Virus record (IMG/VR): IMGVR_UViG_3300024336_000035
Location: 1 to 32,117 of that record
Source: a virus
Strand: one strand, 5' to 3'
DNA: 32,117 bases
This document shows positions 1 to 32,117 of this stretch, in pieces. The translations under genes and the position numbers were made by a program. The notes under the pieces were generated by a model. It was not told the origin of the DNA. It saw nothing but the letters and a program-made list of their open reading frames with translations, and made no database searches. Each line of letters opens with the position of its first letter. The first letter of the stretch is position 1.

Positions 1-48
1 TACTGCCCTTTCAAGGCAGAGAAGAGGGATTGTTCCCCTCTGGAGCTA
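1..48 (+). tRNA. tRNA-Glu (TTC), 5' end outside window
   Basis: The 3' part of a tRNA. The anticodon arm CTGCC-CTTTCAA-GGCAG gives anticodon TTC, followed by a T-arm GAGGG-ATTGTTC-CCCTC and the 3' acceptor strand. The D-arm and 5' acceptor lie left of the window. A second Glu(TTC) follows seven bases later. Confidence 0.8.
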
Positions 49-54
49 CACAGC

Positions 55-125
55 GTCTATTGGACTATCGGTTTATGTCACAGCCCTTTCAAGGCTGAGA
101 GCGGGGTTCGATTCCCCGATAGACG
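55..125 (+). tRNA. tRNA-Glu (TTC)
   Basis: Full cloverleaf: acceptor GTCTATT/GATAGAC, anticodon arm CAGCC-CTTTCAA-GGCTG, T-arm GGGG-TTCGATT-CCCC. Anticodon TTC reads GAA/GAG. Confidence 0.92.
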
Positions 126-212
126 ACGCAGCGTTGGTATTTAAGGAGTTGACACCACGTGTTTAGAAAATCAAACTGAAATTCCAAAGTCCAATCGCGT
201 AATTGGACAATT

Positions 213-285
213 GGTTCCATCGTCTAGAAGGAAAGGATACGGGCTTCTCAAGCCCGAGATTAGGGTTCGATCCCCTATGGAACTA
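213..285 (+). tRNA. tRNA-Glu (CTC)
   Basis: Acceptor GGTTCCA/TGGAACT, anticodon arm CGGGC-TTCTCAA-GCCCG (anticodon CTC), T-arm TAGGG-TTCGATC-CCCTA. This is the third Glu tRNA in 285 bases and covers GAG specifically. Confidence 0.92.
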
Positions 286-374
286 CACTTGAGAGCGTTA
301 AAGGCGTATATGCTTTGGTTGACGAACCATTGTATTAGAAAAACAAAGGTGTAATTCCTTACCTCGAATCCAAT

Positions 375-441
375 TGAGAAACCTAAAAAGAGCACCAGAC
401 TGATAAACTTGTGGTCACTGGTTCAACTCCAGTCTTTGCAT
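375..441 (+). pseudogene. possible degenerate tRNA-Ile (GAT-like) remnant
   Basis: A sound T-arm (ACTGG-TTCAACT-CCAGT at 417-433) follows a loop CTGATAA like that of the Ile(GAT) tRNAs at 4320 and 4401. The anticodon stem pairs poorly, no proper D-arm is visible and only a weak acceptor partner exists. I read it as a decayed tRNA. The rest of the 228-base gap from 286 to 513 holds a second fragment resembling a tRNA 5' half (about 474-498), with no gene. Confidence 0.3.
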
Positions 442-513
442 TATAGTGATGATCCGTTTCGGCGGGGGAGCTAGAAGCAATGTAGCTCAGTAAAGAGATT
501 GGTTTCCATTAAT

Positions 514-586
514 GTACACGTGGCTGAGAGGCATAGGCACTGGATTGCAAACCCGGAGGACGTCAGTTCGATTCTGACCGTGTACT
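514..586 (+). tRNA. tRNA-Cys (GCA)
   Basis: Perfect 7-bp acceptor GTACACG/CGTGTAC, anticodon loop TTGCAAA (GCA), T-arm GTCAG-TTCGATT-CTGAC. One A-C mismatch closes the anticodon stem. Confidence 0.92.
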
Positions 587-606
587 CAAACAAAAAAACA
601 TACATG

Positions 607-679
607 GTGGCTATAGTGATAATGGTTAGCACGTCCGGCTGTGACCCAGATAGTGCGGGTTCGAATCCCGCTAGTCACC
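607..679 (+). tRNA. tRNA-His (GTG)
   Basis: Acceptor GTGGCTA/TAGTCAC, anticodon loop CTGTGAC (GTG), T-arm GCGGG-TTCGAAT-CCCGC. A G at 606 opposite C679 could give the extra G-1:C73 pair expected of tRNA-His. It is the only tRNA in the window followed by a full encoded CCA. Confidence 0.92.
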
Positions 680-725
680 CCATAATAGTTTACAGAAGGG
701 TTCTATTCAAAAACCCAATCCAATT

Positions 726-797
726 TCCGACGTAGCTAATGGGTAAAGCGTCTGTTTGTTAAACAGGGTAATGCAAGTTCAAATCTTGTCGTCGGAG
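726..797 (+). tRNA. tRNA-Asn (GTT)
   Basis: Perfect acceptor TCCGACG/CGTCGGA, anticodon arm TCTGT-TTGTTAA-ACAGG (GTT), T-arm GCAAG-TTCAAAT-CTTGT. Ordinary class I architecture, unlike the second GTT tRNA at 1455. Confidence 0.93.
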
Positions 798-876
798 CAA
801 AAATTTTAAAACTATTTAGAGCGTTAGTCTGTATATTTTTGTATTCTTTAATACTTATAATAAAGAGGAAATTTAT

Positions 877-1452
877 ATGGATAATGCAAAAAGATTTAAG
901 GGGTCTGGTAATAGCATTTGTAAACATTGTGGAATGAAATTTGATGATGGTAGAAAATTAGGAGGGCATAGTGTTAGTTGCAAATCAAATCCAAATAGAA
1001 ATAATTGGATAAAAAAAGTAACCGATGGTCATCCTAGACAAAATGTATCTGATGAAACCAAATCAAAAATACGAAAAACTATAAATGAAAAAATTAAAGA
1101 TGGAACATGACATAATTCATTTTCCAAAAGTAGAACACATTTATATGATAGTAAATGCAATGGTATGGTTAAATTATATGGCAAATGAGAATTAAATTAT
1201 GCCAAATGATTAGATGATAATGATATCCTATGAAGAAGACCAAAAGAAAATTTTTATTATGAATATGAAAATAAAGGGCATAGATATACTCCAGATTTTT
1301 ATTTGATTAAACAAAAACAATATGTTGAAGTAAAGGGTTATAAGACTCCAAAAGATGAAGCTAAGTGGGAATGATTCCCACTTGAATTGGAAATTCTTAC
1401 TGGAAAAGAATTGTTTAAAATGGGATTAATAGAATCTTATAGAAAAATATAA
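877..1452 (+). CDS. zinc-finger PD-(D/E)XK endonuclease (homing type), UGA-recoded
   Basis: Protein of 191 aa when TGA is read as Trp; in the standard code it stops after 77 aa. Residues 15-35 form a C2HC zinc finger (C15, C18, H31, C35). The C-terminal half has D140, E151 and K153 in the arrangement PDF...EVKG, the PD-(D/E)XK nuclease signature with a TnsA-like feel. Five in-frame TGA codons (1108, 1186, 1207, 1231, 1372) all fit Trp, for instance in ELNYAKW and KWEWFP. An AAAGAGG site precedes the start at 877. The position between tRNA genes is typical of homing endonucleases. Nuclease role is inferred from motifs. Confidence 0.82.
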
Positions 1453-1454
1453 AT

Positions 1455-1540
1455 TCATGTGTGACCGAGAGGCCGATGGTGGCAGACTGTTAATCTGTTT
1501 CGCGAGAGCGACGTCGTAGGTTCGAATCCTACCGCATGAG
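1455..1540 (+). tRNA. class II tRNA with anticodon GTT (Tyr-like body)
   Basis: Acceptor TCATGTG/CGCATGA, anticodon arm GCAGA-CTGTTAA-TCTGT, T-arm GTAGG-TTCGAAT-CCTAC and a long variable arm with stem TCGC-GAGA-GCGA. Long arm, D-arm and the GCAGACTGT start of the anticodon arm resemble bacterial tRNA-Tyr, in which the loop is CTGTAAA. Here base 36 is T, so the anticodon reads Asn codons AAC/AAT. A regular tRNA-Asn (726) and a regular tRNA-Tyr (3842) are both present. Charging identity is unclear. Confidence 0.8.
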
Positions 1541-1550
1541 CAATACAAAT

Positions 1551-1622
1551 TCCCCTGTAGTTTAATTGGCAGAATAAGGCTCTTGTAAAGCTTTGGTATC
1601 GGATCGTGGCCGGTCGGGGGAT
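1551..1622 (+). tRNA. tRNA-Thr (TGT)
   Basis: Acceptor TCCCCTG/CGGGGGA, anticodon arm AGGCT-CTTGTAA-AGCTT (TGT). The T-loop is ATCGTGG, with A54 and T58 instead of the usual T54 and A58; four other tRNAs here share this swap. Confidence 0.88.
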
Positions 1623-1654
1623 CAAAATTATTTTCAAATAAGCGAAAATAACGC

Positions 1655-1691
1655 TTGACTTTGTCAATATAATCTTGTATCTTCAGGTATG
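1655..1691 (+). promoter_or_regulatory. recurrent phage promoter, copy 1
   Basis: TTGACT (1655-1660), 17-base spacer, TATCTT (1678-1683), followed by CAGGTATGA. The whole string AACGCTTGACTTT ... TCTTGTATCTTCAGGTAT recurs at six further places in the window. It drives the small genes at 1689 and 1822 and probably the tRNA-Arg at 1983. Confidence 0.85.
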
Positions 1692-1820
1692 AAAAAGAAA
1701 CTAATAAGAAAAGACAAAAATCGCATCCGACCTGAGATGCGTACCACAATTCCAACTCGGAAAGTGTTTAAGGATAAGACTAAATATAATCGTAAATCTA
1801 AACACAAAAAAGGCTGGTAA
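1689..1820 (+). CDS. small basic phage protein
   Basis: 43 aa, very rich in Lys and Arg, ending in TKYNRKSKHKKGW. Short basic proteins with a similar KDKTKYNRK tail occur in many tailed phages; function unknown, nucleic-acid binding is a guess from charge. The only suitable ATG (1689) sits about six bases past the -10 box, inside the conserved promoter string, so the mRNA would be leaderless or nearly so. In other copies of this promoter the same ATG is not the likely start. Four Lys codons follow quickly after the start. Confidence 0.6.
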   Translation: MKKKLIRKDKNRIRPEMRTTIPTRKVFKDKTKYNRKSKHKKGW

Positions 1821-1821
1821 A

Positions 1822-1992
1822 ATGAAAATTGTATATGTGGTACTAAGTAAATTAAAATATGGAAACCGAGATTCAGAAATTGACTCGGCATACGAATCCA
1901 AACCGGACGCTAAAGCGTACGTTAAGGAACAAAATGATAAAAATTCCATGTGGAAATATACAGTACAAAAAGTAAAAATCACGCTCCCATAG
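1822..1992 (+). CDS. small hypothetical phage protein overlapping a tRNA gene
   Basis: 56 aa, starting MKIVYVVLSKLKYG one base after the stop of the previous gene. The layout (short beta start, then a region on residue identity to the sender frame ESKPDAKAYVKEQ) resembles small phage proteins of the MKIYVV type whose function is unknown. Its TAG stop at 1990-1992 lies inside the tRNA-Arg gene that starts at 1983, so the last three codons share bases with the tRNA acceptor stem. No membrane segment or metal motif is seen. Confidence 0.6.
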   Translation: MKIVYVVLSKLKYGNRDSEIDSAYESKPDAKAYVKEQNDKNSMWKYTVQKVKITLP

Positions 1993-2057
1993 CTCAGCTG
2001 GAATAGAGCACTTGGCTACGAACCAAGGGGTCGGAGGTTCAAATCCTTCTGGGAGTA
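1983..2057 (+). tRNA. tRNA-Arg (ACG)
   Basis: Acceptor GCTCCCA/TGGGAGT, anticodon arm CTTGG-CTACGAA-CCAAG (ACG, likely read as ICG), T-arm GGAGG-TTCAAAT-CCTTC. Confidence 0.93.
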
Positions 2058-2167
2058 CTTAAAATAAAATCACTTTTTTGAAATAAAAATGGTGTTTGGG
2101 CTTATAACCTAATATATATATACAAATACGGAATGAGAAAAAAAGTTAAGAAAATTGAAAAAAACGC

Positions 2168-2202
2168 TTGACTTTTACATTTAAATCTTGTATATTGATC
2201 AT
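2168..2202 (+). promoter_or_regulatory. recurrent phage promoter, copy 2, upstream of the large structured RNA
   Basis: AACGCTTGACTTT with TTGACT at 2168-2173, 17-base spacer ending in TCTTG, -10 TATATT (2191-2196). Upstream half matches the other copies exactly, but the downstream string TCTTCAGGTAT is replaced by TATTGATCATCG. No protein gene follows for about 1.4 kb, so this copy appears to drive an RNA. Confidence 0.82.
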
Positions 2203-3040
2203 CGACACGAAAGAGTGTCAAAGTTTTTTGAAATTATAGAATTCGGATGTATGGATTCGCTTCACCTTCGGGTGATGAAGATAACCCTACGAAAGTGGGA
2301 CTAAAGGGCTCGTAGAACAGCCGCTCTTAGTAATAGGAGACATCTATACAATGGTTTAACATATGAACCTCAGATTCCACCAGGAACGAGAGGATTGTAT
2401 CTGGTTGTCGTGGAACAGCCGGTGAGGAGAAATCCAATAGGGATTGCCAGAGCGTCTTGTTCAAGGTAGGGATACTGAGGGCTTGATTCTAGTAATTATG
2501 TGTATTTTCTAGGGAAAGCATTGCATGAGTGGTAAAACGCTGGATTGTAATGTATAACTAAACATTTCATCGCAGGGTGAAACTGGAAATAATTAAGAAC
2601 CGCTAAAATTCCTTATCCAGGAAATGGTATGAATCTGAATGGTATGTGTTCCTCAAAAGGGAGGACGCCATCGCTGGTCGGCGCAGATTCTAATATCCAC
2701 AATACATCATGAATCGCCTCATTGGTTAGGCAATTCGCATTCTAAGCGAACTGGTGTGGGTTCAATTCCCACTTCACTGAAAAGTAAAAAGACCGACAGC
2801 GTTTAGGAGCAAAATTCCCTAATCCCTGACATCTTCGGATGAATCGGGGGCAACCAAACTCACAAGGTGCGGATGTTTTATGGCGAAAGTTCTAGTGGTG
2901 TTAAAACCTTAGTCAGTCCTGCAAGATTGAATAGCAATAAGTAACTGTGGAGATAACCTGAACGATAAGAGTGGTAGGCTAAACCTACTGGGACTGGTAT
3001 CTTACTACTCGCAAGAGTATAGACCCTAGCGGGTTGTCGT
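2203..3040 (+). ncRNA. candidate large ornate structured RNA with nested tRNA-Arg
   Basis: About 840 bases with no plausible reading frame, led by a promoter at 2168. Folding signs visible by eye: hairpin GACAC/GTGTC at 2204-2219 right at the predicted start; TCACC-TTCG-GGTGA (2262-2275); CCTAC-GAAA-GTGGG (2286-2299); CATC-TTCG-GATG (2830-2841) within a longer stem; GTAGG-CTAAA-CCTAC (near 2981); TACTC-GCAA-GAGTA (3006-3019). A 12-base string GGTTGTCGTGGA occurs at 2403-2414 and again at 3032-3043, on either side of the tRNA-Arg at 2707. Size, tetraloops, phage origin and tRNA neighbours recall the GOLLD and ROOL giant RNAs; I cannot confirm membership. Ends are approximate. Confidence 0.6.
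2707..2780 (+). tRNA. tRNA-Arg (TCT), weak acceptor stem
   Basis: D-arm GCCT/AGGC, perfect anticodon arm TTCGC-ATTCTAA-GCGAA (TCT), T-arm GTGGG-TTCAATT-CCCAC. The acceptor strands TCATGAA and TTCACTG pair at only five of seven positions. It lies inside the structured RNA region and is one of few tRNAs here not followed by CA or CT. A cleaner Arg(TCT) exists at 3763, so this copy may be decaying or serve as part of the larger RNA. Confidence 0.75.
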
Positions 3041-3194
3041 GGACACAGGAAGGAATAAATAATCTTCCCAAAGGGATACTATAAAGGGTATAATCTCAAC
3101 CCTACCAAGGACATATCGGATACGATCAAAATTCAATTTCCACTTATTTAAAATTAGAATAACATCGTAATGGGTTCGATTCCCATTGTGTCCA
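3041..3194 (+). ncRNA. oversized tRNA-like structure
   Basis: GGACACA (3041-3047) pairs perfectly with TGTGTCC (3187-3193), and two further pairs (GT 3039-3040 with AC) extend the stem. A textbook T-arm ATGGG-TTCGATT-CCCAT ends exactly at the acceptor strand, and the 3' end reads A-CA like the phage tRNAs. A small hairpin GGAAG/CTTCC follows the 5' strand where a D-arm would sit. The molecule is 154 bases, about 80 too many for a tRNA. It could be an intron-containing tRNA, or the tRNA-like end of the structured RNA, as in tmRNA. Confidence 0.6.
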
Positions 3195-3220
3195 CAATCA
3201 AAAATTAAAATTAGGTAAAT

Positions 3221-3293
3221 GGCATTGTATTCCAACGGCAGAGAAAGCGGTTTCAAAAATCGTCCAGTGTGAGTTCGAATCTCACCAATGCTA
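3221..3293 (+). tRNA. tRNA with anticodon CAA (Leu by anticodon), class I body
   Basis: Acceptor GGCATTG/CAATGCT, anticodon arm GCGGT-TTCAAAA-ATCGT (CAA), variable loop of only five bases, T-arm GTGAG-TTCGAAT-CTCAC. Bacterial tRNA-Leu normally has a long variable arm; this one does not. Two G-T pairs weaken the anticodon stem. Confidence 0.85.
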
Positions 3294-3307
3294 CAAAAAC
3301 AAATAAT

Positions 3308-3382
3308 GGTCCTCTGGCCCAACTGGTAGAGGCGTGCGGCTTAGACCCGTTCAATGTCAGGGTTCGACTCCCTGGGGGACTA
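3308..3382 (+). tRNA. tRNA-Leu (TAG), short variable loop
   Basis: Acceptor GGTCCTC/GGGGACT, anticodon loop CTTAGAC (TAG, reads CTN), T-arm CAGGG-TTCGACT-CCCTG. The variable loop CAATGT is short, again unusual for Leu. Confidence 0.86.
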
Positions 3383-3390
3383 CATACATA

Positions 3391-3462
3391 GGGGTATAGT
3401 GTTTAACGGTAGCACGATGGTCTCCAAAACCATGAAGATCGGGTTCGAATCCTGATACCCCT
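3391..3462 (+). tRNA. tRNA-Trp (CCA)
   Basis: Perfect acceptor GGGGTAT/ATACCCC, anticodon arm ATGGT-CTCCAAA-ACCAT (CCA), T-arm TCGGG-TTCGAAT-CCTGA. It reads TGG. It does not by standard rules read the TGA codons this phage uses as Trp. Confidence 0.92.
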
Positions 3463-3470
3463 GCACAAAC

Positions 3471-3543
3471 GCACCCGTAGCTCAGTTGGCAGAGCAGGAG
3501 TCTCTTAAACTCAAGGTCGTAGGATCGTAACCTACCGGGTGTA
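3471..3543 (+). tRNA. tRNA-Lys (CTT)
   Basis: Acceptor GCACCCG/CGGGTGT, D-arm GCTC/GAGC, anticodon loop CTCTTAA (CTT), T-arm GTAGG-ATCGTAA-CCTAC. T-loop has A54 and T58. Confidence 0.9.
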
Positions 3544-3571
3544 CAAAATTTAAAAAGAAAGGGTTATTAAA

Positions 3572-3757
3572 ATGACAGTAGATGAACGATACGCAATAGA
3601 TAGGGAATTTACATATTTCGGAGCATTGAGATTTGTATTGTACTTTATCGCTGGATTGTCTTTAATGTCTCACGGTCTTGTTATGGCTGGGGCAATGATT
3701 TCAATCGGTGCAACCATCGAAGTGGGCCGAAGAATATGGTTCAAGTTTAAAGATTAA
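3572..3757 (+). CDS. small two-helix membrane protein
   Basis: 61 aa preceded by AAAGAAAGGG. After a charged N-terminus (about 20 residues) there are two hydrophobic stretches, roughly residues 18-37 and 38-50, then a basic C-terminus (RRIWFKFKD). Likely an inner-membrane miniprotein expressed with the tRNA cluster. I do not recognise the family; a role in lysis or superinfection control is possible but unsupported. Confidence 0.65.
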   Translation: MTVDERYAIDREFTYFGALRFVLYFIAGLSLMSHGLVMAGAMISIGATIEVGRRIWFKFKD

Positions 3758-3762
3758 GCACT

Positions 3763-3836
3763 GCTCCCATAGTGTAACAGGATTAGCACAAGAGCCTTCT
3801 AAGCTTTTAGTCGGGGTTCGAATCCCTGTGGGAGTA
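3763..3836 (+). tRNA. tRNA-Arg (TCT), second copy
   Basis: Perfect acceptor GCTCCCA/TGGGAGT (G-T first pair), anticodon loop CTTCTAA (TCT), T-arm CGGGG-TTCGAAT-CCCTG. Serves AGA/AGG. Confidence 0.92.
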
Positions 3837-3841
3837 CACAA

Positions 3842-3923
3842 CCCGTTATTGGGCAAGTGGATGCCCCGCGGCCTGTAAAGCCGTCGTCTATGGACAATGT
3901 TGGTTCGACTCCATCTAACGGGA
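3842..3923 (+). tRNA. tRNA-Tyr (GTA)
   Basis: Perfect acceptor CCCGTTA/TAACGGG, anticodon arm GCGGC-CTGTAAA-GCCGT (GTA), long variable arm (about 15 bases, class II), T-loop TTCGACT. This is the normal counterpart of the Tyr-like GTT tRNA at 1455. Confidence 0.92.
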
Positions 3924-3937
3924 CAAAAATTAAATAT

Positions 3938-4010
3938 GGCCTAATAGCTCCAATGGTAGAGCGGAGGTGTGAAGTACCTCGCGTTGCTAGTTCGAATCTG
4001 GCTTAGGCCG
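3938..4010 (+). tRNA. tRNA-Phe (GAA)
   Basis: Perfect acceptor GGCCTAA/TTAGGCC, anticodon arm GAGGT-GTGAAGT-ACCTC (GAA), T-arm GCTAG-TTCGAAT-CTGGC. The 148 bases after it hold no gene; they include a 12-base palindrome GAAGTGCACTTC at 4116-4127. Confidence 0.93.
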
Positions 4011-4157
4011 CTATGTGACAACTTTAAATGGTATAGGTACAATTATCATTTAATCGGAATAACCCTAGAATCAATGCCGTACAATGAATCGGGAGAAACG
4101 GCCAATTGTAATGATGAAGTGCACTTCGGTTACAAACGAAATTCCAGTCACAATTTT

Positions 4158-4227
4158 CGCAGTGAGACAGGCGTGTAAGTGTCGGCTCATATTCGGCAAC
4201 TCGGGAGTTCAAGTCTCCCCACTGCGA
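4158..4227 (+). tRNA. tRNA-Met (CAT)
   Basis: Perfect acceptor CGCAGTG/CACTGCG, anticodon arm GTCGG-CTCATAT-TCGGC (CAT), T-arm GGGAG-TTCAAGT-CTCCC. The 1-72 pair is formed, which argues against an initiator tRNA. A CAT tRNA read as Ile2 after lysidine modification cannot be excluded. Confidence 0.88.
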
Positions 4228-4319
4228 CATTAGATGTATCTCGTTATCACTACACAACTTACATCAATTTTTAGGGCTTGTGCAAAGTTTCCCCCAAAAC
4301 ACCGCATGAGTCCGCACCT

Positions 4320-4393
4320 ATCTCGGTAGCTCAGTTGGTTAGAGCGTTGGTCTGATAAACCAAAGGTCGTTGGTTCAATTCCAACTCGAGGTA
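4320..4393 (+). tRNA. tRNA-Ile (GAT)
   Basis: Acceptor ATCTCGG/TCGAGGT, D-arm GCTC/GAGC, perfect anticodon arm TTGGT-CTGATAA-ACCAA (GAT), T-arm GTTGG-TTCAATT-CCAAC. Confidence 0.93.
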
Positions 4394-4400
4394 CATACAT

Positions 4401-4471
4401 TCTCCAGTAGTTCAACGGTAGAACTTTGGTCTGATATACCAAGAATGGCAGTTCAAGTCTGCTCTGGAGCA
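4401..4471 (+). tRNA. tRNA-Ile (GAT), second copy with open 1-72 pair
   Basis: Acceptor TCTCCAG/CTGGAGC with a T-C mismatch at the first pair, anticodon arm TTGGT-CTGATAT-ACCAA (GAT), T-arm GGCAG-TTCAAGT-CTGCT. The anticodon stem is identical to the first Ile tRNA. Confidence 0.88.
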
Positions 4472-4477
4472 CAACAC

Positions 4478-4548
4478 GCTGGATTAGTTTAATGGTAGAA
4501 TTTCTCTTTTACATGGAGAAGGCGCGGGTTCAATTCCCCCATCCAGTA
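4478..4548 (+). tRNA. tRNA-Val (TAC)
   Basis: Acceptor GCTGGAT/ATCCAGT, anticodon arm TCTCT-TTTACAT-GGAGA (TAC), T-arm GCGGG-TTCAATT-CCCCC with one mismatch. Confidence 0.88.
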
Positions 4549-4553
4549 CACAT

Positions 4554-4628
4554 GCTCTCGTAGCTCAACTGGAATAGAGTTCTTGGTTTCGACCCAAAAG
4601 GTTGCAGGTTCGAGTCCTGCCGAGAGTA
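4554..4628 (+). tRNA. tRNA-Arg (TCG)
   Basis: Acceptor GCTCTCG/CGAGAGT, anticodon loop TTTCGAC (TCG), T-arm GCAGG-TTCGAGT-CCTGC. Reads CGA/CGG. Confidence 0.91.
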
Positions 4629-4633
4629 CACAT

Positions 4634-4722
4634 GCTCCCATAGCTTAATGTAAAGCCCCTGTCTTATAAACAGGTCAGATTCTGATAAAGTCGAGATGTT
4701 GGTTCAAGTCCAGCTGGGAGTA
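4634..4722 (+). tRNA. long-variable-arm tRNA with anticodon TAT
   Basis: Acceptor GCTCCCA/TGGGAGT, anticodon arm CCTGT-CTTATAA-ACAGG (TAT, Ile codon ATA), T-arm GTTGG-TTCAAGT-CCAGC. The variable region is 23 bases with a possible stem TCAG-ATT-CTGA, unlike any normal tRNA-Ile. The D-loop is short and lacks the usual GG. If base 36 were A the anticodon would be Leu TAA, so a Leu-type ancestor is possible. Confidence 0.78.
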
Positions 4723-4728
4723 CAATAA

Positions 4729-4800
4729 CATGTCTAAGATATAGACATGAGCGAATAACGTGTCTAAATATCGTCAAAATTAAGACATGTTCTAAGTACA
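4729..4800 (+). repeat. two stacked inverted repeats built on ACATGTCT
   Basis: CATGTCTA (4729-4736) pairs perfectly with TAGACATG (4742-4749). ACGTGTCT (4758-4765) pairs with AGACATGT (4793-4800). They lie between the tRNA at 4634 and the lipoprotein gene at 4846. No T-run follows, so an operator pair or RNA-processing hairpins are more likely than a terminator. Confidence 0.6.
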
Positions 4801-4845
4801 TGTTGCAACAGACGACATGACAATTGGAAAGAAGGGGATAAAATT

Positions 4846-5271
4846 ATGTTGCAAAAATTAAGTCTAATATTAATAATTATAATGTTAATAATGTCATGTG
4901 GAGAACCATGTATTACTGAAGACATTATTTATCCGATAATTACCGATACTACTGAATATTTCATTGTAAGTTCAGAATGGTACGGTGAACAAACACTTAT
5001 GTATAGAATTTCATTTGAAATTATAAATGTAAATAAATCAATTCATGCAACAACGGCACATGTTAAAGAATATTCCGATGATAATATTAATTATTATTGG
5101 TTATTGTATGGCCGCCAAGAAGCACAATGTGATAGTTTGGAATTGGATTATCAATGGCGGGTTGATCTGTGGTATGATTCTATTCATTTTGACATCGATT
5201 CTATTGATGTTTCTATTCAACTCGATTCATTAATTATAGAAAAACGGATATATGATATAAATATAATTTAA
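4846..5271 (+). CDS. predicted phage lipoprotein
   Basis: 141 aa. Residues 1-18 form a strongly hydrophobic signal segment ending in a lipobox-like LIMSC, which predicts lipid attachment at Cys18. The rest is rich in Tyr, Asp, Ser and Ile with an alternating hydrophobic pattern that suggests a beta-rich extracytoplasmic domain. Start ATG 4846 follows AAGAAGGGGATAAAATT. It stands alone between tRNAs. Outer spanin or superinfection-exclusion lipoprotein are candidate roles; the sequence does not decide between them. Confidence 0.72.
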   Translation: MLQKLSLILIIIMLIMSCGEPCITEDIIYPIITDTTEYFIVSSEWYGEQTLMYRISFEIINVNKSIHATTAHVKEYSDDNINYYWLLYGRQEAQCDSLELDYQWRVDLWYDSIHFDIDSIDVSIQLDSLIIEKRIYDINII

Positions 5272-5276
5272 CAAAT

Positions 5277-5359
5277 GGAAGGTACCGCTGAATGGCCGGC
5301 AACAAGGTTTGAACCCTTGGGTGTCCTTACGGGCAGGAGTTCGATTCTTCTACCTTCCT
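5277..5359 (+). tRNA. tRNA-Ser (TGA)
   Basis: Perfect acceptor GGAAGGT/ACCTTCC, anticodon arm CAAGG-TTTGAAC-CCTTG (TGA), long variable arm with GTCC-TTAC-GGGC, T-arm AGGAG-TTCGATT-CTTCT. Typical class II serine tRNA reading TCA. Confidence 0.93.
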
Positions 5360-5368
5360 CACATTTTA

Positions 5369-5638
5369 ATTTCTGACTTGTCGCTCTACGGAGAGGAAAG
5401 TCGGGTCATCGTTGCTTAACTCAGGAGACTGTATGTTAAAGCTGTTAGGGCATGAGTAAAGAAAAAGGGTTTGTAGTAATCATGCCAAACCAGAAACCCT
5501 GAAAGACACGAAATAGTCGTTCGTACTGGTGAGGATGTAATTCAAAATAGCTTAGAAGGTGAGCAATTCTATAATAGCAAGGTTGATGCAAATAGGTCAA
5601 TGGCAAGTTTAAAGGACAGAACCCCGCTTACAGGAAAT
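5369..5638 (+). ncRNA. rnpB: RNase P RNA (phage-encoded)
   Basis: About 270 bases with the conserved blocks of bacterial RNase P RNA in the right order: GAGGAAAGTC at 5393-5402 (first P4 strand), GAAAGACACGAAATAGTCG near 5502, AGCAAGG...GCAAATAGG at about 5577-5595, and ACAGAACCCCGCTTAC at 5616-5631 (second P4 strand). The ends pair (ATTTCTG 5369-5375 with CAGGAAAT 5631-5638, one bulge) as P1. It is shorter than cellular versions, so some peripheral helices are missing. It begins ten bases after a tRNA-Ser and would mature the 5' ends of phage tRNAs with a host protein subunit. No rnpA is seen in the window. Confidence 0.88.
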
Positions 5639-5654
5639 TAAATTAAAATAACGC

Positions 5655-5690
5655 TTGACTTTGTGAGAATAATCTTGTATCTTCAGGTAT
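5655..5690 (+). promoter_or_regulatory. recurrent phage promoter, copy 3
   Basis: TTGACT (5655-5660), 17-base spacer, TATCTT (5678-5683), then CAGGTAT. Downstream, a ten-codon-scale mini frame (ATG 5709, stop TAG 5730) with its own GGGA site precedes the real gene at 5755 and could be a leader peptide. Confidence 0.85.
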
Positions 5691-5754
5691 TGACAAAAGG
5701 GAATTGATATGAAAAAAGGAACAGCATCATAGTAACCTAACAAGGAGAACTATG

Positions 5755-5955
5755 ATGAAATCAATAACGTATTATGAATATGATTGGACTGATAACAGTC
5801 CACTATTCAATAAAATCCACCGACTTAAAGTAGCAATGGATGAAGGATATTGTACATTATGTCACCCACATCGGGGCTGTAATGCATATAATAAATTCCA
5901 CCGGAAAAGAAGCTGGAAGGAATACCGCAAGTATCAATGTAAAGATAGAAATTAG
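5755..5955 (+). CDS. small cysteine-containing phage protein
   Basis: 66 aa from ATG 5755; an ATG at 5752 is also in frame, but the AAGGAG site at 5742-5747 is better spaced to 5755. A CTLCHPHRGCN motif near residue 33-43 gives three Cys and one or two His, a possible small zinc knuckle, followed by a basic RSWKEYRKYQ tail. Proteins with this CxxC-PH-GxN / RSWK pattern are common uncharacterised phage orphans. Function unknown. Confidence 0.75.
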   Translation: MKSITYYEYDWTDNSPLFNKIHRLKVAMDEGYCTLCHPHRGCNAYNKFHRKRSWKEYRKYQCKDRN

Positions 5956-6023
5956 GTGGAGATCATGGGAGATAGAGCCCCAGATTGTATCAAAGCCGAT
6001 TGGGTAGCTCTACCAATCAATTT

Positions 6024-6095
6024 GGGCCTAAAGCTTTAATGGTGAAGCAACGGTCTTTTAAACCGTAGAACTGGGATCATTACCCTGTGGGCCTA
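6024..6095 (+). tRNA. tRNA-Lys (TTT)
   Basis: Acceptor GGGCCTA/TGGGCCT, perfect anticodon arm ACGGT-CTTTTAA-ACCGT (TTT), T-arm CTGGG-ATCATTA-CCCTG with one mismatch. T-loop has A54 and T58. Confidence 0.9.
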
Positions 6096-6116
6096 CAAAT
6101 TAAAAGGATAAGAAAA

Positions 6117-6431
6117 ATGAGAGCAGAACATATTAACGAGTGGATAACAATAGAAGAATGTGTCCACGGTGGATTTTATAAGATTCACGGTCGTAACTTT
6201 GGTTACGGTGTTTGTATCAAAGGTGACGGTAGATTTAAAACACAGTTCTATGGAATACGATATAAATTTGGTGATAGATTTTTAGACGGTGAAATTCACT
6301 GGGATGAAAATGATCGATATGGTACTGCAAAACCATTGGAATTTATTGAAGCGTGTCCATATAATTATGATGACAATTATACCGAACTGTTTGAGTACAT
6401 TGAAAAAAAAGAACAACTTTTGGGTGAATAA
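6117..6431 (+). CDS. hypothetical phage protein
   Basis: 104 aa from ATG 6117, which has AAAAGGA nine bases upstream; an earlier in-frame GTG at 6087 would fall inside the tRNA-Lys gene and is rejected. The protein is rich in aromatic residues and Gly (FGYGVCIKGDGRFKTQFYG), suggesting a small beta-sheet fold, with an acidic C-terminus. I do not recognise the family. Confidence 0.7.
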   Translation: MRAEHINEWITIEECVHGGFYKIHGRNFGYGVCIKGDGRFKTQFYGIRYKFGDRFLDGEIHWDENDRYGTAKPLEFIEACPYNYDDNYTELFEYIEKKEQLLGE

Positions 6432-6452
6432 CCCGATACTTATTATAAGAAT

Positions 6453-6525
6453 AGCGGTATAGTATAACGGTTGATTATACTGGGCTTTGAACCCGGTGAT
6501 TCCAGTTCGATTCTGGGTGCCGCTG
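6453..6525 (+). tRNA. tRNA-Gln (TTG)
   Basis: Acceptor AGCGGTA/TGCCGCT, anticodon arm CTGGG-CTTTGAA-CCCGG (TTG), T-arm TCCAG-TTCGATT-CTGGG. Confidence 0.92.
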
Positions 6526-6532
6526 CAAAAAT

Positions 6533-6604
6533 TGATTCATGGTGTAACGGTAGCATCGCAGGTTCTGAGCCTGTCAGGTTGGGGTTCGAATCCCTATGAA
6601 TCAG
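6533..6604 (+). tRNA. tRNA-Gln (CTG)
   Basis: Perfect acceptor TGATTCA/TGAATCA, anticodon arm GCAGG-TTCTGAG-CCTGT (CTG), T-arm TGGGG-TTCGAAT-CCCTA. Confidence 0.92.
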
Positions 6605-6624
6605 CTAAACAAAATGGAGGTTAT

Positions 6625-6852
6625 ATGTCACAATTTTATGGCACAGTACAAGGTAATAGAGGACAAACCAGTCGTGGTGGTTCTAAGAATTCAGGTATAG
6701 AAACATATACAGCATCATGGAGCGGAGCAATCAGATGTTACGCTTACTATGACAAGGAAACTGACACCGATATGGTCAGAGTTGAAAAGACTACTTGGCG
6801 TGGGTCTGGTGACAGTAAAATTTTATATGAAGGTCCAATAGGACAAGAGTAA
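6625..6852 (+). CDS. conserved small phage protein (FYGxVxG family)
   Basis: 75 aa from ATG 6625, preceded by ATGGAGGTTAT. An upstream extension of the frame would run through two tRNA-Gln genes and is rejected. Pattern MSQFYGTVQGNRGQTSRGGS, then SGIETYTASWSGAIRC and a C-terminal ILYEGPIG, matches a widespread orphan family of tailed phages that is encoded near early or DNA-metabolism genes. Function unknown; the predicted fold is a small all-beta domain. Confidence 0.82.
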   Translation: MSQFYGTVQGNRGQTSRGGSKNSGIETYTASWSGAIRCYAYYDKETDTDMVRVEKTTWRGSGDSKILYEGPIGQE

Positions 6853-6857
6853 AAAAT

Positions 6858-6932
6858 GCGGGTGTAGCTCAGTCTGGTAGAGCTCCAGGTCGACATCCTG
6901 GGCAAGCGTCGGTTCAAATCCTGCCACTCGTA
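6858..6932 (+). tRNA. tRNA-Val (GAC) with C33
   Basis: Acceptor GCGGGTG/CACTCGT, D-arm GCTC/GAGC, perfect anticodon stem CCAGG/CCTGG with loop TCGACAT. Anticodon GAC, but position 33 is C rather than the near-universal T. T-arm GTCGG-TTCAAAT-CCTGC has one mismatch. Confidence 0.82.
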
Positions 6933-6962
6933 CAAATCAAAATTAAATTATAAGGAAAAGTT

Positions 6963-7166
6963 ATGGGCGAAGTTAAAGTTATAAGTGAAGGTCAACGGTA
7001 TAGGGAAATTATTAGAGATGATGTTACCGTTCATCAAGAAAAGAATCAAGATGGCAATTGGGTTGCCAGATTCACAATGAAGGAATACACTCGGATTGCC
7101 AAAGAGCGTGAAGATGATGAGAAAAAAGAAGTCCAAAGGCAGGAGCACAAAGAGAATAATGCTTAA
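6963..7166 (+). CDS. small hypothetical phage protein
   Basis: 67 aa, preceded by TAAGGAAAAGTT. The N-terminal half looks like short beta strands (MGEVKVISEG...VTVHQEKNQDGNWVARFT) and the C-terminus is a charged helix rich in Glu, Lys and Arg. Its stop overlaps the start of the next gene. No family recognised. Confidence 0.72.
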   Translation: MGEVKVISEGQRYREIIRDDVTVHQEKNQDGNWVARFTMKEYTRIAKEREDDEKKEVQRQEHKENNA

Positions 7167-7293
7167 AAAATTATGGTGCCGTATATTTGGACACAAGGAA
7201 TATACAATGGTATCACCTAGCTTTATGGAAACCAGAGCGGTGTGGAATAAAAACTGCCCAAGATGTGGAGTAAAATTACGTGAGTGGAATTAA
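7159..7293 (+). CDS. small zinc-ribbon protein
   Basis: 44 aa, too short for most gene callers. Start ATG 7159 overlaps the end of the upstream gene. MLKKLWCRIFGHK gives Cys7 and His12, and a C-terminal CPRCG gives two more Cys, together a plausible zinc site. Tiny proteins of the form WCxxFGHK...CxRCG are common in phage early regions. Function unknown. Its end overlaps the GTG start of kptA. Confidence 0.7.
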   Translation: MLKKLWCRIFGHKEYTMVSPSFMETRAVWNKNCPRCGVKLREWN

Positions 7294-7819
7294 TCTAACT
7301 AAAAAAAGTAAATTGCTAGCTCTCATATTGAGACACAAGCCAGAACAATTCGATATTACATTGGATGCTGAAGGATATGCCAATGTATCAGATTTGTTAG
7401 ATACTGGCAAATTTACTATGGAAATGTTAGAAGAAATAGTGAGTACTGGTCCAAAAATCAGATACGCATTTGATATCACTGGGGAAAAGGTTAGAGCGAT
7501 GCAAGGTCATTCAATCGAAGTAGATTTGAAACTGCAAGCAATTGCTCCACCGGAAATATTGTATCATGGGACACCGCCTAAAAATATCGATTCGATTATG
7601 AAAAATGGATTGAATAAAGGTAATAGACAATATGTACATTTATCAGCGGATGAAAATACCGCTGAAGTGGTTGGGAAACGAAGAGGTTCTGATCCGGCCA
7701 TATTGGTTATCGACGCATTAAAATTGCACAATGATGGTCACCCGTTTTATTTAGCTGAAAATGGGGTATGGCTTACAGACAATTTGGATGCTTTATATGT
7801 TAAACGAATTATTTGGTAA
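7280..7819 (+). CDS. kptA: RNA 2'-phosphotransferase (KptA/Tpt1)
   Basis: 179 aa, full length for the family. It removes an internal 2'-phosphate from RNA using NAD+, releasing nicotinamide and ADP-ribose 1''-2''-cyclic phosphate. Family marks: ILRHKP with Arg18-His19 of the catalytic set, MQGHS (about 74-78), LYHGT (about 94-98), HLSAD and FYLAENGVWLTD near residue 155-166. Start is GTG 7280, overlapping the stop of the zinc-ribbon gene, so expression is likely coupled. In eukaryotes the enzyme finishes tRNA splicing; in a tRNA-rich phage, repair of cut or ligated tRNA is a sensible role (inference). Confidence 0.92.
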   Translation: MSGINLTKKSKLLALILRHKPEQFDITLDAEGYANVSDLLDTGKFTMEMLEEIVSTGPKIRYAFDITGEKVRAMQGHSIEVDLKLQAIAPPEILYHGTPPKNIDSIMKNGLNKGNRQYVHLSADENTAEVVGKRRGSDPAILVIDALKLHNDGHPFYLAENGVWLTDNLDALYVKRIIW

Positions 7820-7830
7820 TGGAGGTTACT

Positions 7831-8076
7831 GTGGACAAGTTAAATAAGGTTGAAATGAATGCAATAATTGAAGCACTTCTGTTTACATATTGTGTAGATA
7901 TAAATGCTGATTTTGAAGTCGATGATGAGACACTATTTGAAATAGCTGTGAAGCTTCAAAAAATGATGGGCGAGAAAGCTACTTTGAATAAATTTTATAT
8001 TCTAGATGGTATGCATGAGGAACCTCTAAAAGTGAAAAATTTAATCGCCAATTTTGATATGAAAGTTGGTAAGTAA
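7831..8076 (+). CDS. small hypothetical phage protein
   Basis: 81 aa from GTG 7831, chosen because GGAGG at 7821-7825 sits five bases upstream; earlier in-frame codons lack a site. The protein is mostly helical in appearance, acidic in the middle (DINADFEVDDETLFEIAVKL) and has no metal or membrane motif. Not recognised. It follows kptA by 11 bases and likely shares its transcript. Confidence 0.68.
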   Translation: MDKLNKVEMNAIIEALLFTYCVDINADFEVDDETLFEIAVKLQKMMGEKATLNKFYILDGMHEEPLKVKNLIANFDMKVGK

Positions 8077-8079
8077 AAA

Positions 8080-8152
8080 CCTGCTGTAGTTTAGAAGGTT
8101 AGAATACACCTTTGGTATGGGTGTGACTGTGGTTCGATTCCACACGGCAGGA
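8080..8152 (+). tRNA. tRNA-Thr (GGT)
   Basis: Acceptor CCTGCTG/CGGCAGG, anticodon arm CACCT-TTGGTAT-GGGTG (GGT), T-arm TGTGG-TTCGATT-CCACA. Confidence 0.92.
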
Positions 8153-8159
8153 CACAAAT

Positions 8160-8231
8160 GCTCTTATAGTATAATCGGTAGTACATCAGTTTCGTAATCT
8201 GAAAGCATCGGATCGTAACCGTTTAAGAGCT
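8160..8231 (+). tRNA. tRNA-Thr (CGT)
   Basis: Perfect acceptor GCTCTTA/TAAGAGC, anticodon loop TTCGTAA (CGT), anticodon stem with a T-T closing mismatch, T-arm ATCGG-ATCGTAA-CCGTT. T-loop has A54 and T58. Third Thr tRNA in the window. Confidence 0.88.
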
Positions 8232-8248
8232 CTAAAAAGGATAAAATT

Positions 8249-8815
8249 ATGACCAAAAGAAAATTAAATAAAGCTGAAACATTTGAAGAAATGGAAGCTC
8301 GCTGGAAACAAGAAAAGGCGGACAGGAAAGTGATTGTCAAAATTTGGGATGCTATTACTGATCACACATATTGGCCAGTATATAGATTTTTCAATAATGC
8401 ACCATACAGAACGTATATCAAACGTCCATTGCAGAGAGCAATTAGAGGTTATGACGATACGGCATCTTGGAGCTTGGATTATCATTTTATTAAAGTGATA
8501 CTTCCTCCCCTTAAAGAATTAAGAAAAGATACACATGGGGCACCTTCAACATTTGTTGGAGCGGACGCTACAAAAAAAGAACGGGATGATGGATTTCAAG
8601 CTTGGTTAGATACATTGGATGAAATGATTGCTGGTTTTGAAGAGGCGGAAAAAATGGTAAATGGATTTGCAATATTCGATACGGATTATGCAAAATTGCC
8701 AGATCACATGAAAAAACATTATAGCGATAAAAATACTTGTGAAATTATTAGTAAAGAAAAGCATGATAAGGCCTTTGATTTATTCAAAGACAATTTTTAT
8801 GCATTATGGGACTAA
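8249..8815 (+). CDS. conserved hypothetical phage protein
   Basis: 188 aa, preceded by AAAAAGGATAAAATT. Charged N-terminus, then an aromatic-rich central part (TYWPVYRFFNN, DDTASWSLDYHFIKVILPPL) and helical C-terminus. The string with W-LDYHF-K-LPPLKEL is reminiscent of uncharacterised proteins in T4-like and marine myoviruses. No catalytic motif is apparent. Function unknown. Confidence 0.78.
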   Translation: MTKRKLNKAETFEEMEARWKQEKADRKVIVKIWDAITDHTYWPVYRFFNNAPYRTYIKRPLQRAIRGYDDTASWSLDYHFIKVILPPLKELRKDTHGAPSTFVGADATKKERDDGFQAWLDTLDEMIAGFEEAEKMVNGFAIFDTDYAKLPDHMKKHYSDKNTCEIISKEKHDKAFDLFKDNFYALWD

Positions 8816-8818
8816 ATT

Positions 8819-9040
8819 ATGTTATTTAAACAATGTACACTAGCAAAAGGCAATATTAAAGAAGTATCATGGATACCTTGGAAATTTGCAAAAAAGAATA
8901 AACCAATCAAATTGAAACTCAATGGTAATTGGGAAGAGGGTTGGATAGTTGAAAAGGTTGGAGAGAATTCGGTAAATGAAGAATATTTACTGGAATTCCA
9001 GAACAACTATAAAAATCACAGAACAATAACGGATATTTAA
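8819..9040 (+). CDS. conserved small phage protein
   Basis: 73 aa. The pattern CTLAKGN...VSWIPWKFAKKNKPIKLK...W--GW-V matches an orphan family often seen in phage early regions. It looks like a small beta-barrel (SH3-like) domain; function unknown. It starts three bases after the previous stop, within an operon-like string of small genes (8249 to 9392). Confidence 0.78.
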   Translation: MLFKQCTLAKGNIKEVSWIPWKFAKKNKPIKLKLNGNWEEGWIVEKVGENSVNEEYLLEFQNNYKNHRTITDI

Positions 9041-9041
9041 A

Positions 9042-9392
9042 ATGAAATCAATTTATGTAGTTACAACGATTTATGTGCCAAAGGAAGCTTGGGATATGGA
9101 TATGTGGTCAGAAGATTTATCATATGATCTTGTCCCAGAAACAAAAACAAGATGTGTGGCGTGGTATCCAGAAGAATCCGATGCCATCGCTTGTATCATG
9201 GGTGGTGGTACATTCTTGTCTGAAGATGGATATTATAATTTGGCTGTTATTGAACACATTAAACCTGGGATATACCCATATCCAAGGGAAGATGGAGAAC
9301 AGTGGTTTTCTTATGATTCCGAGACTAAGGAATGGGCACCAACAGATAAACCAAAATTTTACGAACGTGTTCAGGGATTTGGTATAGGCTAG
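9042..9392 (+). CDS. hypothetical phage protein
   Basis: 116 aa starting right after the previous stop. The sequence is aromatic and acidic (YVPKEAWDMDMWSEDL, EDGEQWFSYDSET) with a Gly cluster IMGGG near residue 53. It contains seven Trp, all TGG. No known domain recognised. The stop is TAG. Confidence 0.72.
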   Translation: MKSIYVVTTIYVPKEAWDMDMWSEDLSYDLVPETKTRCVAWYPEESDAIACIMGGGTFLSEDGYYNLAVIEHIKPGIYPYPREDGEQWFSYDSETKEWAPTDKPKFYERVQGFGIG

Positions 9393-9397
9393 AAATT

Positions 9398-9468
9398 GCG
9401 GGATTAGTATAATGGCATTATATCACGTTGCCAACGTGAAGACGTCGGATCGTTACCGACATTCCGCT
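9398..9468 (+). tRNA. tRNA-Gly (GCC)
   Basis: Acceptor GCGGGAT/ATTCCGC, perfect anticodon arm TCACG-TTGCCAA-CGTGA (GCC), perfect T-stem GTCGG/CCGAC with loop ATCGTTA (A54, T58). Confidence 0.91.
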
Positions 9469-9488
9469 CAAAAAAATAAGAGGTTATA

Positions 9489-9809
9489 ATGAAATGCGTG
9501 CACGTGAAAAAAGAGCCGTTTGATATTTACATCGGCCGCCCTACAAAGTGGGGCAATCCATTTACACATAAGGGTGAAGCTCTAGCCAAATACAAAGTAG
9601 ATACCAGAGAAGAAGCAATCGAAATGTATAAATGGTGGGTAGTTCGACAACCTGAATTAATGAAAACATTACACGAATTAGAAGGAAAAACACTAGGATG
9701 CTGGTGCAAACCCAAAGCATGCCATGGTGAAGTATTAATAAAATTAATAGAACATTTTAAAGAAAAGGAACAACATGAAGACGAATCTGAATGAACTGAT
9801 TTTGAGTAG
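9489..9809 (+). CDS. DUF4326 family protein, extended by one UGA read-through
   Basis: 106 aa when TGA at 9792 is read as Trp (101 aa otherwise); the true stop is then TAG 9807-9809, giving a tail ESEWTDFE. Family signature: IGRPTKWGNPF near residues 15-25, then EAIEMYKWWV and a Cys-rich LGCWCKPKACHGEVL motif near residues 70-84. DUF4326 proteins are widespread in phages and bacteria; their reaction is not established to my knowledge. Preceded by AAGAGGTTATA. It overlaps the next gene by 35 bases. Confidence 0.85.
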
Positions 9810-9942
9810 AATTGAAAATGACTTAAACCCCATTACCGGGGACAAACTTGTACCACAAAATGATGACTGCATTGTATATTACAATGATGAACCGGCCATC
9901 ATCCCTAGAAAATACATTCACTATACAAATAAAGGAAAATAA
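9775..9942 (+). CDS. small hypothetical protein
   Basis: 55 aa, starting inside the end of the DUF4326 gene with AAGGAACAAC upstream. MKTNLNELILSRIENDL is a likely helix, followed by a Pro/Asp-rich part with IVYYNDEPAIIPRKYIHY. Not recognised. The spacing and the good Shine-Dalgarno site support translation. Confidence 0.65.
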   Translation: MKTNLNELILSRIENDLNPITGDKLVPQNDDCIVYYNDEPAIIPRKYIHYTNKGK

Positions 9943-9944
9943 AA

Positions 9945-10547
9945 ATGGAACGATTTTTTACCGCTGATCTTCATTTCGCACATCAAAGTATTATACGGCA
10001 CTGTGATAGACCGTATGACAATGTGCATGAAATGAATGAAGCATTGGTTGAAAATTGGAACTCGGTTGTAACTGAAAAATCATTGGTTTATATATTGGGA
10101 GACTTCGCATGGATGCGACCCGATTATTGGATGGATAGATTGAACGGTCAGAAGATTCTCATCATTGGGAATCACGATACGCTCAACAGCGACGCTAAGA
10201 AAAAGTTTCAATTTATCAAACCGATGTACGAAACAAAAATTGATGGACAATCAATCACAATGTGCCACTATCAAATGAGTGAATGGAACAAATCGTTTCA
10301 TGGATCATGGCACCTATACGGACACTCACACGGAAATGCAACGGAATGGGATGATAAACTATCCTTTGACATTGGGACCGACTTGTGGAATTACACACCG
10401 GTTCATTGGGACACAGTAGTCAATAAAATGCAACACAAAATGGCAGTTAGAGACGAAATTAAGGCTCAGCGTGAAGCTGAAAGTCCTTGGGTTCCCGGTC
10501 AAAACCGTATCAAAATCACAGAATTTAATCAACAATTTATAAAATAA
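9945..10547 (+). CDS. calcineurin-like metallophosphoesterase
   Basis: 200 aa, preceded by AAAGGAAAATAAAA. Metal-binding motifs in family order: FTADLHFAH (residues 5-13), GDFAW (about 51-55), IIGNHDT (about 73-79), CHYQM, and a C-terminal YGHSHG (about 127-132). Such phage enzymes act on nucleotides or phosphate esters; the substrate cannot be read from sequence. Position between KptA and the cREC protein would also allow a role in cyclic-phosphate chemistry (speculative). C-terminal 50 residues are an added charged tail. Confidence 0.88.
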   Translation: MERFFTADLHFAHQSIIRHCDRPYDNVHEMNEALVENWNSVVTEKSLVYILGDFAWMRPDYWMDRLNGQKILIIGNHDTLNSDAKKKFQFIKPMYETKIDGQSITMCHYQMSEWNKSFHGSWHLYGHSHGNATEWDDKLSFDIGTDLWNYTPVHWDTVVNKMQHKMAVRDEIKAQREAESPWVPGQNRIKITEFNQQFIK

Positions 10548-10550
10548 AGC

Positions 10551-10586
10551 TTGACATTGTCAATATAATCTTGTATCTTCAGGTAA
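10551..10586 (+). promoter_or_regulatory. recurrent phage promoter, copy 4
   Basis: TTGACA (10551-10556), 17-base spacer, TATCTT (10574-10579), then CAGGTAAC. Closest of all copies to a sigma-70 -35 box. Leads the 10605-13357 group including clpP. Confidence 0.85.
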
Positions 10587-10604
10587 CACAAAAGGAGACA
10601 GAAA

Positions 10605-10952
10605 TTGTCTGAAAAGAAGTACACGTTTTTACAAGTGCGTGCCGTACATCATTATATTATTGAGGGAGAACATTCAGAAGAATATCTTAAACGTATCGCT
10701 GAAGAATGGTTTATGGAACATTCATTGACCATGCACCACGCGGGCCGTGATTCTTCCGAAATTGGTGGTGCCGCATTTGCACTTGATGTAAAAGAAATCA
10801 GCTCAGAAGAATTGAAAAAAACAATGGACAAAAACGAAGATTCTGTAAATAGTCTGAAATATGACGATTTGCCGGATTATTATTATCCAAAGGAGGATAC
10901 ATGGGAACTCGAGGAGCACTCGGATTTATTAGAAACGGAGAACATAAAGTAA
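10605..10952 (+). CDS. hypothetical phage protein (TTG start)
   Basis: 115 aa. The start is TTG 10605, with AAAGGAGACAGAAA upstream and no ATG or GTG nearby. Acidic, helical in look, with an AVHHYIIEGEHSEEYLKRIAEEWF segment and a Glu-rich tail. The last 52 bases overlap the next gene in another frame. No family recognised. Confidence 0.72.
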   Translation: MSEKKYTFLQVRAVHHYIIEGEHSEEYLKRIAEEWFMEHSLTMHHAGRDSSEIGGAAFALDVKEISSEELKKTMDKNEDSVNSLKYDDLPDYYYPKEDTWELEEHSDLLETENIK

Positions 10953-11509
10953 CATATAATCATTATGATTCTTATCCAAGTGAATTGGGCAAGAATGTAA
11001 TTTTATATTTAGAAAATAGGGGTCGTGATTTGAAAAATCTGAATGAAGATTTTGACGCGATTACTATGGTTAATGAAGATGACACCCCAACTACTGTGCA
11101 AAAACAGTTGTGCAAGGACAATGGATTATTTGATGATGGGGTTGCAACCCAATCTGATGACGACTGGTATTGTCTTTTAAGGGAGGGACAGGGTTTACTT
11201 GAATCAAATGTTAAAGTTGGATTTATGATAGATTCTGAAGAATTTTTATCCAATTCACTTTTTTGTGAATATGCATATATCATCAATTTGGACACGGAGC
11301 GGTTGGAATTTTATACTGGGTTTGAAAAGGATAAAATTAATGGTAGGTATTCCGACGCTGAAAAGGATAGTCAAGGTTATGGTGGAGTTCATCTAATCGG
11401 TGAATTTCCAATTGAAAGTGTGACAATGGAAGATTACGATAAGGCCCAAACGGCCATTGAAAATGGTGAGAATTTAGCGGCCATTTTCGAAATAGAAATG
11501 GAAGACTAA
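10901..11509 (+). CDS. conserved phage protein (MGTRG family)
   Basis: 202 aa, with CAAAGGAGGATAC upstream. The N-terminal MGTRGALGFIRNGEHKVTYN followed by HYDSYPSELG is a recognisable signature found in many phage and plasmid orphans, often beside other early genes. Catalysis is unknown. The rest is acidic with scattered Trp and Tyr. It lies in the clpP operon and ends three bases before clpP. Confidence 0.82.
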   Translation: MGTRGALGFIRNGEHKVTYNHYDSYPSELGKNVILYLENRGRDLKNLNEDFDAITMVNEDDTPTTVQKQLCKDNGLFDDGVATQSDDDWYCLLREGQGLLESNVKVGFMIDSEEFLSNSLFCEYAYIINLDTERLEFYTGFEKDKINGRYSDAEKDSQGYGGVHLIGEFPIESVTMEDYDKAQTAIENGENLAAIFEIEMED

Positions 11510-11512
11510 AAT

Positions 11513-12100
11513 ATGATTAATCAATTAATACCAATGGTTGTAGAACAAACTGGGCGAGGAGAACGTGCTTATGACATTTTCAGTCGTCTATTAAAGGAAC
11601 GGATTATTTTCTTGAGTACTCCGATTGACGATAATGTATCTACTGCAGTAATTGCACAATTACTTTTTCTTGAATCTGAAGATAATGAAAAAGATATTAA
11701 TCTGTATATCAATAGCCCCGGTGGAATTATTACTTCTGGCTTGGCCATTATGGACACAATGAATTTTATTAAAGCTGATGTTTCAACGATTGCCGTTGGA
11801 CAGGCTTCTAGTATGGGAGCATTATTGTTAGCGGCTGGAGAAAAGGGTAAACGATTTGCTTTACCAAATTCCAAAATTATGATTCATCAACCGATGGGAG
11901 GAGCCCAAGGACAGGCTTCAGATATCATAATTGCGGCAGAAGAGATTCAAAAAACCAAAAAGAAAATGAATCAAATGTTAGCCAAATTTTGTGGCAAAAG
12001 ACTCAATCGAATTGAAAAAGATGCCGACCGCAATTTTTTCATGTCGGCAGAAGAAGCCGTAGAATATGGTTTGATAGACAGTATTATCGGTGTTAAATAA
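11513..12100 (+). CDS. clpP: ATP-dependent Clp protease proteolytic subunit
   Basis: 195 aa, the normal length of mature ClpP. Catalytic triad is present: Ser100 in QASSMGA, His125 in MIHQP, Asp170 in EKDADR. Oxyanion strand NSPGG (68-71) and the C-terminal [12 protein letters not shown] are conserved. No propeptide is needed because the start lies close to the usual mature N-terminus. ClpP forms tetradecamers that need a ClpX or ClpA ATPase, here presumably the host's. Together with the phage tmRNA (26293), whose tag ends in AA, it could degrade tagged products or host proteins (inference). Confidence 0.96.
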
Positions 12101-12492
12101 TGACCATAAGCGTCTTTATACTTGAAGATGACATGGACAGGATGGAATGGTTTTATAAACACATGCCGGAATTGTTAGATACTGATGATTATAAAATCGT
12201 ATGGTCTGATGAAATTGAAGATGCCAAAATCAAGTGGAATAAATATGATACCATTTTTGATATCTATTTCTTAGATCATGATTTGGGTGGAGATCAAATG
12301 GTAAGTATTCAGGAGTCAAATACTGGCTCTGAATTTGCAAAGTGGTTAGTTAAACAGGGAGTGAAAGGTAATAATGAAACTATTTATGTCCATTCATTAA
12401 ATCCCGCAGGTGCTATTAATATGATGGCTAAGTTTGACAAATCAATAAGAGCTCCATTTACCTGGTTGGTAGATGGGGTAGATAAGTTATAA
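12100..12492 (+). CDS. cREC-type receiver-like protein (predicted cyclic-phosphate processing)
   Basis: 130 aa; its ATG overlaps the clpP stop (TAATG). ISVFILEDDMDRMEWF at the N-terminus gives the acidic pair of a receiver fold, and DIYFLDHDLGGDQ (about 51-63) carries the FLDHDLGG motif of the cREC family. SLNPAGAINM sits where the family has its conserved Asn/Ser. cREC proteins were predicted from gene neighbourhoods to act on cyclic-phosphate nucleotides rather than in two-component signalling; I know of no proof. The KptA product is such a nucleotide, which makes the pairing notable. Confidence 0.78.
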   Translation: MTISVFILEDDMDRMEWFYKHMPELLDTDDYKIVWSDEIEDAKIKWNKYDTIFDIYFLDHDLGGDQMVSIQESNTGSEFAKWLVKQGVKGNNETIYVHSLNPAGAINMMAKFDKSIRAPFTWLVDGVDKL

Positions 12493-12517
12493 ACACATAA
12501 AGCTCAAAGGAGAAAAA

Positions 12518-13357
12518 ATGAGAAAATTTATGTTGGTATTGTTAATATTCATTATGGCGTTTTCAGTAATGGATTGTAGTGTATCGTCAGCGGATGCTGG
12601 TGAAGAAGTGGTTTTTGTGAGGAAGCCTATTATTTTTGGGTTTATGAGTGGTATCATTCCGGAACCATTGATTGCTGGGGAAACCCGGTGGACTTTGTTT
12701 ACGACATCGGATGAAACTTATATTATCTATCCCACAGAATATAAAGAGAATTTTAATGATCTTATTACGGCGGACAACAACCCAGTCGATTTTGATGCAT
12801 TTCTCGAATTAAAAATTGTGGATAACAAAACCCCACTATTGCATGAAATTGCTGGAGTTAATTGGTATAAGAATAAAATCGCGAAGAAATTTAGAGGGTT
12901 TATTCGAAATTTCGGTCGTGGACAAACCATGTTTGCATTGACAACCGATGGGGCAGTAACAGACTCAATGGCTCTATCAGCGTGGGCAAATATCGAAGCA
13001 TATATTTTAGAACAGGGTCTTCCATTAGAAGTCGTTCGTGTTAATATTGGTAAGGTGACACCACCACAATTGGTTTTGGATGAAACGATAAAAACCGCAG
13101 CACAGAAACAGCGTCAGAAAACAGAAGATGCTCGAGCTGCTGCAGAATTAAATCGGGCCGCTGCTGAATTGAATAAAGCTACCGCAGATAAGGCGTATAA
13201 GAAAGAATTTAATATGACAAATTCTGAATACCTTAGACTACGTGAACTTGAAATTCAAAAGGAAATCGTAGAGTTGGCTAAAGATAATGAGAATGTTGAC
13301 CTTCTTATTAATATCGGGAATGATTCCGTACAACCAATGAAATCCATAGGTCGATAA
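12518..13357 (+). CDS. SPFH/band-7 domain membrane protein
   Basis: 279 aa, preceded by CAAAGGAGAAAAA. Residues 1-20 form a signal or membrane anchor ending in SVMDCS, a poor but possible lipobox. Residues 30-185 resemble an SPFH domain (EVVFVRKP..., FLELKIVD, LPLEVVRVNIGKVTPP). The VTPPQLVLDE string followed by a long Ala/Glu/Arg coiled coil (190-240) is typical of prohibitin/HflK-like proteins. Homologues form membrane rings that guard FtsH-type proteases. A phage copy might protect phage membrane proteins or alter host proteolysis (inference). Confidence 0.82.
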   Translation: MRKFMLVLLIFIMAFSVMDCSVSSADAGEEVVFVRKPIIFGFMSGIIPEPLIAGETRWTLFTTSDETYIIYPTEYKENFNDLITADNNPVDFDAFLELKIVDNKTPLLHEIAGVNWYKNKIAKKFRGFIRNFGRGQTMFALTTDGAVTDSMALSAWANIEAYILEQGLPLEVVRVNIGKVTPPQLVLDETIKTAAQKQRQKTEDARAAAELNRAAAELNKATADKAYKKEFNMTNSEYLRLRELEIQKEIVELAKDNENVDLLINIGNDSVQPMKSIGR

Positions 13358-13364
13358 ACAACTA

Positions 13365-13382
13365 GCCCCCTTAAGTGGGGGC
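13365..13382 (+). terminator. strong GC hairpin after the SPFH gene
   Basis: GCCCCC (13365-13370), loop TTAAGT, GGGGGC (13377-13382). There is no T-run, and a tRNA-Arg begins five bases later, so a processing or pausing hairpin is as likely as a terminator. Confidence 0.5.
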
Positions 13383-13386
13383 ACAT

Positions 13387-13458
13387 GATCTCGTAGTACA
13401 ACGGAAAGTGCGTGGGTTTCCTAAACCCGAAATGAAGGTTCGATTCCTTCCGAGATTA
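13387..13458 (+). tRNA. tRNA-Arg (CCT)
   Basis: Acceptor GATCTCG/CGAGATT, anticodon arm TGGGT-TTCCTAA-ACCCG (CCT), perfect T-arm GAAGG-TTCGATT-CCTTC. Fifth Arg tRNA of the window; together with ACG, TCG and two TCT it covers all Arg codons. Confidence 0.91.
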
Positions 13459-13513
13459 CACTGGAAATAATTTGATTTGATACTTATTTCTACAATAAAA
13501 ACAAGGAGTTAAA

Positions 13514-14176
13514 ATGAAAACCGAAGACCCAGAAATTAAGATACCGACAATGCTCATTATGAGCGTTAAGAAATTACTTTTAATAGTAATGTCGGTAACA
13601 TTAATATTCAGCCTAATGGTTGTATTATCATACAATGCAATATCAGTATTTCCAATGGAAGTACATTTGCAAGGAGAAATAGATACACTACAAATGGTAG
13701 CGTATGAACAATATATAGATTTAACGGATGCTTTAAAGCACATTGTGGATTTGGAAGCGAGAGTAACCGAATTGGAAAAACCAACATCATTGGCGGTAAG
13801 GGTAACAAATTATTACCCAGTCGAAGCCCAATGTGATGCCGACCCAGATATTACCGCAAGTGGTGCAAAAATTGATATACCAAATGCGTCACAACATAGA
13901 TGGATTGCAATTAGTTGGGACATGCATACAAAATTAAGTCACCGATTGCCAGAGGATGACCCCGCATATGGTAAGGGAATATTCGAAATGGGTGATTATG
14001 TGGAAGTAACAGGTGCGGGCATTTGGGATGGCATTTATCAGATTGAAGATACTATGAATTTCCGTCACCGAATGGCAATTGATATTTTGACAACAGATGG
14101 AACGGATTTAGCATACGCTGAAAATGTTCAAATTACAAAGGTGTTTATACCAGAATTACATGCAATTGATGCATAA
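13514..14176 (+). CDS. membrane-anchored 3D-domain (MltA/RlpA-like) protein
   Basis: 220 aa, with CAAGGAGTTAAA upstream. Residues 16-45 form one membrane segment, 50-90 a short coiled coil, and 95-210 a 3D domain: VTNYYPVEAQCDADPDITAS, then WIAISWDM, GDYVEVTG and GIYQIEDTMNFRHRMAIDIL with conserved Asp and Thr residues. 3D domains occur in MltA-type lytic transglycosylases and resuscitation factors and act on peptidoglycan. Likely exposed to the periplasm, remodelling the wall during entry or lysis; no catalytic proof. Confidence 0.8.
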   Translation: MKTEDPEIKIPTMLIMSVKKLLLIVMSVTLIFSLMVVLSYNAISVFPMEVHLQGEIDTLQMVAYEQYIDLTDALKHIVDLEARVTELEKPTSLAVRVTNYYPVEAQCDADPDITASGAKIDIPNASQHRWIAISWDMHTKLSHRLPEDDPAYGKGIFEMGDYVEVTGAGIWDGIYQIEDTMNFRHRMAIDILTTDGTDLAYAENVQITKVFIPELHAIDA

Positions 14177-14216
14177 ATAATTGTATTTACGCATATTAAC
14201 AGATACTTATTAACAA

Positions 14217-14301
14217 GGAAGATTGACAGAGTGGTAATGTGCTAGGTTGCTAACCTAAGGCTGTCCGTAAGGGTACACTGGTTCGATTCCAGTATCTTCC
14301 T
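14217..14301 (+). tRNA. tRNA-Ser (GCT)
   Basis: Perfect acceptor GGAAGAT/ATCTTCC, anticodon loop TTGCTAA (GCT), long variable arm with TGTCC-GTAA-GGGTA, perfect T-arm ACTGG-TTCGATT-CCAGT. Last tRNA of the cluster. Confidence 0.93.
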
Positions 14302-14310
14302 CAATTATTA

Positions 14311-14351
14311 TACCCAACTATAATGGTTGGGTAAAAATTATTATACCCAAC
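14311..14351 (+). promoter_or_regulatory. mutually exclusive hairpins / terminator-like element
   Basis: TACCCAAC (14311-14318) pairs with GTTGGGTA (14326-14333), followed by AAAAATTATT. A second TACCCAAC (14344-14351) can pair with the same GTTGGGTA. The 20-base surround ATTATTATACCCAACTATAA is a direct repeat. This A-B-A arrangement can switch between two folds. It lies between tRNA-Ser and the gene at 14377. Confidence 0.55.
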
Positions 14352-14376
14352 TATAAACTAAAGAAAGGGTTATAAA

Positions 14377-14853
14377 ATGACAAAATGGCAAAGATTCACA
14401 CGCAAAAAAGTCGATGACTTGGAACAGACAATTCTAAAGGACATTGCAAGTGCTCCAACTGATAAATTGACTTGGTATATCGGAAGTGACAGTCAAGTTA
14501 AGAACGGTAGCATTAAGTACATTACTGCAGTTATCGTGTTGTTCGATGGACAGGGTGGTCGTGGTTATTACAAAGAGACCGTTGAAAAATTGGGCTACAA
14601 GATTTCTATCAGGCAGAAATTGTTTCAAGAAACTCACATGTCCGTAGAAACAGCAATGTGGTTGAATCCAATTCTGGAAGACGCTGGATATTGCGTTGAA
14701 GCTATTCACGCTGATGTAAGTAGCAATCCAATTCACGCTAGTAACGCGGTTATGAACGAGTGTCTTGGTTACATTACAGGTGCTGGTTTCACAGCGGTTG
14801 GAAAACCAGACTCCTGGGCTGCAATGGAGATTGCTGATCGTTTCAGTAAATAG
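14377..14853 (+). CDS. RNase H-like nuclease, DUF458 family
   Basis: 158 aa, preceded by AAAGAAAGGG. The first strand carries YIGSDSQ (34-40) with the conserved Asp of an RNase H fold; further acidic positions lie at ETAMWLNPILED and AIHADVSSNP. The family is related to YkuK of Bacillus. The expected activity is metal-dependent cleavage of RNA or RNA/DNA, unproven here. The stop is TAG, and a weak T-rich hairpin (GCTA/TAGC at 14857-14870 then TTTTTCTTTTTTT) follows and may end transcription. Confidence 0.82.
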   Translation: MTKWQRFTRKKVDDLEQTILKDIASAPTDKLTWYIGSDSQVKNGSIKYITAVIVLFDGQGGRGYYKETVEKLGYKISIRQKLFQETHMSVETAMWLNPILEDAGYCVEAIHADVSSNPIHASNAVMNECLGYITGAGFTAVGKPDSWAAMEIADRFSK

Positions 14854-14916
14854 ACTGCTAAAGTAATAGCGTGTTTTTCTTTTTTTGATGATACTTATTA
14901 TTGAAGGAGAAAGACA

Positions 14917-15612
14917 ATGATTATATACAAAACTACAAACACCTTAAACGGCAAATTCTACATAGGGAAATCTAAATATGATGACCCCGACTATATTGGT
15001 TCGGGGTCCATATTGAAAAAAGCAATAAAAAAATACGGCAAGGAAAATTTTGTTAAAGAAGTTATAGAGCATTGTGAGGATGAAACACAATTGAATATCA
15101 GAGAAATATATTGAATTAAAATGACCGATGCTGTCAATATTGGATATAATTTGTATCCTGGTGGTGAAGGTGGATGCACACCAGAAGCTTCCAAGAAAAT
15201 AATTAAGGCGAGGCATAACAACGGACAACCATGGCATTCAGCTGAACGCAATCGGAATGTTTCTATCGCTTTAACTGGTCATAAACAAACGGCCGAAACT
15301 AGGAAAAAGAATAGTGATTCCCACATGGGTCAGGAACCGTGGAACAAAGGATTAACATCCGACGATCCCCGTATCAAAGCAGGATCAGAGAAACAAAAAA
15401 TTACAAAAAAGAAAAAATTTGCAAGTGGGGAATTGACTAATACTTGGAACAAAGGTAAAACCATCCAAGAATATTTCCAGTTGAAATGCCCTGTATGTGG
15501 ACAGGAATATGAAATTTATACATACCCACGATGATACAAAAATGGCAGATACAAAAAGACTTGTTCAAAGCCATGTGCAGATAAAAAGATGTGAGAAAGT
15601 AGAAGAAAATAA
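14917..15612 (+). CDS. GIY-YIG endonuclease (homing type), UGA-recoded
   Basis: 231 aa with three TGA codons read as Trp (15112, 15532, 15592); without recoding it would appear as two fragments. N-terminal GIY-YIG module: MIIYKTTNTLNGKFYIGKS with the Y...YIG pair, then DYIGSGSILKKAIKKYG, and E-x-YW-I near residues 60-66 where the family has Trp. Middle part has NUMOD-like repeats (ALTGHKQTAETRKKNSDSH). C-terminus has CPVCG and KTCSKPCADKK, a zinc finger. AAGGAGAAAGACA precedes the start. Likely a free-standing mobile gene. Confidence 0.9.
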
Positions 15613-16095
15613 ATGTTTAAAAATAAAATGAAATTATACATCGCTGGTCCCATTACAGGTGGGACATTTGAAGATGTAGAAAAAAAGTGGGCCGGCACTA
15701 TCAAACGGTTAAAAAAACACTATACCATATTGTCCCCATTATTTGGCAAAGCCAAATACACTAGACCGGAAATGAAATGTGAAGCTTCCGAAGGTCAGAA
15801 GATGAAATATTTATCACCAATCACCACGGATAGGGCAATTGTAGGTCGTGATCATTGGATGGTGGAACAATCGGATATTGTATTTGTGGATTTGACAGGT
15901 TCTAAAATAGTATCAATTGGGTCGGTGTGTGAAATCACTGCCGCCTATTTGCACAACAAACACGTTGTGGTAGCGATGGAAGAAGGCAATATCCATAGAC
16001 ACGCGTTTGTACTTATGGAATCTGATATTGTATTTCCAAATAAGGAAGATGCTTTAGATTATATTGAAGAATTAGGAAAGAGCTTTAGAGGTTAA
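15613..16095 (+). CDS. nucleoside 2-deoxyribosyltransferase-like protein
   Basis: 160 aa; an internal ATG at 15628 (MKLYIAGPITG) would also fit. MKLYIAGPITGG is the nucleotide-binding start of the family, DHWMVEQSDIVFVDL (about 80-95) and GSVCEITAAYLHNKHVVV complete the typical layout. Members cleave or transfer N-glycosidic bonds of nucleotides, and some act on NAD-related sugars. It starts directly at the stop of the GIY-YIG gene, which appears inserted upstream of it. Confidence 0.82.
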   Translation: MFKNKMKLYIAGPITGGTFEDVEKKWAGTIKRLKKHYTILSPLFGKAKYTRPEMKCEASEGQKMKYLSPITTDRAIVGRDHWMVEQSDIVFVDLTGSKIVSIGSVCEITAAYLHNKHVVVAMEEGNIHRHAFVLMESDIVFPNKEDALDYIEELGKSFRG

Positions 16096-16096
16096 T

Positions 16097-16474
16097 ATGG
16101 CTACAAAAGTTACAAATAAGGTTATTAAGAACATATTCAACTGATGCCTCACAGAATATGGTGTCAGTAAATATCAGGGATTTGAACCCGAATTGATTAT
16201 AGACAACACTAAAGATCACCCCAGCAATGGAGAATTCGTATTTGAGGATAACGAGGTATTTATCTATCCAAAAACGGAAGGAATGGATATACAGAGAACT
16301 ATATTTGTTATGATACACGAATTCAAACATTACCATCAATCGCCAGTTTGATTGTCTCGGTATATCAATATGTATAATAACGCTCCAAATTGCCCATATG
16401 AAATCGAAGCGGACGCCGTTGCCGAAGCGGATTGAGAAAAATGTTATCGGAAATTATTTTTAGAAAAAGCATAA
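16097..16474 (+). CDS. small zinc metallopeptidase-like protein, UGA-recoded
   Basis: 125 aa, visible only when TGA is Trp: three in-frame TGAs at 16142, 16349 and 16433. It starts one base after the previous stop, with TTAGAGG upstream. The motif MIHEFKHYHQ (about residues 74-83) is a HExxH zinc site and the downstream EIEADAVAEADW (about 102-113) supplies a second acidic ligand, the pattern of IrrE/ImmA-like or M78-type peptidases. Substrate unknown; such phage proteins may cleave repressors. Confidence 0.8.
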
Positions 16475-16480
16475 TACCGC

Positions 16481-16517
16481 TTGACTTTATCGGCTTTTTC
16501 TTGTATCTTCAGGTATG
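16481..16517 (+). promoter_or_regulatory. recurrent phage promoter, copy 5
   Basis: TTGACT (16481-16486), 17-base spacer, TATCTT (16504-16509), CAGGTATGAAAGG. Just upstream of the ATP-grasp gene. Confidence 0.86.
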
Positions 16518-16529
16518 AAAGGAAAAGAT

Positions 16530-17408
16530 ATGATTTTTTTATTACCACAAAACCCACTTGAAAAAAACAAACCAGATTTCGGATTTGAAGAAGAATATGA
16601 GGCTCTAAAATTATTGGGTCAAAATATCATGTTGTTCGATTTTGCAGATATGGACGCTGGTGGATACGGGTGGTTACAAAAAATTCCAGAAGGTGAAGGT
16701 ACATTACTTTATCGTGGCTGGATGATGGATGACGCTACAATGAAATGGTTTCAGGGCGAATTGGAAGATAAAGGTTATGCCTTTTTCCAAAATCACAATG
16801 ACTATACCAAAGTACATTACTTTCCATATGCATATATGGCATCAAAAACATTGCGGAAATACTCACCAAAAACGGTGACACTTCCAGCTAAATATTTCAA
16901 TCCAGAATATGTTGAAACTCAATTGGACGGCAAACCATATATCGTTAAAGATTATGTAAAGTCAGCTAAGGGTATTGACAACGCATTGGTTGTAACCGAT
17001 CCTACAAACTATCAGGCCGCAAATATGACTGTTCATAATATGATCAGGGGTCGTAAAATGTATGGATTTAATGAGGGAATTGTCGCTAAGGAATTTATCG
17101 ATTTCAAAAAAGATGAAAATGGAAACTCATTGGAATTCCGAGCATTTTTTGTCAATGGAAAAATGGCATCGTTTAACGCCAATGGATGTGAAAATCCTAA
17201 GTATATTGGTGATGGTTCCATGTATATCCATTTGGACAGAATTGCAAAGGAATTGAATGTTCCATTTCTAACTATTGATATTGGAATTGACAATGATTTT
17301 AATTTCCACATTGTAGAAACTGGTGCTGGTGAAGTATCTGGGTTGGCCTCAAGTGCTAATCCATTGGTTTTCTACAAACAATTAGTAAACAAACTGAGAG
17401 ATGCCTAA
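16530..17408 (+). CDS. ATP-grasp domain protein
   Basis: 292 aa from ATG 16530, which has AAAGGA upstream; the ATG at 16515 belongs to the conserved promoter string and would give a leaderless start. The central part (KPYIVKDYVKSAKGIDNALVV) resembles the ATP-grasp lysine and glycine-rich loop, and the C-terminus FTIDIG..FHIVETGAGEVSG holds the metal-binding E-x-G segment (ETGAGE). Similar to phage ATP-grasp proteins of the DUF4343 type. Probably ligates a carboxylate to an amine; substrate unknown. A terminator overlaps the stop. Confidence 0.82.
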   Translation: MIFLLPQNPLEKNKPDFGFEEEYEALKLLGQNIMLFDFADMDAGGYGWLQKIPEGEGTLLYRGWMMDDATMKWFQGELEDKGYAFFQNHNDYTKVHYFPYAYMASKTLRKYSPKTVTLPAKYFNPEYVETQLDGKPYIVKDYVKSAKGIDNALVVTDPTNYQAANMTVHNMIRGRKMYGFNEGIVAKEFIDFKKDENGNSLEFRAFFVNGKMASFNANGCENPKYIGDGSMYIHLDRIAKELNVPFLTIDIGIDNDFNFHIVETGAGEVSGLASSANPLVFYKQLVNKLRDA

Positions 17409-17428
17409 TTTTATTAGGCATTTTTCTT
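17402..17428 (+). terminator. rho-independent terminator
   Basis: TGCCTAA (17402-17408) pairs with TTAGGCA (17414-17420), loop TTTTA, followed by TTTTTCTT. The stem includes the stop codon of the ATP-grasp gene. Confidence 0.88.
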
Positions 17429-17448
17429 GCTATATTGCAAAATAACGC

Positions 17449-17485
17449 TTGACTTTGTCATTTTTTTCTTGTATCTTCAGGTATG
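17449..17485 (+). promoter_or_regulatory. recurrent phage promoter, copy 6
   Basis: TTGACT (17449-17454), 17-base spacer, TATCTT (17472-17477), CAGGTATGAGAG. Placed immediately behind the terminator at 17402, so it starts a fresh unit running through PDF, PncB and GroEL. Confidence 0.87.
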
Positions 17486-17503
17486 AGAGAAAAGGAAAAC
17501 ACA

Positions 17504-17869
17504 ATGAAAATATGGAAAAAAGAAGATATCAGGAACTTATTAATCGTTAGAGATGACGCAGTTGTTCGTGGAATGTTAGTCATTTATGATTTACAGACCG
17601 CCGATGAACAAAGTTCCGAATACACAATCGAAGCGAATGGGGTTGGATACTCTGGAGCACACGCTGAGATTATGACTTCTTTTTCGAAGTTCTATCTTAA
17701 GAATAATTTCTTGAGTAGAAAACAGATAAATATCGCGAGGCGTATTATTCTAAAATACACCCGTCAACTGGCGGAAGCCGCTAATAAAAATGAAGAGAAA
17801 AAATGGGAAGCCGACAATGGGTCGGTTAGAACTCCCGATGAATTAATCGCAATCTGCGATGAAGGGTAA
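17504..17869 (+). CDS. conserved phage protein
   Basis: 121 aa from ATG 17504 (AAAGGAAAACACA upstream); the ATG at 17483 lies in the promoter string. The pattern VRDDAVVRGMLVIYDLQTADEQ, then ANGVGYSGAHAEI-TSFSKFYLK and RKQINIARRIILKYTRQLAE is a widespread orphan family of phages and conjugative plasmids. Function is unknown. It heads the unit that also encodes the basic protein at 17876. Confidence 0.8.
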   Translation: MKIWKKEDIRNLLIVRDDAVVRGMLVIYDLQTADEQSSEYTIEANGVGYSGAHAEIMTSFSKFYLKNNFLSRKQINIARRIILKYTRQLAEAANKNEEKKWEADNGSVRTPDELIAICDEG

Positions 17870-17875
17870 TATTTA

Positions 17876-18577
17876 ATGGCACGTAAGAAATTGGCAAAAA
17901 GAACTAAAGCTAAAGCATCTGGTAAGGATTTTGATTCAAGATCAGTAGCATTCAAATGGGTAGTTTGTAAAGAAGAAGGATGTACAGAAGAAGTAAAAAT
18001 TGATGTACATAGCGTTGGTGCAATTTGTTATAAACATACAATGGGCAGGGTTCCATTTACTGAAGTAAAAACTAAGAAAGCCAGTGGTCGCCCGCGGGGA
18101 TGGCAGTTTATGAAAGTATTTGTTGATAAGGACAAAAACGTATTTCATAGGGGCGAGGAACAGACCAAATTAAAGGGTACATTACCAGTATCAGATGTTA
18201 AGAAAATTAAAGCGGATCAGAAATTGGCCGCTAAGGAAAAGGCCGAACGTCGTCGTCTCAAATTGATTAAGAGGCATGAAAATAAAAAAGCTGCTTTGAA
18301 AAAGGCCGCCGGTACAGCAAAACCGGGTCGTCCTAAGACTGAGAAAAAGCCCGTCAAGAAAACGGTAAAAGTTCAAACCAAATCTGGTGAACTTAAAATT
18401 CCGTATAAATTAAAAAATAAAAAATACTTTGTCGCGAGTGACAACAACCGAGCATGGGGAAAATTCGATACCGTTGCCGAAGCCAAAAAGGCTCAAACCA
18501 AATTCCGAAAAGAAGTTGGTAAGGACAATATTAAGGGCATCGTATTAGTGGGACCCAATGGAAGGACTTGGAAATAA
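17876..18577 (+). CDS. basic zinc-ribbon / AT-hook-like DNA-binding protein
   Basis: 233 aa, about one third Lys or Arg. N-terminus has C31-x4-C36 and C52-x2-H55 spacing, a possible zinc ribbon. Two GRP-type AT-hook-like cores occur (SGRPRGWQ near 71, PGRPKTEKK near 151). A long Lys/Ala-rich linker (120-165) leads to a C-terminal domain with GKFDTVAEAKKAQTKFRK, which resembles AP2/integrase-like DNA-binding modules of phage proteins. Probably a DNA-organising or regulatory protein; exact role unknown. Confidence 0.68.
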   Translation: MARKKLAKRTKAKASGKDFDSRSVAFKWVVCKEEGCTEEVKIDVHSVGAICYKHTMGRVPFTEVKTKKASGRPRGWQFMKVFVDKDKNVFHRGEEQTKLKGTLPVSDVKKIKADQKLAAKEKAERRRLKLIKRHENKKAALKKAAGTAKPGRPKTEKKPVKKTVKVQTKSGELKIPYKLKNKKYFVASDNNRAWGKFDTVAEAKKAQTKFRKEVGKDNIKGIVLVGPNGRTWK

Positions 18578-18578
18578 A

Positions 18579-18833
18579 ATGACTGATTGGGATCAAACCG
18601 ATTTAACGGATTTTGAAAAGTATGAATGGTATGTGAAAATGCATTCCAATGTACTTTCCGCATACCGTACATTGCCAGGAGTAATGGACAATTTGGACTT
18701 TGTGCCCGACGATATTCACGCTGATTATATGAAAATCATTACAACCAAGGAAAATGTTTTGGGAGAAATGGTTATTTATTATTATGGTAAAGTACTGGAA
18801 TATCAGAAAATTATGGGATTCATTGATGAATAA
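18579..18833 (+). CDS. small hypothetical phage protein
   Basis: 84 aa from ATG 18579, one base after the previous stop. Mostly helical, Asp/Tyr/Met-rich, with DLTDFEKYEWYVKMHSNVL at the front. No motif recognised. Its end overlaps the start of the deformylase gene (GATGAATAA), suggesting coupled translation. Confidence 0.72.
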   Translation: MTDWDQTDLTDFEKYEWYVKMHSNVLSAYRTLPGVMDNLDFVPDDIHADYMKIITTKENVLGEMVIYYYGKVLEYQKIMGFIDE

Positions 18834-19407
18834 AATTATTACAGACGAAAAACTTCTAAGAAATAAATGTGTGGATGTCTCACTTGAAGAAGGTGAACTG
18901 ATTGCCGCACAGTTATTTGATGTTTTATCCACGTCTGAAGCTGGGGTGGCAATCGCCGCCAACCAAATTGGAATTGAAAAGAATGTCGTGGTTATCAATG
19001 TAAAAGAACCTATTTATCTCATCAATCCAAAAATTACGAATCAGTCTGGGGAAATCTATTACGATGAGGGATGCCTATCATTCCCCGGAAAATCAGCAAA
19101 AACAAAAAGATTTAGTACAATAGAAGTATCAGCTGATAATTATCCTGCAGGTGTATGTTTTACATCGTTGAGTAGAAATGAAATTGATATGTTAGAATGT
19201 GTCGCCGCTCAACACGAATTGGACCATTTGAATGGAATTACTATGTTTGATCGGGAAGTCAAGTTGGAACCAATTAAGTCCGAGCGAAAGTTTGGCAGAA
19301 ATGAAAAGGTGACAATAACAAGGGATGAAGAAAAACGAGAATTAAAATGGAAAAAGGCAGAAAGTTTGATACTTTCAGGAAATTGGAAACTATTTATAGA
19401 AGATTAA
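18826..19407 (+). CDS. def: peptide deformylase
   Basis: 193 aa from ATG 18826, which overlaps the previous stop. All three family motifs are present: GVAIAANQIG (40-49), EGCLSFPG with the zinc ligand Cys83 (81-88) and HELDHLNG with His130, Glu131 and His134. It removes the formyl group from new N-terminal Met. Compared with short phage deformylases it has a C-terminal extension of about 45 residues, charged and helical, of unknown use. It leads the PncB and GroEL genes. Confidence 0.95.
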   Translation: MNKIITDEKLLRNKCVDVSLEEGELIAAQLFDVLSTSEAGVAIAANQIGIEKNVVVINVKEPIYLINPKITNQSGEIYYDEGCLSFPGKSAKTKRFSTIEVSADNYPAGVCFTSLSRNEIDMLECVAAQHELDHLNGITMFDREVKLEPIKSERKFGRNEKVTITRDEEKRELKWKKAESLILSGNWKLFIED

Positions 19408-19420
19408 AAAGGACAAGGTT

Positions 19421-20578
19421 ATGATTATAAAATCTATTTTAGATGATGATATGTACAAATTCACGATGCAGAACGCGGTTGTTAAGCACTATCCAAATAC
19501 AATAGTAGAATACCGATTTAAAAATCGAAATCCAGAGAATAACATATTCACCCACGAACACGTTGAAGAGATTCAGCGTGAAATTAATGCTATGGCAACA
19601 TTGTCATTAACTGAAAAGGAACGGAAATTCTTAGAAGATAAGGCTCCATACTTGGATGGAATGTATCTTGATTTTTTAAGTGGATATAGATTTGATCCAA
19701 GTGAAGTTACGATGACTTCCAATGAAAATAACGAATTGGAACTGTCAATAATGGGACCTTGGTATAGAACTATCCTTTGGGAAGTACCTTTAATGGCTAT
19801 TATTTCTGAAGTATATCTAAGATCATCACTACCAAACATGCCCGAAACAATGAATAGCATTCTCACAAAACGGAATATGATTCAAGGTTCGGAAATCAAG
19901 GTGGCTGATTTTGGTACACGGCGCCGGCGTTCTTATGAAATTCATCGATTGGTTATTGAGAATTTACATGACGTTTTGGTTGGTACAAGTAATGTACATT
20001 TAGCTGAACAATTCGATATTACTCCAATTGGAACACACGCCCACGAATGGTTTATGTTTCACGGAGCAAAATACGGATATCAGTCAGCTACATACAAATC
20101 TTTAGAAAAATGGAGTGATACATACCGAGGAAGCTTGGGTATCGCATTAACAGATACATATACAACAGACGTATTTTTACAGGATTTTGATATGTATTTC
20201 GCTAAATTATTCGATGGAGTTCGGCACGATAGTGGAGACCCAATTGAGTTTGGTGAGAAGATTATCGAGCATTACAAATCATTGGGAATCGATCCAATGT
20301 CAAAAACGATAGTATTTTCAGATGGATTGAATGTACCAAAAGCCGTAGAAATAACGGAACATTTTAGAAATAAAATCAAAACTTCATTTGGAATTGGTAC
20401 TAACCTTACCAACGATACTGGAGTAATACCATTGAACATGGTTATAAAATTAAGTGGCATTTACGATAGGAATTCAAGAAAAATTCACGCGGTTAAATTG
20501 TCAGACAATGTAGGAAAAAACACAAGTGATTCACAAGAAGCAATAGAAAATTGCAAATTCACGTTAGGATTACAATAA
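19421..20578 (+). CDS. pncB: nicotinate phosphoribosyltransferase
   Basis: 385 aa, normal for bacterial PncB (about 400). Makes nicotinate mononucleotide from nicotinate and PRPP. Marks: SILDDDMYKFTMQNAV (5-20), EYRFKNRN, DFGTRRRRSYEIH (163-175), GTSNVHLA, HEWFMFHGA, the regulatory-His-like GVRHDSGDPIEFGEK and IVFSDGLNVPKA near 305. AAAAGGACAAGGTT precedes the start. With PncA and NadE in the same region it forms most of the Preiss-Handler salvage route. Confidence 0.96.
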   Translation: MIIKSILDDDMYKFTMQNAVVKHYPNTIVEYRFKNRNPENNIFTHEHVEEIQREINAMATLSLTEKERKFLEDKAPYLDGMYLDFLSGYRFDPSEVTMTSNENNELELSIMGPWYRTILWEVPLMAIISEVYLRSSLPNMPETMNSILTKRNMIQGSEIKVADFGTRRRRSYEIHRLVIENLHDVLVGTSNVHLAEQFDITPIGTHAHEWFMFHGAKYGYQSATYKSLEKWSDTYRGSLGIALTDTYTTDVFLQDFDMYFAKLFDGVRHDSGDPIEFGEKIIEHYKSLGIDPMSKTIVFSDGLNVPKAVEITEHFRNKIKTSFGIGTNLTNDTGVIPLNMVIKLSGIYDRNSRKIHAVKLSDNVGKNTSDSQEAIENCKFTLGLQ

Positions 20579-20584
20579 AAATAA

Positions 20585-22219
<1,635 letters not shown>

Positions 22220-22228
22220 AAATAACGC

Positions 22229-22265
22229 TTGACTTTTACAATTAAATCTTGTATCTTCAGGTATG
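22229..22265 (+). promoter_or_regulatory. recurrent phage promoter, copy 7
   Basis: TTGACT (22229-22234), 17-base spacer, TATCTT (22252-22257), CAGGTATGAAAG. The ATG in this string is followed in frame by a stop after four codons (ATG AAA GAG GGG TAA), which shows that this ATG is not generally a start. Drives nadE, NUDIX, pncA and the IMPDH-like gene. Confidence 0.88.
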
Positions 22266-22278
22266 AAAGAGGGGTAAC

Positions 22279-23097
22279 ATGGATACTAAAAAAGAAGTAA
22301 GACATTTAGAAAAATGGATTAAGGATTATGTTCATGGTGCTGGCAAAACTGGGGTTGTTATTGGACTGAGCGGCGGGATTGATTCCGCCGTTTCTTTCGA
22401 GCTAGCCATTAGAGCACTCGGAAAAGAAAATGTCCACGCGATAAGTATCCCAATTTTGGCCAATACTGAAGAAGAATATGGAAATTCGACTGATATGTGG
22501 CATTACGCATATGAAAGTAGGGGAGTTGATCATCAAACTATTCATGCATCAGGCATGTATATGGATTTTCAATCTGCTATAAGACCATCGGCCATGCATA
22601 GTAATGGTAATGGTAAAATGAACCAGATGACACTAGCTAATATTCAAGCTAGAATCAGAATGACAGTTCTTTACGGTGTAGCATCCGAATTGGATTATCT
22701 AGTCATTGGAACTGGCAACAAAACAGAACACGCTATTGGTTACTTCACAAAATGGGGTGACGGAGCGGTTGATTTTGAACCACTCGGTGACTATTACAAA
22801 GATGAAGTATACGAATTGGCTCGAGAATTAGGAGTTCCCAAGTCAATTATCAATAAACCACCTTCTGCCGGATTATGGGAAGGTCAGACTGATGAAGATG
22901 AGATTGGTTTAACATATGTTGAACTTGACGCATTTTTACGGTGGTATAAAAAATCTTTGGATGTTCCATCTAGTGAATGGAAAGCCGATTGTCCCATTTC
23001 ATATGAAAAGCAAAACCTAATAATGTCTCGGATAATTTCATCCAATCACAAAAAGACATTACCCCCAACATACATAAGGGAATATCAGAATGACTAA
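22279..23097 (+). CDS. nadE: NAD+ synthetase
   Basis: 272 aa, the size of ammonia-dependent NadE; no glutaminase domain. Adenylates nicotinate adenine dinucleotide and amidates it to NAD+. P-loop SGGIDSAVS at 31-39, ARIRMTVLYGVA, GTGNKTEHAIGYFTKWGDGA and PLGDYYKDEVYELARELGVP, PPSAGLWEGQTDEDEIG are the classic segments. Start ATG 22279 has GAGGGG upstream. First gene of a unit, the following NUDIX gene overlaps its end by eight bases. Confidence 0.96.
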   Translation: MDTKKEVRHLEKWIKDYVHGAGKTGVVIGLSGGIDSAVSFELAIRALGKENVHAISIPILANTEEEYGNSTDMWHYAYESRGVDHQTIHASGMYMDFQSAIRPSAMHSNGNGKMNQMTLANIQARIRMTVLYGVASELDYLVIGTGNKTEHAIGYFTKWGDGAVDFEPLGDYYKDEVYELARELGVPKSIINKPPSAGLWEGQTDEDEIGLTYVELDAFLRWYKKSLDVPSSEWKADCPISYEKQNLIMSRIISSNHKKTLPPTYIREYQND

Positions 23098-23602
23098 AGT
23101 TTTATATAGTGGTAAGTGGATGGAAATGCGAGCCCGAGAAGTTGAAGGGCACGATGATTATGAATTCACATCTCGTGTTGGAGGTCGTAAAGCGGTATAT
23201 ATGATACCAACGGACATGGATGATAATCTAATAATGATTTTAAATTTCAGACATTCAGTTGATTGTAAAGTATTGGAATTTCCAGCTGGGCTTGTAGATG
23301 AAGGGGAAACCCCATACGAGACGGCCGATAGGGAATTGCTTGAAGAAACTGGATATGAAGCTTCAGTCACCAAAATGTATCCTCTGGGAATGAGTAATTC
23401 GGGAGGTTCAGATGAAGAAGTTTGGGCCGCTAGAATGGCTGGATGTGAAAAAGTAAGTGCTCAGAAGCTGGATGACGGTGAACAGATACAAGTTTTAATT
23501 GTTGCACAAGATCGACTTGAAGCGACAATTGATCACTATAAAAGAATTGGATTTAAGATAAGTTCAAGAGTAATAGCCTACATGATAGGTAAAGGAGAAT
23601 AA
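23090..23602 (+). CDS. NUDIX hydrolase, ADP-ribose pyrophosphatase-like
   Basis: 170 aa. Complete NUDIX box at 67-89: GLVDEGE, seven residues, RELLEETGY. The surrounding layout (VYMIPTDMDDNLIMILNFR..., VLEFPAG before the box) is that of ADP-ribose pyrophosphatases such as NudF. It would split ADP-ribose to AMP and ribose 5-phosphate. Overlap with nadE (start within CAGAATGACTAA) implies translational coupling and a place in NAD metabolism. Confidence 0.9.
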   Translation: MTKVLYSGKWMEMRAREVEGHDDYEFTSRVGGRKAVYMIPTDMDDNLIMILNFRHSVDCKVLEFPAGLVDEGETPYETADRELLEETGYEASVTKMYPLGMSNSGGSDEEVWAARMAGCEKVSAQKLDDGEQIQVLIVAQDRLEATIDHYKRIGFKISSRVIAYMIGKGE

Positions 23603-23603
23603 T

Positions 23604-24230
23604 ATGAGAAAAGCATTATTTGTTGTAGATTTACAAAATGATTTTTGTGAAGGTGGTGCTATGGGTGTTAACGGTGCAAATGCAATCGTTCCTACCATTA
23701 ATGAATTAATGGAAAAAGGCGATTTTGATTTGATTTTAGCGTCTGGGGATTACCATCCAAAAGATTCATTGAGTTTTGCAAAGAATCAAGGTTTAGATGA
23801 TTATGCAATGGGTGTTATGAATAGCATTCCAGAAATGCTATGGCCTGTCCATTGTGTTAATGGTACTAAAGGTGCTGAATTTCATAAGGATTTCAATGTT
23901 GGTGATGTTCATATTTTACTTTCAAAAGGTGAAGATAAAAACCTACATCCTTTCAGTGCATTTAGAGAAAATGATGGAAGTGGTATTACGGAAGTGGCCG
24001 ATACACTTAGAACCAATTTGATTGATATGGTTTATGTGGTTGGTTTGGCAACAGATTATTGTGTCAAATTCACCGCCTTACACGCAATTGATGAGGGATT
24101 CAAAGTAGTAATGGTTTTAGATGCAATGGCCGGCGTAACCCAAGAAGGTTCAGAAGCCGCGGTTAATGAAGTTTCCGAAAAGGGTGGAGACGTTATCCTA
24201 AGTAAAGTAATTCTGAAATACGGCGTTTAG
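23604..24230 (+). CDS. pncA: nicotinamidase
   Basis: 208 aa, normal PncA size. Hydrolyses nicotinamide to nicotinate. Catalytic triad Asp9 (VVDLQNDF), Lys108 (LLSKGED) and Cys153 (GLATDYCVKFTA); metal ligands Asp49 and His51 in SGDYHPKDSLSF and a further His at WPVHC. AAAGGAGAATA upstream is a strong site. It supplies PncB, and would consume the nicotinamide freed by KptA or by NAD-cleaving defences. Stop TAG. Confidence 0.95.
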   Translation: MRKALFVVDLQNDFCEGGAMGVNGANAIVPTINELMEKGDFDLILASGDYHPKDSLSFAKNQGLDDYAMGVMNSIPEMLWPVHCVNGTKGAEFHKDFNVGDVHILLSKGEDKNLHPFSAFRENDGSGITEVADTLRTNLIDMVYVVGLATDYCVKFTALHAIDEGFKVVMVLDAMAGVTQEGSEAAVNEVSEKGGDVILSKVILKYGV

Positions 24231-24231
24231 A

Positions 24232-25326
24232 ATGAAAGAATTTTTAACATTTGACGATGTTTCAATTATACCGAAATTTTCGGAAGTTGATTCCCGATCT
24301 AATTGTGATATTTCGACCCACATCACTACTAATTGGATATTGGATATTCCAATAATCGCGACCGCTATGGATTCCATATGTGAATCTAGAATGGCCGCTC
24401 TAATGTATCAAAAGGGTGGGGTTGGATTCATACATAGATTTATGTCAATTGATGATCAAGTTGAGGAAGTCGAAAAGACCATCCAATTGATTGCCGATTA
24501 TACCGATGAAGAATTGGAAATTCACAAGTATCCAATTGGTGCCGCAATCGGTGCCAAGGATGCCGACAAAGAGCGGGCCTTAAGATTGATAAATGCTGGA
24601 GTTGATATTCTCATGATTGATGTTGCACACGCGCATCACATCGGTGTTAAAAATATGATTAAATTTCTTAAATCAACCAGCATTCAAACTGAATTATTTG
24701 TGGGAACGGTCGCGACCGCCGATGCGGTTAGGGACTTGATTGCGTGGGGAGCTGACGGGATTCATGTTGGAATTGGTGGGGGATCATTATGTGAAACACG
24801 TATTAGAGCGGGTGTTGGAATTCCTATGATTTCATCCATACAGGAATGCGTGGAATCCATGACCAGAGTATATACTCAAGGTGGTGGAGAACCCATGTGG
24901 GCCGGAGGACACGTTCCAATTTCATCAAATGGTGGAATTACTACTCCGGGTGATATGGCGAAGGCCATTGGAGCTGGGGCAAGTACGGTTGTACTTGGTT
25001 CATTATTGGCGGGCACAAAAGAAACTCCCGGCACGTTCAAACGTGAGGGTAAATATCCAAATGAACAACTGTATAAGGAATATAGAGGTTCCGCATCGTT
25101 GTCATCTAAATTGGACAGGGGTGAGGATAGCCACATCGAAGGAAATAGTGTACGAGTTCAATTTAAAGGTTCCGCTAAGAGAATTTTAAAGGAACAAGTA
25201 GAGGGATTAAAATCGGCCATGAGTTATTGTGGGGCAATTGATATTGAAACATTTCAGGCCAATTGTGATTTTGTCCGAGTAACAAGTGCGGGCCAGATTG
25301 AAGCCAAGCCCCATTTAATGAAATAA
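24232..25326 (+). CDS. IMP dehydrogenase / GMP reductase family protein
   Basis: 364 aa TIM-barrel enzyme. LTFDDVSIIPKFSEV at the N-terminus, IIATAMDSI (41-49), DVAHAHH (130-136), and the catalytic loop GGGSLCETR with Cys187. No CBS pair is present, so the length fits GMP reductase (about 345) or a CBS-less IMP dehydrogenase; sequence alone does not decide. Either way it tunes guanine nucleotides and uses NAD(H) or NADPH. It begins two bases after pncA and ends the NAD unit. Confidence 0.87.
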   Translation: MKEFLTFDDVSIIPKFSEVDSRSNCDISTHITTNWILDIPIIATAMDSICESRMAALMYQKGGVGFIHRFMSIDDQVEEVEKTIQLIADYTDEELEIHKYPIGAAIGAKDADKERALRLINAGVDILMIDVAHAHHIGVKNMIKFLKSTSIQTELFVGTVATADAVRDLIAWGADGIHVGIGGGSLCETRIRAGVGIPMISSIQECVESMTRVYTQGGGEPMWAGGHVPISSNGGITTPGDMAKAIGAGASTVVLGSLLAGTKETPGTFKREGKYPNEQLYKEYRGSASLSSKLDRGEDSHIEGNSVRVQFKGSAKRILKEQVEGLKSAMSYCGAIDIETFQANCDFVRVTSAGQIEAKPHLMK

Positions 25327-25338
25327 AGGAAAAAATAA

Positions 25339-25491
25339 ATGTACAACAAATGGATGATAGCATGTATGCTAATGCCACTTATAATTATACCCATCCCAAT
25401 GGCGTATCTAACTTTAAAATTTTGGCTCATTGGAGTCCAACTGATACTGTTAGCATTGGGTATCAATAAAACATTTAAAGATACCGCTTAA
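25339..25491 (+). CDS. small membrane protein
   Basis: 50 aa, too short for most gene callers, with AAAGGAAAAAATAA upstream. Two hydrophobic stretches (about 5-23 and 27-41) and a short polar tail NKTFKDTA predict a two-pass membrane miniprotein. It directly follows the NAD unit. No family recognised. Confidence 0.65.
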   Translation: MYNKWMIACMLMPLIIIPIPMAYLTLKFWLIGVQLILLALGINKTFKDTA

Positions 25492-25584
25492 AATATTTAA
25501 GTATTTACAAATAAATGCGATAAAAATTTAAGTTCTTCCTATTTAATTAATGACAGGAGTCACCAAATTATAGGAGGAAATGAC

Positions 25585-25773
25585 ATGGATAAATTAGATA
25601 TTATTCTCAGTTTGCTAGAAGAAGCAATAGAAGATTCTAATTGAGGTAAAGTTGAAGAAGCACACAATATTCTGATTGCTCAGTATGAGGACCCGTATAG
25701 TGATTACAATATGGATGATATTCCGAATGGTGGTGCTGGATTTGACACCGATGACAATTACAGAGAAGATTAA
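25585..25773 (+). CDS. small acidic protein, one UGA codon
   Basis: 62 aa when TGA at 25642 is Trp (EDSNWGKVEEA); in the standard code it would stop after 19 residues. AGGAGGAAATGAC upstream is the best ribosome site in the region. Helical N-terminus, Asp/Tyr-rich tail (DPYSDYNMDDIPNGG). Strongly acidic, with no recognised family. Confidence 0.7.
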
Positions 25774-25815
25774 AATAATACAGACGTTTGAGAATATCAG
25801 ACGATAGTTATATAT

Positions 25816-26289
25816 ATGAAGCATAAACATCATAAGATACCGACACATGCGGGTGGTACAAACGACCCAGAAAATATAGAGACTTTGACGCCTGAAGATC
25901 ATGCAGAAGCACATAAGAAATTATTTGAAGAGCATGGTAGGTGACAAGATGAAGTAGCATGAAAAGGTCTCGCGGGACTAATTGACGGAGATAAATGTCA
26001 AGAAATAGCAATGATCGAAGGTGGTAGAAAAGGCTCTTCTGTTACAAATGCAAAATTTCCAGTCGGGACGAGGGGATATTGAAATTTGGGGAAACATGGA
26101 AATACACCTTTCAATGAAGGAAATCAATTAACTGCTAAAACATATACGTTAATTGATGAAAATGGATTGATATTTGAAGTTCACGGTTTAAGTAAATGAT
26201 GCCGTGAACATGACATGAATATAAAAAGTTTCCATAAACAAGTCGTTGAACGGAAACGAAGCCATAAGGGCTATAAACTTATAGATTAA
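25816..26289 (+). CDS. HNH endonuclease (homing type), UGA-recoded, upstream of tmRNA
   Basis: 157 aa with four TGA codons as Trp (25942, 25960, 26080, 26197). N-terminal HNH: HHKIPTHAGG (5-14), NIETLTPEDHAEAHK (20-34) gives the HH...N...H-x3-H metal site. The middle has a GTRGYWNLGKHGNTPFNEGN string of NUMOD3 type, and the C-terminus LSKWCREHDMN resembles a NUMOD1 helix-turn-helix. No strong ribosome site is seen. It stops four bases before the tmRNA, so it may target that locus. Confidence 0.85.
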
Positions 26290-26292
26290 CCC

Positions 26293-26648
26293 GGGGTTGT
26301 AATTGGTATTCGACGGGATGATTTTTGACAATAAGTGCAAGCGGACAGAGTGAGTCCTAAAAACTAAACAAACAGAAAATAACTGGCACAAATTACGCAT
26401 ACCCTGTAGCAGCTTAATTGCGCTATAGCGTTGACCTACGATTCTAATAGTAGCAATCAACGTCGTCATTAGATAACTTTTACAGTATGAGTGAATTCAA
26501 ACTGGATCACCACGGGTGTTGGTATAAACCCCGGAATTATTTTGTAACCTTTTAGCAAATCCGACATCAAATATAAAAAGGATACTAAGCTTGTGAATGA
26601 CTTATTTAGATTACGTTGCGGACGGCGGTTCGAATCCGCCCAACTCCA
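26293..26648 (+). ncRNA. ssrA: tmRNA (phage-encoded)
   Basis: Acceptor GGGGTTG (26293-26299) pairs with CAACTCC (26641-26647). The 5' block GGTATTCGACGG and the 3' T-arm GGCGG-TTCGAAT-CCGCC are as in bacterial tmRNA. The tag frame starts at GGC 26385 and reads GTNYAYPVAA, ending TAA at 26415-26417. The upstream TAA/ACT context and the final AA fit known tags. A first residue of Gly is typical of Bacteroidota tags. It rescues stalled ribosomes and marks products for ClpXP, and the phage encodes ClpP. CCA is not encoded. Confidence 0.95.
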
Positions 26649-26673
26649 CTAAAACAAAAAGAAGGAATAGGTT

Positions 26674-27459
26674 ATGTTTAAATTAACAGCAGAAGAAATA
26701 GGTGAATGTTATGATAAATTCATGGAAGTTATCGATGATACATTTGAGGGTGAACGGAAAAACAATTTAATTAAAATGTATGAGCATTTTGGAGATAGAT
26801 TATTACTAGCACCTGCTAGTGGTAAGGATCATTTTCATTTAGCCGTACCGGGTGGTTATTTAAAGCATTGTCTGAATATTATTGATATATCAGATAAAAT
26901 GGCTAAGATGTATCGGCATGTTGGTGGAACAACGGACTTTACAGAAGAAGAAAGAATCTTCGCGGCTATGCATCACGATCTAGGAAAATTGGGTGATTAT
27001 AATCACGATTATTATATACCAGTTAGTCAGGATTGGCAAATCAAACGGGGCATCAGATATGAGTACAACCCCGATCTAAATTTTATGGATGTCACCGATA
27101 GGTCACTATTCTTATTACAACAATTCGATATCAAAATTACGGACAATGAAATGTACGGCATCAGACTGGCCGATGGAATGTTTAAGGAATTGAACAAATC
27201 ATATTTCAATACCTATACGGATGCAATGCAGATGAAGAATCATCTACCATTTATCATCCATTGGGCCGACTGGATGGCCACTCGCATGGAATATGACACT
27301 CGTATGAATGTAGTAAATTTGGAAACGAAACAAGAGAAAAAAGCTATTAATAGCATTAAAGAATCACTGACCAAACCAAAGGTCGAATCGAAAAAACCGA
27401 AGACTAAGGTTGATCCAATGGCCACATTTACGGAAATTTTTGAAGGAATGGAGAAATAA
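26674..27459 (+). CDS. HD-domain phosphohydrolase
   Basis: 261 aa, with AAAGAAGGAATAGGTT upstream. HD metal residues: GGYLKHCLNI (His near 67), AAMHHDLGKLGDY (HD pair near 100-101) and a C-terminal IIHWADWMATRMEYD Asp. Resembles phage and bacterial HD proteins acting on nucleotides or cyclic nucleotides; substrate unknown. The last 40 residues are a basic tail (KPKVESKKPKTKVD). It starts the block leading to the late sigma factor. Confidence 0.85.
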   Translation: MFKLTAEEIGECYDKFMEVIDDTFEGERKNNLIKMYEHFGDRLLLAPASGKDHFHLAVPGGYLKHCLNIIDISDKMAKMYRHVGGTTDFTEEERIFAAMHHDLGKLGDYNHDYYIPVSQDWQIKRGIRYEYNPDLNFMDVTDRSLFLLQQFDIKITDNEMYGIRLADGMFKELNKSYFNTYTDAMQMKNHLPFIIHWADWMATRMEYDTRMNVVNLETKQEKKAINSIKESLTKPKVESKKPKTKVDPMATFTEIFEGMEK

Positions 27460-27460
27460 G

Positions 27461-27802
27461 ATGAATTTAAAAGAAATATTAATTGGTGTTGGGGGCGTGT
27501 GATTTTTAGCGGTTAATTTATTAGTCATAAACGTATATTTAGGAATTGGTTGGTGGAGCATCGCGATATTTGGTGTCCTATTAATAATAATGGCAATGGG
27601 GTATGTCATATATAATCAATTTCAGAAGAATTTATTTTTAGAGCAGTGGGTCGAGGGATTTACTGGAAAAATTATTAATGTCCAACAGGAGTTGGAACGA
27701 ATTGATTCCACCGGAGTTTTTGAAGCAGATGATGAAGTAGGTTTTGTTTTTAATGAGATTAAAGAAGTGGTGGAAATGTTATCAGATTTAGTAGAGGAAT
27801 AG
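27461..27802 (+). CDS. membrane-anchored coiled-coil protein, one UGA codon
   Basis: 113 aa with TGA at 27500 as Trp (GGVWFLAVN). Starts one base after the HD gene stop. Residues 5-50 form two membrane helices (LIGVGGVWFLAVNLLVINVY and WWSIAIFGVLLIIMAMGYVIY) and residues 60-112 an acidic coiled coil. No family recognised. TAG stop, followed after one base by the sigma factor gene. Confidence 0.75.
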
Positions 27803-27803
27803 A

Positions 27804-28691
27804 ATGGCAAGAAAAAAGAAAAAGAGTAACATGTATTTTACATTGGACACCCAAGATGCGGTTGTCCGGTACAATGAGAGATTAAGTAGATGTTGTAATT
27901 CTCACCCAGCGGATTGGTACAATACCAAGTCCGAAATTTTAATCAAAATGGGTTATACAGAAGATCAAATTAATTCCAAGGTTAAGGAAATTAAAAGTGT
28001 AAATATCGACGACGTATGTAATGTATGCTTGAAGGAAGCCGAGTATGATCACGTACGCACCCATTCAGAGCGGAATGTTATTTATAGAAATGAAATTGCT
28101 GCAGCATTTGATAAGTTGGCAGAGAATATCATTCACACTTTCAAATTTTATTATTTTGACATCCCAGTAGAAGATGTTATGGCTGAAGTGGTATCATTTT
28201 TGATCATGAATATCCACAAATACAAACCACATAAAGGGAAAGCGTTCTCGTATTTCAGTATAGTGGTTAAGAACTATTTGATATTACACAACAACAGAAA
28301 TTATGCTAAAAAGAAAATCCATGACAGTATTGAAGTTATTGATTTTGTTAGGAATGTTACTACCGAGCAGAAGCAGGTTCATCTAAAGGAAGATAAAGCC
28401 GAATTTATCAACTACCTTATAGAGTATTGGGAAAACAATTTAACAGTAGTATTTAAGCGGAAAAAGGATATTGGAGTGGCGGATTCGGTAATATATTTAT
28501 TGAAAACCTGTGATGAAATTGAGAATTTCAATAAGAAATATTTGTATGTACTGATTAGGGAATTGACAGGTTCCAAGACTCAGCATATCACCCGCATTAT
28601 CAATATAATGAAGAAACATAATGAAAAATTATTGAAGCAATTCAATAATACTGGATATGTTGACACCGCTACAACGGGGTCATTTTTGTAA
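27804..28691 (+). CDS. late-transcription sigma factor (T4 gp55-like)
   Basis: 295 aa. The central part has sigma region 2 features: AAAFDKLAENIIHTFKFYYF, DVMAEVVSFLIMNIHKYKPH and GKAFSYFSIVVKNYLILHNN, the F-SYF-I--KN--I arrangement of gp55-like phage sigma factors. An N-terminal C-x2-C pair (CNVC, near 72-75) and a C-terminal helical domain are extra. It would direct host RNA polymerase to late promoters, consistent with virion genes starting right after. A terminator follows. Confidence 0.82.
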   Translation: MARKKKKSNMYFTLDTQDAVVRYNERLSRCCNSHPADWYNTKSEILIKMGYTEDQINSKVKEIKSVNIDDVCNVCLKEAEYDHVRTHSERNVIYRNEIAAAFDKLAENIIHTFKFYYFDIPVEDVMAEVVSFLIMNIHKYKPHKGKAFSYFSIVVKNYLILHNNRNYAKKKIHDSIEVIDFVRNVTTEQKQVHLKEDKAEFINYLIEYWENNLTVVFKRKKDIGVADSVIYLLKTCDEIENFNKKYLYVLIRELTGSKTQHITRIINIMKKHNEKLLKQFNNTGYVDTATTGSFL

Positions 28692-28716
28692 AATTTGATA
28701 ACAATTGGAATTATTG

Positions 28717-28747
28717 AGGGCCTTATTTATTTAAGGCCCTTTTTTTG
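28717..28747 (+). terminator. rho-independent terminator
   Basis: AGGGCCTTA (28717-28725) pairs with TAAGGCCCT (28732-28740), loop TTTATT, then seven T. It separates the sigma factor gene from the virion genes. Confidence 0.93.
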
Positions 28748-28752
28748 CTTTG

Positions 28753-28786
28753 TCTATATTTATTACTGAGTTATAATACGCATCTT
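28753..28786 (+). promoter_or_regulatory. putative promoter for the virion gene block
   Basis: Between the terminator and the first virion gene lie TATATTTATTA (about 28754-28764) and a TATAAT ten bases further on. TTGTCT at 28749-28754 with TATAAT 16 bases later fits sigma-70; TATATTTAT may instead be a T4-like late promoter (TATAAATA type). This promoter differs from the seven recurrent ones. Confidence 0.5.
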
Positions 28787-28799
28787 AAGAGGACAGAAA

Positions 28800-29210
28800 A
28801 TGAACAATGAATATGAAATTTTTAAAGACAAAACTTTGTCAAGTTTATTTGAGGACATCTATACAAATAGTACTGAGAATAAACAGCAGCTGGAATTATT
28901 AATTGCCAAGGTGGCCGAATTAATAAAGGACAAATCGTCCGCGGCTACAATCGTGCCTATCATTAAGGAATATTTTGATATCAAAGTTAAGAATGATGAA
29001 AATCTCATCAAGCTGGCTGGCATCATACAAAAATTAATATCCGCTGAAGGTAAATCCGGATCAGAAATGGAATTTGGAATATCCGATGATGAAAAGAAAC
29101 GATTAATCGAAGACGCGTCAAATGAATTGGATAAATTGAAGAAAAAGGCCGACAGTACGATGAAGGATGTTGAACAAATAATACCAAAGGATTTTGTAGA
29201 TGGCACATAG
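28800..29210 (+). CDS. hypothetical virion-region protein
   Basis: 136 aa, with TTAAGAGGACAGAAA upstream. Almost entirely helical with heptad-like Leu/Ile spacing (LELLIAKVAELI, LIKLAGIIQKLIS, LDKLKKKADSTM). First gene of the structural block and overlaps the next gene start by 11 bases. It may be a chaperone or a neck/tail assembly protein; I do not recognise it. TAG stop. Confidence 0.72.
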   Translation: MNNEYEIFKDKTLSSLFEDIYTNSTENKQQLELLIAKVAELIKDKSSAATIVPIIKEYFDIKVKNDENLIKLAGIIQKLISAEGKSGSEMEFGISDDEKKRLIEDASNELDKLKKKADSTMKDVEQIIPKDFVDGT

Positions 29211-30312
29211 AAAAACAAATAAAGTATTCACACTCCCAGCATTCGGCGGGGGCATGACTACATTGAATGATGTTTATAAATTACAAAAAGCTAGGGAATT
29301 TTCCAGTGAATTCTATGAATTGGAAGTCGCTGAAGTATTAGAGGTTTTGTTAGATGAGGCAGATATTCCCGATTTTCCAGATGGTTCTAAAAATTATTCA
29401 TTAATGGGTTCTATAAAGGCACGGCTTATTCACGATGAACGTGGCAAGGATATTGAAGAATTACAATGAATATATCCACTCGACACCAACATCAAGGAAT
29501 ATCCATTAAAGGGTGAATATGTCATTGTTGCAGATTATCTCTATTCTAGATTTTATACTCAAAAATTAAATATAAACGCATCGGTTAATGCCAATTCCAT
29601 CCCCGGAATAAGCTCGAATTTCAAAGATATTGAAGATTTTTCAATTGGTGAAACTTTTACCGTAAATACGGATATTAGACAATTGTGACCGTATGAGGGT
29701 GACATACTATTCAATGGCAGATTTGGTCAGGGAATCCGTTTTGGGAAAAATGGTTTAGAAACGAATCTATCACCGAATATTAAAATTTCAGTTGGTCATT
29801 TATTAGATGCCGACCATGCTGGACTGGCCTCCGTAAAAAGTGATACCGAGTCTGTATTGCATAAACCAATAGATGAAAATTTAGACGCCGATGCATCTTC
29901 AATATGAATGTTATCCGATGAAGAAAGTACGATTATTCAGGGGTATCCAAGTGCGTTAATCCCAGCTCTAAATGAAGGTAAACAAATTATACTAAATTCT
30001 GATAAGTTGATATTTAATACTAAGAACGGTGGAGATATTGGAATATTGTCCAATAATAATGTTGTCATTGGTGCCACTACTAAGATGGTAGTTGAATCAC
30101 CAGAAATAAAATTGGGATCAGATGACGCCACAGAACCTATTGTATTGGGAGACGCGTTGTTGGGATTGCTAGAAGAATTAATAGATGCTATTACACAAAC
30201 AACCGTTCCAACTGGTGTTGGCCCAAGTGGTCCTCCAGTTAATGCGGCACAGTTTGCGGGTATAAAAACTAGATTGGCTCAAATGTTGAGTCCACAGAAT
30301 AAGACACTTTAA
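29200..30312 (+). CDS. virion structural protein (baseplate/tail, OB-fold-like), UGA-recoded
   Basis: 370 aa with TGA as Trp at 29467, 29686 and 29905; otherwise it looks like two separate frames. The string LWPYEGDILFNGRFGQGIRFG (around residue 162-182) is a hallmark of structural proteins next to the baseplate genes in T4-like marine and environmental myoviruses; Trp fits before PYEGD. KLIFNTKNGGDIGILSNNNVVI suggests a repetitive beta part like a spike or hub. C-terminus is helical. Precise subunit identity is not certain. Confidence 0.8.
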
Positions 30313-30314
30313 TA

Positions 30315-30791
30315 ATGCCATTATTACAACCAATATTAGCACAGAATTTAACAGATTTGATGACAATGGAAGCGGGGAAAGACGTTACACCCCAAGATTG
30401 GGCGGATGCCATTGGAGGATATTTCCAGCAAGCTGTTGCACCATTTGGGTCTTACGTGTTACCAACTGGTGCAACCGTTACTACTCAAGCTAAACAGGCT
30501 TTCGTTTTAGCGATAGGTCCTAAATTTCCACCGGTGGGGGCATTAACAGTTATGAAATTGGCATTTACCCAATTTGCTATAACAGCTGGGATATTGAGTA
30601 GTGGTTTGCCTTCTGGTCAAATTTACATTCCGCCTCCAATACCCATAATTTTAGAGGGAGTTATTCCAGTTGGTATGTCTGGAGCTCCAGCGGTGGTAGT
30701 GGCTAATCAAATGGCGACAATAATAGATTTGTGATTCCACACCGGTACATTTACAATACCACCAGCACCATTAATAGCACCTTGAATATAA
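30315..30791 (+). CDS. hypothetical virion protein, UGA-recoded
   Basis: 158 aa with TGA as Trp at 30732 (IDLWFHTG) and 30783 (the second last codon, APWI). Begins two bases after the previous stop. Hydrophobic and Pro/Gly-rich (VLPTGATVTTQAKQAFVLAI, PSGQIYIPPPIPII), no charged clusters. Homologous-looking proteins occur beside baseplate genes in large myoviruses; function unknown. The standard code would lose the last 19 residues. Confidence 0.75.
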
Positions 30792-30808
30792 GAAAAAAGG
30801 AAAATAAA

Positions 30809-31300
30809 ATGAAAAAATCAGAATTAGTTTCAATTATCAGAGAAGTGGTACGAAAAGAAATTAAAACAAATGTGAAAAAACAAGTCAATATGGCGGTCCG
30901 AAAACAATTAACGGAGATATTTATTGATAAGGGTAAAGATTCATTCGTAGAAAATAATTCTTTATTAGATGAAAATGTCACCCGACCCAAACCAAATCCA
31001 AAAAGAAAGCTGGAAAATTATGTTGAAGACCCAGTGCTCAATCAAATTTTAAATGAGACAAATGGGGGCGTTCCATCCGATGAATATGAGACACTCGGTG
31101 GTGGCGTATTTGATAGAAGCCGTATGGCTGAATTAACTGGTTTAACTGGTCAAGTTGGAACCGACGACGAAACCAAACGAAATATAGCCGCTGCACACAC
31201 TTTAAAATCCATGGGAACTACCAGTGAAGAAGTTCCTGAGGCACTGTCCAACGCGCTAACACGGGATTATAGCGCATTAGTGAAAAAATTTAAAAAATAG
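30809..31300 (+). CDS. hypothetical virion/prohead-type protein with MKKSEL N-terminus
   Basis: 163 aa from ATG 30809 (AAAAAAGGAAAATAAA upstream). Starts MKKSELVSIIREVVRKEI, a charged helix that is nearly repeated at the start of the next gene. The rest is polar with a Pro/Lys segment (RPKPNPKRKLENYV) and a helical tail. Such IREE-type N-termini are common on internal or prohead proteins of T4-like marine phages; a capsid-targeting role is inference. TAG stop. Confidence 0.7.
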   Translation: MKKSELVSIIREVVRKEIKTNVKKQVNMAVRKQLTEIFIDKGKDSFVENNSLLDENVTRPKPNPKRKLENYVEDPVLNQILNETNGGVPSDEYETLGGGVFDRSRMAELTGLTGQVGTDDETKRNIAAAHTLKSMGTTSEEVPEALSNALTRDYSALVKKFKK

Positions 31301-31310
31301 GAGAATTTAA

Positions 31311-31592
31311 GTGAAAAAATCGGAATTAAGGCAAATCGTTAGAGAAGAGATTCAAGCTTTGAATGAAGCGTATGATTTTGAGGGGCTTGATAATACATCG
31401 GATTTTAAATCAATTGCGAAGGAAATTGGGCAAAAGGCTGGAATGGCACCAGCTCCAATTTTGAATTGGTTAAATAAACATTACAGCGTAAAAGAGTTCA
31501 ATGCCGTAATGGAAAAACAGAAAGGTAAACGAGAACCTGCCGTTTTTGATTATATAAAAAGTTCTATTATGGGCAAAAAGAAAATAAAATAA
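31311..31592 (+). CDS. hypothetical protein with MKKSEL N-terminus
   Basis: 93 aa from GTG 31311 (AGGAGAATTTAA upstream). Starts MKKSELRQIVREEIQALNEA, closely matching the preceding protein over 18 residues. The remainder (APAPILNWLNKHYSVKEFNAVMEK) is a small helical domain with a basic end. Likely the same compartment or partner as the neighbour. Function unknown. Confidence 0.72.
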   Translation: MKKSELRQIVREEIQALNEAYDFEGLDNTSDFKSIAKEIGQKAGMAPAPILNWLNKHYSVKEFNAVMEKQKGKREPAVFDYIKSSIMGKKKIK

Positions 31593-31614
31593 ATACTAAA
31601 AATAGGAAACTAAA

Positions 31615-32034
31615 ATGGGAGCAAGAGAAAACGACTTAAATCCTGATACTTGAATTGGATTGTCTTTTCCATTAGGAAGGGGCACCCAAAGTGCTTTTAA
31701 GCAAACCAAAACCAATTTACAGCAGGCGTCAACAAATTTGAAGAATCTTCTTCTCACCATACGTGGTGAAAGAGTAATGCAACCAAATTTTGGATCGAAT
31801 TTACATAGATTGTTATTCGAACCTATGGTTGAATCTGATATGTCATTGGCAATTGAAGAAGAAATATTGAATGTTACGAGCGTTTGACTTCCATATGTGA
31901 ATATACAGAATGTAGATGTTAAATTTGATGAACGGCGTGGAAATCAAGTTGGAGTAGTTTTAACTTTTTCAATAACATTAAACCCCGATGCGGAAGAACA
32001 AATCGCGCTTACGTTTGAGACTGGAGAATATTAA
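31615..32034 (+). CDS. baseplate wedge subunit, gp25-like, UGA-recoded
   Basis: 139 aa, full gp25 length, with TGA as Trp at 31651 (DTWIGLSFPLG) and 31885 (SVWLPYVNI). The second TGA falls where gp25 proteins have the conserved Trp before PR/PY, the best single proof of TGA = Trp here. Also seen: TIRGERVMQPNFGSNLHRLLFEP and a C-terminal LTFSI strand. gp25 nucleates the T4 baseplate wedge and links it to the sheath. AATAGGAAACTAAA precedes the start. Overlaps the next gene by one base. Confidence 0.93.
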
Positions 32035-32117
32035 TGGCTAAAAAGAATGTATCAAAAGATGTGAAGTACCTTTCAAAAGACTTTAGTTCATTCAGAAATG
32101 ATCTAATTGAATTTGCT
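32034..32117 (+). CDS. baseplate wedge protein, gp6/baseplate-J-like, 5' end only
   Basis: First 28 codons only. MAKKNVSKDVKYLSKDFSSF followed by RNDLIEFA is the typical opening of gp6-like wedge proteins in T4-like phages. Start overlaps the gp25 stop (TAATG). Runs off the window. Confidence 0.8.
   Translation, partial: MAKKNVSKDVKYLSKDFSSFRNDLIEFA

Follow-up and report, generated by a model that had tools for sequence, protein, structure and literature searches.

A GOLLD RNA in the tRNA array of a phage

The window analysed here, a 32-kb contig (32,117 nucleotides; IMG/VR virus record IMGVR_UViG_3300024336_000035), carries 31 tRNAs and one tmRNA (26293-26651) as called by ARAGORN. Between tRNA-Arg (1983-2058) and tRNA-Leu (3221-3294) of its tRNA array lies a stretch of about 1 kb that an earlier note on this DNA had described as preceded by a promoter and devoid of genes. 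We indeed found a sigma-70-like promoter directly ahead of it (Table 1), and the only two open reading frames of at least 50 amino acids that touch the stretch are both without support. The phage and its relative contain several promoter-like repeats of similar form, of which this promoter is one, and the repeat TTGACT...ATCTTGTAT, seen also at window positions 1645-1695, 5645-5702, and 10537-10579 and at 3747, 8629, and 13309 of L384, is probably a phage promoter class. With regard to the array itself, we note a tRNA-Met(CAT)-like gene that ARAGORN did not call (4158-4226) and a tRNA remnant around 360-445 that has a T arm and no matching acceptor.

Table 1. Features of the GOLLD locus and of related genes (window positions unless a contig is named).
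Feature	Position	Strand	Remarks
Sigma-70-like promoter TTGACT-17-TATATT	2168-2196	+	10/12 matches; expected transcription start near 2203
GOLLD 5' domain	2203-2629	+	ca. 430 nt; outside Rfam model; highly structured, sequence lineage-specific
12-mer GGTTGTCGTGGA, copy 1	2403-2414	+	in 5' domain hairpin; identical in L387
GOLLD 3' domain (RF02032, model 1-416)	2630-3102	+	190.1 bits, cut-off 150, E 2.7e-52
55-aa frame	2639-2806	+	unsupported
tRNA-Arg(TCT)-like fold in GOLLD linker	2707-2780	+	intact anticodon arm; mismatches at acceptor pairs 2 and 3; CA tail missing
98-aa frame	3026-3322	-	unsupported
12-mer GGTTGTCGTGGA, copy 2	3032-3043	+	overlaps GUGGA motif
Anticodon-less tRNA-like element	3109-3196	+	begins 6 nt after GOLLD model match
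Acceptor of element	3109-3115/3187-3193
Long-arm stem of element	3122-3126/3164-3168
T arm of element	3170-3186
Discriminator + CA of element	3194-3196
Four tRNA genes (Leu, Leu, Trp, Lys)	3221-3544	+	downstream of GOLLD RNA
RNase P RNA-like gene	5365-5646		RF00010, 41.9 bits, E 7e-12, below cut-off 100
KptA/Tpt1 RNA 2'-phosphotransferase	7280-7819		adjoins tRNA cluster; PF01885, E 2.1e-43
RNase P RNA-like relative	L384 4161-4364		RF00010, 46.4 bits, E 4.8e-13, below cut-off 100

Two further features of the phage deserve mention. The RNase P RNA-like genes of the window and of L384 share conserved GAGGAAAGUC and ACAGAACCC motifs despite scoring below the cut-off, and our literature search brought up no obvious paper on an RNase P RNA encoded by a phage. 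In addition, homing-endonuclease-like open reading frames and others at the structural end contain in-frame TGA read as Trp (877-1452, 14917-15612, 16097-16474, 25816-26289, 29200-30312, 30315-30791, and 31615-32034), with two TGA and no TGG in a gp25-like frame; GroEL, IMPDH, KptA, ClpP, and NAMPT-like frames have TGG only, or none. No tRNA-Trp(TCA) was seen in the window, and the distribution suggests that stop-codon recoding is limited to part of the phage genes.

GOLLD RNAs build cages that consist of RNA only and exceed the ribosome in size. The RNA of about 1 kb in the tRNA cluster is a GOLLD RNA and hence a new member of this known cage-forming family. The earlier note had seen a likeness to giant phage RNAs such as GOLLD and ROOL and had allowed for a new class; the Rfam search that it proposed returned GOLLD over the full model length and above the gathering cut-off, which rules out a new class, and gave no match to ROOL (RF03087) in the window or in a related contig. 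As a side observation, the 37-kb virus contig of L236 (G125) carries both a GOLLD (27781-28225) and a ROOL (19912-20502). Blastn of the region against phages gave scattered short matches only, and a pattern scan of genome contigs gave mostly apparent chance matches, with the GOLLD model absent from all seven genomes tested.

The layout is that of GOLLD as represented by RF02032 and by env-38, which forms a 14-mer cage with kissing-loop and A-minor contacts (PMC12286853): a full-length 3' domain match, a separate, divergent 5' domain that is structured and supported by covariation, a variable linker able to hold a tRNA (here the tRNA-Arg-like fold), and a location beside tRNAs on a virus contig. 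GOLLD with a pseudo-tRNA inside has also been reported from Mycobacterium tRNA clusters (PMC6582537), and the window resembles these loci in that the RNA is flanked by the tRNA cluster on either side and encloses a pseudo-tRNA but differs in being a phage contig itself, in its 5' domain, and in a 3' neighbor that is tRNA-like rather than a plain tRNA. In Mycobacterium phages, annotated genes for tRNA-Leu and tRNA-Gln fall within the GOLLD linker (L393, Mycobacterium phage Estes; L392, prophi86-1).

Structure and covariation

Folding of positions 2203-3200 gives a minimum free energy of -285.3 compared to -255.8 +/- 8.0 for shuffled sequences (z -3.7), and the 5' part on its own reaches a z of -3.9. 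The short stems capped by UUCG, GAAA, and GCAA tetraloops that had been pointed out earlier are readily visible, and the 12-base repeat GGTTGTCGTGGA is exact at both places; with 0.06 matches expected even when one mismatch is allowed, it is unlikely to be due to chance. Its second copy overlaps a GUGGA motif common to nearly all GOLLD loci. The repeat could be read as a sign of internal duplication; its copy in the 5' domain is not a general feature of GOLLD loci. By nhmmer, the 5' domain of the window gave no match to any 5' half among the other GOLLD loci that we collected, which agrees with the divergence known for this half.

A related contig found by searching with the phage's KptA protein (83% identity) carries a GOLLD locus, L387 (191.6 bits), and aligns to window positions 1975-3296 at 78.6% identity. 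It has the same succession of 5' domain, linker tRNA-Arg(TCT), GOLLD core, and tRNA-like end. Between the two, 20 of 179 local pairs are changed on both sides and all of these are still paired, compared to 0 to 2 double-sided changes when the pair partners were slid as a control; the pairing structure was derived from the two sequences themselves, which favors covariation, yet the contrast with the control is still large. The covariation extends through all parts of the RNA with the majority of double-sided changes in the 5' domain, including a helix that compares as CCUAC-GAAA-GUGGG versus CCUGG-GAAA-CCGGG. The covariation test called for in the earlier note thus did not refute a structured RNA.

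Two tRNA-like elements with opposite decay

The internal tRNA-Arg noticed before is present in the linker as a tRNA-Arg(TCT), though with two acceptor mismatches. This acceptor-damaged, CA-less state is unique among the 31 tRNAs of the window apart from tRNA-His, whose apparent exception we take as a register artefact, and position 3763 holds an intact tRNA of the same codon specificity. The fold is kept in L387, where one acceptor pair is mismatched, and in the distant phage of L204. Since the RNA would fall apart at a linker tRNA open to RNase P cleavage, the acceptor damage may be under selection; a linker tRNA-Asn with an intact acceptor in L236 implies, however, that such damage is not general. 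In L204, a phage of 374 kb, we observed by eye another tRNA-like fold near the GOLLD 5' end, within the long pairing TTCTTATACA/TGTATAAGAA (minus strand, ca. 2510-2390).

The tRNA-like end of the RNA, for which the earlier note had given an end point (3194) that turns out to be the discriminator base, is a second element with acceptor, T arm, and ACA tail that lacks an anticodon. Its 7-bp acceptor is perfect, its T stem of 5 bp closes a 7-nt loop (UUCGAUU), and its tail is that of most tRNAs of the phage, but a long AU-rich hairpin replaces the anticodon loop, no loop of seven bases is found at this place, and ARAGORN called no tRNA there. It is the sole anticodon-less fold of this kind that we found in the tRNA array of the window. 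In L387 the element forms a complete cloverleaf that likewise has the extended arm, and the acceptors GGACAUA/UGUGUCC (window) and GGACAGU/ACUGUCC (L387) differ by two compensatory changes. The two tRNA-like elements of the phage have therefore decayed in opposite ways: the linker tRNA has lost its acceptor end and the 3' element its anticodon.

Several identities were considered for the 3' element and rejected. A functional tRNA is incompatible with the missing anticodon loop, and an intron in that loop, considered with KptA encoded nearby, is contradicted by a position 33 that is not U and finds no support for splicing. Like the tRNA-like domain of tmRNA (RF00023), the element combines acceptor and T arm with a long arm where a tRNA has its anticodon arm, but its match (3109-3197) reaches 16.4 bits, below the cut-off of 47. 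An anticodon-less tRNA-like element directly behind the RNA, of which we found no description, sets the window apart from the GOLLD type represented by RF02032 and env-38.

The 3' flanks of GOLLD RNAs

We collected 54 GOLLD loci from IMG/VR and phage genomes, forming 31 clusters at 92% identity, and read their 3' flanks. By script, a tRNA or an acceptor/T-arm fold follows within 30 nt in 18 clusters and an intrinsic terminator in 12, with both in one and neither in two, so that tRNA(-like) fold and terminator nearly never occur together (Fisher p 1e-5, for a 30-nt limit that was chosen after inspection). Reading the exceptions by eye, which assigned three clusters, resulted in 20 with a tRNA or tRNA-like fold and 11 with a terminator: the "terminator" of L394 falls inside a tRNA-like fold, the minihelix of the L218 cluster was judged spurious, L201 has a degenerate tRNA, and L210 has a minihelix. 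This either/or pattern partly reflects context, since a neighboring tRNA is to be expected in arrays and the terminator loci lie mostly outside of them.

The tRNA or tRNA-like fold is located around 6 to 26 nt behind GOLLD, with a gap of 8 to 10 nt in Ab15, AM24, Bongo, prophi86-1, Estes, and the 642-kb LR756502; in Bongo, it is a tRNA-Arg-like gene at a distance of 10 nt. The anticodon has been lost with acceptor and T arm kept in the window and L387, in L226/L379, in LR756502, and in the minihelix groups of L202/L203 and L210, so that decoding cannot be what preserves the fold. At the anticodon place, L379 has a four-base loop, LR756502 has a UUUC-capped stem as anticodon arm, and the L202/L203 and L210 groups have lost D and anticodon arms entirely, though the L202/L203 minihelices fold no better than shuffled sequences. 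One cluster contains both forms, a tRNA-Met in L228 and a minihelix at the same place in L212 and L380. The element of LR756502 is followed by a terminator of its own and therefore serves no downstream tRNA there. The pattern read from these flanking sequences suggests two ways in which a GOLLD RNA obtains its 3' end, through a terminator or through a tRNA or tRNA-like fold just behind it. No description of such a rule was found in the literature covered, which did not include Weinberg 2009 and Morgado 2020. At the one ROOL locus inspected (L397), there is no tRNA near, and a terminator-like hairpin lies around 35 nt behind its end.

A possible route to the GOLLD 3' end

Bacterial RNase P requires no more of its substrate than an acceptor stem stacked on a T arm, and this part is the common denominator of the 3' elements. 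In the simplest reading, an RNase P cut in front of the element would thus make the GOLLD 3' end, for which other phages rely on a terminator. No terminator-like site was found on the plus strand from 3102 to 3221, and the GOLLD RNA is thus probably co-transcribed with the tRNA genes that follow. We consider it about an even bet that the locus works as follows, whereby we infer the cut, the cage, and the protection of the linker. Transcription from its own promoter would produce a GOLLD RNA of ca. 900 nt and read through into the downstream tRNA genes; RNase P would recognize the acceptor/T-arm fold of the 3' element and cut before it, near 3108/3109, releasing a GOLLD RNA whose 3' end would be fixed 6 nt past its last helix. 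The released RNA would probably assemble as a multimeric cage like that of GOLLD env-38 with the variable linker, here the tRNA-Arg-like fold, facing the inside, and the linker tRNA with its damaged acceptor end would probably escape processing and leave the RNA in one piece.

The closest parallel is human MALAT1, whose 3' end is made by an RNase P cut at mascRNA (PMC12016569). In both cases a tRNA-like fold lies behind a long RNA, and position, structure, and conservation of the 3' element would fit processing of this type, though the RNAs and organisms are unrelated and the comparison, with a GOLLD cut that is only predicted, concerns mechanism and not family. Somewhat more tentatively, the same idea may be extended to all GOLLD RNAs as two interchangeable routes to the 3' end, a terminator or RNase P acting at a tRNA(-like) element around 6 to 26 nt behind, with a dedicated anticodon-less signal in several lineages and, in this phage, a linker tRNA that has lost its acceptor end and persists, uncut, within the cage RNA.

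Alternatively, the 3' element could merely be a decaying tRNA gene of the array without any function for GOLLD. Arrays do hold tRNA remnants, including the one noted above in the window, and L201 and L391 have degenerate tRNAs at the same place, but this reading is made rather unlikely by the two compensatory changes that separate the acceptors of window and L387 and by the fact that the anticodon was lost repeatedly while acceptor and T arm stayed, always at a like distance from GOLLD. Marginally less probable still is a permanent 3' domain of the mature RNA, comparable to that of tmRNA or of certain plant virus RNAs, which would serve EF-Tu binding, aminoacylation, CCA addition, or the stability of the RNA. 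The long arm that replaces the anticodon arm and recalls tmRNA, the weak tmRNA match, and the retained ACA tail would agree with such a role, yet the same place is occupied in other phages by ordinary tRNAs, which are normally excised by RNase P, and GOLLD RNAs of the terminator type manage without the element. That there is no GOLLD transcript at all, and the stretch yields only tRNA precursors with long structured spacers, is highly improbable given its own promoter, the full-length GOLLD match, and covariation through all parts of the RNA.

If true, processing at a fixed tRNA(-like) fold behind GOLLD would help explain why these RNAs reside in tRNA clusters and would predict their mature 3' ends, which could be tested in a laboratory system with M. 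smegmatis as the host of Mycobacterium phage Bongo. That the two tRNA-like elements of the phage studied here have decayed in opposite ways would in turn hint at why each of them is kept.
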